From Hydromonas sp. (lineage in GTDB: Bacteria > Pseudomonadota > Gammaproteobacteria > Burkholderiales > Burkholderiaceae), in assembly GCA_017495165.1 (NCBI GenBank), contig JAFEII010000030.1, positions 1 to 64,000 of the forward strand: a stretch of 64,000 nucleotides of DNA. The letters are read 5' to 3'. Position numbers and translations under genes: made by a program. The notes under the pieces are model-generated. The model worked only from the letters and a program-made list of their open reading frames with translations. It did no database searches and had not been told where the DNA came from. Shown here one piece after another: positions 1 through 64,000 of this stretch (positions are counted from its first letter, which is position 1; each line of letters opens with the position of its first letter).

Positions 1-90
1 AAAAATGCGGCGGTTTGTTCGTCGTAAAACTGTCAACTTATTTTAGGACGGGACAAAGTAAATAAAAAATTACAAAGAAGAATCTTTGCC

Positions 91-375
91 ATGCACCTTG
101 TATCAGGAGTCAAAATAGTGTGGCCAATTCTTTCGGTCTTGGTTGTCTTGATCATGGGGCTGGGTTTGTTGATTGGCTTTTTAGAGGGATGGCTCATGCA
201 TGAGTCGATTTACTTTTCTTTGATAACGGGATTAACAGTCGGTTATGGGGATTTCGCACCGCATTATCCAATTAGTCGATTTCTTTCTGTGATTATTGGC
301 TTATGTGGAATGCTATTTACTGCACTGATTTCCGCAATAGCAGTTAAGGCGTTAACAAAAACACTGGACATCTAG
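91..375 (+). CDS. small two-TM potassium channel protein
   Basis: This 94-residue protein has a two-helix pore architecture. TM1 spans about residues 9-31, followed by a short pore helix and the K+ selectivity filter TVGYGD at residues 49-54; TM2 spans about 62-84. The filter is diagnostic of K+ channels, which work as tetramers in the inner membrane. No RCK/TrkA-N regulatory domain follows: the protein stops about 10 residues after TM2, so it is close to a bare pore module. It is convergent with the cobalamin adenosyltransferase gene across a shared terminator. The ATG is preceded by a purine-rich AAGAAGAAT stretch. The channel identity is firm; gating and physiological role are unknown. Confidence 0.85.
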   Translation: MHLVSGVKIVWPILSVLVVLIMGLGLLIGFLEGWLMHESIYFSLITGLTVGYGDFAPHYPISRFLSVIIGLCGMLFTALISAIAVKALTKTLDI

Positions 376-423
376 CTACAATCCTATTCTGTCGCCCAAA
401 AATGATGGCAGTTTCCAATAACG

Positions 424-466
424 CCCAACAAAAAACGCTGATTCAATATCAGCGTTTTTTGTTGGG
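424..466. terminator. bidirectional intrinsic terminator
   Basis: Perfect inverted repeat with 19-nt arms (424-442 and 448-466) around a 5-nt loop. A-rich and T-rich flanks lie inside the arms, so it can terminate from both sides. It separates the convergent channel gene and adenosyltransferase gene. Confidence 0.9.
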
Positions 467-488
467 TCCATTGTAAATGAAGCCAAGC

Positions 489-1058
489 TTAATCGACTTG
501 CGTGCCGCGCCAATAGGTTTCTGCTTTTTGCGCATTCATGTTTAAAACGCGTGCCATGATAAAGAACACGTCTGAGCTGCGGTTGAGTAGTTGGATGATG
601 CCGTCGTTGAGCGCTTCGCTTGCATTTAAGGCGACTAATTGGCGCTCGGCGCGGCGGGCGACTGTGCGGCAGACGTGCGCTTGTGCTGCGGCCAATGTGC
701 CGCTCGGTAAAATAAATTCGGTGAGCGGTGGCAAGCTGGCGTTGTGTTCCAGCGCCCATTTTTCGAGCAATGGCAGGGCGGATTTGGCTAAAAAAGTCAT
801 GCCGGGAACCGCTAGTTCTGAGCCTACTTCAAATAAGTGATGTTGTAATGTCACTAGAAAAGCGTCGATTTTTAGGTCAGATTCAGATGTGGGCACGTTG
901 AGTTGGGCGCGCAGCAGGCCGATGTGGGCGTTTAATTCGTCTACGTCGCCCATTGCTTGAAAGCGCGCTGAGGATTTGAGGTGGCGTGTGCCGTCTGCGA
1001 GGGCGGTGGTGCCGTCGTCACCCGTGCGTGTGACGATTTGGTCTAAGCGATTGGTCAT
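489..1058 (-). CDS. pduO: PduO-type cob(I)alamin adenosyltransferase
   Basis: Transfers the adenosyl group of ATP to cob(I)alamin to make coenzyme B12. The 189-residue protein has the PduO-family ATP-binding N-terminus TRTGDDGTTALADG (residues 10-23). It also has the helical-bundle signature around RRAERQLVAL and the C-terminal NRSSDVFFIMARVLN. Length is normal for the family. It starts only 2 nt after the stop of the upstream small secreted protein gene, so the two are probably translationally coupled. Its users (for example methylmalonyl-CoA mutase) are not in the window, and no cobalamin riboswitch is visible upstream. Family call firm; the symbol follows the PduO subtype (also called cobO or MMAB-like). 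Confidence 0.92.
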   Translation of the reverse strand: MTNRLDQIVTRTGDDGTTALADGTRHLKSSARFQAMGDVDELNAHIGLLRAQLNVPTSESDLKIDAFLVTLQHHLFEVGSELAVPGMTFLAKSALPLLEKWALEHNASLPPLTEFILPSGTLAAAQAHVCRTVARRAERQLVALNASEALNDGIIQLLNRSSDVFFIMARVLNMNAQKAETYWRGTQVD

Positions 1059-1060
1059 GA

Positions 1061-1354
1061 TTAGTTGTGCTTGCTTGAGTAGCCGATGTCGACTTGACCG
1101 TACACTTGAATGCTTGATTTGCTGGTGTTGTTCCAGCGCTGGTTCATGGATTCGATTGCACGGGCGGTGTTGTTAAGTGGTACTTCGCCTTTGATGCCAA
1201 TTTTGCTGCCGTCTTTTTCGACGCTTTGGTCAAAAACGAGGGAGGTTTGGCCTGCGCTGGTGAATAGGCCGATGGCTGATTCGCTGGTGTCTTTTGCGAG
1301 AGCGGCGGTGCTTATAAACAGGCTGAGGCAGGTAATGGTGATGATTTTTTTCAT
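1061..1354 (-). CDS. small secreted protein of unknown function
   Basis: A 97-residue protein with a clear Sec signal peptide (MKKIITITCLSLFISTAALA, cleavage expected after ALA near residue 20). The mature part is about 77 residues, hydrophilic, with no motif I recognise. The ATG has a good ribosome binding site (AGGAAT, about 5 nt upstream). The stop codon is 2 nt before the adenosyltransferase start, implying one transcript, but nothing in the protein suggests a cobalamin role. I cannot assign a function. Confidence 0.7.
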   Translation of the reverse strand: MKKIITITCLSLFISTAALAKDTSESAIGLFTSAGQTSLVFDQSVEKDGSKIGIKGEVPLNNTARAIESMNQRWNNTSKSSIQVYGQVDIGYSSKHN

Positions 1355-1411
1355 GGTGATTCCTATCTTTGTTTGAGTTGAGCGTATTTATAGCGCTGGT
1401 TTCTCAACAAA

Positions 1412-1443
1412 ATTAAAGTGGCGGTTTTGGCCGCCACTTTAAT
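1412..1443 (-). terminator. intrinsic terminator after the amidotransferase gene
   Basis: Inverted repeat with 13-nt arms (1412-1424 and 1431-1443) and a 6-nt loop. On the minus strand it is followed by a T-rich run (TTTAATTTTG). It lies just after the stop of the amidotransferase-like gene and before the next minus-strand unit. Confidence 0.8.
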
Positions 1444-1498
1444 GTCATTTTGGCCATCATTGTAACGCATCAAGCAGCGCTTGGGTTGACGGCTTGAG

Positions 1499-2212
1499 TT
1501 AACGCGGCACTTTGGTGAGCCAGCGTGTGTAGAGCTGGCGTGCAACGGCTTGGGCGTTTTCGGTGTACACCCAGTTGTCGGAGCGGATTTTGTCGTCTGG
1601 GTGAATGTTCATGCCGTTGGCTTGTGAAATGTCATCGCGCACGTTGTCTAGCCAGTGGTTGATTTTTTCGGGTAGGGCGTCAATGTGAAATTGAACGGCC
1701 AAATGCATGTCGTCCAGCACGAATGCTTGGTTTAAGCAGTACAAATTGCCAGCCAAAATTTGCGCATCAGGCGGGGGCAAAAAGGTTTCGTTGTGCCATT
1801 GAAATAAGGTGACGGTGTTTAAGCCGCCAAACCACTCATAGGCTGCCGATGTGTGTAATGGGTTGATGGCGTGCCAGCCGATTTCGTGTTGGGGCGCAGG
1901 AATGACCAGCCCGCCAAAGGTTTTTGCCATGAGCTGGCCACCCAAGCCGTGGCCGATGATGGGAATGCGGTGCGCACGGGCTTCGATGAGTAGTGCGGCG
2001 GCTTGGTCAAAGTGCGGGTAGTGCGCGGTGTCGTTGACGCTCATGCCCCCGCCCATGATGGCAAAACCGCTGTAATCCAAAATACTGGGCGGCAAGGTGT
2101 CGCCAGTGGCGACGTTGACGAGCTCAAACGGGATTGCCCAGTTGGTTAGGCAGTCACTAAAATAACCGGGCCAATCGTAGGCGGCATTTTGCAAAATTAA
2201 AATAGGTTTCAT
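1499..2212 (-). CDS. class I glutamine amidotransferase-like protein lacking the catalytic Cys
   Basis: A 237-residue protein related to stand-alone GMP-synthase-like class I glutamine amidotransferases. The oxyanion-loop motif (FAIMGGGMSVND, about 50-61) and the nucleophile-elbow context are present. However, the elbow reads PIIGHGLGGQ with Gly89 (codon 1946-1948, GGC) where family members have Cys (GHCLGGQ). The His of the catalytic triad is retained (FHID, His176) but the usual Glu is Asp178. The reading frame is otherwise intact with a good ribosome binding site (AAAGGT). The enzyme is therefore probably inactive as a glutaminase, or has a different role. It sits alone between a terminator and the convergently arranged aminotransferase region. 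Confidence 0.8.
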   Translation of the reverse strand: MKPILILQNAAYDWPGYFSDCLTNWAIPFELVNVATGDTLPPSILDYSGFAIMGGGMSVNDTAHYPHFDQAAALLIEARAHRIPIIGHGLGGQLMAKTFGGLVIPAPQHEIGWHAINPLHTSAAYEWFGGLNTVTLFQWHNETFLPPPDAQILAGNLYCLNQAFVLDDMHLAVQFHIDALPEKINHWLDNVRDDISQANGMNIHPDDKIRSDNWVYTENAQAVARQLYTRWLTKVPR

Positions 2213-2292
2213 TGTTGACCTTTCTTGTGGATGCGGTTTGTTATTGTAGCGCCATCTAGTAACAATTTATAGGGTTGGCGCGATACGAAGAC

Positions 2293-3702
2293 TTAGGTTT
2301 GCACCATTTTAATGCAATAATTTTGGTTTTGTGCATCGGTTAGTTCAATTAAACACTGCTCAAATGCGGCTAAAAATCGCGCAATATCCGCATCGGTTGT
2401 GTCAGGACACACCAGCGTCATGTTGTGAAATGGCGTAATCATCACGCCGCGATTGAGTAGGTACAAATGAACCGCCTGCTCTAATGCGCCGTCCATGGCT
2501 GCTTGGGCTTCGCGGCCATTGGTGGGCGAATGAAGGCAAAACTGAAACTCGCTGCGTGCCCCCAGTTGGGTCACGTTCCACGGTAAATTGTATTGTGCAA
2601 TCAGCGCACGCAGGCCTTGGGAAAGTTTGGATTGCTGGGCAATGATTAAATCAAACGCTGGCGCCGTGGCCACCTGTTTTAAGTTGACCGCCAATAACGC
2701 CATCGTAATCATATTGCCCGACAGGGTTGTGCCAATGCCCGAGTGCCCAGCAGGTGCGGCCTCCTTGGCGGTGCGCATGCGCTGCGCCACAGATGCGCTC
2801 ATGCCGTATACCGCACACGGCAAACCGCCCGCAATTGCTTTGCCCGCCACCAACATGTCGGGTAAAAAGTCGCACAGCCCCGTGTAGCCCGCGTAGCCCG
2901 CGCTAATGGTGTGGGTTTCATCAAATATCAGCAATGTATCGGTTTGGGTGCAGGCCTCGCGCAATTGCGCCAAAAAGCCATCTGCGGGCAATACCATGCC
3001 GCAATTGGTGAGCGCGGGTTCGGTCAACACGCAGGCAAATTCGCGGCTGACCAGTTTGGCGCGCACCGCTTCAATGTCGTTAAATTCAACCACATCCGTA
3101 AACTGGGTTAAGTCGTACACTTGGCCAAGCAAGCTGGCGCGTGTGCTGGGCGGCGCATCGGGATTGGCTGGGTCTAAGTCGACAAATACGTCATCAATCG
3201 TGCCGTGGTAACAGCCATCAAACACCAATATTTTTTTGCGCTGCGTAATGGCGCGTGCCCAACGCACCACAAAGCGATTGGCGTCGGTGGCGGTGGTGGC
3301 CAGTTGCCAAAAGGGCAGGCCAAACCGCTCGGTGAGCGCTTGACCCGCAATGGCGGCATCGGCGGTGGGCAGCATGGTGGTGTAGCCTTTGCTTGCCTGT
3401 GCGGTTAATGCGTGTGCCACGGCTGGCGGGCTGTGGCCAAACATCGCGCCCGTGTCGCCCAAGCAAAAATCTGAGTATTCATGCCCGTCCACGCAGGTAA
3501 AACGCGCGCCTTGCGCGTGCGAGACAAACAACGGCACGGGCGTGCCCCAATCGGCCATCCAGTGCAGCGGCACGCCAAACAAATAGCTTTGATTGGTTTG
3601 CGCCGCCAGCGCCGCTGAACGTGGGTGCGCCGCCAAAAACGCATCGGCTTCGCGCTTGGCCATGTTGGCAATGGTGTTGCGGGCAATAGTTGCGTAACTC
3701 AT
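2293..3702 (-). CDS. class III PLP-dependent aminotransferase (GSA-aminomutase-like)
   Basis: A 469-residue fold-type I PLP enzyme of class III, closest in appearance to glutamate-1-semialdehyde-aminomutase-like transaminases. The PLP-binding Lys is K288 in VAGKAIAGGLP; the cofactor-contacting Asp is D261 in FDETHT; the HGT motif lies near residue 166. It is not hemL, because the family signatures around the lysine differ and the protein is about 40 residues longer. The gene is divergent from speB-puuB with 167 nt between starts, so it probably acts on an amino product of agmatine/putrescine breakdown. That substrate is inferred from context only. The ATG has an AGGA ribosome binding site. 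Confidence 0.82.
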   Translation of the reverse strand: MSYATIARNTIANMAKREADAFLAAHPRSAALAAQTNQSYLFGVPLHWMADWGTPVPLFVSHAQGARFTCVDGHEYSDFCLGDTGAMFGHSPPAVAHALTAQASKGYTTMLPTADAAIAGQALTERFGLPFWQLATTATDANRFVVRWARAITQRKKILVFDGCYHGTIDDVFVDLDPANPDAPPSTRASLLGQVYDLTQFTDVVEFNDIEAVRAKLVSREFACVLTEPALTNCGMVLPADGFLAQLREACTQTDTLLIFDETHTISAGYAGYTGLCDFLPDMLVAGKAIAGGLPCAVYGMSASVAQRMRTAKEAAPAGHSGIGTTLSGNMITMALLAVNLKQVATAPAFDLIIAQQSKLSQGLRALIAQYNLPWNVTQLGARSEFQFCLHSPTNGREAQAAMDGALEQAVHLYLLNRGVMITPFHNMTLVCPDTTDADIARFLAAFEQCLIELTDAQNQNYCIKMVQT

Positions 3703-3869
3703 AAACAGATCCTAAAAATGAATGTGTTGGTATTGTGCAGGAGAAGATGGGACAATTGACCCTCCAATTTTTTGTGTACGCTCCATCCACTTAGGCGTCT
3801 GTATTCTTGGAGTCAAACAACCAGCCAGTCATCGATTACAATGCCAAAAAATATCCAAAAGGAGCTCAG

Positions 3870-4799
3870 ATGCCATACGCCTATCACAGCAACAACACCT
3901 TCCTCGCCGTGCCGCATGGCGCCACACATCAGCCGTTTGCGATAGCAGGCATTCCGTATGACGGCGCGGTCACGCATCGGCCCGGTGCGCGCTTTGGCCC
4001 ATCGGCGATTCGCACCGCCAGCCAAATGTTGTGTGACGGCACGCATCCGTATTTTGATGTCTCGCCCTTTGAATATTTGTGCGACTTGGGCGATCTGTAT
4101 TTGCCCAACACCAGCATTGAAGGCATGCGCGCAGCATTGGCACAAAAAGCCCCCGCCATGATTGCGCAGCACCACATGTGCTGGCTGGGCGGCGATCATT
4201 CGATTACGCTGGGCTTGCTGCGCGCTTATGCCGCGCATTATCAAAAGCCGCTCGCTGTGCTGCATTTTGATGCGCATTGCGACACGTGGGACAGCCATTT
4301 TGACGAACCATCTGGCCACGGGACTTGGGTGTACGAGGCGATTAACGAGGGCTTGGTTGACCCAGAATGCTTTGTACAAATTGGAATTCGCTCCGCTGGC
4401 GTGCGCGCTGCGCGTGACTATGTCAAAGACCAAGGCGGCGTGATTGTCACCGCCCGTGACTTGCGCGGCCTAGAAACGCTGGGCGAACTTGATGCGGTAT
4501 TAAAAACCATACATCAGCGCATGAATGCCAAAGGTTTGCCCGCGTACCTCACGGTGGATATTGATAATTTAGACCCCGCATTTGCACCAGGAACTGGCAC
4601 GCCTGAGCCTGCGGGTTTGACCACGAACCAATTGTTTACATTTTTGGAACAAACCGCAGGCATCAACTGGGTTGGCATGGATTGCGTTGAAGTCGCGCCC
4701 GCGTATGACCATGCAGAGCTCACCAGTAATGCCGCCGCCCAAGTGGTTTGGACATATTTGGCTGGGCAAGTGGCAAAGACAAGCTCATTTAAGGACTAA
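3870..4799 (+). CDS. speB: agmatinase (ureohydrolase family)
   Basis: Hydrolyses agmatine to putrescine and urea with a dinuclear Mn centre. From the ATG at 3870 it is 309 residues, the usual agmatinase length. All metal ligands are visible: GGDHS (His110), DAHCD (Asp134, His136, Asp138) and DIDNLD (Asp230, Asp232), followed by PAFAPGTGTPEPAG. This start is chosen over an upstream in-frame TTG at 3807 because an AAAAGGAG ribosome binding site lies 5 nt before it. puuB follows 2 nt after the stop, so they are co-transcribed. Guanidinobutyrase, a sister activity, cannot be fully excluded, but the FHGxGxW-like segment and the PuuB neighbour favour agmatine. Confidence 0.9.
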   Translation: MPYAYHSNNTFLAVPHGATHQPFAIAGIPYDGAVTHRPGARFGPSAIRTASQMLCDGTHPYFDVSPFEYLCDLGDLYLPNTSIEGMRAALAQKAPAMIAQHHMCWLGGDHSITLGLLRAYAAHYQKPLAVLHFDAHCDTWDSHFDEPSGHGTWVYEAINEGLVDPECFVQIGIRSAGVRAARDYVKDQGGVIVTARDLRGLETLGELDAVLKTIHQRMNAKGLPAYLTVDIDNLDPAFAPGTGTPEPAGLTTNQLFTFLEQTAGINWVGMDCVEVAPAYDHAELTSNAAAQVVWTYLAGQVAKTSSFKD

Positions 4800-4801
4800 C
4801 C

Positions 4802-6091
4802 ATGTACGCCCAAGATGCCAAACTGGCCAGTGATTCTTATTACGCAGCCACCGCCACGCCACTGCCCGAACAGCCATCGCTGCAATCAAACATCCGCGCC
4901 GATGTGTGCGTGGTGGGCGCTGGGTTGGCGGGGTTGTCCGCCGCGCTCGAATTGAGTGACATGGGCTACAAAGTGGTGGTTTTAGAAGGGCGGCGCATCG
5001 CGTGGGGCGCTTCAGGGCGCAACGGCGGCCAAGCGATTGCGGGTTACGCCTGCGAGCAAGCGCCGCTCGAAAAACAACTTGGGCTGGCCGATGCCAAAAA
5101 AGCCTTTAACCTCACGCTCGAAGGCCTAGATTTGATGCGGGCGCGGATTAAAAAGCATCGAATTGCGTGCGACTGGACAGACGGCTACATGACCGTCAGC
5201 GTCAAACCAGAGTCCACGCCCGAGCTGCTCGACTCGGTCGCCTACATGCGCGACACCTACGACTACCCGCATTTACAAGCCATTTCGCCACAAGAATTGC
5301 CGCAATGGCTTGCCTCCAAACGCTATCACGGCGGCGTATTGGATCATAATTCGGCACATTTGCACCCGCTTAAATACGCGCTTGGACTGGCGCAAGCCGC
5401 GCTGGAAGCAGGCGTGACTATTTATGAACACTCAGAAGTGACCGAACTCATGCACGGCGAACCTGCCACAGTCAAAACCGCGCACGGCCAAGTCACCGCC
5501 AGCTTTGTCGTGCTCGCAGGCAACGTGTATTTAGACAAAACCGTCAAAAAGCTCGCAGGCCGCGTCATGCCTGTGGGCACATACATCATTACCACCGAAC
5601 AATTGGACAAAACCACCGCCAACGCGCTCATCAAAAACCGCGTGGCGGTCAGTGATAATAATTTTGTGTTGGATTATTTTAGAGTCACGCCAGACGACCG
5701 AATGCTGTTTGGCGGGCGCGTCAGCTACTCAGGCGCCACGCCGAGCAATTTAAAAACCGCCATGCAACGCACCATGTTGCGCGCATTTCCGCAGCTCTCT
5801 CATGCAAAAATCGAACATTGCTGGGGTGGATTTGTCGACATCACCGCCAACCGCGCCCCCGATTTTAACCGCCTTGCGCCCAATGTTTATTACCTGCAAG
5901 GCTTCTCAGGTCACGGCTTGATTTTAACCAATATTGCTGGCAAACTCGCCGCCCAAGCCATTGCAGGCCAAGCCGAACGGTTCGACATGATGGCAAAAAT
6001 CAAACACCACCCATTCCCTGGCGGGCGCATGTTACGCACCCCCGCACTGGTTTTGGCCATGGCGTATTATCGACTGCGTGATTACTTGTAA
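4802..6091 (+). CDS. puuB: FAD-dependent gamma-glutamylputrescine oxidase-like enzyme
   Basis: A 429-residue DAO-family flavoprotein. The dinucleotide-binding motif VVGAGLAGLSAALE is near residues 38-51, followed by VVLEG and the GASGRNGGQ loop typical of PuuB/OrdL oxidases. The C-terminus (YYLQGFSGHG, then FPGGRMLRTP) matches the same subfamily. In E. coli PuuB oxidises gamma-glutamylputrescine. Here a PuuA ligase is not adjacent, so the true substrate may be putrescine conjugates or another amine. It follows speB by 2 nt, consistent with removal of agmatine-derived putrescine. Confidence 0.85.
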   Translation: MYAQDAKLASDSYYAATATPLPEQPSLQSNIRADVCVVGAGLAGLSAALELSDMGYKVVVLEGRRIAWGASGRNGGQAIAGYACEQAPLEKQLGLADAKKAFNLTLEGLDLMRARIKKHRIACDWTDGYMTVSVKPESTPELLDSVAYMRDTYDYPHLQAISPQELPQWLASKRYHGGVLDHNSAHLHPLKYALGLAQAALEAGVTIYEHSEVTELMHGEPATVKTAHGQVTASFVVLAGNVYLDKTVKKLAGRVMPVGTYIITTEQLDKTTANALIKNRVAVSDNNFVLDYFRVTPDDRMLFGGRVSYSGATPSNLKTAMQRTMLRAFPQLSHAKIEHCWGGFVDITANRAPDFNRLAPNVYYLQGFSGHGLILTNIAGKLAAQAIAGQAERFDMMAKIKHHPFPGGRMLRTPALVLAMAYYRLRDYL

Positions 6092-6204
6092 AGCAAGCGC
6101 CCCCGCGCTCGCCCACAAATAAAGCATCGCATCAAATAAAATTATCTCAAACTCGCAAAAAATCAGTTGACAATACGGCTCAATGCCTCTAAAATTGCAG
6201 TTCT

Positions 6205-6281
<77 letters not shown>

Positions 6282-6315
6282 GTATATTAACCAGCACTAC
6301 CCAAGGTTAGCAAAC

Positions 6316-6350
6316 AAACCCGCATAAACATTAAGTTTAGCGGGTTTTTT
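6316..6350 (+). terminator. terminator downstream of tRNA-Met
   Basis: Stem AAACCCGC/GCGGGTTT (6316-6323 with 6340-6347), continued by an inner 5-bp stem TAAAC/GTTTA, and followed by a run of six Ts. It is placed about 35 nt after the tRNA. Confidence 0.8.
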
Positions 6351-6491
6351 GTATGTATTTGGCAGCGCTGGTAAGTGAGGGTATCAAATCAAATTGTGGG
6401 TGATGGTGTGGGTAACATGAATAAAATTGCTAAAATCGAACCCTGTTACCCACAAGTTCACACAAATACTTTATAAGATTGTGGGATTTAA

Positions 6492-6965
6492 CACGTAATC
6501 AATGCCGCCGCCGAATGCACCCTCTACGGCTTATAAATAGGCTTTGTGTCCGTCAGTGGTCAACTGCACACGATTCGCCAATCTGCCCGCCAAATCATCC
6601 ATAAACAGCTTTGCACTTTCTGCGCCACGAGTACCAGCAAGCCAGCCCGCAATCAGTTTTGTATCAGCGTCAATCGCTGTCCATGTGTAAACGTCACCAA
6701 TGCCGAACACGTCCTTTAACTCTTCAGGTACGTTGCGCTGTTTGGCATAAACGAAACTCCAAATTTCATCGCACTGTACGCGCTTGCAATTTAAGTCGCG
6801 CACGTATTTGTCGTGATACTCAGCACATGCCGCACCAACATCGTAAAGCAACTTCGTCACCGTGTTGATTAAACAGCCTACGATACGCTCCAGCGAACAC
6901 ATTGAGCAGCCCTCAACCAGTAGTTGAATGATTTGTGCACGTTTTTCGATGGGTAGGGTATTCAT
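6492..6965 (-). pseudogene. inactivated IS1-family transposase remnant
   Basis: The start is taken at 6965 (MNTLPIEKRAQI), as in related IS1-type transposases; upstream in-frame codons are not conserved-looking. The N-terminal helix-turn-helix region and the first catalytic Asp block (VQCDEIWSFVYAK) are present, followed by TWTAIDADTKLIAGWL and LTTDGHKAYL. The frame then hits TAA (6531-6533) where the family continues with Glu (GAA to TAA, one base). Reading past that stop gives AVEGAFGGGIDYV, recognisable transposase sequence down to about 6492. There the similarity ends abruptly in unrelated sequence, before the last catalytic residue. It is thus both nonsense-mutated and truncated at the C-terminus. 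Confidence 0.85.
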
Positions 6966-7015
6966 GTTATTCGCCTTTAGCAATAGTTCAGTTTGAATTA
7001 CACAGACTTTCTTCA

Positions 7016-7058
7016 AAATAGCAAGCATAATTTATTTATTGCACTGTGCTTGCTATTT
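7016..7058. promoter_or_regulatory. 12-bp inverted repeat upstream of the P63C gene (putative operator)
   Basis: Perfect inverted repeat AAATAGCAAGCA (7016-7027) and TGCTTGCTATTT (7047-7058), with a 19-nt AT-rich spacer, 38 nt before the P63C start codon. A third copy of the core AGCAAGCA (7089-7096) lies between the ribosome binding site and the ATG. The arrangement suggests a binding site for a dimeric regulator, perhaps autoregulation. It could instead be a leftover end of a mobile element. Confidence 0.45.
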
Positions 7059-7095
7059 AATTATAATTGTAAGCACTTTTAAAAAGGAGCAAGCA

Positions 7096-8103
7096 ATGGA
7101 CGAAAATATAAAATCAAAAGGCGGCAATGCAAGAGCCGCTGCCTTATCAAAAGAGCAAAGAAGTGAAATAGCACGTAAAGGTGCTTTAGCAAAATGGGAT
7201 GCCTCAACGCCTGCTGTATTACTTGGCTCACAGCTAACGCTTGGTGGCGTAACTGTTGACTGTTACGTTACCGAAGATGGAGAAAGGTTGATTGCTGGGC
7301 GCGGTATGCAAGATATTCTCAAGTTGGTTGATGACGCCCCAAGCACTCAAAAGGCTGGGTCAAGAATGACGCGATTATTAAACAACAAACAGATTAAGCC
7401 ATTGATTTATAAGGATAAATCAATGGATCACTTTATGCCCAAAAAGAGACGTTTTAACGGTCGGAATATAAATGGGTATAACGCAGAAATGCTGGTTGAT
7501 ATTTGCGAGGGTGTTTTAGACGCACGTAAACAAGGTGTAATAAAAACTGTGCGTATGGCAATTGTTGCGGAGCAGTGTGAGATTATTTTACGTGGGCTAG
7601 CTAAGACAGGGATTGTTGCGCTTATCGATGAGGCAACTGGTTATCAAAACCTTCGTCCAGCTGACAGCTTGCGCATGTATTTTGACCAAGTATTAAAAAA
7701 AGAATTGTCTGCATGGACTAAAAAATTCCCTGACGAATACTATGAAAATATCTATAAACTAAAAGGCTGGGAATGGCCTGGTATGGGAAAAAATCGATAC
7801 AGTGTTGTTGCAAAATATACTAACAATTTAATGTACGGTCGAATTTTACCAGGCTTGACAGAGGAGCTTGAAGCACGTAATCCAAAAGACGAAAAGGGTC
7901 GAAGAAAAAACAAACATCACCAATGGTTCAATGATGACGCAGGTCAAAAATTGTTTTCTGCGCAGATGTTTACTGTTCTTGCGCTACAACGAGCTTGTTT
8001 AAACCGAACGGGTGATAAGTGGAAGCATTTTCTTGACATGATTGATGAAGTTCTACCAAAGAAAAAAGCACCAATGCCATTATTTCCAAATCATTCGGAT
8101 TAA
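7096..8103 (+). CDS. P63C domain-containing protein
   Basis: A 335-residue protein. The start at 7096 is chosen because AAAGGAG lies 6 nt upstream; an in-frame TTG at 7039 lies inside the inverted repeat. The N-terminal 35 residues carry the motif GGNARAAALSKEQRSEIA, like that of small histone-like or regulator proteins. The middle (about 150-200) has the P63C-domain signature GLAKTGIVALIDEATGYQ, and the C-terminal half is basic. P63C proteins are found on plasmids, prophages and islands, and their biochemical role is not known to me. The gene is richer in A+T than its surroundings and lies between an IS remnant and a tRNA, consistent with horizontal acquisition. It overlaps the convergent gene at the stop codons. 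Confidence 0.8.
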   Translation: MDENIKSKGGNARAAALSKEQRSEIARKGALAKWDASTPAVLLGSQLTLGGVTVDCYVTEDGERLIAGRGMQDILKLVDDAPSTQKAGSRMTRLLNNKQIKPLIYKDKSMDHFMPKKRRFNGRNINGYNAEMLVDICEGVLDARKQGVIKTVRMAIVAEQCEIILRGLAKTGIVALIDEATGYQNLRPADSLRMYFDQVLKKELSAWTKKFPDEYYENIYKLKGWEWPGMGKNRYSVVAKYTNNLMYGRILPGLTEELEARNPKDEKGRRKNKHHQWFNDDAGQKLFSAQMFTVLALQRACLNRTGDKWKHFLDMIDEVLPKKKAPMPLFPNHSD

Positions 8104-8294
8104 CTTCGGCGTTTGATTGCAAAGTTCTTTTTAATTTCAGGCGATATTTTTTGATTCTTAGAAGCGCAATTTTCATCCCGCCCATTTTCTTGGGCGGTTT
8201 TCTTTTTCTTATCGCCTTTTTCAGGCACAGTTTCACCCGTTGCCTGTTCGACAACAGACTTAGCGAGTTGGTTTAGGTCAAGTTTCTTTTTCAT
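8100..8294 (-). CDS. small basic protein, conserved-type, unknown function
   Basis: A 64-residue, Lys/Glu-rich protein starting MKKKLDLNQLAKSVVEQATGE. That N-terminal pattern (LNxLAxxVVxQATGE) is one I associate with a widespread family of small basic proteins whose C-terminal half carries an LSxxxRxEIAxxAA motif. Here the C-terminus (ISPEIKKNFAIKRRS) is at best a degenerate version. It is convergent with the P63C gene and shares the TTAA at 8100-8103, each strand reading TAA as its stop. The ATG at 8294 is preferred over an in-frame TTG at 8312, but ribosome-binding support is weak. Confidence 0.55.
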   Translation of the reverse strand: MKKKLDLNQLAKSVVEQATGETVPEKGDKKKKTAQENGRDENCASKNQKISPEIKKNFAIKRRS

Positions 8295-8598
8295 TCGTAT
8301 AGAATAGTCCAATCCTAGCGAAATTTAAAATCTGAGAATTTCAAACTGAGACACTACCATGAGGCGCGACTTATCCGTTTATGTTTTGCCGTTGAAAACT
8401 GCGCCAATCAAAAATGCAAAATATGCGACAAAACCAAAATCATTTTTTTATGTGCTGATTAAATCCAAGAGGCAAAAATCCATTTCATGTTTTACGCTAA
8501 AATAACCGCGATACTTGACTGAGCACCAACTGAGCATGAGCATTTAACCCCAAAATTTTAGACGAAAAAAGCCCTGCATCGCTGCAGGGCTTTAGAAT
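8295..8598. other. intergenic region with a possible integrase N-terminal relic
   Basis: About 300 bases without a confident gene. An AT-rich 48-codon reading frame (8359-8505, plus strand) contains LPLKTAPIKNAKYATKP, which resembles the arm-DNA-binding N-terminus of tyrosine integrases, then stops. The terminator of the downstream tRNA lies at 8568-8593. No other structure was seen. Confidence 0.3.
8568..8593 (-). terminator. terminator of tRNA-Ile2
   Basis: Stem of 11 bp (8568-8578 and 8583-8593) with a 4-nt loop. On the minus strand it ends in a run of six Ts. It lies just downstream of the minus-strand tRNA. Confidence 0.85.
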
Positions 8599-8676
<78 letters not shown>

Positions 8677-8687
8677 TAAGTTTTTAC

Positions 8688-8717
8688 AACGGCGTATTGT
8701 ATCGAAAATACGCCGTT
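8688..8717. repeat. hairpin between rpoD and tRNA-Ile2
   Basis: Perfect 11-bp inverted repeat (8688-8698 and 8707-8717) with an 8-nt loop. A T-run follows only on the plus strand, so it does not look like an efficient terminator for rpoD. A role as an RNA processing hairpin separating rpoD mRNA from the tRNA is possible. Confidence 0.6.
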
Positions 8718-8728
8718 TTTGCCACTAA

Positions 8729-11002
8729 TTACTTGTTTTCTAGGAAGCTTTTAAGCTTTTCTGAGCGGGAAGGGTGGCGCAGTTTGCGTAGGGCTTTGGC
8801 TTCTATTTGGCGAATCCGTTCGCGGGTGACGTCAAATTGTTTGCCGACCTCTTCTAGCGTGTGGTCTGTGGTCATTTCAATCCCAAAGCGCATGCGCAAC
8901 ACTTTTGCTTCGCGTGGGGTTAGTGAGTCCAGCACGTCTTTGATGATGTCTTGCATGCCTGTGTGTAGCGCTGCTTCGGCTGGCGTCATGGTGTTGCCGT
9001 CTTCGATGAAGTCGCCCAAATGAGAGTCTTCGTCGTCACCGATTGGGGTTTCCATTGAAATCGGCTCTTTGGCGATTTTCATGATTTTGCGGATTTTGTG
9101 TTCCGGCATTTCCATTTTTTCGGCCAAAACGGCTGCATCTGGCTCGCTGCCTGTTTCTTGTAAAATTTGGCGTGAGATGCGGTTCATTTTGTTAATGGTT
9201 TCAATCATGTGCACTGGGATGCGGATGGTGCGCGCTTGATCGGCGATTGAGCGGGTAATCGCTTGGCGAATCCACCATGTGGCGTAGGTTGAAAACTTGT
9301 AGCCGCGACGGTATTCAAACTTGTCCACGGCTTTCATGAGTCCAATATTGCCTTCTTGAATCAAGTCCAAAAACTGTAGGCCACGGTTGGTGTAGCGTTT
9401 GGCAATTGAGATGACCAAGCGCAAATTGGCTTCGGCCATTTCTTTTTTTGCGTTGCGCGTTTTGGTTTCGCCTGAGACCATTTGGCGGTGAATTTTCTTT
9501 AGGTCTGGCAATGGCAGCACCACTTGATTTTGGGTGTCGATGAGTTGGCCTTGCAGCTCGTTTAACGAGGGCATGTTGCGTTCGAGTAGGGCGTTAAAGC
9601 TGTTTTTTGTTTTTAAGAGTTCTTGGCCCCAATCCAGATTGGTTTCATGGCCTGGAAAGTTGGTGATGAAAAATTGTGCGTCCATCCCCATGCGGTCTAC
9701 GCAGAGTAGGCGAATTTGATTTTCGATTTTGCGCACGGCATTGACTTGCGCGCGCAGGCTGTCGCACAGTTTGTCAACCGTTTTTGCGGTGAAGCGAATG
9801 GTCATTAATTCGTTGGTGATTGCGTCTTGGGCTTGGTTGTATTTGTCGGACAAATAGCCTTGTTGGCCAAATGCTTGGCGCATGTCTTCAAAACTTTGTT
9901 CGATGGTGCTGAACTTTTCGAGTGCTTGGGTTTTGAGGGCGAGCAGTTGTTTGGCTGAAACTGCGCTGGCGGCGGCGTCTGCTGCTTCGTCGTCTAAGTC
10001 GTCAGAAATGGCTTCTTCTTCAACGGGTTGCGCTTCTTCCATGCCAACAAAGCCGTCGACGATGTCGGTCACTGGGATGGCTTCGGTGCGGATTTTTTCG
10101 ACCATTTCACGCACTTGTTGAATGGTGGCTGGGCAGGCTGAAATTGCGGCCATCATTTCGCGTTGGCCTTCTTCAATTCGTTTGGCGATTTCGATTTCTT
10201 GTGCTTTGGTGAGCAGCTCTACCGTGCCCATTTCACGCATGTACATGCGAACGGGGTCTGTGGTGCGGCCAAACTCTGAGTCTACGGTTGATAATGCGGC
10301 TTCGGCTTCTTCTTCGGTGTCGTCGTCATTGCTGGCCGTTGGTACGTTGTCGGCCATGAGCAATGTTTCGGCATCGGGTGCGCGGTCGTAAACTTGAATC
10401 CCCATGTCGGCAAATGCAGAAATCATGGTGTCCAGTGCGTCGCCTTCAACCATGTCGTCGGGCAAGCTGTCGTTAATTTCGGCGTGGGTTAAGTAGCCTT
10501 GGTCTTTACCCAATTTAATCAACGCTTTCATTTGAGTGCGTTTGCGCTCTAATGCGATGGCATTTTGCTCGTTTTGTTGTTCTTTGGTTTTGCGATTTTT
10601 GGTTTTGTCGCCTTTGGTGGCGGCTTCGATTTCGGGTAAATCGTCTAGGGCTAAATCGTTGTCGAGTAGCTCGTCGTCAATGTCCAAGTCGTCATCTTGC
10701 GGGGCTGATTTCATTGGTGCATCGGCCTTTTTTGCGTCGGCTGATTTGCTGGTTTTTACGGATTTGGCCGGTTTTTCTGCCTTTACAGCTTTTACAGTCT
10801 TGGTGGCTTTTGCGGGTGTTTCTACAACTGCTGCGGCCTTTGCCGCTGCGGCTTTTTTGGTTGCTTTTGTGGCTTCTGGATTTGGCGTGCTGGTTTTTTT
10901 GACGGTCATACTTTTTTTCTCTGTGACGGTTGAGGCAGTTTCTTTGCTGGCAGCGCTTGCTTCTTTAGGGCGGCTGGCTTTTTTCGGGGGTTGGGCGGTC
11001 AT
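8729..11002 (-). CDS. rpoD: RNA polymerase sigma factor RpoD (sigma-70)
   Basis: The primary sigma factor, which directs core RNA polymerase to housekeeping promoters. From the ATG at 11002 (AAAAGGA 8 nt upstream; an earlier ATG overlaps that site) it is 757 residues. The first roughly 110 residues are a Lys/Ala-rich low-complexity extension, then region 1.1. [11 protein letters not shown] marks region 1.2, followed by an acidic non-conserved region. Region 2 has [12 protein letters not shown]-type and [10 protein letters not shown] motifs, and region 4 has a helix-turn-helix ([20 protein letters not shown]). The extension makes it longer than E. coli RpoD (613 residues) but typical for Burkholderiales. 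It is last of yqeY-dnaG-rpoD. Confidence 0.98.
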
Positions 11003-11133
11003 GAGGCACATCCTTTTGAGTCGAATTTTTTGTTAAATGTGTCGCGCATGGCGTGAAATGCGCCGGACACCCGAAATATTGCAGTCGCGGATTGTACCAC
11101 AGCTTGGCTTAAAAATAAGGCTCACTCTTGATT

Positions 11134-12906
11134 TTACAAGGGGGTTGGTACAAATTTTAATTCTTCGCGGCGTTTGAGCAGTGCCATGTACTGGGCTTTT
11201 GCGGCTGGATCGTGCGTCATTTGTTGTGCCAGTGCGTGTAGTTGCGGTTCTATGAGTTCGCGCTCAATTTGTAGTTGATGTGCCAAAAAGCCTTCTTGCG
11301 CTGATTCGAGTGAGGTGGCGATGGGTTCGCGCAGCTGCTTTTGCAAAATATGCTGATACAAATCGGCATAGTCAAGCGCTTCTAATTGATGCAATAGTCC
11401 TGCGCTGCTGATGTCTGGCTGGGTTTGTAAAATTTCAATCAATGCGGTGAGTGCGTGGTGGTCGTTGACTTGCAGCCACACGTTAAGCTGTGCGAGTTGC
11501 GCCAGTTCTGGATAGGCAAGCATGGATTCAAGTGCGCGTTCAATCATGGGCGGCGGCGGTGTGCGGCGTGATTTGTCGCGTGCGCCTTTGCGTGGCCGTG
11601 CGCTGACTTTGAGTTCGCAATATTCTTGGACGTCGTTGGGCTGGATTTTGAGCTGTACGGCCAGGGCATTGATGATTTGGGTGCGCAATGCGCCTGCGGG
11701 CATGGCGAGCAACAATGGTTTTGCCAAGTGCAATTGGCGTGCCAATGCTTCTGATGAGCCGTCGGGCGCGGCTTGTTGCAGGCCAAACAGCATAAATTGC
11801 GACAGCGTCATGGCGCTTTCAATTTGGCCGTTAAAGGCATCTTTGCCCAATTCTTTGACGTAAGAATCAGGGTCGTGCTCGGCTGGCAAAAATAAAAATT
11901 TCAACGTGCGCGTATCGGTTGCATGCGGCAGGGCGTTGGTCATGGCGCGCCAAGCGGCTTTGCGGCCTGCGCTGTCGCCGTCAAAGCTGAATACAATCAC
12001 ATCGGTGAAGCGAAAGAGCTTTTGAATGTGCGCGGCGCTGGTGGCTGTGCCCAGCGTGGCAACGGCGTTGCTGATGCCCGCTTGCGCGAGCGCCACCACG
12101 TCCATGTAGCCTTCAACCACCAGCACATGCTGCGCTTGCGCAATGCTGCTGCGCGCTTCAAACAGACCATATAATTCTTGACCTTTTTGGAACAGCGCGG
12201 TTTCGGGTGAGTTTAAATATTTGGGCTCGCCTTTGTCCAGCACGCGCCCGCCAAAACCAATCACTTGGCCTTTGGTGTTTTTAATCGGAAACATAATTCG
12301 TTCGCGAAAAAAATCATAGCGCGAGCCGCTGTCACGTTGCTTGACCAGACCTGCATCAATCAGGCTGGTTGACTCTTTGTAATCAGAAAAGATGCTGGCC
12401 AATGTGGGCTCAAACGGCGCGTAACCAATCCCAAAGCGCTGGGCAATCTCGCCGCTTAAGCCGCGCCTTTTGAGGTAGGCAATCGCGTGTGGGTGTTCTT
12501 TGAGCTGCGCCTTAAAGAACTGCGCAGCCTCGGTGGTTGCTTGGCCTATATTGGAGGTGCGGACTTTTTGCGCGACTTGAGCGGCGGCTTGTTGGGGCGT
12601 TAACGGGGCGCTTTTGGGGACTTGCATGCCTGCGCGCTGTGCCAAGTCTTGAACAGCTTCGATAAAACTTAAGCCGTTGTGTTCCATCAAAAACCCCAGC
12701 GCCGAGCCATGTGCGCCGCAGCCAAAACAATGGTAAAACTGTTTGGAAACGGTGACGGTAAATGAGGGGCTTTTTTCATGATGAAAAGGGCACAGGCCTT
12801 GGTGATTCACGCCCGCACGCTTGAGTTCGACGTACTGCCCCACCACGTCAACAATGTCAACGCGGGACAACACATCATTAATAAACTCTGGGGGAATCAA
12901 GGCCAT
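11134..12906 (-). CDS. dnaG: DNA primase DnaG
   Basis: Makes RNA primers for chromosomal replication. The 590-residue protein has the N-terminal CHC2 zinc finger (CPFHHEKSPSF then YHCFGCG, about 40-65). The Toprim catalytic core has VVEGYMDVV with the acidic Glu, and FDGDSAGRKA. A C-terminal helicase-binding region follows. It lies between yqeY (19 nt upstream) and rpoD (131 nt downstream), the classic macromolecular synthesis order minus rpsU. Length is normal. Confidence 0.97.
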   Translation of the reverse strand: MALIPPEFINDVLSRVDIVDVVGQYVELKRAGVNHQGLCPFHHEKSPSFTVTVSKQFYHCFGCGAHGSALGFLMEHNGLSFIEAVQDLAQRAGMQVPKSAPLTPQQAAAQVAQKVRTSNIGQATTEAAQFFKAQLKEHPHAIAYLKRRGLSGEIAQRFGIGYAPFEPTLASIFSDYKESTSLIDAGLVKQRDSGSRYDFFRERIMFPIKNTKGQVIGFGGRVLDKGEPKYLNSPETALFQKGQELYGLFEARSSIAQAQHVLVVEGYMDVVALAQAGISNAVATLGTATSAAHIQKLFRFTDVIVFSFDGDSAGRKAAWRAMTNALPHATDTRTLKFLFLPAEHDPDSYVKELGKDAFNGQIESAMTLSQFMLFGLQQAAPDGSSEALARQLHLAKPLLLAMPAGALRTQIINALAVQLKIQPNDVQEYCELKVSARPRKGARDKSRRTPPPPMIERALESMLAYPELAQLAQLNVWLQVNDHHALTALIEILQTQPDISSAGLLHQLEALDYADLYQHILQKQLREPIATSLESAQEGFLAHQLQIERELIEPQLHALAQQMTHDPAAKAQYMALLKRREELKFVPTPL

Positions 12907-12925
12907 TTTTGTGAAAATACTTGAA

Positions 12926-13375
12926 TTACAGGGCGTTTAGCGCGGTTTTAACCAAACCTGAGACCTTGCCCATGTCGGCTTTTCCTGCCAATTGCGGTTT
13001 TAACAGCGCGATGACTTTGCCCATGTCGGCTGCGCCCGCCGCGCCTGAGTCAATGACGGCCTTTGCGACTGCGGCGTTGACGTCTGCCTCGCTCATTTGG
13101 GCGGGCAAGTAAGCGCTGATGATGTGCAATTCGGCTTGCTCAATGTCGACCAAGTCTTGGCGGCCAGCTTGCAAAAACTGTGCAATTGATTCTTTGCGTT
13201 GCTTGCATGCTTTTTCAACAATCGCCAATACCTGCGCGTCGTCCAGCTCAATTTGATCATCCACTTCGCGTTGTTTGATTGCGGCCGATAGCAAGCGCAA
13301 TGTGCCAAGTTTGGCGGTTTCGCGTGCTTTCATTGCCGTAATAATATCGGCTTGGAGTTGGGCTTTGAGTGTCAT
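12926..13375 (-). CDS. yqeY: GatB/YqeY domain-containing protein
   Basis: A 149-residue stand-alone YqeY protein, homologous to the C-terminal tRNA-binding domain of GatB. Typical segments are present: MKARETAKLGTLRLLSAAIK near the N-terminus, EVDDQIELDDAQVLAIVEKA, and the C-terminal MGKVIALLKPQLAGKADMG. The exact function is unsettled; members are thought to bind tRNA. It is first in the block, and rpsU, which normally precedes it, is not found in the 190 nt upstream. Confidence 0.92.
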   Translation of the reverse strand: MTLKAQLQADIITAMKARETAKLGTLRLLSAAIKQREVDDQIELDDAQVLAIVEKACKQRKESIAQFLQAGRQDLVDIEQAELHIISAYLPAQMSEADVNAAVAKAVIDSGAAGAADMGKVIALLKPQLAGKADMGKVSGLVKTALNAL

Positions 13376-13590
13376 AAATATCCTTAATGTGTGGTTGATT
13401 CTAGCCCGCTATTATATGCCAAAACAGGTGGAATCTGGCTCTTGTTGTTTCATTCAAAACGGATGTGCAACGATTTGACACTTGTTTGTAAAGTGTTTAG
13501 AGTTGCAAAATTGACCCAAATAGTGCGCAAACCAAGCGCGGGTCGCATTTAACAAAAACAAGCATGCAAAATGCCTCAAAGGAGCTCTTA

Positions 13591-14322
13591 ATGGCCGCAC
13601 TTCGCACCATTATTTTTATGATGATTGCAACCACATGGACCATGGTTTACGTGTGTTTGTGCATGTTGGTGGCTTTTTTGCCATACCGTGCGCGTTACTT
13701 TATTACCTCGGGCTGGCACCGTGGCATTATTTTCTTTGCGTGGCTGATTATGGGGATTCGATACGAAGTTAAGGGCTTGGAAAACCTGCCGCCGCGCAAC
13801 ACGGGCGCGATTGTGATGGCCAAACACCAATCGGTTTGGGAGACGATATTCCTTGCGTATGCGCTGGGCAATCCGCTGTGTTTTGTGTTTAAAAAAGAGT
13901 TGCTCATGATTCCGTTTTTTGGCTGGGGCATTGGTTTGTTGCGGATGGCGGCGATTGACCGCAAGTCAGGCTTGGATGCGTATGCGCAAATGCGTAATCA
14001 AGCAAAAGAGCGGCTGGCGGAAGGTGTGTGGATGATGTTGTTTCCTGAAGGCACGCGCAGTTTGCCAGGTAGGCCATCGAAGTACAAAACTGGCGGTGCG
14101 CGTTTGGCGATTGAGCTTGATGCGCCGATTGTGCCGATTGCCCATAATGCGGGGCTTTGCTGGCCAAAAACCCCTTGGGTTGTGCGCTCAGGAAAAGTGA
14201 CTGTGTCAATATTGCCTGTGATTCACCCAAATAACCGTGAGTTGCGCGAGGTGCAGGACGAAATGGTGCAGGCCATTGAGTCTGAAATGTTGCGTTTGCC
14301 TGCCGCACGCAGCGCCCGTTAA
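13591..14322 (+). CDS. lysophospholipid acyltransferase (PlsC family)
   Basis: A 243-residue membrane-associated acyltransferase with an N-terminal hydrophobic region (about 5-35). The acyltransferase block I reads KHQSVWET (HX4E, as in many betaproteobacterial members rather than HX4D). The substrate-binding block FPEGTRSLPG and the PIVPIAHNAG block follow. It probably makes phosphatidate from lysophosphatidate. The start at 13591 is chosen for the AAAGGAG 6-7 nt upstream, over an in-frame ATG at 13564. The metallopeptidase gene follows after 8 nt. It may be plsC, but several paralogues share this architecture. Confidence 0.88.
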   Translation: MAALRTIIFMMIATTWTMVYVCLCMLVAFLPYRARYFITSGWHRGIIFFAWLIMGIRYEVKGLENLPPRNTGAIVMAKHQSVWETIFLAYALGNPLCFVFKKELLMIPFFGWGIGLLRMAAIDRKSGLDAYAQMRNQAKERLAEGVWMMLFPEGTRSLPGRPSKYKTGGARLAIELDAPIVPIAHNAGLCWPKTPWVVRSGKVTVSILPVIHPNNRELREVQDEMVQAIESEMLRLPAARSAR

Positions 14323-14330
14323 GCGCTCGA

Positions 14331-15173
14331 ATGGGTACGCTTAAACGTTGGCTTTCGGGTTTGCAGCGCTCACTTTTGGGCGAGGGTCCTGCGCTCAAAA
14401 CGCCCAAAGAGGTGAAACCACGGCTTGCCAAGCCTGTGCGTCAAAAAGCGGCGCAGGCGCATGTCATCACGCTGGATGACCAGCCAGTTCATTACGCGCT
14501 TGAGCGCAGCAACCGCAAAACCATTGGCATGATTATTGGCGCACATGGTTTGTTGGTGCGCGCCCATCCTGGCGTGCCATTGCATGAGATTGAGCGGGTG
14601 TTGCATGGCAAATCTGCTTGGTTGCTCAAACACATCAATAAATCCCAATCGTTGCCTCAACACCACGCCAGTTTTGTGCCGAGCCTTGATTTAAATGATG
14701 GCGATACGCTTCATGTTTTGGGGCGTGCCGTTCAAGTGCGCTGGGTGAGTGGCGCGCCTAAGTTTGAGGCGGCTGATTTTTGGCTCGGGCATCAAACCGA
14801 ATTGGTTTTGCGCAATGTGAGCACCGAGCGCCGAGCCAATGCATTACAAAAAGCGCTTACGGATATTTTGATGTTGTATTTGTATGAGCGCGCTCAGTAT
14901 TTTGATGAGGCGCATGGTTTGCGTTGCCATCGAATTATGTTGTCAAACGCCAAAACCTTGTGGGGCACTTGCCGCTCAAATGGTGTGATTCGCATCAACG
15001 CCCGACTGGTTTTTTTGCCCGAACAATTGGCCAATTATGTGCTGGCGCATGAGTTGTCTCATACCCGCCATATGAATCACAGCAAAGACTTTTGGGCGCA
15101 GGTGCAAGCGGTTTGCCCTGATTATAAACATTGGTCCAAAACCCTTAAGCAATATAATTTGCGGGCGTGTTGA
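14331..15173 (+). CDS. YgjP-like M48-family metallopeptidase (DUF45)
   Basis: A 280-residue protein. The first roughly 50 residues are a basic variable extension. The DUF45/SprT-like domain ends in the zinc-binding HELSHTRHMNHSKDFW (HExxH with a downstream His), near residues 240-255. The IMLSNAKTLWGTCRSNGVIRIN segment type upstream is characteristic of this family. It is a predicted cytosolic zinc metalloprotease of unknown substrate. It follows the acyltransferase gene closely and precedes nudB, an order I have seen in related genomes. Confidence 0.88.
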   Translation: MGTLKRWLSGLQRSLLGEGPALKTPKEVKPRLAKPVRQKAAQAHVITLDDQPVHYALERSNRKTIGMIIGAHGLLVRAHPGVPLHEIERVLHGKSAWLLKHINKSQSLPQHHASFVPSLDLNDGDTLHVLGRAVQVRWVSGAPKFEAADFWLGHQTELVLRNVSTERRANALQKALTDILMLYLYERAQYFDEAHGLRCHRIMLSNAKTLWGTCRSNGVIRINARLVFLPEQLANYVLAHELSHTRHMNHSKDFWAQVQAVCPDYKHWSKTLKQYNLRAC

Positions 15174-15201
15174 GCCCAAAATAAACCATGATTGATGACA
15201 A

Positions 15202-15705
15202 ATGCAAGAAGTGACAAAAGCGCCCAAAATCCCTATTTCGGTTTTAGTCGTGGTTTACACGCCAGATTTGCATGTGCTGATGATCAAGCGCACCGCCAAA
15301 ACCGCGTTTGAGGCCGATTTTTGGCAGAGCATTACGGGCAGTCTTGATGCGCTTGATGAGCGCCCGATTGATGCGGCGGTTCGAGAGCTGTTTGAAGAGA
15401 CTGGTTTGGTGGCAAGCGCGCACGCGTTGCATGATTGGCAATACAGCACGGTGTATGAGATTTTTCCGCAATGGCGCCACCGTTATGCGGCGGGTGTGAC
15501 GGAGAATACCGAGCATTGGTTTGGTTTGTGCGTGGCAGATATGCATGTGCCAATTTGCTTGGCGCCCGCCGAGCATACCGCGTTTCAATGGTTGCCTTAT
15601 GACGCTGCGGCGGATTTGTGTTTTTCTTGGAACAATGCCAAGGCGATTCGAGGGCTGCCGCAACGGCTTGAATCAAGCAACGCGCAAAAAAACACCGCTG
15701 TTTAA
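15202..15705 (+). CDS. nudB: dihydroneopterin triphosphate diphosphatase (Nudix)
   Basis: Removes pyrophosphate from dihydroneopterin triphosphate, an early folate step. The 167-residue protein carries a Nudix box (GSLDALDERP through RELFEETGL, about 47-70) with one extra residue before the first Glu, as usual in beta-proteobacterial NudB. It also has YEIFPQWRHRYAAGVTENTEHWF, the NudB-specific segment. The stop codon falls in the loop of the terminator at 15688-15716. folA and thyA, the other folate genes, lie 5-7 kb away. Confidence 0.9.
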   Translation: MQEVTKAPKIPISVLVVVYTPDLHVLMIKRTAKTAFEADFWQSITGSLDALDERPIDAAVRELFEETGLVASAHALHDWQYSTVYEIFPQWRHRYAAGVTENTEHWFGLCVADMHVPICLAPAEHTAFQWLPYDAAADLCFSWNNAKAIRGLPQRLESSNAQKNTAV

Positions 15706-15716
15706 GCGGTGTTTTT
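15688..15716 (+). terminator. terminator overlapping the nudB stop codon
   Basis: 12-bp stem (15688-15699 and 15705-15716), loop GTTTA, followed by T-rich sequence. The nudB TAA (15703-15705) lies at the loop edge, so the hairpin forms inside the last codons. The neighbouring gene is convergent. Confidence 0.85.
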
Positions 15717-15751
15717 GATTGGTTTTGATGCAAACGTCATAAAATGATACA

Positions 15752-16273
15752 TTAAGGCATCATGCGTTTGAATACATTTTGCTTGTGTTTGATGAAGTGC
15801 AAAATGCCGCCTGCCAAATGCAACACAAGCAAGCCAATAAATACATTGGCGCCAAGCTCGTGCAGTTCTTTCAAGGTACGACCCAACTCTGGGTTTTTAT
15901 CCAGCAATGTTGGCAAATTAAATAAACCAAAGAAGCTGGCGGGATAGCCAAATGCATTGCTCATCATCCAACCCACCACAGGAATACCAAGCATGGTGAG
16001 GTATAACATGCCGTGTACTGATTTTTCCAAAATCCGCTGTACGCTGCCTTTTGGATTGACCGATTCAGGCACCGCTTTAACAAAGCGCAAGCGGTTTACC
16101 AAACGTAAAGCAGCCACCAATAAAACGGCAACACCTAATGATTTATGCAGGTTACGCGTTTCGTTGCTCTCGCCAATGTTCCATGCCACAACAATTGCGG
16201 CAATCATTAAAATGGCAATCAATGAGTGAAAAATCATCATTGAAAGTGGGTATTTTTGCTGTTGTGTGTTCAT
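15752..16273 (-). CDS. cytochrome b561 family protein
   Basis: A 173-residue inner-membrane dihaem cytochrome with four predicted TM helices. Haem-ligand histidines are visible in FHSLIAIL (about 15), NLHKSLG, SVHGMLYL and VLHLAGGILHF. Members of this family often oxidise quinol and can reduce superoxide. A strong AGGAG site lies 7 nt before the ATG, so this is a well-expressed single gene. It is convergent with nudB; dinB lies upstream on the same strand. Substrate is not assignable. Confidence 0.87.
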   Translation of the reverse strand: MNTQQQKYPLSMMIFHSLIAILMIAAIVVAWNIGESNETRNLHKSLGVAVLLVAALRLVNRLRFVKAVPESVNPKGSVQRILEKSVHGMLYLTMLGIPVVGWMMSNAFGYPASFFGLFNLPTLLDKNPELGRTLKELHELGANVFIGLLVLHLAGGILHFIKHKQNVFKRMMP

Positions 16274-16424
16274 AAAAAATCTCCTAGTAAATAAACGGGT
16301 TAATCAATTTGTGCCGCGCATTATAATCCAAAAATCAAGAACATACACCCTTGCGGCGCGTTTGATTTGTCTTGCCGCCAGATGGCATCTAAGAAAGGTG
16401 GGTTTTTAGCGGGCAAATGCGTTT

Positions 16425-17483
16425 TTATGCGTCCAAAAAACTCAGCTGCGTTTTGGGCGTGGCTTCTTGTAGGCGCACCCCAAGCCCGATTAAGCGAATG
16501 GGTAAGTGCGTTTTTGAACAGATGTCTTCTAATAGCTTTTTGAATACGTCTGGCGCTGGTTTCAGGCAGGTTTGCTCGATGCTGCGCACTGAAAAATCGT
16601 TTAAGCGCAGCTTAATGAACGCTTTGCAAATTTGTGGTTGGGCGTTGGCGTTGGCGATGCGTTTGGTGAGCGCGTCAAACAGGGCGTCAAACTTTAAAAG
16701 ACAGTCGCCATGGCCATTTAAATCATGCAAAAACGTGGTTTCTACGCTGATTGATTTGCGGTGGTGGTTGGTTTTAACGGCGCGGTTGTCAATGCCTTGG
16801 GACAGTTGGTGGATGTGCAAACCCATTTTGCCAAAGTGTTGGATTAAAAATCCCAGTTCTTTTGTGCGGATGTCGGCGCAGGTGTGAATGTCAAAGGCGT
16901 TTAGGCGCTCGGCGGTTTTTGGGCCAACCCCAAAGAGTTTTTTGACGGGCAGGTCTTGAATGAACGCGTCTACTTGATGTGGCCGAATCACAAATAAGCC
17001 GTTGGGTTTGTGCCAATCGCTGGCGATTTTGGCCAGAAATTTATTGGGTGCCACGCCCGCTGATACGGTTAAACCTGTTTGCGCCAACACGTCGCGCCGA
17101 ATGTCGGCGGCGATTTTGGTCGCCACGCCGTTGTGCAATGTGCAGTCGCTCACGTCCAAATACGCTTCATCGAGCGACAACGGCTCGACTTTGTCGGTGT
17201 AGCTGCGGTAAATCGCAAAAATACTTTTTGAGGCGGTTTTGTAACGGTCAAAATTAGGCATGATGATGCGTAAGTTGGGGCACAAACGCAGCGCGTGGCG
17301 GGTTGGCATGGCGCTGCGCACCCCAAATGCGCGGGCTTCGTAGTTGCAGGTGGCAATCACGCCGCGCCTGTCGGCAGGGCCGCCCACGGCAACGGGTTGG
17401 CCAACCAGACTTGGGTCGTCACGCATTTCGACGGCGGCATAAAAGCAGTCGGCGTCTAAATGAATGATTTTTTTGGTACTCAT
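16425..17483 (-). CDS. dinB: DNA polymerase IV (Y family)
   Basis: Error-prone translesion polymerase. The 352-residue protein has catalytic carboxylates in LDADCFYAAVE (Asp10) and SLDEAYLDVS (Asp105, Glu106). It also has the steric-gate region, helix-hairpin-helix motifs (FGVGPKTAERLNAF) and a little-finger domain. The C-terminus (LSFLDA) is compatible with a beta-clamp binding peptide (QLSFLDA type). No LexA box was identified upstream. It lies 20 nt after hemN on the same strand. Confidence 0.95.
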   Translation of the reverse strand: MSTKKIIHLDADCFYAAVEMRDDPSLVGQPVAVGGPADRRGVIATCNYEARAFGVRSAMPTRHALRLCPNLRIIMPNFDRYKTASKSIFAIYRSYTDKVEPLSLDEAYLDVSDCTLHNGVATKIAADIRRDVLAQTGLTVSAGVAPNKFLAKIASDWHKPNGLFVIRPHQVDAFIQDLPVKKLFGVGPKTAERLNAFDIHTCADIRTKELGFLIQHFGKMGLHIHQLSQGIDNRAVKTNHHRKSISVETTFLHDLNGHGDCLLKFDALFDALTKRIANANAQPQICKAFIKLRLNDFSVRSIEQTCLKPAPDVFKKLLEDICSKTHLPIRLIGLGVRLQEATPKTQLSFLDA

Positions 17484-17503
17484 TGGAATGAGGTTTCAGC
17501 CGT

Positions 17504-18886
17504 TTAAATGGTCATAGAAAACAGGCGCGTGTCTGGCTGCTTTTCGAGCAAACGCAGGTCAAACGCCATGGCAATGTTGCGAATAAATGGGCGGCCAAGC
17601 TCGGTGACTTCTAAACCATTTGGGGATACATGCAGCAAGCCATCGTCTTGCATGGGTTTGAGGCGTTCAATGGTTTGGGGCAAATCCTCAAACTGCTGGC
17701 TGGCCAACGACCAGTCGGTTTTCATGCGGCACATGATGTTCAAAATATGGGTGCGAATGATTAAATCAACGTCGGTCAAAATATGACCGCGCTGAATTGG
17801 CCATTGATTGGCTTGAACTTTTGCCAAATAGTCATCAAGATTTTTTTCATTCTGCGCAAAGCCGTACCAGCTGTCGGCAATCGATGAGACGCCAAGGCTT
17901 ACCATCAGGCGCGTGTTGGTTTCGGTGTAGCCCATAAAGTTGCGGTGCAATCGGCCTTGCGCTTGCGCCATGTACAGCGTGTCGGTTGGGCGTGCAAAGT
18001 GATCCATGCCCACTTCAACGTAGCCCATTTCGTCAAACATGGCTTTGCCCGTTTCGTACAGCGCACGTTTGGCTGTGCCGCTGGGCAAATCTGCGTCATC
18101 AAAGCCACGCTGGCCATTGCCTTTGAGCCAAGGCACATGCGCATAGCTATAAAACGCCAAGCGGTCGGGCGATAATTGCGCGGTCTGGCTAATCGTGTGG
18201 CGCATGGTTTCAATGGTTTGGTGCGGCAGGCCAAACACCAAATCATGGCTGATGGAGGTGTAACCAATCTGCTTGGCCGCCTCATGCACGCGCGCAACAT
18301 GCTCAAACGGCTGAATCCGATGAATCGCGGTTTGTACGCGCACATCGTAATCTTGCACCCCAAAACTCACCCGCCGAAAACCCGCATCAAACAACACCTG
18401 CAAATGCTCAGGCGTGGTGTTGTTTGGGTGGCCTTCAAAGCCAAATTCGTGGTGTTCGGCGCGATCTGCGTGCGCAAAAATCCCATCCATCAGCAGCGCC
18501 AAATTGGCAGGGCTAAAAAACGTGGGCGTGCCGCCGCCCAAATGCAGCTCACGAATCCGTGGGCGCTGCGCACTGTGCTGCGCCAAATAATCCACATACA
18601 TGCGCCATTCGGCCAGCAGGGCGTTGATGTAGCCCGTTTCCACGCCATGGTTTTTGGTGATGCGTTTGTTGCACGCGCAAAACGTGCACAAACTCTCGCA
18701 AAACGGCAGGTGCAAATACAGGCTGATGCCATCTGTGGCGTTGGACTCATTAAAGCTGCGCACCAGCGTGTCAAGGTATTGCGCGGTGCTAAAACTGTGT
18801 TCTTGCCAATACGGCACGGTTGGGTAACTGGTGTAACGCGGGCCGGCGATATTGTATTTGTCAACAAGGTGTTTGGGGGCGTGCAT
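17504..18886 (-). CDS. hemN: oxygen-independent coproporphyrinogen III oxidase
   Basis: Radical-SAM enzyme that decarboxylates coproporphyrinogen III to protoporphyrinogen IX without oxygen. The 460 residues match HemN proper rather than the shorter HemW. The cluster motif is CESLCTFC (Cys63, Cys67, Cys70) with Cys72 following, as in E. coli HemN (CxxxCxxCxC). LHLGGGTPTF follows. A full C-terminal HemN domain is present. The start codon has only weak ribosome-binding support. Confidence 0.95.
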   Translation of the reverse strand: MHAPKHLVDKYNIAGPRYTSYPTVPYWQEHSFSTAQYLDTLVRSFNESNATDGISLYLHLPFCESLCTFCACNKRITKNHGVETGYINALLAEWRMYVDYLAQHSAQRPRIRELHLGGGTPTFFSPANLALLMDGIFAHADRAEHHEFGFEGHPNNTTPEHLQVLFDAGFRRVSFGVQDYDVRVQTAIHRIQPFEHVARVHEAAKQIGYTSISHDLVFGLPHQTIETMRHTISQTAQLSPDRLAFYSYAHVPWLKGNGQRGFDDADLPSGTAKRALYETGKAMFDEMGYVEVGMDHFARPTDTLYMAQAQGRLHRNFMGYTETNTRLMVSLGVSSIADSWYGFAQNEKNLDDYLAKVQANQWPIQRGHILTDVDLIIRTHILNIMCRMKTDWSLASQQFEDLPQTIERLKPMQDDGLLHVSPNGLEVTELGRPFIRNIAMAFDLRLLEKQPDTRLFSMTI

Positions 18887-18931
18887 GTGTGGCTCGATTC
18901 GATGTGATGTTTGGTTGAGGTAAAGCTGATT

Positions 18932-19801
18932 TTAAGCGACTTTTGGCGTAAAAAAGCGATTTTTAAGCTCATTTAAGCCAAGCGTGTTTAAGAGTTCATT
19001 TAAATGGGCGCTTGATTGCGCGTCGTGGTTTTTTTTGCGGGTGGCGATGATGAGCTCGTTTTTCATGGCGTGTTCCCAGCCGACCAGTTCGGTGACGGTG
19101 ACGTGATAGCCGTGTGCTTCAAGCTGCAAGCAGCGCAGCACGTTGGTGACTTGGCTGCCAAATTCGCGTGTGTGCATGGGGTGGCGCCAAATCTGTGCGA
19201 GCGTGTTGTGTTTGGTGCTTGATTTGTGGGCGCGCAGTGTGGCGGCAACTTGGGCTTGGCAACACGGGACGAGCACAATGTGCTGCGCGTTTTTGGCCAA
19301 GGCAAATTCAATGGCGTCGTCGGTGGCGGTGTCGCAGGCGTGCAGGGCGGTGACCACGTCAATTTGGCTGGGCAGCGCGGTTGAGGTAATCGAATCGGCA
19401 ACCGATAAATGCAAAAAATCCATTGCGCCAAAACCTGCTTGTTCGGCCAATACTTTGGAGCGCTCGACCAATTCTGCACGGGTTTCTATCCCATAAATCA
19501 TGGCTTGGCTGGGTTGCAGTTGGTGCGGTTTAAAAAACAAGTCGTACAAAATAAAGCCAAGGTAGGATTTGCCGGCGCCGTGATCCACAACGCTTAAGCT
19601 GTCTTTTTTGCTCAATACGTCATCAAGCAGCGGCTCAATAAAGTTGAATAAATGGTAAACCTGTTTGAGTTTGCGGCGGCTGTCTTGGTTCATTTTGCCG
19701 TCAGCGGTCAGAATGTGCAGGGCTTTGAGTAGGTCAACCGATTGCTCGGGGCGCACGTCGTAGGCGGTTGATTTGTCTAGTTTTTTTGGCTTTTTGGTCA
19801 T
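18932..19801 (-). CDS. class I SAM-dependent methyltransferase (Methyltransf_32-like)
   Basis: A 289-residue protein with a Rossmann methyltransferase core. The SAM loop is VVDHGAGKSYLGFILY (about 70-85), followed by YGIETRAELVERS. The post-motif HACDTATDDAIEFA and a VPCCQAQ segment are typical of the family that includes METTL25-like and bacterial homologues. The substrate is unknown. Its ATG overlaps the stop of the upstream secreted protein gene (ATGA), so the two are co-translated and belong to the DMT-folA unit. Confidence 0.82.
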   Translation of the reverse strand: MTKKPKKLDKSTAYDVRPEQSVDLLKALHILTADGKMNQDSRRKLKQVYHLFNFIEPLLDDVLSKKDSLSVVDHGAGKSYLGFILYDLFFKPHQLQPSQAMIYGIETRAELVERSKVLAEQAGFGAMDFLHLSVADSITSTALPSQIDVVTALHACDTATDDAIEFALAKNAQHIVLVPCCQAQVAATLRAHKSSTKHNTLAQIWRHPMHTREFGSQVTNVLRCLQLEAHGYHVTVTELVGWEHAMKNELIIATRKKNHDAQSSAHLNELLNTLGLNELKNRFFTPKVA

Positions 19802-20316
19802 GGTAACTCAATGGTATTAATGGCTTGGCGCAGCGCTGCTTCGTTTTGTTGAAACGCTTCAACGGTGGCGTTGAGGTTGATTGCGACGCTTTTGCCTTTG
19901 TGGGGCGTGAGTAGCATGATGTTGTGAGTATCGGTGCTGCGGGCTTTGGAGATAAACTCTAAATACACCCAATTTTTGCCGCTTAATGGCATGATTTTGT
20001 GTTCAACCCAGCGGATGTTGGGGATGCTGGCACTGAAGGCGCTGTGCAGATATGTAACGGATTGGGTCATGTTTTCTTCGGTGAGCGGCAACTCGTTGTG
20101 GCCGTAAGCCAAGCTGATGCTGCGCGGTTCGTTGCCAATCATAAATTCGGGGGCTTTGACTCTTGGTGCTGGGAATTTGAGTGCGATTTCAGAGGCGCTG
20201 AGCGCCGTGTAGTTGTCGGGGAGGTCAAACCTGACATTTGAGTCAGGTGTGGTAAAGGTTTTGGCTGATAGATTGGCGCTCAGAAGCAGTGCCGCGCCTA
20301 AAATATATTTTTTCAT
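19798..20316 (-). CDS. secreted protein of unknown function
   Basis: A 172-residue protein with a signal peptide (MKKYILGAALLLSANLSAKT, cleavage near SAK). The mature domain reads like a small exported alpha/beta protein with no motif I recognise. It is 7 nt downstream of folA and overlaps the methyltransferase start by 4 nt, so it is embedded in that operon. GAGAA precedes the ATG. Function not assignable. Confidence 0.75.
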   Translation of the reverse strand: MKKYILGAALLLSANLSAKTFTTPDSNVRFDLPDNYTALSASEIALKFPAPRVKAPEFMIGNEPRSISLAYGHNELPLTEENMTQSVTYLHSAFSASIPNIRWVEHKIMPLSGKNWVYLEFISKARSTDTHNIMLLTPHKGKSVAINLNATVEAFQQNEAALRQAINTIELP

Positions 20317-20323
20317 GGGGTTC

Positions 20324-20842
20324 TCAATTGAGGTTTAAACGGTGGTAATTAACAAAATCATAATCCAAACCAGTGGTTTCGTCGTGGTTGGGCTCGCGTG
20401 AGATTTCTTGCCATTGTGTTTGGTCAAATGCGGGGAAAAATACATCGGCGTCAAAGTCACGTTTGACTTCGGTTAAGACCATGCGCTGCGCCAGCGGCAA
20501 GGCTTGCGCATAAATATCGCCGCCGCCAATGATGAAAATTTCGGGGGCAATATCGGCGGGTTGGTGTTCCATTTGCTCGGCCAGTGCAATCGCTGCAGGC
20601 AGGTTGGGCACGACCACGCAGCCGTCAATTTGTAAATCAAGTTGGCGCGAAATCACAATATTTAAGCGGCGTGGCAGCGGGCGGCCAATTGATTCATAGG
20701 TTTTGCGCCCCATGATGATGGGGTGGTTGAGTGTGGTTTTTTTAAAAAACTGCAAGTCGGCGGGCAAGTGCCACAGCAATTGGTTGTTTTTGCCCAAAGC
20801 CTGATTGCTTGCCACGGCCGCTACGATTGTTAAGCGCGTCAT
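20324..20842 (-). CDS. folA: dihydrofolate reductase
   Basis: Reduces dihydrofolate to tetrahydrofolate with NADPH, regenerating the cofactor used by ThyA. The 172-residue protein has ALGKNNQLLWHLPADLQFF (substrate pocket, the acidic Asp), IIMGRKTYESIGRPLPRR and FIIGGGDIY. AGGGAC precedes the ATG. It lies between the DMT transporter gene (15 nt) and a secreted protein gene (7 nt), with thyA about 1.1 kb upstream on the same strand. Confidence 0.97.
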   Translation of the reverse strand: MTRLTIVAAVASNQALGKNNQLLWHLPADLQFFKKTTLNHPIIMGRKTYESIGRPLPRRLNIVISRQLDLQIDGCVVVPNLPAAIALAEQMEHQPADIAPEIFIIGGGDIYAQALPLAQRMVLTEVKRDFDADVFFPAFDQTQWQEISREPNHDETTGLDYDFVNYHRLNLN

Positions 20843-20857
20843 AATGTCCCTAAAAAT

Positions 20858-21769
20858 TTAATGTAATTCAATCAGCGGTGTTTGGTTGGCAGGTAAAATT
20901 TGCACCAACACAATCCCCGCAAAAATCAATACGCAGCCCAAATAGCCGATTGCGTCTAAGCGGTCGTGCAGCAAGGCGGCACCTGCAATCGCAGAAAAAA
21001 CGCTTTCGGAGGATAAAATAATGGCTGCCTCAGCTGGGCGCGAAAAGCGTTGTGCGATGACTTGACCCGTAAACCCAATGCCGACGGATACGATGCTCAT
21101 GTAAGCGAGTGGCGCAACAACGTGGGCGGCGTTTGCCCAGTCAAATGATTCAAGTGGCACGGCCAGCAAGCCTGTAATCAGTCCGCACACCACAAATTGT
21201 CCCCATGCGGTCATGAGCGGCGCGCCCAGTTTGTCCGCAAGTGCGCCAATCCATAACACATGCAACGCAAACGGAATCACCGAGGCTAAAACCCAAGCGT
21301 CGCCAAGGTTGAGCGATGGTTTGCCCGCGCCAGTTAGCATCCAAGTCCCGACAATGCACGCCAGTCCTGCTGGCCAAACCACCCAATGCGCACGTTTTCG
21401 ATAAAGCAGCCACGCAATGAGCGGTACCAGCGGCACATATAAGCAGGTTAAAAAACCCGCATTGGTGACGGTTGTGGCAGCCACGCCTTGTTGTTGACAT
21501 ACTGAGCCGACTGCGAGTAATGCGCCCATTAACGCAATTTGGAGCCAGTCTTTGCGGCTTGGCGTGGCTTGGCGTTGCACCAATCCGCGCCACTCGCGCC
21601 AAACCAACGGGCTAATCACCAATGCGCCGAATAAAAATTTGAGTGCGTTAAAACTGAGTGGGCCTAAATAAGCGGCTGCGAATTTTTGTGGCACAAACGC
21701 AAAACCCCACGCGCATGCAACGATGATGAGCATCAAGTTGGCTTGGCTGCGGGAAAGTGGACGTTGCAT
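20858..21769 (-). CDS. DMT (EamA) family transporter
   Basis: A 303-residue inner-membrane protein with about ten TM helices in two EamA repeats. The first begins near ACAWGFAFVPQKFAA; the second ends with FSRPAEAAIILSSESVFSAI, the typical conserved segment before the last helices. This superfamily exports metabolites or amino acids, and the substrate cannot be predicted. It is first of a tight minus-strand cluster with folA (15 nt), separated from thyA by 215 nt. Confidence 0.88.
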   Translation of the reverse strand: MQRPLSRSQANLMLIIVACAWGFAFVPQKFAAAYLGPLSFNALKFLFGALVISPLVWREWRGLVQRQATPSRKDWLQIALMGALLAVGSVCQQQGVAATTVTNAGFLTCLYVPLVPLIAWLLYRKRAHWVVWPAGLACIVGTWMLTGAGKPSLNLGDAWVLASVIPFALHVLWIGALADKLGAPLMTAWGQFVVCGLITGLLAVPLESFDWANAAHVVAPLAYMSIVSVGIGFTGQVIAQRFSRPAEAAIILSSESVFSAIAGAALLHDRLDAIGYLGCVLIFAGIVLVQILPANQTPLIELH

Positions 21770-21902
21770 GGGGTGCTGCCTTGTGAATGAGGGTGATTAA
21801 AAATTAAAAATAGGGCGTTTTGCATAACCAACGCATTTAACCGTCTCTACTTTAGGCGGCTGAAAAATGACGGGGAATGCGGATTTTTTCATGCTTTTTA
21901 TC

Positions 21903-21935
21903 CAAAACTTGTTCGGGTTTCCCGAACAAGTTTTG
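21903..21935. repeat. strong hairpin downstream of thyA
   Basis: Perfect 15-bp inverted repeat (21903-21917 and 21921-21935) with a 3-nt loop TTT, in the 215-nt gap after thyA. It lacks a T-run immediately after either arm, so it is not a classic terminator. It may be a dispersed palindrome, or a terminator with an imperfect tail. Confidence 0.65.
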
Positions 21936-21984
21936 TCGAATCGCAACCAAGTAGGTTTTTACTTTGCTGCGCAAAGCGCTCAGA

Positions 21985-22779
21985 TTAAACCGCCACAGGC
22001 GCTTTAATTGGTTCGTGGTGTTGGTAATCCAAGAATTCAAAATCATCAAATTCGTAATCAAAAATTGATTCAGGTTTACGTTTGATGTGTAACTTGGGCA
22101 ACGCCAGCGGCGTGCGCGCCAATTGGGTTTGCACCTGTTCTAAATGGTTGTTGTACAAATGACAATCGCCGCCCGTCCATATAAATTCTTTTGCAACCAA
22201 GCCGGTTTGTTGCGCAATCATGTGGGTGAGCAGGGCGTATGAGGCGATATTAAACGGCACGCCGAGGAAAATGTCGGCCGAGCGTTGGTATAGCTGGCAC
22301 GACAGTTCGCCATTGGCGACATAGAACTGAAAAAACGCGTGGCACGGCGGCAGCGCCATGTTGGGAATGTCCGCCACATTCCACGCGCTCACGATGATGC
22401 GGCGCGAGTCTGGCGTGGTTTTGAGCTGTTCAATCACTTGCGCGAGTTGGTCGATATGGCCGCCGTTGCCGTCAGGCCAAGAGCGCCATTGGTGGCCGTA
22501 AATTGGGCCCAGTTCGCCCGCCTCATCCGCCCATTCGTTCCAAATCGTGCAGCCGCGTTCGCGCAGCCAGTTGGCGTTGGTGTTGCCTTGGATGAACCAG
22601 AGTAATTCTAAAATAATTGATTTGACGTGTACTTTTTTGGTGGTGACCAAAGGAAAGCCTTTGGTTAAGTCAAAGCGCATTTGATGCCCAAAAACCGAGC
22701 GCGTGCCAGTGCCTGTGCGGTCTGATTTGGCGTCACCGTTGGTTTGCACCAAGCGCATTAAGTCTAAATAATTTTGCAT
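21985..22779 (-). CDS. thyA: thymidylate synthase
   Basis: Methylates dUMP to dTMP using methylene-tetrahydrofolate. The 264 residues equal the E. coli length. The nucleophile is Cys146 in [11 protein letters not shown]; other signatures are DRTGTGT at the N-terminus, the LWFIQG block and [17 protein letters not shown]. It works with folA downstream. The thioesterase gene lies 52 nt upstream on the same strand. Confidence 0.98.
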
Positions 22780-22831
22780 AATTGCTTTTCAAAAATGGGG
22801 TAAAAAAACATCTGGCATTCTACTCCATCAC

Positions 22832-23644
22832 TCAAGATTCATCAAACACTGCCACCGTTTGACTGCTGATGGCGAGCAGTTCGCCTTGGGCACTCCAGAC
22901 GTGCGCGTGGGTTTGTCCGTAGCCGTCCGCTGCTTGGTCAATGTGCGCGCGATAGAGCAACCAGTCGTGCGTGAGCTTTGGCATTGGGTGCATGAAGGCG
23001 ATGTTCCATGTCATGCTGGACGCGGGTGCGGGCTTGGCTAAATGCGGTAATACCGCAGGCGGCCAGGCATCAATCAGCGTGATTAAGTGCGCCACGGTCA
23101 TTTCCTCGTTTGACTCAAAGCCTGATAATTTCATCCAACCGCCCATGTCAAGGCTGGGCATGTTGCAAAACGGCAGACCGCCAAACGCCCAGCGAAAATC
23201 GATGTGTTGGCTAAAAGCGGGTGTGATATTTGGGATGTAAGGCAAGGCGGGCAGCGTATCGGGCAAAGGCGCAAGCGGCGCGTCGCTTGGTGTGACGTGA
23301 ACTTTGGATGAGCGCGCTGTGCAAAAGCACGCCAATGCCGCGCACATCACTTGCTGATTTTGCCAGACCTTTGCTTCCATTTGAATTGCGCTGCGCCCTG
23401 TGCGCAGGGTTGAAACGGTGATGGTAAACGGCTCATTCATTGCAACTGGGCCGACAAAAGAGAGCATGAATGAGTACAACGCCCGCGCACTATCCACCTC
23501 GCGACGCATTGCGGTATAAATCATGCCGCCCAATAATCCGCCAAATGTGGCGCGGCCTTGTCCCCAATCTGCGCTGACTGTGTAGGGCGTGTCTGCGCTG
23601 CCGTTGCTTACTTGTGCCAATAAATCTGTCATGGATGTGTTCAT
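22832..23644 (-). CDS. acyl-CoA thioesterase-like (double hotdog) protein
   Basis: About 270 residues, read as a tandem hotdog-fold thioesterase of the TesB-like/4HBT_3 type. GRATFGGLLGGMIYTAM is near the N-terminus, SFVGPVAMNEPFTI and LRTGRSAIQMEAKVWQ follow, and the C-terminal repeat has WNIAFMHPMPK. It probably hydrolyses acyl-CoA esters; chain-length preference is unknown. Two tandem ATGs exist; the second (23644) is preferred because AGGAGG is only 1 nt from the first. Divergent from miaB. Confidence 0.82.
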   Translation of the reverse strand: MNTSMTDLLAQVSNGSADTPYTVSADWGQGRATFGGLLGGMIYTAMRREVDSARALYSFMLSFVGPVAMNEPFTITVSTLRTGRSAIQMEAKVWQNQQVMCAALACFCTARSSKVHVTPSDAPLAPLPDTLPALPYIPNITPAFSQHIDFRWAFGGLPFCNMPSLDMGGWMKLSGFESNEEMTVAHLITLIDAWPPAVLPHLAKPAPASSMTWNIAFMHPMPKLTHDWLLYRAHIDQAADGYGQTHAHVWSAQGELLAISSQTVAVFDES

Positions 23645-23729
23645 CATGCCTCCTAAGAATGGTTGGCGTAAATCATAGCAGAATCAAATCAGCGTGCGTG
23701 GTTTTTAGGCGTAAGGTGCAAAACCTCGG

Positions 23730-23735
23730 TATAAT
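23730..23735 (+). promoter_or_regulatory. putative -10 box for miaB
   Basis: Perfect TATAAT, 64 nt before the miaB start, in the 150-nt gap between divergent genes. No good -35 element is seen at standard spacing. Confidence 0.5.
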
Positions 23736-23798
23736 CCGCGCCTTGCAGAATGAGTCATCATTCGTCCCCAGTTTATAAACCTGTCTCGACGAGAAACC

Positions 23799-25238
23799 AT
23801 GAAAAAAGTCTATATCAAAACCTTCGGCTGTCAAATGAATGAGTATGACACCGACAAAATGCACGATGTGCTGCGCGACAAAAACGGCTATGTCAAAACC
23901 GATGACATTAACGAAGCCGATGTGGTGTTACTTAATACCTGTTCCATCCGCGAAAAAGCCCAAGAAAAAGTATTTTCAGACCTTGGGCGCATCCGCAAAC
24001 TCAAAGCAAAAAATCCTGATTTAATTATTGGCGTGGGCGGCTGTGTGGCTTCTCAAGAGGGCAAAAATATTGTTGCGCGTGCGCCGTATGTCGACCTTGT
24101 GTTTGGCCCGCAAACCTTACACCGCTTGCCTGACTTGCTCAGCAAACGCGCCAGCACGGGCAAGTCTCAAGTTGATATTGAGTTTGTTGAAATCGAAAAG
24201 TTTGACCACTTGCCACCGCCACGCGTTGAAAAAGCCACCGCTTATGTGTCCATCATGGAAGGCTGTTCTAAATATTGCAGTTTTTGCATTGTGCCGTACA
24301 CGCGTGGTGAAGAGGTTTCGCGCCCGTTTGATGACGTGTTGACCGAAATTGCCGATTTGGCCGATCAAGGCGTCAAAGAGATTAACTTGCTTGGGCAAAA
24401 CGTCAATGGTTATATGGGCAAAATGGGCAATACCGCTGAGGTTGCCGATTTTGCAACCTTGCTCGAAACCATGGCGCACATCAGCGGCATTGAGCGGATT
24501 CGTTATACCACCAGCCATCCCAATGATTTTTCAGACCGCTTGATTGGCGCGTACGCCAATGTGCCCCAGCTTGTGAATCATTTGCATTTACCGGTTCAAT
24601 CAGGCTCAAACCGTATTTTGACTGCGATGAAGCGCGATTATACTGCTGCGGATTACCTTGAAATTATCCGTAAAATGCGCGAGGTTCGCCCGAATTTGGC
24701 TCTGTCTTCTGATTTTATTATTGGCTTTCCTGGTGAGACCGAAGCCGATTTTGAAGACACCATGCGTTTGATTGACGCGGTTCAGTTTGACATCAGCTTT
24801 TCGTTTATTTATAGCGCACGTCCTGGAACGCCTGCGGCGAATTTGATTGACGACACGCCGTATGACGTGAAGTTGGCACGCTTGCAACGCCTGCAAGAAA
24901 CCATTGGCAATCACGCCAAATATATCAGCGCCAATATGGTTGGCACAACCGAAAAAGTCTTGGTTGAGGGCTTGTCGCTCAAAGATCCGTCCGAGCTATT
25001 TGGGCGCACTGAAAACAATCGGATTGTTAATTTTAAAGCCCCAGTTGGCGCAAAATCGCGCTTGATTGGTCAGATGATTGATTTAAATATCACCCATTCC
25101 TTTACCAACTCCTTGCGCGGCGATGTGTTGATGAGTGATGGCGAGATTGCTTTGCTAAAACCCATGCCGTACAGCCAGTTTTTTAATATCCCACTTAAAA
25201 TGGCGCGAGATGGCGATGCGGCGACCGTTGCGCCATAA
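23799..25238 (+). CDS. miaB: tRNA-2-methylthio-N6-dimethylallyladenosine synthase
   Basis: Methylthiolates i6A37 in tRNAs. The 479-residue protein has the N-terminal MTTase domain with cluster Cys11, Cys48 and Cys82. The radical-SAM motif is CSKYCSFC (Cys156, Cys160, Cys163), and a C-terminal TRAM domain ends near LRGDVLM. Length is slightly longer than the average (about 440-475). Preceded by a TATAAT box. Confidence 0.97.
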
Positions 25239-25296
25239 ATTTTTTGGCGGTTTGAATCATTAACTGTGACATCTCACAATTAACTGCAAATCGGTT

Positions 25297-25344
25297 GACG
25301 CGTTTGATATGTTCGACGCGATTGATACGTTCGACACGTTTTGC
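25297..25344 (+). repeat. imperfect 18-nt tandem repeat upstream of the PHP gene
   Basis: Two full copies of an 18-nt unit (25297-25314 GACGCGTTTGATATGTTC; 25315-25332 GACGCGATTGATACGTTC) plus a partial third (from 25333, GACACGTTTTGC). The array ends about 20 nt before the gene start. Confidence 0.7.
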
Positions 25345-25361
25345 ACAGAAAGTATGCTGCT

Positions 25362-26198
25362 ATGACCATGGATTTTCACATGCATTCAAGTTGTTCAGAC
25401 GGTGCGCTCGCACCGAGCGATGTGATGGCGCGTGCCGCTTATCATGGCGCAACGGTGGTTGCTTTGACCGACCATGATCAACTCGCAGGCTTGGATGAGG
25501 CGCGTGCTGCGGCGCAGGCTTTGGGGATGCGGTTTGTGAATGGCGTGGAAATTTCGGTGACTTGGCGCGCCATTACTTTGCACATTGTGGGTTTGAATTT
25601 TGATACCCAATCGCCCGAGTTGGTCAATGGCCTGCAGGTTATGGCGCAAGGACGTGCTCAGCGCGCGCAAAAAATTGCCGATCAGTTGGCTCAGGCGGGC
25701 GTTGAAGGCATGTTTGAAGCAGCGTTGGTGCACGCAGGCGGGCGCGTGGATTTGTTAAGTCGCACGCATTTTGCCCGTGAATTGGTGGCACGTAAAAAAG
25801 CGACGAGTGTTCGGTCGGTGTTTCAGGATTACTTGGTGGCGGGCAAACCTGGGTATGTCTCGCATGAATGGTGCAGTTTGGCGCAAGCCGTTGGGTGGAT
25901 TACGGGGGCGGGTGGCGTGGCGGTTTTTGCGCATCCTGGACGCTGTATTCATGCGCACGAGGGTGATGAGCTTGAGTTGTTGCACGAGTTTGTGGCGCTG
26001 GGCGGACGCGCAATTGAAGTGGTTACAGGCAGTCACAGTAAAAATCAATATAAAAAGTACACCCAAATTGCACAAGACTTTGGTTTGTTTGCCTCGCGCG
26101 GCTCAGACTTTCACTCAAGCAATGAGTCCAAAATGGAGGCGGGGAAAGTACCTGAATTGCCACACGGTTTAATCGGCGTTGAGTCACTTTTTGGCTGA
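25362..26198 (+). CDS. rnm: PHP domain phosphoesterase, RNase AM (TrpH/YciV) family
   Basis: 278 residues from the ATG at 25362. PHP-family metal ligands are visible: DFHMHSSCSDG at the N-terminus, TDHDQ near residue 42, and later HPGR and GSDFHSSN. E. coli YciV (Rnm, RNase AM) is a 5'-3' exonuclease that trims rRNA 5' ends and degrades short RNA/pAp; this protein matches its size and motif order. A TTG 21 nt upstream is in frame but lacks support. Follows miaB by 123 nt, with a tandem repeat in between. Confidence 0.85.
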   Translation: MTMDFHMHSSCSDGALAPSDVMARAAYHGATVVALTDHDQLAGLDEARAAAQALGMRFVNGVEISVTWRAITLHIVGLNFDTQSPELVNGLQVMAQGRAQRAQKIADQLAQAGVEGMFEAALVHAGGRVDLLSRTHFARELVARKKATSVRSVFQDYLVAGKPGYVSHEWCSLAQAVGWITGAGGVAVFAHPGRCIHAHEGDELELLHEFVALGGRAIEVVTGSHSKNQYKKYTQIAQDFGLFASRGSDFHSSNESKMEAGKVPELPHGLIGVESLFG

Positions 26199-26587
26199 TT
26201 GCGCACGAATGGCTGGCTAATGTTGCTATAATCGCCCGCTTGTTGTTGTGGGAAATGTGTGTGAATTTGAATAGCCAGTGCAAATGTCTGCCAAAGCAGT
26301 TCGGCTCAATTTAAACCTGCTGGTTTTCCCTTTGATACCGTTGCTGCCGTTGTTTGGGTAGCTGCTTAAAACCAGATTGCCCAACAATGTCATTGCTAAA
26401 ACAGAGTCAGTGCCGCGCTGGCTGGAAATTGTGTCGCTGATTGCGCTGCTGTTTGTGGGTGAGTACCTGTATCCGCATGTGGCGGTTGACGTGCTCGAAT
26501 GGTTGAAACACCTGCTTTTAAATATGCGCGCACCTATTGAACCACGCTTTCATCGTTGATGAATCGATACCTTTAAGGAAGATAAAT
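26199..26587 (+). other. 389-nt gap with a TATAAT box and a broken membrane ORF
   Basis: The region between the PHP gene and the protease gene carries a TATAAT (26227-26232) and one reading frame interrupted by a TAG, listed separately. Related genomes often have a Sua5/YciO gene in this position; none is visible here. Confidence 0.4.
26284..26559 (+). pseudogene. possible broken small membrane protein ORF
   Basis: An ATG at 26284 opens a frame of 25 codons with a hydrophobic stretch (LNLLVFPLIPLLPLFG), then TAG (26359-26361). The same frame continues to 26559 with PRWLEIVSLIALLFVGEYLYP, a second clear TM segment, for about 91 sense codons in total. It may be a disrupted small membrane protein gene or two chance frames. 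No family recognised. Confidence 0.3.
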
Positions 26588-27271
26588 ATGCCTGATTTTG
26601 CAGCACTTTTTCATGATATTTCCATTTACATTATTCCCGTTATATTGGCGGTTACTTTGCATGAGGCCGCGCATGCGTATGCGGCCAATTGGCTGGGCGA
26701 TGACACCGCGTACCGTTTGGGGCGCACCTCACTGAACCCGCTGGTGCATATTGACCCGTTTGGTACGGTGCTGATGCCGCTTGGCATGTTTTTGCTCTCA
26801 GGCGGTAATTTTTTCTTCGGTTATGCCAAACCTGTGCCTGTACAAACGTCGCGGTTACGCAATCCCGCAGCTGATATGCCGATTGTGGCGTTGGCAGGCC
26901 CGATGGCAAATGCCGTTATGGCTTTGTTGTGGGCGGTGTTTGGGGTTTTGGTTGCCGTGTTTCAAGCGCCCGAACAGGCGATGTTTGCAAAAATTGCATA
27001 CGCGGGCGTTTTAACCAATCTGCTCATGTTTGCGTTTAATTTATTGCCCATTTTGCCGTTGGATGGCGGGCGAATTTTGATGGGCTTGTTGCCAGCCAGT
27101 TTGGCGCGGCACTTTGAGCCGCTTGAGCGTTATGGCATGTTTATTATTCTTTTTTTGGTATTTAGTGGCAATCTGATTGGCACATATTGGATTGGACCGA
27201 TTACGAGCGCAGGATTTCATATGTTGGGTTCGCTGTCTTTGGCGCTTAAAACGCTGTTCGGCGCGGCATAA
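26588..27271 (+). CDS. site-2 protease family (M50) integral membrane protein
   Basis: A 227-residue integral membrane metalloprotease homologue. Zinc-binding HEAAHA is in TM1 (residues 22-27) and the second-ligand motif DGGR follows NLLPILPLDGG. It has about six TM helices and no PDZ domain, so it belongs to the short RseP-distant YwhC/Rv-like group often found beside trpS. The start at 26588 has AAGGAAG upstream. trpS follows after 26 nt. Substrate unknown. Confidence 0.9.
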   Translation: MPDFAALFHDISIYIIPVILAVTLHEAAHAYAANWLGDDTAYRLGRTSLNPLVHIDPFGTVLMPLGMFLLSGGNFFFGYAKPVPVQTSRLRNPAADMPIVALAGPMANAVMALLWAVFGVLVAVFQAPEQAMFAKIAYAGVLTNLLMFAFNLLPILPLDGGRILMGLLPASLARHFEPLERYGMFIILFLVFSGNLIGTYWIGPITSAGFHMLGSLSLALKTLFGAA

Positions 27272-27297
27272 AATTTTTTATTATAGGTGGTTAAACG

Positions 27298-28494
27298 ATG
27301 TTTCCAGAACGCGTATTATCGGGCATGCGCCCAACCGGTGCTTTGCATTTGGGTCATTATCATGGGGTGCTAAAAAATTGGATTCAGCTGCAAAATGAAT
27401 ACCCATGCTTGTTTTTTGTTGCCGATTGGCACGCACTCACCACGCATTATGACGACCCAAGCGTGATTGAAAAAAATACGCACGAAATGGTGATTGATTG
27501 GCTTGCGGCAGGGATTGACCCCACGCAAGCGACGTTGTTTGTGCAGTCAAAAGTGGTTGAGCATGCGGAGTTGTTTTTGCTGCTCGCCATGTCAACGCCG
27601 CTGGGTTGGCTCGAGCGCGTCCCAACCTACAAGGAGCAAATTGAAAAACTCAAAGAAAAAGATTTGTCCACCTATGGCTTTTTGGGCTACCCATTATTGC
27701 AAGCGGCGGACATTTTAATTTACCGCGCCCAACACGTGCCCGTGGGTGAAGATCAGGTGCCGCACCTTGAAATGACGCGTGAAGTGGCGCGCCGCTTTAA
27801 TTATCTGTACGGGCGCGAAATTGGTTTTGAAGAAAAAGCGCTTGAAGCGGTTAAGAAATTGGGCAGCAAAATGGCGCGCCAATACACCGATTTACGCAAT
27901 CGCTATCAAGAACAGGGCGAAGACGAAGCGCTGGAACAAGCGCGCGCGCTGCTTGATGACGCCAAAAGCCTTGCGATGGCAGACAAAGAACGCTTGTTTG
28001 GTTTTTTAGAGGGCAGCCGCAAACTTATTTTGGTTGAGCCGCAAGCGCTGTTAACCAAAGAGTCCAAAATGCCAGGTTTGGACGGGCAAAAAATGTCAAA
28101 AAGCTACGGCAATACCATCGCCATGCGCGAAGACGCGGCCGCCATCACCAAAAAAGTGCGCACCATGCCAACCGATCCTGCCCGCGTACGCAAAACCGAT
28201 GCGGGTGAGCCGAGCAAATGCCCTGTGTGGCCGTTGCACCAAATCTACAGCAGCGATGCAACTTGCCTGTGGGTACAAGATGCGTGCCGTGGCGCAAAGA
28301 TTGGTTGTTTGGAATGCAAGCAGCCATTGATTGATGGCATATTGCACGAGCAACAGCCTATTTTGGAGCGCGCCCAGCAATATATGGATGACCCGACATT
28401 GGTGCGCAATATCATCGCCGATGGCTCAGACAAAGCCCGCAAAATGGCGCAAGAAACCATGCGTGATGTACGGGAAGTCATGGGTTTGCTTTAA
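27298..28494 (+). CDS. trpS: tryptophanyl-tRNA synthetase
   Basis: Class I aminoacyl-tRNA synthetase charging tRNA-Trp. The HIGH-type motif is HLGHY (residues 17-21) and the KMSKS loop is GQKMSKSYGNT. The 398 residues are about 65 more than E. coli TrpS and match the longer betaproteobacterial type, with the extra segment between the two motifs and a helical C-terminus. Probably co-transcribed with the upstream membrane protease gene (26 nt). Confidence 0.96.
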   Translation: MFPERVLSGMRPTGALHLGHYHGVLKNWIQLQNEYPCLFFVADWHALTTHYDDPSVIEKNTHEMVIDWLAAGIDPTQATLFVQSKVVEHAELFLLLAMSTPLGWLERVPTYKEQIEKLKEKDLSTYGFLGYPLLQAADILIYRAQHVPVGEDQVPHLEMTREVARRFNYLYGREIGFEEKALEAVKKLGSKMARQYTDLRNRYQEQGEDEALEQARALLDDAKSLAMADKERLFGFLEGSRKLILVEPQALLTKESKMPGLDGQKMSKSYGNTIAMREDAAAITKKVRTMPTDPARVRKTDAGEPSKCPVWPLHQIYSSDATCLWVQDACRGAKIGCLECKQPLIDGILHEQQPILERAQQYMDDPTLVRNIIADGSDKARKMAQETMRDVREVMGLL

Positions 28495-28580
28495 TCGGGC
28501 GTAAAGTTGCCAGACAAATGCGCTGTCGCAAAGCCGATTTTGAATCGGCGGATGAAATTGCAAAGCAAAGCATAAATGAC

Positions 28581-28609
28581 TTGATTTGTGTGCAATGCAT
28601 CCGTATAAT
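28581..28609 (+). promoter_or_regulatory. sigma-70 promoter of the rimP-nusA-infB operon
   Basis: TTGATT (28581-28586) and TATAAT (28604-28609) are separated by exactly 17 nt. The predicted start point is about 100 nt upstream of rimP. Confidence 0.75.
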
Positions 28610-28676
28610 CGCGAAATAAATTTAGGGCGTTGTTCACCACAAGTTATTGTTTTTTAATAACTGAACAGCGCAAGTC

Positions 28677-28706
28677 AAAAAGGGCGCCACGTGTGGAGCC
28701 CTTTTT
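28677..28706 (+). terminator. attenuator-like terminator in the rimP leader
   Basis: AAAAAGGGC (28677-28685) pairs with GCCCTTTTT (28698-28706), with an inner CCAC/GTGG stem. The T-run is followed within 20 nt by the rimP start codon. A terminator between promoter and first gene suggests attenuation of the whole operon, possibly NusA autoregulation, which is known in other bacteria. Confidence 0.7.
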
Positions 28707-28723
28707 CTATGGTTAAAGTGAAT

Positions 28724-29218
28724 ATGAAGATAGAACAGTTGATTGAACAAACCGTCGTGGGCATGGGGTACGAATTGGTTGATGTTGAACGCATGAATGA
28801 CGGCTTGATGCGTGTCTTGCTTGATAATGTGGATCATGTCACCCCGATTATGATTACCGATTGCGAAATCGTGAGTCGTCAGCTGACGTATTTGTTTGAG
28901 GTCGATAACATTGCGTATGAGCGTTTGGAAGTCTCGTCACCTGGCGTGGACAGGCCGCTCAAAAAGTTGCAAGATTTTGCACGATTTGCCGGTGAAATGG
29001 TGAGTGTAAAGCTTAAGTTGCCGATGGATGTTGGCGGTGTGGGGCGAAAAAATTTTACTGGCCGCTTGCAGGCTGTGAATGAAAATGCGCAAGATGGTGA
29101 GCAGTTGGCCATTTTGTTTGAGTATGAAGGCGAAGAGCAGATTTTGGATTTTGGCTTGACGGATGTTGATAAGGCGCGCTTGGTGCCTGTGTATGATTTT
29201 AAAGGAAAACAAAAATGA
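28724..29218 (+). CDS. rimP: ribosome maturation factor RimP
   Basis: Assists 30S subunit maturation. From the ATG at 28724 it is 164 residues, with [22 protein letters not shown] at the expected N-terminus split over the family pattern. [12 protein letters not shown], the hallmark motif, is near residue 70. An in-frame ATG at 28709 lies directly against the leader hairpin and is less likely. The stop overlaps the nusA start (ATGA). Confidence 0.94.
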
Positions 29219-30699
29219 ATCGTGAAGTGTTGATGTTGGCAGATGTGTTGGCGCGTGAAAAAAATGTGGATGTTGAAGTCGTATTTGGTGCACTTGAAGC
29301 GGCGCTGGCCTCAGCGGCAAAGCGCCGTTATGATGACGAAGATGTTGAGCTGCGTGTGCAAATTGATCGTGAAAACGGGCAGTATGATACGTTCCGTCGT
29401 TGGTTGGTCGTGCCAAATGAAGCGGGTTTGCAAGAGCCGGACCGCGAAATTTTATTGTTTGAAGCCCAAGAAACCGATGCGTCGATTGCGGTGGGTGCGT
29501 ACATCGAGGAAGAAGTTGAGTCGGTTGAAATTGGTCGTATTGGTGCTCAAACCGCCAAGCAAGTGATTTTGCAGCGCATTCGTGATGCGGAACGCGACCG
29601 TTTATTACAAGACTTTTTGGCGCGTGGCGATAAGATCATGATGGGAACCGTCAAGCGCGTGGACAAAGTGCAGGCGGTGGTTGAATCTGGCCGCGTTGAG
29701 GCTGTTTTGCCGCGCGAACATATGTTGCCGCGTGAAAACTTGCGTGCGGGCGACCGCGTGCGTGCATTTATGTTGTCGGTGGATCAAACCGCGCGTGGCG
29801 CACGTCAAGTGCAATTGAGCCGCACCGCGCCTGAGTTTTTGATTGAATTGTTCCGCCAAGAAGTGCCTGAAGTCGATCAAGGTGTGTTGGAAATCAAAGG
29901 CGCTGCGCGTGATGCAGGTGTGCGTGCCAAAGTGGCGGTTCATGCAGTGGATATGCGGATTGACCCCGTTGGTACCTGTGTGGGCGTGCGCGGTTCGCGT
30001 GTGACTGCGGTGCGCAACGAAATTGGTGGCGAAGCGGTGGATATTGTGATTTGGAATGAAGAGCCTGCGCAATATGTGATGAATGCCTTGTCACCAGCGG
30101 TGGTTCGCTCCATTGTGGTTGATGAAGAGCAGCATTCTATGGAAGTTGTTTGTGATGAAGAAAATTTGGCAATCGCCATTGGCCGTGCAGGTCAAAATGT
30201 GCGCTTGGCGAGCCAATTAACTGGCTGGCAAATTAATTTGATTACCGAAACAGACGCTGCCGCGAAGCACGAAAAAGAAAGCCGCGCCTTGATTGGCTTG
30301 TTTACATCCAAACTTGATGTGGATGAAGAGGTTGCGAGCATTTTGATTGAAGAAGGCTTTACGAGCCTTGAAGAAGTCGCGTATGTGCCTGTTGCCGAAA
30401 TGCTCGAAATCGATGCGTTTGACGAGGACTTGGTTGAAGAGCTGCGCTCGCGAGCTCGTGCTGCGATTTTAACCGCAGCGATTGCGCAGGAAGAGTCATC
30501 TGACGCGTTGCAAGACCTCTCCACCTTACAAGGCATGGATTCGCTGTTAATCGCCCAATTGGCGGAGCATAAAGTGTTTACGCGTGATGATTTGGCTGAT
30601 TTGGCTGTGGATGAATTGATGGAAATGACCACGTTAAATGAAGCGGCTGCCAAAGAAATGATTATGCAAGCCCGCGCCCATTGGTTTGATGAAGCGTAA
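29215..30699 (+). CDS. nusA: transcription termination/antitermination protein NusA
   Basis: Elongation factor that modulates pausing, termination and antitermination. The 494 residues give an N-terminal RNAP-binding domain and an S1 domain (about 135-200). KH1/KH2 domains follow, with [14 protein letters not shown] and [15 protein letters not shown]. Two C-terminal acidic helix-hairpin-helix repeats (about 365-490) are of the proteobacterial type. Overlaps rimP by 4 nt. Confidence 0.97.
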
Positions 30700-30723
30700 A
30701 TAGAGCGAATTTAAGGAAAAAAT

Positions 30724-33639
30724 ATGAGTAAAAATACAGTAAGTTCGCTTGCGCTGGAGTTGAAAATGCCAGTGGATGCGCTACTTGAGCAGCTAAAAGC
30801 CGCAAATGTGAGCAAAACAAGCGCGGATGATGTTCTGACCGAAAATGACAAAACCGCGTTGTTGGCCTCGCTGCGACAGGCGCACGGCTCGCAAGGTGAT
30901 GAAAAGAAAAAAATCACTTTGACCCGTAAGTCAACCACTGAAATTCGGCAGGCTGATGGTGCTGGCAAAACCCGTACCGTCCAAGTTGAAGTCAAGAAAA
31001 AACGCACCATTGTGGCAGAAGTGTCAGCGGTTCAAGTCGCCCCTGAAGTGGTTGAGGCGGTTGCGCCCGAAGTGGTTGCGCCAATTGCGAGCTCGTTGCC
31101 TGAAAGCAAAGCCTCTGTTTTGGACGATGCTGAAATTGCCAAACGTGAAGCCCAACTGGCACGTGCCCAAGAATTGGTTGCGCGTCAAGAGGCTGACGCA
31201 CTTGCGCGTGCGGCGTCGGCAAATAAATCCGCTAAAACCAAAGTTGATGCGACGGTTGACTCAGCCGCTAAGGTTGAACCAGCAGCCAAGATTGAATCTG
31301 AGGTTGCGTCTGACGCACCTCAGGCTGTTGCTGCGTCTGCGCCGACTGATGCGCCGAAAAAATCTGCGGTTAAAACCGCACCGCAGGTTGAGAAGAAAAA
31401 TCCAGCGGAGGCAAAAGCCGAACGCGATTTGCTCAAAGCACGTGCTGACGCAGAAAGCGCGCGCGCATCGCTGGAAGCTGCGCGTGCCGAACGCGTCGCA
31501 CAAGCCAATACGCAAGACGCAGAGCGTGATCGTCGCCGTAAGGCAGCAGAAGCGGAAGTGGCAAACTTAAAAGTGATGATGGCGCAACCAGCCAAAACCT
31601 TAACCGCCAAACCGATTGAAGGCACATTGCACAAAGCCGTGAAACCTGAAGGCGCTGTGGTTAAGGCCAAGCCAGCAGTGGTTGTGCAAGAAGTTGACAG
31701 CAAAGGGCGCAAAATTACTGCGCCTGGTAAAGGAAATCAAAATGATGCAGGTCGTGGACGGGGTGGTTTAAAAACCCGTGGCGTCCAAGATGACCGTGGC
31801 GCACGCCGTGGTGGAAAAAACCGCCGCGATCGCAATGCCGCACCAGAGGTGGGTGATTTTGTTGCGCCAACCGAGTCTGTTGTCCATGATGTGCACGTGC
31901 CTGAAACGATTTCAGTGGCTGATTTGGCGCACAAAATGTCAATTAAAGCGGGTGAAGTGATTAAAGTATTGATGAAATTGGGGCAAATGGTCACGATTAA
32001 TCAAGTGTTGGATCAAGACAGCGCGATGATTGTGGTGGAAGAGCTCGGACACAAAGCCTTTGCCGCCAAACTTGATGACCCTGACGCATTTTTGGATGAT
32101 TCGGGCGCAGAACATATTGAGTATGAAACATTCCCACGCGCCCCAGTTGTCACTGTGATGGGACACGTTGATCATGGTAAAACCTCTTTGCTCGATGCAA
32201 TTCGTCGTGCGCGTGTGGCGCACGGTGAAGCCGGCGGCATTACGCAACACATTGGCGCATATCACGTAGAGACAGACCGTGGCATGGTGACATTTTTAGA
32301 TACGCCAGGTCACGAGGCCTTTACGGCAATGCGCGCACGTGGTGCGCAAGCAACCGATATTGTGATTTTGGTGGTTGCATCGGATGACGGTGTGATGCCG
32401 CAAACCAAAGAAGCTGTGGCACATGCAAAAGCCGCTGGCGTGCCTTTGGTGGTTGCGGTCAATAAAATGGATAAACCAGAAGCCAATATGGAACGCGTTA
32501 AACAAGAATTGGTGACTGAAGGCGTTATTCCAGAAGAGTACGGTGGCGACACGCCATTTGTGGGCGTATCTGCCAAACAAGGCATGGGCTTGGACGAGTT
32601 GCTTGAGCAAGTGTTGTTGCAAGCTGAGGTTTTGGAGCTGCGCGCCCCTGTTGCATCGCCTGCCAAAGGTTTGGTGATTGAGGCGCGTTTGGACAAAGGT
32701 AAAGGCGCGGTTGCGACGATTTTGGTACAAAGCGGTACGTTGCGTAAAGGCGATACCTTGTTAATCGGCAGCGTTTTTGGGCGCGTGCGCGCCATGTTGG
32801 ATGAAAACGGCAAAGCTATTACTGAAGCGGGCCCATCGATTCCAGTGGAAGTACAGGGTTTGTCTGACGTGCCTGCGGCAGGTGAAGACGTGATGGTGAT
32901 GGCTGATGAGCGCAAAGCGCGTGAAATCGCCTTGTTCCGTCAAGGCAAATTCCGCGATGTCAAACTGGCAAAACAACAAGCGGCCAAACTTGAAAACATG
33001 TTTGAAAACATGACCGAAGGTGAAGTTCAAACCTTAACCATCATCATCAAGGCTGACGTTCAAGGCTCGCAAGAAGCGTTGACCCAATCATTGGTCAAAT
33101 TGTCTACCGACGAGATTCGCGTTCAAGTCGTGCATGGTGGCGTGGGTGGTATTTCTGAATCTGATATTAACTTGGCAGCGGCATCAAACTCTGTGGTGAT
33201 TGGCTTTAATACCCGCGCAGACGTGCAAGCACGTAAATTGGCTGAAACCGTTGGCGTGGATATTCGCTACTACAACGTGATTTATGATGCGGTTGATGAT
33301 GTGCGTCTGGCAATGACAGGCATGTTGGCACCTGAAAAACGTGAAGAAATGCTCGGTTTGGTTGAGATTCGCCAAGTGTTCCGCGCAACCAAAATTGGTA
33401 CGATTGCGGGTTGTATGGTCTTGGAAGGCACAATCAAACGCGGCGCAATGGTTCGCTTGCTGCGCAACAATGTGGTTATTCACACGGGTGAGCTTGAATC
33501 TCTCAAACGTTTTAAAGATGAAGTCAAAGAAGTTAAAGAAGGCTTTGAGTGCGGCTTGGCGATTAAAAACTACACCGATATTGCCGAGGGCGATAAAGTT
33601 GAAGTATTTGTGATTAACGAAATCGCACGGACACTTTAA
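30724..33639 (+). CDS. infB: translation initiation factor IF-2
   Basis: GTPase that places fMet-tRNA on the 30S subunit. Of 971 residues, the first roughly 340 are an Ala/Lys/Glu-rich, charged N-terminal region with an IF2_N domain at the start ([20 protein letters not shown]) and a second IF2_N near 390-440. The GTPase core has [17 protein letters not shown] and NKMDKP, followed by domains II-IV. A good AAGGA site precedes the ATG. A REP-like palindrome follows the stop. Confidence 0.97.
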
Positions 33640-33644
33640 TGAAT

Positions 33645-33710
33645 GTAGGGTGGGCATTGCCCACCGACTGTTTAAATGCTTTTGATTTCGGTGGGCAGTG
33701 CCCACCCTAC
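33645..33710. repeat. REP-like palindromic element (type GTAGGGTGGGC)
   Basis: Arms of 23 nt (33645-33667 and 33688-33710) are reverse complements with one mismatch. Each arm also contains its own palindrome GGTGGGCA/TGCCCACC. It sits in the 92-nt gap between infB and rbfA. It resembles known REP/BIME elements mobilised by RAYT transposases. Confidence 0.75.
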
Positions 33711-33731
33711 GTTTGAATTGGATTTTTAATT

Positions 33732-34127
33732 ATGGCAAAAAAAGCCCCAACCGACCGCACTGTGCGTATTTCTGAGCAAATCAAAAAAGACGTGTCGATT
33801 TTGATTGCGCGTGAATTACGTGATCCGCGCTTGGGTATGGTCACGATACAAGAAGTGAAACTGACCGCAGATTACGCCCATGCAAAATTGTACTTTACGG
33901 TGCTGGGCGCGGATGCTTTGGTTACGAGCAAAATCTTGAATGAGTCGGCCAGTTTTCTTCGTAACATGTTGTTTAAAATTATTCGGATTCACACCGTGCC
34001 GACCTTGCATTTTGTTTTTGATGAAACGCTTGAGCGCGCCATGGATTTGTCTTTACTGATTGCGCAAGCAAATATGGGCAATGTTGATGAAACCGATTCG
34101 GTCCCACCAAAGGCTGATCAAGCGTGA
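33732..34127 (+). CDS. rbfA: 30S ribosome-binding factor RbfA
   Basis: A 131-residue KH-fold ribosome maturation factor. Typical features are [14 protein letters not shown]-like [42 protein letters not shown] in pieces across residues 30-60, and [16 protein letters not shown]. Its ribosome binding site is weak. truB overlaps its stop (GTGA). Confidence 0.95.
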
Positions 34128-35044
34128 CGCAAGTTAAAAAAGCTGTTGAAAAAAAACTGCGCCGCGCGATTGATGGCGTGCTGCTGTTGCACAAGCCGTT
34201 GGGCGTGTCGTCCACGCAAGCCTTGGGGCGCGCAAAATGGCTGCTTGGCGCGGTCAAGGGCGGTCATACTGGCACGCTTGATCCGCTGGCGGACGGCTTG
34301 TTGCCTTTGTGTTTTGGTCATGCAACCAAGCTGGCGCACGATTTACTGGATGCGGATAAAACCTATGAAGCCTTGATTTTTTTGGGGCAAAGCACCACAA
34401 CGGGTGACGCTGAAGGCGAGGTGATTTTTGCATCCGATGCGGTCATTACGCGGTCACAGTGGGATGCGATACTGCCGCAGTTTTTGGGCGATATTTTGCA
34501 AGTGCCGCCGATGTATTCGGCACTCAAAAAAGATGGTAAGCCGCTGTACGAATACGCCCGCGCAGGGATTGAAATTGAACGCGCCGCACGTGCGGTGTGT
34601 ATTAAATCAATGGAAACAGTGTCTTTTGACTACCCAATGGTGCGTTTATTGGTGACGTGTAGCAAAGGCACATACATCCGCACGCTGGCGCAAGACATCG
34701 GTGATGCGTTGCAGGTTGGGGCGCATTTGCGCGGCTTGACCCGCACGGCTGTGGGGGATTTACAGCTCAAAAACGCGTTGACGATTGAGGCGTTTGAAGC
34801 CTTGAACGAGGCGCAACGTCTGGCGGTTTTAATGCCGCTTGATGCGTTGATGCAAGACACGCCAGCGCTGTATTTAAACCAAGCCGATGCCGCGCGGTTT
34901 GTGCAAGGCCAGCGCCTCAAAAGCGATTTGCCAGATGCGACGATGCTGCGGGTTTATTGGCAAGACGTTTTGATTGGTTTGGCGGGGGTTGAAGCGGGAA
35001 CGCTCTCGCCAAATAAAGTTTTAATGACGGCGCTGCCTGCGTGA
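34124..35044 (+). CDS. truB: tRNA pseudouridine(55) synthase TruB
   Basis: Makes pseudouridine-55 in tRNA T-loops. The 306-residue protein starts with GTG inside the rbfA stop. The catalytic Asp is in [28 protein letters not shown] and the [13 protein letters not shown] block are present. A short PUA-like C-terminus ends it. Last gene of the rimP operon. Confidence 0.96.
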
Positions 35045-35394
35045 TGCAAAGTTATTTGCAACAATTGGTCGCGTTTTGATTGGTGGTGGCTGGCACGGTT
35101 TATTTTGTAGGGGCGGGATTTATCACGCCCAAACACCGCGATTGACGTGAAAGGGCGCAATGAATTGCGCCCCTACGATTTGCAAGAACACGCCTAAATT
35201 AGGCTTCAAAATCAAATCATATTTTGAAACCATGAAAGTTTGTTGCGGCCTGCCGCACAATGTTTGGGGCAAATTTGCCCACAGTGAAGTTTTATTTTGA
35301 TGATTCATGTTGACTGCATTTGCACGACGCTCTGAAAAATCGTTAACCTGAGTCAAAAAGTAAATTATTTTTTGATGCTTATGAAAGAGAAGTT
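35045..35394. other. 350-nt intergenic region with a REP-like element
   Basis: The region between truB and typA has no gene I can support. It contains the REP-like palindrome at 35107-35176. The rest (35177-35394) is AT-rich and presumably includes the typA promoter, though no clean -35/-10 pair is visible. Confidence 0.6.
35107..35176. repeat. REP-like palindromic element (type GTAGGGGCGGG)
   Basis: Outer arms GTAGGGGCG (35107-35115) and CGCCCCTAC (35168-35176) pair. The left half (35107-35130) and right half (35153-35176) are each palindromic; the right half GGGCGCAAT/ATTGCGCCC is perfect over 9 bp. The design matches the infB-rbfA element but with a different core. Confidence 0.75.
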
Positions 35395-37218
35395 ATGACA
35401 CAACAACGCGCACTGCGTAACGTCGCGATTATCGCCCACGTTGACCATGGTAAAACCACTTTGGTTGACCAATTGCTCCGCCAATCAGGCACATTCCGCG
35501 ACAACGAAAAAGTTGATGCCCGCGTGATGGACAGCAATGATCTTGAAAAAGAACGTGGGATTACCATTTTGTCCAAAAACTGCGCGGTTGAATACGCAGG
35601 CACACACGTCAACATCGTTGACACCCCCGGCCATGCTGACTTTGGTGGTGAAGTTGAACGCGTTTTGTCGATGGTTGACGGTGTGTTGTTGTTGGTGGAT
35701 GCGGTTGAAGGCCCAATGCCTCAAACCCGTTTTGTGACTCGCAAAGCCTTGGCTTTGGGTTTAAAACCGATTGTTGTGATTAACAAAATTGACCGCCCTG
35801 GTGCGCGTCCTGATTGGGTGATTAACGCGACGTTTGAATTGTTTGACAAATTGGGCGCGTCTGACGAGCAGTTGGATTTCCCTGTGGTTTACGCATCGGC
35901 ATTAAATGGTTACTCATCGTTAAATGATTCTGACCGCGAAGGCAACATGAATCCATTGTTTGATTCGATTCTGGCCAACGTCCCAACCCGCGAAGCCAAT
36001 CCTGATGCGCCATTGCAAATGCAAGTCACGTCTTTAGAGTATTCAAGCTACGTCGGTAAAATCGCGGTCGGTCGTATTTCACACGGTCGTGTAAAAGCCT
36101 TGCAAGACGTGATTTTTATGGATGGCCCTGATGGACAGATTAAAAAAGGTCGCATCAATCAAGTACAAAAATTCCAAGGCCTTGACCGCGTGATGGTTGA
36201 AGAAGCCGAAGCGGGCGACATCGTCCTCATCAGCGGGATTGAAGAGTTGGGCATTGGCACAACTTTGTGCTCGCCTGACGCGCCAAACGCATTGCCGATG
36301 CTTAAAATTGATGAGCCAACCTTGACCATGAACTTTATGGTGAACACATCGCCATTGGCGGGTCGTGAAGGTAAATTTGTCACCAGCCGTCAATTGCGTG
36401 ACCGTTTGGACAAAGAACTCAAAGCCAACGTTGCTTTGCGTGTGAATCAAACTGACGACGACACGGTGTTTGAAGTATCGGGGCGTGGTGAATTGCACTT
36501 GACGATTTTGATTGAAAACATGCGCCGCGAAGGTTTTGAATTGGGCGTGTCTCGTCCACGCGTGGTTTACAAAGAAGTTGACGGCGTGCGCCATGAGCCG
36601 TACGAAATGCTGTCAATTGACATTGAAGAAGAACATCAAGGCGGCGTGATGGAAGAAATGGGGCGTCGTCGCGGTGACCTGCAAGATATGCAACCAGACG
36701 GTAAAGGCCGTGTGCGTTTAGAATATCGCGTACCTGCCCGTGGCTTGATTGGTTTCCAAGGCGAATTTATGACCTTAACACGCGGTACTGGCTTGATGAG
36801 CCACGTGTTTGACGCGTACGAAGCGGTTGAAGGCAAAACCGAAATGCCAGGTCGTCGCAATGGCGTGCTGATTTCACAAGACGATGGCGCCGCAGTTGCG
36901 TATGCGTTGTGGAAACTGCAAGACCGTGGCCGTATGTTTGTATCACACAATGACCCTGTGTACGAAGGCATGATTATCGGGATTCACTCACGTGACAACG
37001 ATTTGGTGGTCAATCCAATTAAAGGCAAACAACTCACCAACGTGCGTTCGTCAGGTACGGATGAAGCGGTGCGTCTGATTACGCCAATTCAAATGTCACT
37101 TGAATACGCGGTTGAGTTTATTGAAGACGATGAATTGGTTGAAGTCACACCAAAATCAATTCGTTTGCGTAAACGTCATTTGAAAGAAACGGATCGTAAG
37201 CGCGCTTCGCGTGATTGA
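35395..37218 (+). CDS. typA: translational GTPase TypA/BipA
   Basis: Ribosome-associated GTPase linked to stress and 50S assembly. The 607-residue protein shows [10 protein letters not shown], the RGITI switch [15 protein letters not shown] and [10 protein letters not shown], followed by EF-G-like domains and the TypA-specific C-terminal domain. Full length. A GAGAAG site precedes the ATG; a terminator follows the stop. Confidence 0.97.
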
Positions 37219-37281
37219 TTTTGTTTTGGGCTGCTTAGTTATGTTCTAACTTTAACTTAAGTAGTGCAAAAAGAAGTACGC

Positions 37282-37305
37282 ATGGCGGGCATTGATGCCC
37301 GCCAT
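37282..37305 (+). terminator. terminator of typA
   Basis: Stem ATGGCGGGCA with TGCCCGCCAT around TTGA, followed by a TTTTTA run, about 65 nt after the typA stop. Confidence 0.85.
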
Positions 37306-37451
37306 TTTTATAAGTTGGCGCGGTATTTTGGGTTTATATTGCGTGCATGGCTGCCACGCAATTCGGGGCAACCCAAGCGAGCCCCTGTTTTAGCGTCGTT
37401 TTTCATCGCAAGTTTTCAAATTTAACGCACCTCAATTCGATTGGAGTCCCA

Positions 37452-37994
37452 ATGAAACTCAAAAACAAACTGGCCATGCTGATCAGCGCCATCGCCCTGA
37501 CTGCTTGCTCAAACCATACGCCACCCGCAGGTGTGACGCCGGTCTCGCCTTTTAATGTCAGCACTTACAGCGGGAAGTGGTATGAAATCGCACGGCTGGA
37601 TCACAGCTTTGAAAAGGGCATGAGCCATGTCAGCGCAGAATATTTTCCCAATGCAGATGGTTCGGTCAAAGTGATTAACCGTGGTTTTTCGGATGCGAAA
37701 AATACGTGGAAAGAAGCGGTTGGGCGGGCGAAGTTTGTGGGTGATGCCAACACGGCGCATTTGAAGGTCTCTTTTTTCGGCCCTTTTTATGGTGATTACA
37801 TTGTGTTTGATTTGGATGAAAAATACCAACACGCGTTGGTCAGCGGCCCGAATCACTCGTATTTGTGGCTGCTTTCGCGCCAGCCAACCATGCCTGCCGA
37901 ACAGGTGCAGGCCTTGGTTGCCAAGGCAAAAGCCGCAGGTTTTGATGTGACTCAACTGGTGTATGTGCAGCAGGGCGAGGTTTTGGCAAAATAA
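37452..37994 (+). CDS. blc: outer-membrane lipocalin (Blc-like lipoprotein)
   Basis: A 180-residue lipoprotein. The signal peptide ends in the lipobox LTAC with Cys19 as the lipidated residue. The lipocalin fold markers are SGKWYEIARLDHSFEKG near residues 40-56 and a TDYDD-type later strand (YIVFDLDEKYQHALV). The bacterial Blc family binds lysophospholipids. The start at 37452 gives a proper signal peptide; the longer frame upstream does not. Confidence 0.9.
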   Translation: MKLKNKLAMLISAIALTACSNHTPPAGVTPVSPFNVSTYSGKWYEIARLDHSFEKGMSHVSAEYFPNADGSVKVINRGFSDAKNTWKEAVGRAKFVGDANTAHLKVSFFGPFYGDYIVFDLDEKYQHALVSGPNHSYLWLLSRQPTMPAEQVQALVAKAKAAGFDVTQLVYVQQGEVLAK

Positions 37995-38114
37995 GCATAA
38001 AAACAAAAGTAACATTGGCGGTGCGTTGTTGGTTTGCCAAACGCAAAAGTGGCTCTGTTTTTGTGCATAAATCATGTGCATACTGCAACCACTATTTTTT
38101 ATGAAGGAGTTGCC

Positions 38115-39599
38115 ATGCACACAATCGGTCATTTTATCAACGGTCAAGTGGTGGAAGCCACAACGCGCAGCCAAGCAGTGTTTAACCCAGCCACAGGGCA
38201 GGCGATTGCGAATGCGGCGCTGGCGGATGTGGCGCAGGTCAATCACGCCGTGGCTGCCGCCAAGCAAGCGTTTGAGTCATGGTCGCAAGTCTCTGTGTTG
38301 CGCCGTGCGCGGGTGATGTTTAAATTTTATGAGTTGCTCAATCAACATGCCAGTGCGCTGGCCGACATCATCACGCGTGAGCATGGCAAGGTGCATTCGG
38401 ATGCGATGGGCGAAGTGCAGCGTGGGATTGAAGTGGTGGAATTTGCCACAGGCATTCCACAGCTCATGAAGGGCGAATACAATTCCCAAGTCGCAGCAGG
38501 GTTTGATTTGTACAGTTTTCGTCAGCCGCTTGGCGTGTGCGCGGGGATTACGCCGTTTAACTTTCCTGCAATGGTGCCGATGTGGATGTTCCCGATGGCC
38601 ATTGCGTGCGGCAATACATTTGTACTAAAACCGTCCGAGCGTGACCCATCTGCGAGCTTGTTTTTGGCGGATTTACTCAAACAGGCGGGCTTGCCAGATG
38701 GCGTGTTTAACGTGATTCAAGGCGATAAAGTCGCGGTGGATGCGCTGCTTGCGCATGTCGATGTACAAGCGGTGAGTTTTGTTGGCTCAACGCCGATTGC
38801 GCAGTATATTTATGAGTCCGCCGCGCACCATGGCAAACGCGTGCAAGCGTTGGGCGGCGCCAAAAATCACATGGTCATTATGCCCGATGCGGATTTGGAG
38901 GCCACGGTTGAGGCGCTTATGGGCGCAGCGTATGGATCGGCAGGCGAGCGCTGCATGGCGATTTCAGTGGCGGTGGCGGTGGGGGAGGTTGCCGATGAAT
39001 TGGTGGCGCAATTAACCGCCAAAACGCAGGCGCTCAAAATTGGCAATGGCGTGGACAATCACAATGATTTGGGCCCAGTCATCACGCAGGCGCACAAAGA
39101 CAAAATTGCGGCCTATATTGCGCAAGGCGTGGCGCAAGGTGCAACGCTGCTCGTGGATGGCCGCGCGCATCCTGTGAGTGCGCAAGCGGGGTATTTTTTG
39201 GGCGGCACGTTGTTTGACCATGTCACGCCTGAAATGCGTATTTATCAAGAAGAAATTTTTGGCCCCGTTTTGGTGGTGGTGCGCGTGCCTGATTTTGCCA
39301 GCGCTTTAAAACTGGTGAATGACCATGAGTACGGCAACGGCACGAGTATTTATACCGCCGATGGCGCGATTGCGCGCGAGTTTGTGGCGGGCGTGCAAGT
39401 GGGCATGGTGGGCGTGAATGTGCCGATTCCGGTGCCACTCGCGTTTCATAGCTTTGGTGGCTGGAAGCGCAGCTTGTTTGGTGACCAACACGTGTACGGC
39501 CCTGAAGGCGTGCGCTTTTATACCAAAGTCAAAGCCGTGTCACAACGCTGGTCTGCGCCGCAAAAAGGCAATGCGTTTACGATGCCAACGATGGGTTAA
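38115..39599 (+). CDS. mmsA: CoA-acylating methylmalonate-semialdehyde dehydrogenase
   Basis: Oxidises malonate/methylmalonate semialdehyde to acetyl/propionyl-CoA, in valine and beta-alanine catabolism. The 494-residue ALDH has the nucleophilic Cys in [15 protein letters not shown], an MmsA-specific signature, plus [17 protein letters not shown] and the KPSERDPSA block. The start at 38115 has AAGGAG 6-7 nt upstream. No other valine-pathway genes adjoin; its terminator is at 39663-39701. Confidence 0.93.
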
Positions 39600-39662
39600 G
39601 GTGTCGTCTTATTTATCATTGATGGCCAAACTTCAATTTCAATTTTAATTCCAGCGCCTGTT

Positions 39663-39701
39663 CCAATAAAAAACTGCTCAACATGGGCAGTTTTTTATTG
39701 G
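39663..39701 (+). terminator. terminator after mmsA
   Basis: 15-nt arms CCAATAAAAAACTGC and GCAGTTTTTTATTGG around a 9-nt loop, with the T-run in the right arm. Confidence 0.85.
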
Positions 39702-39841
39702 CGATGAGCAAGGTTGAGGCTGCATGATGCACACGCAACAAATCAGCGCAGCCTGATTTATTCACGTAAAATCTGCGGTTTCACGCAAACGCTCAAAAGA
39801 GCGCGCACAAGCGTACAACCTACCACTTAACAAAGAGCATT

Positions 39842-41209
39842 ATGGCCAAACCCAAAACCCAATATGTGTGCAATGAATGCGGCGGCGTGTCGATTAAATG
39901 GACGGGGCAATGTCCCGATTGCAAAACATGGAACAGCCTGATTGAAACGATTGAGCAAAAATCAACGGGCAACAACCGCTTTGATTCGCTTGCGCCCAGC
40001 TCAAAAGTGCAGGCATTGTCAAGCTTTGATGCGCAAGATGTGCCGCGTTTTTCCAGCGAACTGACTGAGTTTGATCGCGTGCTGGGCGGCGGTTTGGTGC
40101 CAGGTGCGGTGATTTTGATTGGCGGCGACCCTGGGATTGGCAAATCGACTTTGCTGCTGCAGTCCTTGGCATTGCTGTCCAAAACCCGTTCGGCGTTGTA
40201 TATCAGCGGCGAAGAGTCGGGCGCGCAAATCGCTCTGCGGGCACAACGATTGGGCGTGTCCGATGCCAATATGCAGTTTCAGGCAGAAATTGGACTAGAA
40301 GCGATTTTGCACACATTGCAAACCCTCAAGCCCGAAGTGGCGGTGATTGACTCGATTCAAACCATTTATTCGGGCGAATTGACCGCCGCGCCCGGTTCGG
40401 TCTCACAGGTGCGCGAATGCGCGGCGCAACTCACGCGCGTGGCAAAATCAACGGGCGTGACGCTGATTATGGTTGGGCATGTGACCAAAGATGGCAGCCT
40501 CGCTGGCCCGCGTGTGTTGGAGCATATTGTGGACACGGTGCTGTATTTTGAAGGCGATACGCAATCATCGTTTCGGCTGATTCGGGCGTTTAAAAACCGT
40601 TTTGGCGCGGTCAATGAGCTGGGCGTGTTTGCCATGACCGAAAAAGGTTTAAAAGGCGTGAGCAATCCATCGGCAATGTTTTTGTCGCAGCACAACGCAG
40701 GCGTGGCGGGCTCGTGTGTGATGGTCACGCAGGAAGGCACGCGTCCGCTGTTGGTGGAAGTGCAAGCCTTGGTGGATGAATCGCACGCACCTGCCGCCAA
40801 GCGCTTGTCGGTTGGGTTAGACCAAAATCGGTTGGCAATGTTGCTGGCAGTGTTGCATCGCCATGCGGGCGTGGCTTGCTTTGACCAAGACGTGTTTATC
40901 AACGCGGTGGGTGGGGTCAAAATCACCGAGCCTGCGGCGGATTTGGCCGTGCTGCTTGCGATTGTCTCGTCGCTGCGCAACAAGCCGCTGCCCACGGGGT
41001 TGGTGGTGTTTGGTGAAATCGGTTTGGCGGGTGAGATTCGCCCCGCATTGCGTGGGCAAGAACGTCTCAAAGAAGCCGCTAAACTTGGCTTTACGCACGC
41101 ATTGATTCCCAAAGCAAATGCGCCAAAGCAGGCGATTGATGGGCTCATCGTGATTGCGGTGGAGCGGATTGATGAGGCTTTAAATAAGCTGCGTGAAATG
41201 GACGCTTGA
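39842..41209 (+). CDS. radA: DNA repair protein RadA (Sms)
   Basis: DnaB-like branch-migration helicase acting in recombination. The 455 residues have the N-terminal zinc finger (Cys10, Cys13, Cys24, Cys27). Walker A is GGDPGIGKST near residue 97, the RadA-specific KNRFG motif is in RAFKNRFGAV, and a C-terminal Lon-like domain is present. Normal length; single gene after the mmsA terminator. Confidence 0.96.
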   Translation: MAKPKTQYVCNECGGVSIKWTGQCPDCKTWNSLIETIEQKSTGNNRFDSLAPSSKVQALSSFDAQDVPRFSSELTEFDRVLGGGLVPGAVILIGGDPGIGKSTLLLQSLALLSKTRSALYISGEESGAQIALRAQRLGVSDANMQFQAEIGLEAILHTLQTLKPEVAVIDSIQTIYSGELTAAPGSVSQVRECAAQLTRVAKSTGVTLIMVGHVTKDGSLAGPRVLEHIVDTVLYFEGDTQSSFRLIRAFKNRFGAVNELGVFAMTEKGLKGVSNPSAMFLSQHNAGVAGSCVMVTQEGTRPLLVEVQALVDESHAPAAKRLSVGLDQNRLAMLLAVLHRHAGVACFDQDVFINAVGGVKITEPAADLAVLLAIVSSLRNKPLPTGLVVFGEIGLAGEIRPALRGQERLKEAAKLGFTHALIPKANAPKQAIDGLIVIAVERIDEALNKLREMDA

Positions 41210-41352
41210 ATCTGAAATAACATCTGAGGTTTGATATTGAGTTTGTGGGTTTAAAAATGTTGAAATGTCAAAAATTGTATTTTTTCGGCTTTTGAAATCG
41301 CCCAATTAAAAAACCATGATAAAATGCTAGGATTCTTAAAAAAGGAGTTGAA

Positions 41353-41778
41353 ATGAAACGCATCGCAATCGCCGCACTTATTTTTGCGTCAAACAGTGTC
41401 TTTGCACAAAACACGCAAACACCTCAAACACAACCAGCGGTTGATCAAGCCCAAGTCGCCAATTTGGCGGCAGCCGCCAACAAATGCTTGGTTGAAAAAG
41501 CCCCGAAAGGCTGGCAAAAGGCTTATGCCATCGTTGATCGCAAAGACCCGAAAAACTTGGTGGTCTTCTCGCAAGTGGAAATGAAAGACAGCAAAGACCC
41601 CGTACGCGTTGACGTGTGCGATGTGCCTACCCAAGCCAATTTGGTTCTGGCGTTCTCGCCATTGATTCCAGCGGATCAGCAGAATTGGCAGCAATTGATT
41701 TACACCGTCGACAACCAAGGTGCATTCACCGTGTTTACCGATGTTGCCTATGCAAAATCGCAAGAAAAATCGAAATGA
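41353..41778 (+). CDS. small periplasmic protein of unknown function
   Basis: A 141-residue protein with signal peptide MKRIAIAALIFASNSVFAQ, a Gln/Thr-rich linker, and a domain with two cysteines (NKCLVEK and VDVCDVP) that could form a disulfide. AAGGAG lies 7 nt before the ATG. Stand-alone gene between radA and a terminator. No family recognised. Confidence 0.75.
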   Translation: MKRIAIAALIFASNSVFAQNTQTPQTQPAVDQAQVANLAAAANKCLVEKAPKGWQKAYAIVDRKDPKNLVVFSQVEMKDSKDPVRVDVCDVPTQANLVLAFSPLIPADQQNWQQLIYTVDNQGAFTVFTDVAYAKSQEKSK

Positions 41779-41826
41779 TGGCTTGACGTGAAAAAGTCAG
41801 CATGAAAATCAAACCAAATCGAGTCA

Positions 41827-41861
41827 CACAAAAAACCAAGGCAAAGCCTTGGTTTTTTGTG
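41827..41861 (+). terminator. terminator after the small periplasmic protein gene
   Basis: Perfect 16-bp stem (41827-41842 and 41846-41861) with loop AAA and a T6 run. Confidence 0.9.
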
Positions 41862-41954
41862 TTGCACTTCGAGACGACACAACTGTTTGTCAGCGGCGCA
41901 TAAAATAAGTCACATCATGCGGCCCGTGTGTTATTTGATGGCCAAAAAGACCGT

Positions 41955-41989
41955 TGTGGCGCAAAAGTGATGTTTTGCTTTGCGCCACA
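41955..41989 (+). repeat. inverted repeat upstream of yggS
   Basis: Perfect 11-bp arms TGTGGCGCAAA and TTTGCGCCACA with a 13-nt spacer, ending 38 nt before the yggS ATG. Could be an operator or leader hairpin. Confidence 0.5.
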
Positions 41990-42027
41990 TGTTATTCTAG
42001 CGCCCACGTTTTTAAAATCAGCTTGAT

Positions 42028-42774
42028 ATGTCTACATTACACCCCTCTATTACCGATTCTCGTGCTGTGCTGCAGCAAAACCTTGAGCGCATTCAAGAGC
42101 AGATAAGCTGTGCCGCGATGCGCGCCCATCAATCCATTCCCCATATTTTGGCCGTCACAAAAACTCAACCCGTCGCGTTGGTTGAGCTGGCGTATTCGTT
42201 GGGTTTACGTGATTTTGGTGAGAATTATGTGTCAGAGGCGCTTGAGAAAATCAGTGCGTTGCAATTGTCTGTGCCCAATCATCAGGCGGCTTGGCATTTT
42301 ATTGGGCCGATTCAGAGCAACAAAACCCGCTTGATTGCGATGCACTTTGATTGGGCGCATGGCGTGGATCGGTTAAAAATTGCGCAGCGTTTGTCTGAGC
42401 AGCGCGGCGCGGATTTGGGTTGTTTGCAAGTGTGCATTCAAATTAATATTAGTGGTGAGGCCAATAAAAGCGGCTGTGCGCCACAAGAGGCGCTTGCGCT
42501 TGCGTTTGAAGTGAGTCTTTTGCCGCATTTACAATTGCGTGGTTTGATGTGCGTGCCGGCGGCGTTGGATGCGGATGCCAGTTTTGAGGCACGCAGGGCG
42601 CCGTTTGATGCGATGCGTGGTTTGTTTGAGCAGATTCGGGCAGCGTTGCCGCAGGCGCATGCGGCGGCTTTTGACACGTTGTCTATGGGCATGTCGGGCG
42701 ATTTTGAGGCGGCGATTGGGGCGGGCAGCACGATGGTGCGCATTGGGAGCGCCTTGTTTGGTGCGCGTGCATAA
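42028..42774 (+). CDS. yggS: YggS family PLP homeostasis protein
   Basis: A 248-residue single-domain alanine-racemase-fold protein that binds PLP without known catalysis and affects vitamin B6 and amino acid homeostasis. The PLP Lys is in ILAVTKTQP (about residue 46); FGENYVSEALEK, WHFIGPIQSNKTR and LSMGMSGDFEAAI follow. It precedes proC (36 nt), the classic pairing. Confidence 0.95.
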   Translation: MSTLHPSITDSRAVLQQNLERIQEQISCAAMRAHQSIPHILAVTKTQPVALVELAYSLGLRDFGENYVSEALEKISALQLSVPNHQAAWHFIGPIQSNKTRLIAMHFDWAHGVDRLKIAQRLSEQRGADLGCLQVCIQINISGEANKSGCAPQEALALAFEVSLLPHLQLRGLMCVPAALDADASFEARRAPFDAMRGLFEQIRAALPQAHAAAFDTLSMGMSGDFEAAIGAGSTMVRIGSALFGARA

Positions 42775-42810
42775 CGCCAGATTTCACGCAATTTTATGAG
42801 GGGCATTTTT

Positions 42811-43677
42811 ATGCACATAGCATTTTTAGGTGGCGGGAATATGGCCAGCGCGATGGTTGCGGGGCTGCATCAAGCGGGCAATGTGAGTCGCACGGTTTCG
42901 GTGGTGGAGCACCATGCGGCGCAGCGCGATTTGTTGACGCAAAAATACGGCGTGCGGGCGTTTGAGTCGGTTGGTCAGTTGACTGAGCAGCCCGATGTGT
43001 GGATTTTGGCGGTCAAGCCGCAGGCCATGCAGGGCGCGCTGTCAGAGTTGGCGTCTGTGCTCAATGCGGCGCAAATTGTGATTAGCATTGCTGCTGGTTT
43101 AATGGTACAAACCATCAGCGGTTGGCTGAATGGTCATGCAAAGATTGTGCGCACCATGCCCAATACGCCGGCGCTGCTTGGGTTGGGGGTTACTGGTGTC
43201 TTTGCGCCTGCCGATCAATTCTCGGATGGGGAGCTTCAAACCGTTGATTTGATTCTGGCCAGTATTGGGCAAACGGTTTGGGTGGATGATGAGGCGCAGA
43301 TTGATGCGATTACGGCGATCTCGGGCTCTGGGCCTGCGTATGTTTTTAATATGATGGAGCATTTGGTTGAGGCTGCGCAGCGCTTTGGTTTTGCGCCCAG
43401 TGATGCGAAAAAACTGGTGGTGCAAACCTTTATTGGCGCGAGCGCATTGGCGGCTCAGTCTGATGATGATTTGGCGACGTTGCGCGCCAAGGTAACGTCA
43501 AAAGGTGGCACAACCGCAGCTGCGCTGGCCACTTTTGAGGCAATGGGCTTGGGGCAGGTGTTGACCCAAGGCGCTGTTGCGGCAAAAGAGCGCGCCCGTG
43601 GTTTGTCTGAAGAGCTGAGCCAATCAACTTCAGTTTCAACCTCAGCATCATCTTTACCTTCATCACCCAAAAATTGA
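42811..43677 (+). CDS. proC: pyrroline-5-carboxylate reductase
   Basis: Last step of proline biosynthesis. 288 residues from the ATG at 42811, which has GAGGGG 7 nt upstream; an ATG at 42796 overlaps that site. The NADPH-binding FLGGGNMASAMVAGL is at the N-terminus, MPNTPALLGLGVTG is central, and ISGSGPAYVFNMMEHL plus TSKGGTTAAALATFE form the catalytic C-terminal half. A short Ser-rich tail (SVSTSASSLPSSP) is extra. Second gene after yggS. Confidence 0.95.
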   Translation: MHIAFLGGGNMASAMVAGLHQAGNVSRTVSVVEHHAAQRDLLTQKYGVRAFESVGQLTEQPDVWILAVKPQAMQGALSELASVLNAAQIVISIAAGLMVQTISGWLNGHAKIVRTMPNTPALLGLGVTGVFAPADQFSDGELQTVDLILASIGQTVWVDDEAQIDAITAISGSGPAYVFNMMEHLVEAAQRFGFAPSDAKKLVVQTFIGASALAAQSDDDLATLRAKVTSKGGTTAAALATFEAMGLGQVLTQGAVAAKERARGLSEELSQSTSVSTSASSLPSSPKN

Positions 43678-43684
43678 GACAGAT

Positions 43685-44374
43685 ATGAAAAAAAATAAGC
43701 CGATGGCGCTCTATAAAATCATTCAACAACAAGGTTTTGGTACGCGTGCGTATTGCCAAGCCATGATTGAGGCGGGTGAGGTGACGGTGCGCGGTGAGCT
43801 GTGCGACGACCCTGATGCGCTGTTTGATTTGGAGGATTTGTCTTTTACCATTCAAGGGCAGGCGTGGGATTATGCGCCATTTGTGTATGTGTTGCTGCAC
43901 AAGCCCGCTGGTTATGAATGCTCGCAAAAGCCCAAGTTTCACAAAGGTATTTTGTCATTGTTGCCCGCCAACCTGCGTGCGCGCGATGTGCAGCCTGTGG
44001 GGCGACTGGATGTGGATACGACGGGGCTTTTGTTGTTGTCGGACGACGGCCAGTTTATTCACAAAAATATTTCCCCCAAGAAAAACGTCAACAAGGTGTA
44101 TCACGCCACGTGCGCTGAACCGATAACCGATGATTTTATCGCGCAGCTCAAAACGGGGGTTTTACTGAAAGACGAAGATGAGACCATTGCTGCGGTGGAT
44201 GCGCGGGCGTTGTCTGAGCGCGTGTTGGAGCTCACTTTATCAGAAGGCAAATACCACCAAGTCAAGCGAATGGTGGTTGCGGCGGGCAATCACGTGATGC
44301 AATTGCATCGCATGTCTGTGGGCGAGTATGTGTTGCCAGAGGACTTGGCGGTGGGTGAGTGGCGTCTGATTTAA
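43685..44374 (+). CDS. rsuA: 16S rRNA pseudouridine(516) synthase
   Basis: A 229-residue RsuA-family enzyme. The N-terminal S4 domain is about 6-65. The catalytic Asp is in VGRLDVDTTGLLLLSDDG, followed by KVYHATC and SEGKYHQVKRMVVAAGN. RsuA is favoured over RluE/RluF by the S4 domain and the ECSQKPK segment, but not proven. Follows proC by 7 nt, so likely co-transcribed. Confidence 0.85.
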   Translation: MKKNKPMALYKIIQQQGFGTRAYCQAMIEAGEVTVRGELCDDPDALFDLEDLSFTIQGQAWDYAPFVYVLLHKPAGYECSQKPKFHKGILSLLPANLRARDVQPVGRLDVDTTGLLLLSDDGQFIHKNISPKKNVNKVYHATCAEPITDDFIAQLKTGVLLKDEDETIAAVDARALSERVLELTLSEGKYHQVKRMVVAAGNHVMQLHRMSVGEYVLPEDLAVGEWRLI

Positions 44375-44535
44375 GCAACGCCAGCATACAAAATTCCGAT
44401 ACGGGCATCCAATTGAAATGCGTCATTATTGAGCTGCGCACTTGCGCCTGCCGCAATCTTGCGGGTATGATGGGGCGATTTTTTACAAATGGGCGATTTT
44501 GCGCTCATTTCAACAGCGATTTATTTTAGGTCAAC

Positions 44536-47226
44536 ATGAGCAAAACACTGATTATTGCCGAGAAACCCTCGGTAGCCAATGACATCGCCAAAGCGATTGG
44601 CGGTTGCGTCAAAAAAGATGATTTTCATGAAAACGATGAATTCATCATTTCGGCAGCGGTCGGTCATTTATTGCAAATTTGCGTGCCTGAAGAGTTTGAC
44701 GTTAAACGTGGCAAATGGTCGTTTGCGCATTTACCCAATATTCCGCCGCACTTTGATTTGCAGCCAATTGCCAAATCTGAGTCCAAACTCAAAACCCTCA
44801 CCAAACTACTCAAACGCAAAGACGTGAGCGCCATCATTAACGCCTGCGATGCGGGGCGCGAGGGCGAGCTGATTTTCCGCTACATCATGCAGTACACCAA
44901 GGCCAAGCAGCCGCTAAAGCGCTTGTGGCTACAAAGCATGACGCCTGCGGCGATTCGCGATGGGCTGGCACATTTGCGCACGGACGCGCAAATGCTCAAT
45001 TTGGCAGATGCGGCGCGCTCGCGCTCTGAAGCCGATTGGCTGGTCGGGATTAACGGCACGCGAGCGATGACGGCGTTTAACTCAAAAGACGGCGGCTTCT
45101 TTTTGACCACGGTTGGGCGCGTGCAAACCCCAACCTTAACCGTGGTGGTCGAGCGCGAAGAAGCCATCCGCGCGTTTAAATCGCGCGATTTTTGGGAAGT
45201 GCATGGCGAATTTGTCTGCGCCCAAGGCGTGTACAAAGGCCGCTGGTTTGACCCAAAATTTAAAAAAGACGAATCAGACTCAGAGCGCAAAGACAACCGT
45301 TTGTGGAGCAAAATCGCCGCAGATGCGGTGGTAATGGCGTGTGCAGGGCAAAATGCCACCGTGACCGAAGAAGCCAAAGCGGCCACGCAAATGTCGCCGG
45401 GCTTATTTGATTTGACCAGTTTGCAACGTGAAGCGAATGCAAAGTTTGGCTTTTCTGCCAAAAACACCTTGGGTTTGGCGCAAGCGTTGTACGAGAAACA
45501 CAAAGTTTTGACCTATCCGCGTACCGATTCACGCGCCTTGCCAGAGGATTACATCAACACGGTCAAGCAAACCGTGGCGCAGCTCAAAGAGCAAAACAAT
45601 TACACCCGATTTGCGCAACAAATCGAGAAAAACGGCTGGGTCAAACCAAACAAACGGATTTTTGACAACAGTAAAATTTCAGACCATTTTGCGATTATTC
45701 CCACATTACAAACGCCTAAAAACTTGTCTGAGCCCGAACAAAAACTCTACGACTTGGTGACAAAACGCTTCATGGCGGTGTTTTTTCCGCCCGCAGAATT
45801 TATGGTGACCACGCGCATCACCCACGTGAGCGGCCACAACTTTAAAACCGAAGGCCGCGTGATGACCAATGCAGGCTGGTTGGCCATTTACGGACGCGAT
45901 GGCGCAAAAGACGACGACACCTTGGTGGCGGTCACGGCTGGCGAGAAAATCAAAACCGAGGCGGTTGAAGCGATTGGCTTACACACGCGCCCACCCGCGC
46001 GCTTTTCTGAGGCAACATTATTATCGGCCATGGAAGGCGCGGGTAAATTGCTGGACGATGAACTCAAAGAAGCCATGAGCGGCAAAGGCTTGGGCACGCC
46101 AGCCACGCGTGCAACGATTATTGAGGGCTTGCTTTCTGAGAAATACATGTTGCGCGAAGGGCGCGAGCTGATACCCACGGCCAAGGCGTTTCAGCTGCTC
46201 ACATTGCTGCGCGGTTTGGGCGTGGAAGAGCTCACTTCAGCCGAGTTGACGGGCAACTGGGAAACCAAACTCTCGCAAATGGAGCGCGGCGAACTCACGC
46301 GCGATGCTTTTATGCGCGACATTGCGCTGATGACGCAGATTATTGTCAAACGCGCCAAAGAGTTTAACTCCGACACAATCCCAGGTGATTACGCCACGCT
46401 AAAAGCGCCGTGTCCCAATTGCGGCAAAGTGGTCAAAGAAAATTACCGCCGTTTTGCGTGCAGCGCGTGTGAGTTTTCGATTTCCAAAACCCCAGCTGGA
46501 CGCACGTTTGAATTGGCGGAAGTGGAAGAATTGTTGGTCAATAAAGAAACCCCGCTCATGGTGGGCTTTAGAAGCAAACGCGGCTTTCCGTTTGCGGCGA
46601 TTTTGCGGATTGTCGAAGACGCTGAATTGCCCGCGCGGTTTAAAATGGAATTTGATTTTGGTCAATCGGATGACGATGAAGAAGCACCTGATTTTAGCGC
46701 GCTCACCCCAATTGGCAAATGCATTAAGTGCAGCGGCAACGTGTACGACAATGGCGTGAGTTATGTGTGTGAAAATTCAGTTGGCTTGGCAAAAAATTGC
46801 GATTTCCGCTCAGGTAAAGTGATTTTGCAACAAGAAATCAGCGTTGAACAAATGACCAAATTGCTCACCACAGGGCGCACGGATTTATTGACCAGCTTTA
46901 AATCAGCGCGCACAGGGCGGATGTTTAAGGCATTTTTGGTCAATAACAAAGGCAAAACGGCGTTTGAGTTTGAAGCAAAAGCCGCCAAAGCCCCCGCCAA
47001 AGGCGCGAAGGCAAAAGTGGATGAAGATGGCGTGGTCTTGGATGCCGCACCGCTTAAAGCCACCGCCCGTAAAACCACCACAAAAACGGCTGCGGCTAAA
47101 AAGCCCGCAGTTAAAAAAGTGGCGGCCAAAACCGCAGCCAAACCAGTGGCTGCAAGTGCGGTTAAAAAAGCCGTGGCAAAAAAGCCTGCGGTAAAAAAAA
47201 CGGCAACAGTTAAAAAGGTTGATTGA
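44536..47226 (+). CDS. topB: DNA topoisomerase III
   Basis: Type IA topoisomerase. The 896-residue protein has an N-terminal Toprim domain (IIAEKPSVANDIAKAIGG, then CDAGREGELIFRY) and catalytic Tyr327 in LTYPRTDSRAL. After the core come zinc-ribbon-like cysteine pairs (CPNCGK near 622; CIKC near 728). The last roughly 60 residues are a Lys/Ala-rich histone-H1-like tail (AAKKPAVKKVAAKTAAK). E. coli TopB is about 650 residues, so the C-terminal third is an extension common in betaproteobacteria. Confidence 0.94.
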   Translation: MSKTLIIAEKPSVANDIAKAIGGCVKKDDFHENDEFIISAAVGHLLQICVPEEFDVKRGKWSFAHLPNIPPHFDLQPIAKSESKLKTLTKLLKRKDVSAIINACDAGREGELIFRYIMQYTKAKQPLKRLWLQSMTPAAIRDGLAHLRTDAQMLNLADAARSRSEADWLVGINGTRAMTAFNSKDGGFFLTTVGRVQTPTLTVVVEREEAIRAFKSRDFWEVHGEFVCAQGVYKGRWFDPKFKKDESDSERKDNRLWSKIAADAVVMACAGQNATVTEEAKAATQMSPGLFDLTSLQREANAKFGFSAKNTLGLAQALYEKHKVLTYPRTDSRALPEDYINTVKQTVAQLKEQNNYTRFAQQIEKNGWVKPNKRIFDNSKISDHFAIIPTLQTPKNLSEPEQKLYDLVTKRFMAVFFPPAEFMVTTRITHVSGHNFKTEGRVMTNAGWLAIYGRDGAKDDDTLVAVTAGEKIKTEAVEAIGLHTRPPARFSEATLLSAMEGAGKLLDDELKEAMSGKGLGTPATRATIIEGLLSEKYMLREGRELIPTAKAFQLLTLLRGLGVEELTSAELTGNWETKLSQMERGELTRDAFMRDIALMTQIIVKRAKEFNSDTIPGDYATLKAPCPNCGKVVKENYRRFACSACEFSISKTPAGRTFELAEVEELLVNKETPLMVGFRSKRGFPFAAILRIVEDAELPARFKMEFDFGQSDDDEEAPDFSALTPIGKCIKCSGNVYDNGVSYVCENSVGLAKNCDFRSGKVILQQEISVEQMTKLLTTGRTDLLTSFKSARTGRMFKAFLVNNKGKTAFEFEAKAAKAPAKGAKAKVDEDGVVLDAAPLKATARKTTTKTAAAKKPAVKKVAAKTAAKPVAASAVKKAVAKKPAVKKTATVKKVD

Positions 47227-47468
47227 GTTCAAACGGGTTGCTTTGGTTTAAATGTAAGAATCAAACAGGGTGCGTTTGAGCGAATCTAAGTGATGCACAA
47301 CTTTCTGCGAGCCACCGTCATTCCCGCGTAGGCTGCAACCGCCCTGTAAATCAGATGCAGAAAATGTAAAAATGTAAAACCACACAGCCCTTATTTAATC
47401 TGGGCTTGAATGGCAGTAAACCACAATGTCGGCGCTCATTTTGCCGACTTTTTTCATGGAGCTTTCTC

Positions 47469-48398
47469 ATGTTAGACCTAAACCCCAATGAGTTGATTCA
47501 CGACGCAATCCAAGCGCTGCCCGAACTCAAACACGTCGATGCAAACCTCATTCAAGCCAATATCGCAGCGCTGCGCGACAAAATCATCGTGGTCAAATAC
47601 GGCGGCAACGCCATGGTAGATGATGTGTTGCAGCAACAATTTGCCTTTGATGTGGCGCTATTGCACGCCTTGGGCGTGCGCGTGGTCGTGGTGCATGGCG
47701 GCGGGCCACAAATTGACCGCATGCTCAAACGGGTTGGGTTAGAAGGCCAATTTATTCAAGGCATGCGCGTCACGGACGGCCAAACCATGGAAGTGGTCGA
47801 AGCAGTTTTGGCGGGCAATGTGCAAGGCCAAGTTGTTGGGCTGATAAACCATGCGGGCAAACCGTATGGCGTGCGCGCTGTCGGTTTGAGCGGGATTGAC
47901 GGCGGCATGATTGCGGTCAAAAAATTGGGTTTGGCTGATTTAAAAGACCCAAACACCGTGCATGACATTGGCCAAGTGGGTGACGTGGTTGGTGTGGACA
48001 CAACGGCGCTACACGCGCTGCTGGGCGCAGATTTTTTGCCCGTGGTTTCACCGATTGCGAACGACGCACACAATGTGACCCACAACATCAACGCAGACGT
48101 GGTGGCAAGCGAGCTTGCGTGCGGCTTAAACGCCGAAAAATTGCTTTTACTCACCAATATTAAAGGCGTGCTCAACAGCCAAAACGAGCTGATAGAAGCG
48201 CTCAACCCGCAGCGGATTGACGCATTGATTCAAGACGGCACGCTGTACGGCGGCATGCTGCCCAAAATCGCCTCCGCGCTGGATGCCGCCAAGCGCGGCG
48301 TGGGCGCGGTGCATATTGCCGACGGGCGCGTGGCGCACGGTTTGTTGCTCGCGCTACTGGGCGGCGCGGCGGTGGGCACTGTGATTACGGCGGTTTGA
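47469..48398 (+). CDS. argB: acetylglutamate kinase
   Basis: Phosphorylates N-acetylglutamate, second step of arginine synthesis. 309 residues from the ATG at 47469, which has GGAG 7 nt upstream. Motifs are VVKYGGNAMVD, VVVVHGGGPQI, NADVVASELA and the LLLLTNIKGVL block. Single gene; its product feeds the arginine that a decarboxylase elsewhere could convert to the agmatine used by speB. Confidence 0.96.
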   Translation: MLDLNPNELIHDAIQALPELKHVDANLIQANIAALRDKIIVVKYGGNAMVDDVLQQQFAFDVALLHALGVRVVVVHGGGPQIDRMLKRVGLEGQFIQGMRVTDGQTMEVVEAVLAGNVQGQVVGLINHAGKPYGVRAVGLSGIDGGMIAVKKLGLADLKDPNTVHDIGQVGDVVGVDTTALHALLGADFLPVVSPIANDAHNVTHNINADVVASELACGLNAEKLLLLTNIKGVLNSQNELIEALNPQRIDALIQDGTLYGGMLPKIASALDAAKRGVGAVHIADGRVAHGLLLALLGGAAVGTVITAV

Positions 48399-48480
48399 TG
48401 GGGGTTAACTGTTACGCCCCACACTTGAATGACGGGGCATTTTCTCTTTTTTTGAAGAATAAATATGGATTGGGTGGCAG

Positions 48481-51141
48481 ATGACGGACGAAACACGATG
48501 GGACGAGGCAAATAAGCTTTGGGATGCGTTTTTAAATAAATTCCCCGCAGAAAAAATTGAATCGATGACGCTGGCGGAATACACTGCTTTCACCGCAGAA
48601 AGCGATGCAGGCTCATTCACCTATTGGTTGGAGCATAGGTTGATGGACTTGGGCAGTATTCGTGGTGGGAGTAGTTTGAAATTTGGCGTTTGGCGAACGG
48701 ACGAAAAAAGCAAACTGACCAATACCAAAAATGATGGGGGCTATGCATGGCACACCAAGTACGGGGCCAGTAGCCCCCAAGAAGCTTTTGAGACGATCAA
48801 GCAACGCATCAAAGCGACGATAGAGGCTGTGCAGCGTGCTGATTTAAGTGCGATCGAGTCAATTGGTTTGCCCGACAGCTTGAAATGGAAAGTTGCTTTT
48901 ATGTACCAAGACCGAGCGCAACCTTGCGTGCTTAACGTTTTTACGCCCGATGCTTTGCGTTTGTATTTAGGGACGTTTGATAAAAAGAGCAGTGTGGCGG
49001 ATCTGCAAAAAGAAGTCATGGCGAGGCGTGAGAATAAAGCGCTTTTTGCTTTTGGGCGTGAGGTTTGGGGCGTTTGGTCGGAGGATGTGATGCGCCACTT
49101 CCAAGTTAAACCAAAAATCAATAAAGATTTTGATCCTATTTCTAAAACTTGGGATGAAAATAAAGCAGCATTCTTTACTCATGTGGTGAGTGCGTTCAAT
49201 CAATGCGGGTTTGATTGGTATTTTATAAGGCCTAAAAAAAGCACTCCCTATACTTTGCGTGTCGCTCGTAAAAAGCCAAAAAAAGAAAAGGATAAAAAAA
49301 TTGCCCCCAAAGCGACTGGTGTTTTAGGTTTTTTTGATTTTCAAAATTGTAAATTTTTATCCGATGGTGTTGCTTTTGGAACAGAAGATTTAGATGGTTT
49401 TAATGGTTGGTTTGAAGGGGCTTTTGCAGATGAAAAAGGAAAAGAAATTGACGCCAACACTGTGGGCAATTGGCCAGACGCCTATGACGAAGCCGAAGAA
49501 GAACCAGACGATGAGGGCGAAACAAATGCCGCGCATGAGGAGGCCACACATATGAAAACAGAGATACCGCTAAACCAAATTTTATACGGCCCACCAGGCA
49601 CGGGTAAAACTTACCACACCATTGATAAAGCACTGGAAATTTTTGGGGAACGCAACTCTGTTTCTGATTACTCGAGTGCAGAGGAAGCTAGAAGAGCGAA
49701 CAAAAAACTTTTTGATGAACGCGTGAGCAACGGCGACATTCAATTTGTCACCTTTCACCAAAGTTTCAGCTACGAGGATTTTGTCGAGGGCTTAACTGCG
49801 CAAGTGAATGAGCAAACGCAACAAATTCGCTATGAAGTCAGTGATGGCGTGTTTAAACGCATGTGTGAAAGCGCGGCGGTTAAAATTGAGGGGGGCGAGG
49901 TAGATTTTTCTCATCTAAAAGACCAGAGGGTATGGAAAATGTCGTTGGGTGCAGCTAATGAAGGCACTGAGGTGTACGACGCTTGCTTGAAATCCAACCG
50001 CATACTTTTGGGTTGGGGCGGTGATATTGATTTTTCACAGTGTAAAAATCGCAACGATATTAAAAGCCAATACCAACAAAGTGAGGAGCACCTTGCTGAC
50101 AACAGCTATGCGATTACGGCCGTTAATGCCTTTCTCTTAAAAGTTAAAAAAGACGACTTGATTGTTGTGAGTGACGGCAATCGCAAATTTAGAGCCATTG
50201 CACGGGTGACTGGTGACTATGAGTGCCTATCCGAGGGGGTTTGTGAGTATTACTTTCAATCACGAGCCGTCGAGTGGCTGCGCGAGTACAAACCATCTTT
50301 GCCTCGTGATCGCTTAATGGACGTGGACTTTAGTCAAATGACCATTTATGAACCCAGCGCAATCGACCGTAAAAAATTAGAGGGTTTGTTGTCTAAGCAG
50401 ACAAGTAAAAGTGAGCGCAGCCCTAAAGTATTGATTATTGACGAAATCAACCGTGGCAATATTTCCAAAATTTTTGGTGAGCTGATTACCTTGATTGAAC
50501 CATCGAAGCGCCAAGGAGCTGATGAGGCGCTTTCGGTGACTTTGCCTTACTCCAAGACCTCATTTGGCGTGCCCGATAATGTCTACATCATCGGCACGAT
50601 GAACAGCGCCGATCGCTCGCTTGCCTCGCTCGATTTGGCGTTGCGTCGTCGTTTTTATTTTATTGAAATGCCGCCTGATGCCAGCACTTTGGCGGGTATT
50701 GTGGTTGATGGCATTGAGGTACAACAAATGTTTGAGGCCATCAATCAGCGCATAGAGGTTTTACTGGGGCGTGATTATTGTATTGGCCATGCGTATTTTT
50801 TACCGTTAAAAGACGAGCCAAACTTGACTCACTTAGCGGCTATTTTTAAAAACAAAATCATCCCTTTGCTGCAAGAGTATTTTTTTGAAGACTGGGAACG
50901 CATTGCGCAGGTACTCAACAGCGACTCAAAAGAGGGCTTTGTTGTCAAAAAAACGTATCCAACAGACTTGTTTGGCTCGGATCCCCAGCCTGAAAATACG
51001 CAAAATAAAGAGGTTTGGCGCGTGAATCAGGAAGCCTTTGGTAAGGCTGAAAACTATCGCGCCATTTATGATGGCTTGACTTCTGAGCCTGCTGTGCAAC
51101 AGGGCGGAGATGGCAGTATGAGTGGGGCAGTGCCGTCGTGA
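48481..51141 (+). CDS. mcrB: McrB-type AAA+ GTPase with N-terminal sensor and PUA/EVE-like insert
   Basis: Motor subunit of a modification-dependent (type IV) restriction enzyme; 886 residues. Residues 1-200 are a domain containing LRLYLG and FGVWRTDEKSK. Residues 200-365 are of unknown fold, ending in an acidic linker. Walker A is GPPGTGKT (370-377), Walker B LIIDEINRGN (651-660), and the sensor is TMNSADRS (706-713), the McrB signature. Between Walker A and B, about residues 484-615 read as a PUA/EVE-like domain (VWKMSLG, ILLGWGG, a segment with FLLKVKKDDLIVV, then RAIARVTG). mcrC overlaps the stop by 4 nt. Confidence 0.9.
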   Translation: MTDETRWDEANKLWDAFLNKFPAEKIESMTLAEYTAFTAESDAGSFTYWLEHRLMDLGSIRGGSSLKFGVWRTDEKSKLTNTKNDGGYAWHTKYGASSPQEAFETIKQRIKATIEAVQRADLSAIESIGLPDSLKWKVAFMYQDRAQPCVLNVFTPDALRLYLGTFDKKSSVADLQKEVMARRENKALFAFGREVWGVWSEDVMRHFQVKPKINKDFDPISKTWDENKAAFFTHVVSAFNQCGFDWYFIRPKKSTPYTLRVARKKPKKEKDKKIAPKATGVLGFFDFQNCKFLSDGVAFGTEDLDGFNGWFEGAFADEKGKEIDANTVGNWPDAYDEAEEEPDDEGETNAAHEEATHMKTEIPLNQILYGPPGTGKTYHTIDKALEIFGERNSVSDYSSAEEARRANKKLFDERVSNGDIQFVTFHQSFSYEDFVEGLTAQVNEQTQQIRYEVSDGVFKRMCESAAVKIEGGEVDFSHLKDQRVWKMSLGAANEGTEVYDACLKSNRILLGWGGDIDFSQCKNRNDIKSQYQQSEEHLADNSYAITAVNAFLLKVKKDDLIVVSDGNRKFRAIARVTGDYECLSEGVCEYYFQSRAVEWLREYKPSLPRDRLMDVDFSQMTIYEPSAIDRKKLEGLLSKQTSKSERSPKVLIIDEINRGNISKIFGELITLIEPSKRQGADEALSVTLPYSKTSFGVPDNVYIIGTMNSADRSLASLDLALRRRFYFIEMPPDASTLAGIVVDGIEVQQMFEAINQRIEVLLGRDYCIGHAYFLPLKDEPNLTHLAAIFKNKIIPLLQEYFFEDWERIAQVLNSDSKEGFVVKKTYPTDLFGSDPQPENTQNKEVWRVNQEAFGKAENYRAIYDGLTSEPAVQQGGDGSMSGAVPS

Positions 51142-52439
51142 CCCATGTCATCACCCTTTGCGAATACGGATCATTGACCACTGCGGCTGTTGACCCCAGT
51201 TTTGAGCAACATACGGTGACGCCAAGCGCGTTTAATTTTTTGTGTGACTTTATGTCCAAGCACAAAAAATCAGGCGCGTCGTTGTTGCATTTAGAGAGCC
51301 ATGTTGCACTGCGTTTGGACAGTTATGTGGGCATCATCGAAACGCCGTGCGGTACAACGCTGGAAATATTGCCCAAGCATGTGAAAAAATTTGTAGAAGC
51401 ACCTGAGGAAAATATACTGCGAGCACGCAAGGTGTTGTTTCAAATGCTTGCAGCGGTTTTGGATTTGCCTAAGCCACGAGACTCGACCGTCAGTCACATT
51501 GAGCTGGCTAAAATGCCCTTGCATGAGTGGGTCATGGCGCAATTTTTAGCGACACTGGATGCACTCATCAAGCACGGCGTGCGCCATGATTATCAAAACA
51601 TTGAGGCCGAAGAGCGTTTTTTGCGCGGGCAGTTGGATGTGTCCAAGCAATTACGCCAGCCCATCGGGCGGCAGCATTTCTTTCAAATCAGGCACGATAT
51701 TTACTCTGCGAATCGACCCGAAAATCGTTTGCTGCAATCGGCATTGCATAAGGTTGCTAAGCACACCAAGCAGCACCAGCGTTTGAGCCAAGAACTGTTA
51801 CATCGATTTATCGGCATCCCTCAGTCAAGCAACCACAAGCGAGACTTTGGCCAATGGCAAGACACGCGTTTGATGGCGCACTATAAAAGCATTAAACCGT
51901 GGTGCGAATTGATCTTGGGCGAGCGCATGCCGTGGGCGGTTCATGGTCTGACGCAAGGCATGAGCTACCTATTTCCTATGGAAACGCTGTTTGAAAAATA
52001 CGTCGAAGTTAGTCTGCGCAAACAATTGCCCGTAGGTTGGCGTTTGACGGCGCAAGCAAACTCAAAATATTTGTGTTCTCACAAGAATGAAGGTATTTTT
52101 GCTCTCAGACCCGACTTTGTGTTGACGGATGGAAAGACCAAATATGTTTTGGATGCGAAGTGGAAGTTGCTCGATACATGCGAAAGCATTGAAACAAGCA
52201 AGTACGGCATCAGCCAAAGCGATTTTTATCAAATGTTTGCGTATGGGCACAAGTATTTGAGTGGTCACGGTGATTTGGTGATGATATATCCGAAGTGCGA
52301 AGGCTTTGAGCAGGCGATTGAGCAGCCGTTTTGTTTTTCGGAGGGTTTGAAATTGTGGGTTGTGCCTTGTGATTTGGAAGAGGCATCCGTGATTTGGCCT
52401 GAAGGCTTGGTGATGGGTTTTGTGGCTGGTGTAAATTAA
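51138..52439 (+). CDS. mcrC: McrC-type PD-(D/E)xK nuclease subunit
   Basis: Nuclease partner of McrB; 433 residues, starting with a GTG inside the mcrB stop (GTGA). An N-terminal beta-rich McrB-contact region is followed by a helical middle (SANRPENRLLQSAL). The C-terminal catalytic core has RPDFVLTDGKTKYVLDAKWK: Asp326, Asp339 and Lys341 form the PD-(D/E)xK site. All catalytic residues are present, so the pair looks active. The HIT gene follows 11 nt later but is probably unrelated. Confidence 0.93.
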   Translation: MTHVITLCEYGSLTTAAVDPSFEQHTVTPSAFNFLCDFMSKHKKSGASLLHLESHVALRLDSYVGIIETPCGTTLEILPKHVKKFVEAPEENILRARKVLFQMLAAVLDLPKPRDSTVSHIELAKMPLHEWVMAQFLATLDALIKHGVRHDYQNIEAEERFLRGQLDVSKQLRQPIGRQHFFQIRHDIYSANRPENRLLQSALHKVAKHTKQHQRLSQELLHRFIGIPQSSNHKRDFGQWQDTRLMAHYKSIKPWCELILGERMPWAVHGLTQGMSYLFPMETLFEKYVEVSLRKQLPVGWRLTAQANSKYLCSHKNEGIFALRPDFVLTDGKTKYVLDAKWKLLDTCESIETSKYGISQSDFYQMFAYGHKYLSGHGDLVMIYPKCEGFEQAIEQPFCFSEGLKLWVVPCDLEEASVIWPEGLVMGFVAGVN

Positions 52440-52450
52440 AGGAGAAAAAA

Positions 52451-52906
52451 ATGAATATGAATCACGATTATTTGCACCAAGCCGATTGTGCGTTGTGCAA
52501 TCAAGTGGGTGGCGAGCTGGTTTGGCAGAACGATGTGTTGCGGGTGATTATGGTGGATGAGCCGCATTTTGTGGGGTTTGTGCGGGTGGTTTGGCAGGCG
52601 CATGTGTCGGAAATGACCGATTTGCCTGTGGCGCAGCGCAGTTTGTTGATGAAGACGGTGTGTTTGGTGGAGGACGTGATGCGGCGGGTGTTGCGCCCGA
52701 CCAAGGTGAATTTGGCCAGTTTGGGCAATATGACGCCGCATTTGCATTGGCATGTGATTCCGCGTTTTGAGACGGATGTAAATTTTCCCAATCCTGTTTG
52801 GGCAATCACGCCTGAGCAGGCGGCGCAAACGCCTGCGCCTGTGGTCACGCCTGAGCAATATGCGGCGTTTGTGGCGGCGCTTAAAGTTGCGCTGTGGGAT
52901 GTTTGA
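52451..52906 (+). CDS. HIT family protein
   Basis: A 151-residue histidine-triad hydrolase-fold protein. The HIT motif is HLHWHVIPRF (near residues 97-106), with CALCNQVGG at the N-terminus. These enzymes hydrolyse nucleotide phosphoramidates or dinucleotides; the substrate is not assignable. AAAGGAG precedes the ATG region, and it lies 11 nt after mcrC. Confidence 0.88.
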   Translation: MNMNHDYLHQADCALCNQVGGELVWQNDVLRVIMVDEPHFVGFVRVVWQAHVSEMTDLPVAQRSLLMKTVCLVEDVMRRVLRPTKVNLASLGNMTPHLHWHVIPRFETDVNFPNPVWAITPEQAAQTPAPVVTPEQYAAFVAALKVALWDV

Positions 52907-53040
52907 GCTGGTTTTTTTGGCTTGATGTGAATGGGGTTTGCGCGGATAATACGCGCCATGCTGCGCCGTGTGCGCAGTTCTTTTTTGTGTGATTTTATGA
53001 TGTGTTGACGTGTGGGGTGATTCGCTGTGGCGCGTATTTT

Positions 53041-53065
53041 GGTGGGCATGAATGGCTGCCCTACG
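53041..53065. repeat. degenerate REP-like half element
   Basis: GGTGGGCA (53041-53048) and TGCCCTAC-type end (53057-53064) form a half like those in the two REP-like elements. It lies between the HIT and GH65 genes. Weak on its own. Confidence 0.35.
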
Positions 53066-53125
53066 TGTTTTGTGTGATTGCCGTGTTTTTGTGAAGTGTT
53101 CTGATATTTAATTGAGGGAATGTTT

Positions 53126-55477
53126 ATGCACCAGTCTGGCCAGCCGTTGTTTCCACTTGAAGCATGGCGTATTCGTGAGGTGGGTTTTTCGCCTGCGCAA
53201 AATTTATTAAATGAGACGTTGTTTACGGTGGGCAATGGTTATATTGGGTTGCGCGGTGGCCAAGATGAGGGCTTTTTTGGCGCGGCGGGTTCGAGTTTGG
53301 ATGCGACTTTTTTGAATGGGTTTTATGACACGGAGTCGATTCATTACCCAGAAACGGCGTATGGTTTGGCCAAAACCAATCAATTTATGCTCAATGTGCC
53401 CAATGCCAAACGGATTCGGTTGTGGCTTGATGGTGAATCGGTGGATGTGCTGCAAGGGGCGTTGCATGATTATGAGCGGGTGCTTGATTTTCAAACGGGT
53501 TTGATGACGCGCACGTTGAAGTGGACGTCCAAAACGGGGCAGCAGGTGCAGATTGACAGCACCCGCGTGGTGAGTTTGGCGCACAAACATGTGTTTGCGG
53601 TGCAGTACACGGTGACGGCGCTGGGCTTTTCGGGCGAGTTGGTGCTTGAATCGGTGTTGGATGGTGCGGTGAAAAACTTGGCGGCGGGCGATGATCCGCG
53701 CGTGGGTTCGCACGTGTCTGCGCCGCCGTTGATTTTGCAAGACACGGTGCAAAGTGGCAGTTACAGCGCTTTGGTTCATCAAACGCGCAACACGGGTTTT
53801 GGCTTGGTCAGCGCGATGGATAATCAGTTCTCGCACAGCGCCAATCGTGCGGTTGAGGCAAGCCATGCGCAGCAGGGTGAGTCGGTTGCCGCGCGATTTA
53901 GCACCACTTTGCAGGCGGGCGAATCGGTCACGTTGACCAAGTTTGGTGCATATTTTACCTCGCGTGATGCGGCGCAATCTGAACTGCTTGGTTTGAGCCA
54001 AGCGGCGCTTTGCGAGGCGGTGCGTAATGGCTTTGCGGCGTTGTGTGCGGCGCAAAAAACCTTTTTGGATAAGTTTTGGCAGCAAGCGAATGTGACGATT
54101 GAGGGCGATGACGCGTTGTGTCAAGGCATCCATTTTAATCAGTTCCATTTATTGCAGTCGATGGGGCGCGATGGCAAAACCAATATTTCGGCCAAAGGTG
54201 TGACGGGCGAGGGCTACGAAGGGCATTATTTTTGGGACACCGAAATTTATGTGTTTCCGTTCTTTCTTGCAACCCAACCTGATGTGGCGCGTCAATTGTT
54301 GCGCTATCGCTACAACGGTTTGGCGGCGGCGCGCAATCGGGCACGCGAGATGTCGCATGCAAAAGGTGCGTTGTATCCGTGGCGCACGATTGCGGGCGAT
54401 GAGTGTTCGGCGTATTTTCCTGCGGGGACGGCGCAGTATCACATCAACGCGGATGTGGCGTATTCGATTAAGCAGTATGTCGAGATGACGGGCGACGTGG
54501 CGTTTTTGGCCGAGGCGGGCGCTGAAATTTTGATGGAGACTGCGCGGATTTGGCTGGGGATTGGTGCGTATGATGCGCAGGATGCCGCGCGTTTTTGTAT
54601 TTTTGAAGTGACAGGCCCCGATGAATACACGGCGATGGTGAGCAATAATTTTTACACCAATGCGATGGCGCAAATGCATTTGGCGTATGCCGCAAAAGTG
54701 GCGCGTCAGTTACAAAATGATGCGCCTGCTGATTTTGCGCGGGTTGCTGCTGCGATGGATTTGGATGTGGCGGAGATTGACGCGTGGGCGCGGGCGGCCG
54801 ATTGTATGTATTTGGCGTATGACGAGCGCTTGCAAATTCACCCACAGGATGATGGTTTTTTGAGCAAACCCGTGTGGGATTTTGCGCACACGCCTGCTGA
54901 AAATTATCCGCTGTTGCTCAATTACCATCCGCTGGTGATTTATCGCCATCAGGTGTGCAAACAGGCCGATGTGGTGCTGGCGTTGATGTTGCGCGGTGAC
55001 CAATTTACGTTGGATGACAAACGACGCGATTTTGATTATTACGAACCAATCACCACGCATGATTCTTCGTTGTCCGCGTGTATTTTTGGGATTGTTGCCT
55101 CAGAAATTGGCTACCATGAGCGCGCGTATGATTTCTTTATGCAAACCGCGCGCATGGACATTGATAACATGCATGGCAACACGCAATACGGCGTGCACAC
55201 TGCAGCCATGGCGGGTTCGTGGTTGGGCGTGGTGGCGGGTTTTGCTGGCATGCGTTTGTACGACGGCGCGTTGCAATTTGCACCAACCTTGCCCGCGCGC
55301 TGGACGCGCTATGCGTTTCATGTGATGGTGCGTGGGCAGCGGTTGAGTGTGACGGTTGAGGCGGGTAAGGTGACGTATGCGTTGCATGGCGACCAAGCGC
55401 TGCGCTTGATGCATGGCGCACAAGAGGTGCTTTTGGGGGCGCATCAGTGTGTCGCGGTGTTGGCGATGCCTTTGTGA
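53126..55477 (+). CDS. glycoside hydrolase/phosphorylase family 65
   Basis: A 783-residue GH65 protein, which phosphorolyses (or hydrolyses) alpha-glucosides such as maltose, trehalose, kojibiose or nigerose. The N-terminal beta-sandwich domain is about 1-260. The (alpha/alpha)6 catalytic domain has EGYEGHYFWDTEIYVFPFF and the catalytic acid Glu500 in GPDEYTAMVSNN. A C-terminal beta domain follows. The start at 53126 is chosen because GAGGG is 7 nt upstream; the ATG at 53120 overlaps it. The partner beta-phosphoglucomutase usually found beside it is absent. Exact substrate unresolved. Confidence 0.9.
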   Translation: MHQSGQPLFPLEAWRIREVGFSPAQNLLNETLFTVGNGYIGLRGGQDEGFFGAAGSSLDATFLNGFYDTESIHYPETAYGLAKTNQFMLNVPNAKRIRLWLDGESVDVLQGALHDYERVLDFQTGLMTRTLKWTSKTGQQVQIDSTRVVSLAHKHVFAVQYTVTALGFSGELVLESVLDGAVKNLAAGDDPRVGSHVSAPPLILQDTVQSGSYSALVHQTRNTGFGLVSAMDNQFSHSANRAVEASHAQQGESVAARFSTTLQAGESVTLTKFGAYFTSRDAAQSELLGLSQAALCEAVRNGFAALCAAQKTFLDKFWQQANVTIEGDDALCQGIHFNQFHLLQSMGRDGKTNISAKGVTGEGYEGHYFWDTEIYVFPFFLATQPDVARQLLRYRYNGLAAARNRAREMSHAKGALYPWRTIAGDECSAYFPAGTAQYHINADVAYSIKQYVEMTGDVAFLAEAGAEILMETARIWLGIGAYDAQDAARFCIFEVTGPDEYTAMVSNNFYTNAMAQMHLAYAAKVARQLQNDAPADFARVAAAMDLDVAEIDAWARAADCMYLAYDERLQIHPQDDGFLSKPVWDFAHTPAENYPLLLNYHPLVIYRHQVCKQADVVLALMLRGDQFTLDDKRRDFDYYEPITTHDSSLSACIFGIVASEIGYHERAYDFFMQTARMDIDNMHGNTQYGVHTAAMAGSWLGVVAGFAGMRLYDGALQFAPTLPARWTRYAFHVMVRGQRLSVTVEAGKVTYALHGDQALRLMHGAQEVLLGAHQCVAVLAMPL

Positions 55478-55591
55478 TTGTTTGGTTTTGAGGCTGGTTT
55501 TAAATTGCGATGTGATGCCGCTTGACGGTGTTGACGTTATATAATCACGGCGGTTTGTGATGGATTAATTGTTTTTTTAAAAGGGAATGGT

Positions 55592-56452
55592 ATGGATTTT
55601 TTGCTTATGCTCAAAGCGGCAATTTTAGGTGTTGTTGAGGGACTTACGGAGTTTTTGCCTATTTCAAGTACGGGGCATTTGATTTTGACCCAGTCTTTAT
55701 TAGGGCTGCACGGTGAATTTTGGGACAGTTTTGAAGTGGCGATTCAGTTTGGCGCAATTTTGGCGGTGATGTGGGTTTTTAGGGCGCGGATTTTGAGCGT
55801 GGCTTGCGGTCTGATGCGCGGCGAGCGCTCGGCGGTTTTGTTTGTGCTTAATATGGTGATTGCGACTGTGCCTGCGGTTTTGCTGGCGTTGGTGTTTGGT
55901 AAAACCATTCAAGCCCATTTGTTTCAACCTGTCCCTGTTGCGCTGGCCTTTGTGATTGGCGGTTTGGTGATTTTGTGGGCGGAGCGGCGCCAAGTCAACC
56001 ACTTGCCTGCGGTCACACGGCTGGAGGATTTAACCATGCTGGATGCGGCCAAAGTTGGGGCGGCGCAAACCTTGGCGGTGATTTTTCCTGGTACGTCGCG
56101 CTCGGGTGCGACGATTATTGGCGGCATGTTTTTTGGTTTGTCACGTGAAGTTGCCACGCATTTTTCGTTTTTTCTGGCCATGCCGATTTTGTTTGCCGCC
56201 TTCCTTAAAGGCTTGTGGGACATGCGCAAAATTGGCGTTGTGATTGAGAATGGCGTGGTTTTAAGTACGGCCAATTTGACGGTGTTGTTTTGCATTGGTT
56301 TTTTTGCGGCATTGGTGAGTGCGTTTGTGTGCGTGCGCTGGTTGCTTAAGTTTGTGAGTAACAATAGTTTTGTGGGTTTTGCTTGGTATCGGATTGGCTT
56401 TGGGCTGTTGATTTTGCTGTCTTGGCAATTCGGCTGGGTGCAGTGGGCGTAA
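55592..56452 (+). CDS. uppP: undecaprenyl-diphosphate phosphatase
   Basis: Inner-membrane enzyme that recycles the C55 lipid carrier of cell wall synthesis; confers bacitracin tolerance when abundant. The 286 residues form about eight TM helices. Conserved blocks are VEGLTEFLPISSTGHLIL (residues 11-28) and PGTSRSGATIIGG (around 175). TATAAT occurs at 55540-55545. Normal length. Confidence 0.96.
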   Translation: MDFLLMLKAAILGVVEGLTEFLPISSTGHLILTQSLLGLHGEFWDSFEVAIQFGAILAVMWVFRARILSVACGLMRGERSAVLFVLNMVIATVPAVLLALVFGKTIQAHLFQPVPVALAFVIGGLVILWAERRQVNHLPAVTRLEDLTMLDAAKVGAAQTLAVIFPGTSRSGATIIGGMFFGLSREVATHFSFFLAMPILFAAFLKGLWDMRKIGVVIENGVVLSTANLTVLFCIGFFAALVSAFVCVRWLLKFVSNNSFVGFAWYRIGFGLLILLSWQFGWVQWA

Positions 56453-56511
56453 TTGATGTAATGGCGGCGCAGCCTGTACGGGCTGCCTGTTTAAAAAAAT
56501 AGGGGTGGGTT

Positions 56512-57804
56512 ATGAGTGGTTTGTCATTGGGTGCGCAGATTGCAATTGTGTGCGGCTTGTTGCTTTGCTCTGCATTTTTTTCTATATCAGAAACCGCCAT
56601 GATGGCGTTAAACCGCTTTCGTCTGCGGCATTTGGCCAAGCAAGGCAATCGCGCAGCCAAACGCACCCAAGGCTTGCTTGATCAAACTGAGCGACTGCTT
56701 GGCGTGATTTTGATTGGCAATAATATTATCAACACCGTTGCCGCCACGCTGACCGCGTCAATTGCGACGCATTATTTTTCTGGCAATGACATGGCAATGA
56801 CGGTGAGCGCAGGTGTGATTGCGTTTGCGATTATTATATTTAGTGAACTCACCCCCAAAGTCATTGGCGCGGCATTCCCCGAAAAAGTCGCTTTGCGCGT
56901 GAGTTTTTTGCTCAAGCCGCTTTTGACGCTGCTGTATCCAGCGGTTTGGTTTAGTAATTTATGTGCCAATGGTTTGCTTAAGTTGATGCGCGTCAATACC
57001 AAAAACATCGATGAGCATTTGAGCCCAGAAGAGCTGCGCTCTTTGGTGCTTGAGCAGTCTAAGTTTATGCCAAAAAAGCACAAAAGCATTTTGGTCAATT
57101 TATTTGATTTAGAATCGATTGAAGTCAACGATTTAATGACGCCGCGTGCACGGCTTGAAGCGCTCAACATCAATGATGACATTGATGCGATTCGCCACCA
57201 ACTCGTGACGTGCTATCACAACAAACTGCCTGTGTATGACGGTGAAATGAACAATATTTTGGGGATATTCCACATCCGCAAAGCGCTGCATCATTTGAAT
57301 GATGGCAGTTTGACCCATGATGAAATCAGAGCCAGTCTGACCAAGCCGTATTTTATCCCTTCAGAAACCGCGATTTTTGAGCAGCTTCAGCATTTCCAAG
57401 AAGACCGCCAGCGCCTGGGTGTGGTGGTCGATGAGTACTCCGAGGTGCTGGGGATTTTGACCATGGAGGACATCATTGAGGAGATGGTGGGCGAGTTTAC
57501 ATCTGCTGCGCCCAATGCGCGCACTGGGATTGTGTGGGATGCGGCAGGGCAGGCGATTGTGGATGCTTCTGTGCCGCTGCGCCAATTGAACCGTCGTTTG
57601 CAGATCGCGTTGCCTGTGGGCGGGCCCAAAACCTTAAATGGTTTGATTTTAGAGTATTTGCAAGAAATCCCTGATGCGCCAGTGTGTTTCCGTATGGCTG
57701 GTTGCCAGATTGAGGTGTTGCACATGGATGAGCACGGCGTGCGCTCAGTGCGGCTAATGAAAAATGCGGTGGACGATAAAAATAAAGATAAAAATACAGG
57801 GTGA
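56512..57804 (+). CDS. HlyC/CorC (CNNM) family transporter
   Basis: A 430-residue protein with an N-terminal DUF21/CNNM membrane domain (ISETAMMALNRFRLRHL, about 30-46, then four TM helices), a CBS pair (LMTPRARLE to ILTMEDIIEEMVGEF) and a C-terminal CorC_HlyC domain. Members transport or regulate Mg2+/Co2+. YfjD is a plausible E. coli homologue. pilB follows after 31 nt. Confidence 0.92.
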   Translation: MSGLSLGAQIAIVCGLLLCSAFFSISETAMMALNRFRLRHLAKQGNRAAKRTQGLLDQTERLLGVILIGNNIINTVAATLTASIATHYFSGNDMAMTVSAGVIAFAIIIFSELTPKVIGAAFPEKVALRVSFLLKPLLTLLYPAVWFSNLCANGLLKLMRVNTKNIDEHLSPEELRSLVLEQSKFMPKKHKSILVNLFDLESIEVNDLMTPRARLEALNINDDIDAIRHQLVTCYHNKLPVYDGEMNNILGIFHIRKALHHLNDGSLTHDEIRASLTKPYFIPSETAIFEQLQHFQEDRQRLGVVVDEYSEVLGILTMEDIIEEMVGEFTSAAPNARTGIVWDAAGQAIVDASVPLRQLNRRLQIALPVGGPKTLNGLILEYLQEIPDAPVCFRMAGCQIEVLHMDEHGVRSVRLMKNAVDDKNKDKNTG

Positions 57805-57835
57805 GTCACGCACATTTAAAGTGAGGCGGTTGATA

Positions 57836-59551
57836 ATGCATACATGGAGCACCCAAAGTTGGCCGTTATTGGCCAATCTTTTCATACAGCGTGATTGGCT
57901 GACCAAAGCTCAGGCCAATGAAATTGCTGCACGAGAACCTGCGCATTCTGCCGCTTGGTTGCAGGAATTTTTGTCCCAAAATCAACATGGCTTTACTGCG
58001 GGCTCTTTGGCCGATGCGTGTGCAAAGGTTTGGCGCATGACGCGTGCGGGTGTGCAAGAGGTTGCCAGCGCGAGTGTCCATCAAACTGCGCCGTTTGATT
58101 TGCCGATTCAGCTGGATACTTTGCCGCAGTCGGTTGTGGTGTTAAGCCTGACGCCGTTTTGTTTGGGGATTGTGGATTGCTCGGATTTGGCTATTGTGCA
58201 GCGGGTGCAGTTTTTGGTGAATCAGCCGCTTGAATGGCGGGTGTTGTCGGTGGATGAATACCAGTCGTTGCACGTTGCTCAAAACGTTGAGCGCCCGCAA
58301 AGGTTTTCGGGTCAAGGCGCTTTGCCAGAGGCGATTGAGGTTCGGGCGGCTTACCAAGACGCCAGAAGCGATGGTCGTGATAACAGCGATGCGCCCGTGG
58401 TGCGCTATTTGCAAGAGTTGATGCAAAAAATGGTGCGCGAGCGTGCATCAGACCTGCATCTTGAGCCATTTTCAAATCATTACAGAATTCGGGCGCGGGT
58501 CGATGGTGTGCTGCATGATGTGGCAACCCCCGATTTTTCGCTCAAAGACCAATTGTCGGTGCGGCTTAAAGTGATGGCGCAACTCGATATTTCTGAAAAA
58601 CGTGTGCCGCAAGATGGGCGGGTTAAATTGCAGCTGCCGTCTGAACAGTCGGTTGATTGTCGGGTGAGCACGTTGCCCACATTGTTTGGGGAAAAAATTG
58701 TGGTGCGGTTTTTAAATACCCAAACCAAGGCGTTGCAATTATCGGATTTGGGTTTTGAGCCACAGCAGTTGGCGGCGCTTGATGCGGTATTGGCGCGCCC
58801 GCACGGCTTGGTGCTCATGACTGGGCCGACGGGCAGCGGTAAAACCGTGTCGCTGTATGCGTGCTTGGCGCAGCTTAATACGGTCAGCGTGAATATTTTG
58901 ACGGTGGAAGACCCCGTTGAGATTTTTATGGCGGGTGTGAATCAGGTGTCAATCAATGAGAAGGCGGGCGTTGGTTTTGCCACAGCGCTGCGTGCGTTTT
59001 TGCGCCAAGACCCTGACATTTTAATGGTTGGGGAAGTGCGCGATTTAGAAACGGCGGATATTTCTCTTAAAGCCGCACAAACAGGGCATTTGGTGTTCTC
59101 AACTTTGCACACCAATGACGCGCCGCTCGCCTTAACGCGGTTGTCCCAAATGGGGGTTGCGCCGTATCATATTGCCGCATCGGTGAGCTTGATTGTCGCG
59201 CAGCGCTTGGTGCGCAGGCTGTGTTCGTGCAAAACCGCCACGAAATTGGATGCCGCCGTGCTGATCAGCGCGGGGTTGGATGTGGTTCAAGCGCGCCAAA
59301 CTGACTGGCAAGCGTATGCGCCAAAAGGGTGCGAGCGCTGCCATTACACCGGTTTTTATGGCCGAATTGGGGTGTTTCAAGTGTTGCCCATCAGCGCTGC
59401 CATGCAGTCAAAAATTGCGGTAAATGCAAGCGCTCAAAGTTTGAGCGAGCAAGCAGCGCTTGAAGGCGTGCTGACTTTGCGCCAAGCGGGTTTGCTGAAA
59501 GTGATGGCGGGCGAATGTTCGCTCAAAGAAGTGATGTCGGCCACGACGTGA
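57836..59551 (+). CDS. pilB: type IV pilus assembly ATPase PilB (GspE family)
   Basis: Powers pilus extension. 571 residues from the ATG at 57836. The N-terminal N1/MshEN-like domain is followed by a T2SSE core: Walker A TGPTGSGKT (Lys336), the Asp/His box RASDLHLEP, and GEVRDLETADI (Walker B area). A zinc-binding Cys set is CSCKTATK and GCERCHYTG. An upstream in-frame start at 57764 overlaps the transporter gene and is less likely. First of pilB-pilC-pilD. Confidence 0.94.
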   Translation: MHTWSTQSWPLLANLFIQRDWLTKAQANEIAAREPAHSAAWLQEFLSQNQHGFTAGSLADACAKVWRMTRAGVQEVASASVHQTAPFDLPIQLDTLPQSVVVLSLTPFCLGIVDCSDLAIVQRVQFLVNQPLEWRVLSVDEYQSLHVAQNVERPQRFSGQGALPEAIEVRAAYQDARSDGRDNSDAPVVRYLQELMQKMVRERASDLHLEPFSNHYRIRARVDGVLHDVATPDFSLKDQLSVRLKVMAQLDISEKRVPQDGRVKLQLPSEQSVDCRVSTLPTLFGEKIVVRFLNTQTKALQLSDLGFEPQQLAALDAVLARPHGLVLMTGPTGSGKTVSLYACLAQLNTVSVNILTVEDPVEIFMAGVNQVSINEKAGVGFATALRAFLRQDPDILMVGEVRDLETADISLKAAQTGHLVFSTLHTNDAPLALTRLSQMGVAPYHIAASVSLIVAQRLVRRLCSCKTATKLDAAVLISAGLDVVQARQTDWQAYAPKGCERCHYTGFYGRIGVFQVLPISAAMQSKIAVNASAQSLSEQAALEGVLTLRQAGLLKVMAGECSLKEVMSATT

Positions 59552-59584
59552 TGCTTTGGCATAAATGAGACTTTTTGGAAGCAC

Positions 59585-60802
59585 ATGATGACGGCTAAAA
59601 ACACAAAAAAAATGACCCCACGACGCTTTTCTTGGCGCGGTCAAAATCGCACGGGCGGCTTGGTGGCGGGCGTTTTGTATGGTGCGGACAAAGACAGCAT
59701 TCGGGCTCAGTTGGCGCAGTGCGGCGTGGTGGCGCTGCGAATTTTTGCTTCCAGAGAACCGTGGCGCAAACCGATTGCTCAGCCGCTCATTACCTTGTTT
59801 TTGCAAGAGTTTTCAACGCTGTACAGCGCGGGCGTTGGTGTGCTGCGTATTTTTGATGTGTTGCTGCACAGCAGTAAAAACCCAGCGTTTCAATCCGTGG
59901 TGCAATCGCTTCAATTAGATGTTGCGCGTGGTGAATCCCTGCATTTGGCAATGCGCCACCATCCGCGCGTGTTTGACGAGCTGACGTGCAATTTAATTGA
60001 AAGCGGTGAGCGCTCGGGCAAATTAAGCGCGGTGCTGCGCAACATCGTTTATACCGCTGAGCGTCGCCAGCAGCTCGCCAGTCAAATTTTGACGGCGATG
60101 GTGTATCCGGTTTTTATTATTTTGAGCACATTGTTGGTGTGGGTTGCGGTTTTGGGCTGGGTTGTGCCTGTGTTTGAGGCGGTTTACAAAAACGGTGGCA
60201 AGCAGCTGCCTTGGATTACCCAGTTTTTGCTTGATGCTTCGCAAAACATGCGCACGCATGGTGTTTTTATCGCAATCGGTTTAATCGGCGTGGGCATTTT
60301 TTTATTCAATTGGCAAAACGGGCGCTGGCGTTACGCGCTTGATGTGTTTAAATTCAAGCTGCCTGTGTTTGGCAAACTGCTCAAAACCGCGCTCAACGCG
60401 CAGTTTGCCCGCGTGTTTTCATTGCTGCATGATTCTGGCGTGCCGTTGCATGAGGCGTTGCAGTTGACTGGCTCAACCGCTGGGTATTTGCCCATGCAGC
60501 GTGCCGCTGAACAGTCTGCGCAACATGTTTTGAATGGCTACAATTTGTCGGTCGCGATGGCGCGCCATCCTGTGTTTGAAACCTCGCTGGTGCAACGCGT
60601 TCAAATTGGCGAGGAGTCAGGTGCGCTCACGTTAATGCTCGAGCAATACGCCACGCACAACGAGTTTTTGGTTGAGCAAATGGTCAAGCGCTTGTCGGCT
60701 TTGATTGAGCCCATGCTGATTTTATTGATTGGCGCAATGGTGGTTGTGATGGTGGTGGCGCTGTATTTGCCTATTTTAGATTTAGGCTCGGCATTGCGAT
60801 GA
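59585..60802 (+). CDS. pilC: type IV pilus inner-membrane platform protein PilC
   Basis: A 405-residue GspF-family protein with two T2SSF repeats (about 70-195 and 275-395) and three TM helices. Hallmarks are FLQEFSTLYSAGV and ESGERSGKL in the first repeat, and GEESGALTLML with PMLILLIGAMVVVMVVALYLPI at the C-terminus. It connects PilB to the pilus base. Its stop overlaps the pilD start (ATGA). Confidence 0.95.
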   Translation: MMTAKNTKKMTPRRFSWRGQNRTGGLVAGVLYGADKDSIRAQLAQCGVVALRIFASREPWRKPIAQPLITLFLQEFSTLYSAGVGVLRIFDVLLHSSKNPAFQSVVQSLQLDVARGESLHLAMRHHPRVFDELTCNLIESGERSGKLSAVLRNIVYTAERRQQLASQILTAMVYPVFIILSTLLVWVAVLGWVVPVFEAVYKNGGKQLPWITQFLLDASQNMRTHGVFIAIGLIGVGIFLFNWQNGRWRYALDVFKFKLPVFGKLLKTALNAQFARVFSLLHDSGVPLHEALQLTGSTAGYLPMQRAAEQSAQHVLNGYNLSVAMARHPVFETSLVQRVQIGEESGALTLMLEQYATHNEFLVEQMVKRLSALIEPMLILLIGAMVVVMVVALYLPILDLGSALR

Positions 60803-61572
60803 TCTACTTTTTTTGCATCATGCTCGCCGCCGCATTGGGCAGTTTTGCCAATGTCTTAATTTATCGTCTGCCATTGATGATTTTGAGCGACGCGCCGATA
60901 AGTCTTGCGCAGCCCGCTTCGCATTGCCCGCATTGCAAAGCCCCAATCAAGTGGCGCTATAATTTGCCGTTGCTTGGTTTTATTGCGTTAAAAGGGCGCT
61001 GCGCGGCTTGCCATGCCAACATCCCGCGCCGTTATTTTTTGGTTGAGCTTGGCGCTGTTTTATTGGCGGTGCTGTGTTTGGTTCAATGGGGCGTAAGTTG
61101 TCAGGCAGCGGCTTATTTTATATTTTTGCTTGGGCTGTGGGCGCTCTCTTGGATTGATGCGGCGCATTATTTGTTGCCCGATGTGCTCACGCAAGGCTTG
61201 CTTTGGCTCGGTCTCCTCTATAACGCGCTTGCTGCGCCAAACAGTTTGAGTGACATGGTTTTTGCCGCGGCGTTGGGCTACGGTTTGCTGTACGCGGTTT
61301 ATTTTGTGTACCTCAAAATAACGGGCAAAGTAGGTTTGGGCTTTGGTGATATGAAGCTGCTGGCCGCAATTGGTGCTTGGCTGGGGGCGAATGCAATGCT
61401 CAATGTGTTGTTGTTGGCGTGTTTGTCGGCGCTGTTGTTTGGGGTGGTTGGCGTATTGTTGCGCAGAGCGGTGCTGCAAAAAATCTGGCCGTTCGGGCCT
61501 TTTTTGGCGCTGGCCGCAGCGATTGTTTTGTTCACTGGCGCTGATTTTACGGTGCTTTGGAGCCGTTTATGA
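60799..61572 (+). CDS. pilD: prepilin peptidase / N-methyltransferase PilD
   Basis: Cleaves and methylates type IV prepilins. A 257-residue membrane protein. The zinc-finger cysteines of the methyltransferase domain are HCPHCKAPIKWRYNLP and CAACHANIP. The catalytic aspartates are in SWIDAAHYLLPD and GFGDMKLLAAIG. Overlaps pilC by 4 nt and coaE by 4 nt. Confidence 0.96.
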   Translation: MIYFFCIMLAAALGSFANVLIYRLPLMILSDAPISLAQPASHCPHCKAPIKWRYNLPLLGFIALKGRCAACHANIPRRYFLVELGAVLLAVLCLVQWGVSCQAAAYFIFLLGLWALSWIDAAHYLLPDVLTQGLLWLGLLYNALAAPNSLSDMVFAAALGYGLLYAVYFVYLKITGKVGLGFGDMKLLAAIGAWLGANAMLNVLLLACLSALLFGVVGVLLRRAVLQKIWPFGPFLALAAAIVLFTGADFTVLWSRL

Positions 61573-62288
61573 CGCATGTGAATCAAATAGAAATTCTTGA
61601 CCAAAACCTGCGCAATATTTCGCGCCCCAATCGATTGCCCGCACTGCTTAATGTGGGGCTTACAGGTTCAATCGGCTCGGGCAAATCAACATTGGCCGCT
61701 CAATTACAGGGCGCAGGTGCGCTGATGATTGATTTTGATGCCATCTCTCACCAATTAACTGGCGCCAATGGCGCGGCAATGCCAGAAATTGTGGCGGCGT
61801 TTGGGGCTGCCATGCAACTGCCTGATGGCGCATTGCATCGGTCAAATATGCGCCAATTGGTGTTTCATGATGGCGATGCAAAGCGCTCATTAGAAAAAAT
61901 CATGCACCGCCTTATTTCACAGCACGCCATTTTGCAAGCCGCGCAGCTGGTTGACGCCCAGCCTAACGCTTTGTGCGTGGTGTACGATATTCCTTTGTTG
62001 TATGGCAATACGCGTTGGCTCGAGTTGCTTGACGCCATTGTGTGCGTGACCTGCGAGCGCACCACCCAAATATCACGGGTTTTGCAGCGCAGCCCCCAGT
62101 TAACCGTTCAAATGGTTGAGCGCATTTTGGCGCAGCAGGCGAACAATCATGAGCTGTGCAGTATCGCAAATGTTGTATTTGACAACACACAAAATGCGGC
62201 AAACCACTTGCAAAATAAGGGTTCGCTCAATATACTGCTCGAATATATAACCCGATTGACTCAGGCAAAAGAACACGAAAACTATTAA
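61569..62288 (+). CDS. coaE: dephospho-CoA kinase
   Basis: Last step of coenzyme A synthesis. 239 residues from the ATG at 61569 (ATGA overlap with pilD). P-loop GLTGSIGSGKST is near residues 30-41, preceded by an unusual roughly 28-residue N-terminal extension compared with the family's usual start close to the P-loop. DFDAISHQL and the DIPLLYGNTRW lid block follow. Confidence 0.94.
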   Translation: MTHVNQIEILDQNLRNISRPNRLPALLNVGLTGSIGSGKSTLAAQLQGAGALMIDFDAISHQLTGANGAAMPEIVAAFGAAMQLPDGALHRSNMRQLVFHDGDAKRSLEKIMHRLISQHAILQAAQLVDAQPNALCVVYDIPLLYGNTRWLELLDAIVCVTCERTTQISRVLQRSPQLTVQMVERILAQQANNHELCSIANVVFDNTQNAANHLQNKGSLNILLEYITRLTQAKEHENY

Positions 62289-62317
62289 AACAGCAAAACC
62301 ACTAAAAAGTACCGTAC

Positions 62318-63112
62318 ATGAATCCACAAGGGCAAGCCCCCACCACGTTATTCGAATTTCCTTTAAATGAGCGCTTTCGCACTTATTTGCGTCTGGAGTC
62401 TTTGTATGCAAGATGGCAGAGTTTGTTGTTGGACTGCGCCGCGCAAAGCCATCACACGGCATTGTTAACCTTGTTTGAGTTGTTTGAGTACGCGTTTCGT
62501 TACGATGTCAAAGGCGATTTGCTCACAGACCTTAATCGCTGTAAACAAACGCTTGAGCGTTTTAGAGATTTGCCTGGGTTGTCTGAGGAAAAGCTCAAGC
62601 AAAGCCTATTTCGGATTGAAGATGCGCAAAGACAAGTAGAAAAATCCCCAAAATTTGGCAGTAACTTGGCTGATAACGAATGGCTGTTTAATGTGAAAAC
62701 CCGCATGGTTTTGGCGGGAGGCGTTTGTTCGTTTGATGTGCCGTTTTATTATCAATGGTTGCAATACACGCCAGAGTCACGCGTGCAGGATTTGGAGTCT
62801 TGGATTACGCCGATGTTGCCGATGTTTGATGCGCTCAAACTTTTGATGATGATGGCCAGAGAAACCTGCAAACAAATGCAATGTGTGAGCACAGATAAGG
62901 CGTATCAGCAGCCGTTAAATGGCCAAAAATTTGATTTAATGCAAGTCCAATATTCCAGCCTGTCCGCTTACATTCCCGACATCAGCGCCAACAAACATGT
63001 GATTTGGTTGCGTTTTGCGCTGCCAACTTATCGCGGTCAGCCATCGCGTCCAAACGCTGATTTGGGGGTTAACGAAATCCCATTTGACCTCAAATTGTGC
63101 GGCTTGTTTTAA
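62318..63112 (+). CDS. zapD: cell division protein ZapD
   Basis: A 264-residue FtsZ-bundling protein (DUF1342). LFEFPLNERFRTYLRLESL near the N-terminus and the C-terminal IPFDLKLCGLF are typical. It follows coaE by 29 nt and precedes yacG, the conserved order. Confidence 0.95.
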   Translation: MNPQGQAPTTLFEFPLNERFRTYLRLESLYARWQSLLLDCAAQSHHTALLTLFELFEYAFRYDVKGDLLTDLNRCKQTLERFRDLPGLSEEKLKQSLFRIEDAQRQVEKSPKFGSNLADNEWLFNVKTRMVLAGGVCSFDVPFYYQWLQYTPESRVQDLESWITPMLPMFDALKLLMMMARETCKQMQCVSTDKAYQQPLNGQKFDLMQVQYSSLSAYIPDISANKHVIWLRFALPTYRGQPSRPNADLGVNEIPFDLKLCGLF

Positions 63113-63154
63113 GCGAGCTTGCCCGCGAATCAACGATTACCCAAGAGTTTATGT

Positions 63155-63343
63155 ATGCCACAAATAACCTGCCCAACCTGTAAAGTTGCCCACCAATATG
63201 ACACGACGTCGGCTTGCAGGCCTTTTTGTTCCGAGCGTTGCCGCTTAATTGATTTGGGCGCTTGGTCGCAAGAACGGTTTAAAATCCCCGTTGCGATTGG
63301 GGAAGATGACGTGCTGGCGTTTGATGATGGCGCCGTGCATTAA
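63155..63343 (+). CDS. yacG: DNA gyrase inhibitor YacG
   Basis: A 62-residue zinc protein from the ATG at 63155 (AAGAG upstream). The Cys4 zinc site is Cys6, Cys9, Cys25 and Cys29, with an extra Cys21. YacG binds GyrB and blocks DNA binding. The C-terminus is acidic, as usual. An ATG at 63151 is out of frame. Confidence 0.92.
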   Translation: MPQITCPTCKVAHQYDTTSACRPFCSERCRLIDLGAWSQERFKIPVAIGEDDVLAFDDGAVH

Positions 63344-63413
63344 ACGCTGCGTTGAACTGCTGCGTTAAATTATTGCAAAAGTTAGCCACAAAACTGTGCG
63401 CAAACTGGGCACA

Positions 63414-63444
63414 AAAAAACCAAAACGACTTGTTTTGGTTTTTT
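63414..63444. terminator. bidirectional terminator between yacG and nadA
   Basis: 13-bp stem AAAAAACCAAAAC and GTTTTGGTTTTTT with loop GACTT; T-runs available for both strands. Confidence 0.85.
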
Positions 63445-63466
63445 GTTTGCCATGTTTGAAGTGGCC

Positions 63467-63499
63467 GTTGCTGTTGTTGCTGTTGTTGCTGTTGTTGCC
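63467..63499 (+). repeat. 9-bp tandem repeat (GTTGCTGTT)
   Basis: Three perfect copies (63467-63475, 63476-63484, 63485-63493) plus a partial, directly after the nadA stop. On the minus strand the unit is CAACAACAG (or AACAGCAAC). Confidence 0.9.
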
Positions 63500-63506
63500 G
63501 TTTGGT

Positions 63507-64000
63507 TTATTGTGCGGCCGTTTGTTGCGCTGCAAAATCGAGCATGCGGTCAATCGGCAATCTGGCGCGTTCAACAATTGCCGCATCAATGTGAATTTCG
63601 TTAAAACCAGTCCCGATTTTTTGTAACACTTCCAGCGTGTTGCGCAGGCCATTCATCGCCATCCACGGGCAGTGCGCGCAGCTTTTACACGTGGCGCCAT
63701 TGCCTGCGGTGGGCGCTTCAATAAATAACTTGTTGGGGTTTTGTTGGCGCAATTTGTGCATCATGCCGTTGTCGGTGGCCACAATAAACTCTGGCGCATC
63801 AAATTCACGTGCGGCTTTTAAAATCGCTGAGGTTGAACCAACCGCATCGGCCAGCGCCACAATCGCTGCGGGCGACTCTGGGTGCACCAATACTTTTGCA
63901 TGCGGGTGCTGCTTTTTGAGTTCTTCAAGTTCAAGCGCTTTAAATTCATCGTGCACAATGCAAGCGCCTTGCCACATCAACATGTCTGCGCCCGTTTCGC
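63507..64000 (-). CDS. nadA: quinolinate synthase, C-terminal part (cut by window edge)
   Basis: The reading frame is open to the window end, so the N-terminal half is missing. NadA condenses iminoaspartate with dihydroxyacetone phosphate in NAD synthesis, using a 4Fe-4S cluster. Visible: [15 protein letters not shown] (cluster Cys), [20 protein letters not shown], and [13 protein letters not shown] with the C-terminal cluster Cys. Its stop is TAA at 63507-63509. Confidence 0.94.

What the first reader, a model, noticed from the sequence alone, without database searches (positions are those of the whole stretch)
48481..51141. McrB with a PUA/EVE-like domain inserted inside its AAA+ core
Seen: 273 residues separate Walker A (370-377) from Walker B (651-660), far more than in a plain McrB, and about 484-615 has a beta-rich, PUA/EVE-like pattern. 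Known: EVE/PUA-like domains bind modified bases or RNA, and EVE-McrB fusions exist. Inference: the reader domain sits in the motor itself rather than only at the N-terminus, so base recognition may gate GTP hydrolysis directly.
Basis: partly seen in the sequence, partly recalled or inferred. Interest (0 to 1): 0.6.

Follow-up and report, generated by a model that had tools for sequence, protein, structure and literature searches.

The report
Base-reader domain inside McrB motor
This is a McrBC-type restriction system, which cuts chemically marked foreign DNA, whose motor protein carries a likely mark-sensing (EVE/YTH-like) domain looped out from the middle of the motor; the architecture is real but common, and has been reported in general terms before.

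Summary
Window 48481-51141 (+) encodes an 886-aa McrB, coupled to McrC (51138-52439). Walker A (370-377) and Walker B (650-657) lie 272 residues apart, against 64-107 in census McrBs without a core insert. The extra length is one domain, residues ~468-637, between helix 2 and strand 3 (Walker B) of the AAA+ core. AlphaFold2 folds it at pLDDT 89. PDB matches are YTH and EVE domains: YTHDF2 Z 11.0, archaeal EVE Z 10.4, EVE-HNH restriction enzyme VcaM4I Z 9.4. It has no Pfam EVE hit, so 'EVE/YTH-superfamily' is safer than 'EVE family'.

The architecture is common. In a census anchored on McrC, 18 of 49 McrBs carry this insert; seven carry other inserts at the same place, three carry an insert at another core site, and four carry the same domain N-terminally. 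A core tree implies repeated swapping. Bell et al. 2024 already reported that McrB GTPase domains often contain insertions likely encoding specificity domains. The system is absent from five congeneric genomes; in four, argB lies directly beside the downstream HIT gene.

Modified-base reading is likely but inferred. Direct gating of GTP hydrolysis is untested. Verdict: new member of a known kind, modest interest.

The parts
48481..51141 (+). mcrB-like gene, 886 aa
   Evidence: ORF; AAA_5 Pfam E 5.6e-14; PDB phmmer TgMcrB E 6e-55; full-length model matches TgMcrB 6ut5 Z 24.9 and EcMcrB 6ut6 Z 19.5
48487..49038 (+). N-terminal domain, residues 3-186, like the N-terminal half of PD-T4-1
   Evidence: PADLOC PD-T4-1 E 1.2e-19 over profile positions 22-195 of 383; 10 of 10 homologues match; no Pfam hit
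49093..49500 (+). second N-terminal region, residues ~205-340, shared with other McrBs that lack the first domain; low model confidence
   Evidence: BLAST segment 205-465 to L085; pLDDT under 50 for most of 206-358
49588..49611 (+). Walker A GPPGTGKT, residues 370-377
   Evidence: sequence; nearly invariant in 48 homologues
49786..49845 (+). helix-2 beta-hairpin insert, residues 436-455, typical of McrB
   Evidence: strands 436-442 and 449-455 in the model
49882..50391 (+). EVE/YTH-superfamily domain inserted between helix 2 and strand 3, residues ~468-637
50428..50451 (+). Walker B VLIIDEIN, residues 650-657
   Evidence: sequence; D654, E655, N657 invariant in 48 homologues
50602..50613 (+). 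McrB signature NxxD (N708-D711)
   Evidence: invariant N708 and D711 in 48 homologues
51138..52439 (+). mcrC, 433 aa, 4-base overlap with mcrB; D...DAK nuclease motif present
   Evidence: PF10117 McrBC E 2.1e-96; sequence LRPDFVLTDGKTKYVLDAKWK
47406..48398 (+). upstream flank, argB (named from its sequence); beside the HIT gene in congeners that lack mcrBC
52451..52906 (+). downstream flank, HIT-family gene (named from its sequence)

Best explanation
[quoted passage not shown] McrB has a complete GTPase AAA+ core with its helix-2 hairpin and NxxD motif. A YTH/EVE-superfamily reader domain is looped out of that core between helix 2 and the Walker B strand, and an unrelated PD-T4-1-like domain sits at the N-terminus. 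Inferred mechanism: six McrB subunits form a ring bound by McrC. The six inserted domains hang from the end of helix 2 and flip a modified base of invading DNA into an aromatic pocket (candidates W512, Y580, Y591). Capture loads the complex on foreign DNA; GTP hydrolysis, stimulated by McrC, drives translocation, and McrC cuts. Because the domain is attached by two linkers next to the helix-2 insert (which contacts McrC in solved structures) and to the Walker B strand, binding could influence hydrolysis or McrC engagement directly. That last step is a hypothesis. Shown here: the domain, its place, its predicted fold, its conservation and the swapping. Inferred: base binding, restriction activity, gating.
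For: Insert model pLDDT 89.4; YTHDF2 Z 11.0 over 131 residues, EVE 1wmm and 2p5d Z 10.4, EVE-HNH endonuclease VcaM4I Z 9.4, Foldseek E 1e-5. Full-length model keeps the McrB AAA+ fold around it. Aromatic at position 485 in 68/68, 512 in 66/68, Y580 67/68, Y591 67/68, W599 68/68. All 68 inserts match the N-terminal part of PADLOC PDC-S02; the two PDC-S02-like genes read here join this domain to a C-terminal part that reads as an Mrr-type nuclease (named from its sequence). The same domain is found N-terminally in 4 McrBs, where reader domains usually lie. L044, L042 and L074 have little or nothing before Walker A, so there the insert is the main candidate reader. McrC is adjacent. Gain by transfer: no McrB match in 5 congeners, argB and HIT matches 54-185 bp apart in 4 of them, lower GC.
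Against: No sequence profile puts the insert in Pfam EVE: the query scores nothing and 9 of 68 homologues score at best E 0.009; profile comparison with THYN1-like EVE proteins gave probability 5%. The pocket assignment rests on conservation and topology, not on a superposition that I could inspect. Nothing tested binding, GTPase effect or phage restriction. A second candidate reader (PD-T4-1-like) lies at the N-terminus.
Confidence: 0.75

Rival explanations
1. The inserted domain is a docking or regulatory module (for McrC, for ring assembly or for another protein), and recognition of DNA is done by the N-terminal PD-T4-1-like domain.
For: The N-terminal domain is conserved in 10 homologues and resembles a known anti-phage protein. 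The insertion site lies beside the helix-2 hairpin, which holds the McrC finger tip in TgMcrB (PMC7680126). Unrelated domains occur at the same site.
Against: The presumed pocket aromatics are nearly invariant. The domain also occurs N-terminally in McrBs and in nuclease-fused PDC-S02-like proteins. Insert-bearing McrBs L042, L044 and L074 have no sizeable N-terminal domain.
Confidence: 0.15
2. The inserted domain binds modified RNA, as YTH domains do in eukaryotes, so that the system senses infection through RNA rather than DNA.
For: Best fold matches are m6A-RNA reader YTH domains. CoCoNuT McrBC relatives are predicted to target RNA (PMC11090510).
Against: The signature motif is NxxD, not the NxD of the CoCoNuT branch (PMC11090510), and no RNA-related partner gene was seen beside it. 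The YTH domain of TgMcrB binds 6mA DNA (PMC7897488 and PMC7680126). McrC keeps a PD-(D/E)xK-type motif.
Confidence: 0.07
3. The insert is ordinary AAA+ structure or disordered filler, so that the reader's claim is a false alarm.
For: Pfam finds nothing in it in this protein.
Against: High-confidence independent fold, matches to known domains, absence from many McrBs, and TgMcrB aligning around it.
Confidence: 0.01

Closest known systems
McrB homologues with insertions in the GTPase domain (Bell et al. 2024, eLife, PMC11090510)
   Same: The paper states that McrB GTPase domains frequently contain insertions likely encoding specificity domains; this protein is such a case.
   Different: The paragraph read names neither the domain nor the site. 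Here the site is helix 2 to strand 3, the domain is YTH/EVE-like, and it is swapped with unrelated domains.
Thermococcus gammatolerans McrB (YTH domain, 6ut5)
   Same: Same AAA+ core (Z 24.9) with a YTH-superfamily reader.
EVE-McrB fusions (Bell et al. 2020, PMC7641849)
   Same: Reader of the same superfamily joined to McrB.
   Different: Described there as fusions; no core insertion was found in the passages read, and the domain here falls below Pfam EVE detection.
VcaM4I EVE-HNH endonuclease (6yex, PMC7897488)
   Same: Same fold (Z 9.4) acting as sensor of 5mC/5hmC by base flipping.
   Different: Fused to an HNH nuclease, not to an AAA+ motor.
PADLOC PDC-S02 candidates
   Same: N-terminal part is homologous to the insert (68 of 68 inserts).
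   Different: The members read here carry a nuclease-like half instead of McrB.
PD-T4-1 (Vassallo et al. 2022, PMC9519451)
   Same: N-terminal 22-195 resembles residues 3-186 here.
   Different: Only half of the profile matches; the rest of PD-T4-1 is not found here.

Membership tests
[quoted passage not shown]
   370-377 and 650-657
McrB (AAA+ GTPase of type IV restriction) | Signature NxxD motif | tested here: met
   N708-S-A-D711, both invariant in 48 homologues
[quoted passage not shown]
   strands 436-442 and 449-455 before the helix 457-466
McrB (AAA+ GTPase of type IV restriction) | Fold of solved McrB | tested here: met
   6ut5 Z 24.9, 6ut6 Z 19.5
McrB (AAA+ GTPase of type IV restriction) | McrC partner in the same operon | tested here: met
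   PF10117 E 2.1e-96, 4-base overlap
McrB (AAA+ GTPase of type IV restriction) | GTP specificity and modification-dependent cleavage | not testable with these tools
   needs purified protein
PUA superfamily, EVE/YTH-like fold | Fold of EVE/YTH domains | tested here: met
   37 Foldseek matches at E <= 0.001, all YTH, EVE-type or the EVE-HNH enzyme VcaM4I; VIA-align Z 9-11
PUA superfamily, EVE/YTH-like fold | Aromatic base pocket | tested here: inconclusive
   W512, Y580 and Y591 nearly invariant as aromatics; geometry not inspected
Pfam EVE family PF01878 | Score over the curated cut-off | tested here: not met
   query no hit; best of 68 homologues E 0.0093
CoCoNuT branch of McrBC | NxD motif | tested here: not met
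   NxxD here (definition from PMC11090510)
PD-T4-1 | Match over the whole profile | tested here: not met
   only positions 22-195 of 383

The most novel reading that the evidence does not exclude
The helix 2 to Walker B junction of McrB is a dedicated cassette site where different sensor domains are exchanged inside the motor, and sensor binding at that site acts allosterically on McrC engagement or GTP hydrolysis rather than just tethering DNA.
Probability: 0.3. Interest if true: 0.65.

Novelty: new member of a known kind. Interest (0 to 1): 0.33.

Why it matters
Readers of modified DNA are normally discussed as N-terminal attachments of McrB. If sensor binding at this site controls the motor, McrB would be a swappable-sensor machine in which recognition and GTP hydrolysis can be separated by mutation. 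As it stands, the finding is a clear example of a published but little described phenomenon.

Tried and rejected
Sequence searches for the insert in the PDB with profiles A1 and A5 gave only chance hits. Profile-profile comparison with a THYN1-like EVE alignment was uninformative (that alignment was too uniform, Neff 1.7). EVE hits in 730-746-aa frames of family members turned out not to be McrB; no McrB Walker motifs were found in them. ASCH was searched only for contrast and used no further. PDB search with the N-terminal profile gave nothing. Phage records hold no relative of the insert. Promoter and terminator scans were at chance level. The idea that the insert is AAA+ structure or filler was rejected. 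The idea that this architecture is unique to this genome was rejected.

Full report
What is there. The frame 48481-51141 (+) is a real 886-aa gene. It is followed, with a 4-base overlap, by a 433-aa McrC (51138-52439; PF10117 E 2.1e-96) whose sequence holds the D...DAK motif of PD-(D/E)xK nucleases. The product is McrB by sequence (TgMcrB E 6e-55, EcMcrB E 2e-33), by motif (Walker A 370-377, Walker B 650-657, NxxD 708-711) and by predicted fold (TgMcrB 6ut5 Z 24.9, EcMcrB 6ut6 Z 19.5).

The spacing. Walker A and Walker B lie 272 residues apart. To see whether that is unusual I searched for McrC (PF10117) in Pseudomonadota genomes without reference to McrB, fetched the DNA upstream, and measured the spacing in the 49 McrB frames that carry both motifs. 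Another 19 loci gave no McrB by this motif test and are left out. From the FHQS motif on strand 2 to Walker B, McrBs without an insert have 42-65 residues (one 78). Those that match a profile of the present insert have 220-243, or 334-396 where further sequence follows.

The insert. Eighty relatives were fetched from bacterial genomes (189 were found). After removal of duplicates, the query and 75 others (one of them from the family search) were aligned; in all but three the region between positions 466 and 650 is 181-206 residues long. The peptide patterns included stretches of the insert, so that set is biased; the McrC-anchored census is not. The insert alone (residues 462-652, 68 sequences) folds at mean pLDDT 89.4. 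The PDB matches are YTH domains (4wqn YTHDF2 Z 11.0, rmsd 3.1, 131 residues), archaeal EVE proteins (1wmm, 2p5d, Z 10.4) and the EVE-HNH restriction enzyme VcaM4I (6yex, Z 9.4). In the full-length model it lies between helix 2 (457-466, after the helix-2 hairpin 436-455) and strand 3 (649-654). Pfam EVE is matched only weakly by 9 of 68 homologues (best E 0.0093) and not by the query. The safe name is therefore EVE/YTH-superfamily domain, not Pfam EVE.

Why it is probably a base reader. Position 485 is aromatic in 68 of 68 inserts, 512 in 66, Y580 and Y591 are present in 67 and W599 in 68. By topology W512, Y580 and Y591 fall where YTH and EVE domains keep their base pocket; this is my reading of the alignment, not a superposition. 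VcaM4I flips 5mC or 5hmC into such a pocket (PMC7897488), and the YTH domain of TgMcrB binds 6mA DNA (PMC7680126, PMC7897488). All 68 inserts match the N-terminal part of PADLOC PDC-S02. Two such genes, in L094 and L095, join the same domain to a C-terminal part that I read from sequence as an Mrr-type nuclease. The same domain also stands N-terminally of Walker A in four census McrBs (L152, L158, L172, L202). In L042, L044 and L074 the match to the core begins near the start of the frame, so the insert is there the main candidate for recognition.

The site is a hot spot. In the census 18 of 49 McrBs carry this insert. Seven carry other sequence, 148-180 residues from FHQS to Walker B, at the same place. 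Three carry ~100 extra residues at another core site, between Walker A and FHQS. Of the alternative inserts, five (census L176, L177, L182 and fetched L050, L080) are clearly one family with no Pfam name. In L046/L143 and L083/L141 a second domain follows the EVE-like one. On a tree of 82 cores with the inserts left out, the 10 rows with an alternative insert need 10 changes, at least 5 of them forced by well-supported branches; the EVE-like insert needs 15, at least 6 forced. For example L050, with the other domain, lies in a 99%-supported group with L006, L013 and L184, which have the EVE-like one. This was a quick tree with some long branches, so the counts are approximate.

The rest of the protein. 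Residues 3-186 resemble the N-terminal half of the anti-phage protein PD-T4-1 (E 1e-19; 10 of 10 homologues), and no Pfam or PDB relative was found. Residues ~205-340 are shared with McrBs that lack that domain and were modelled poorly.

Origin. No McrB relative was found in the five other genomes of the genus. In four of them the matches to the argB and HIT genes that flank mcrBC here lie 54-185 bp apart (coordinates). GC falls to 43-45% in mcrB against 50-55% in most of the flanks. The system was most likely gained at this site. Relatives that cover at least 80% of the core with insert lie on 124 plasmid records; the best hits include Bacillota and are usually annotated as 'AAA family ATPase'.

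Known or new. Bell et al. 2024 (PMC11090510) write that McrB GTPase domains 'frequently contained insertions', likely encoding specificity domains. EVE-McrB is the commonest EVE architecture in defence (PMC7641849). The finding is a member of a known kind. What I did not find written in the passages read is the exact site, the identity of this domain at it, and the repeated exchange with unrelated domains.

Mechanism. In TgMcrBC the helix-2 inserts surround the tip of the McrC finger (PMC7680126), and McrC sets the NxxD motif for hydrolysis. A reader anchored at the end of helix 2 and the start of the Walker B strand could act on either. That is a reason to test gating, not evidence for it. 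A tethered reader that only loads the ring on modified DNA explains all present data equally well.

Noticed in passing
L050:6433-6771, L080:6313-6648, L176:3626-3961, L177:3563-3874, L182:3470-3802: A ~105-aa domain family without Pfam name occupies the same McrB core site in place of the EVE-like domain.
   Followed up: partly
L142, L146, L180: McrBs with ~100 extra residues between Walker A and the FHQS motif, a second insertion site in the core, possibly a winged-helix domain.
   Followed up: no
L046:7735-8169, L141:2967-3401, L143:3504-3938: McrBs with a further domain of unknown kind between the EVE-like insert and Walker B.
   Followed up: partly
L094 (minus strand), L095:1474-2517: 346-348-aa proteins joining the EVE-like domain to what reads as an Mrr-type nuclease half; the L095 gene lies near a frame that looks like part of a type I restriction subunit.
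   Followed up: partly
L138, L139, L140: 730-746-aa proteins with an EVE match over the Pfam cut-off; the rest looks like GNAT and PIN-like parts by eye, not McrB.
   Followed up: no
window 48481-49038: N-terminal domain shared with PD-T4-1 in ten McrBs; its function is unknown and it may be a second sensor.
   Followed up: partly
G076:C159:13129-15956: In this congener argB and HIT are ~1.5 kb apart, so something else may sit at the same place.
   Followed up: no
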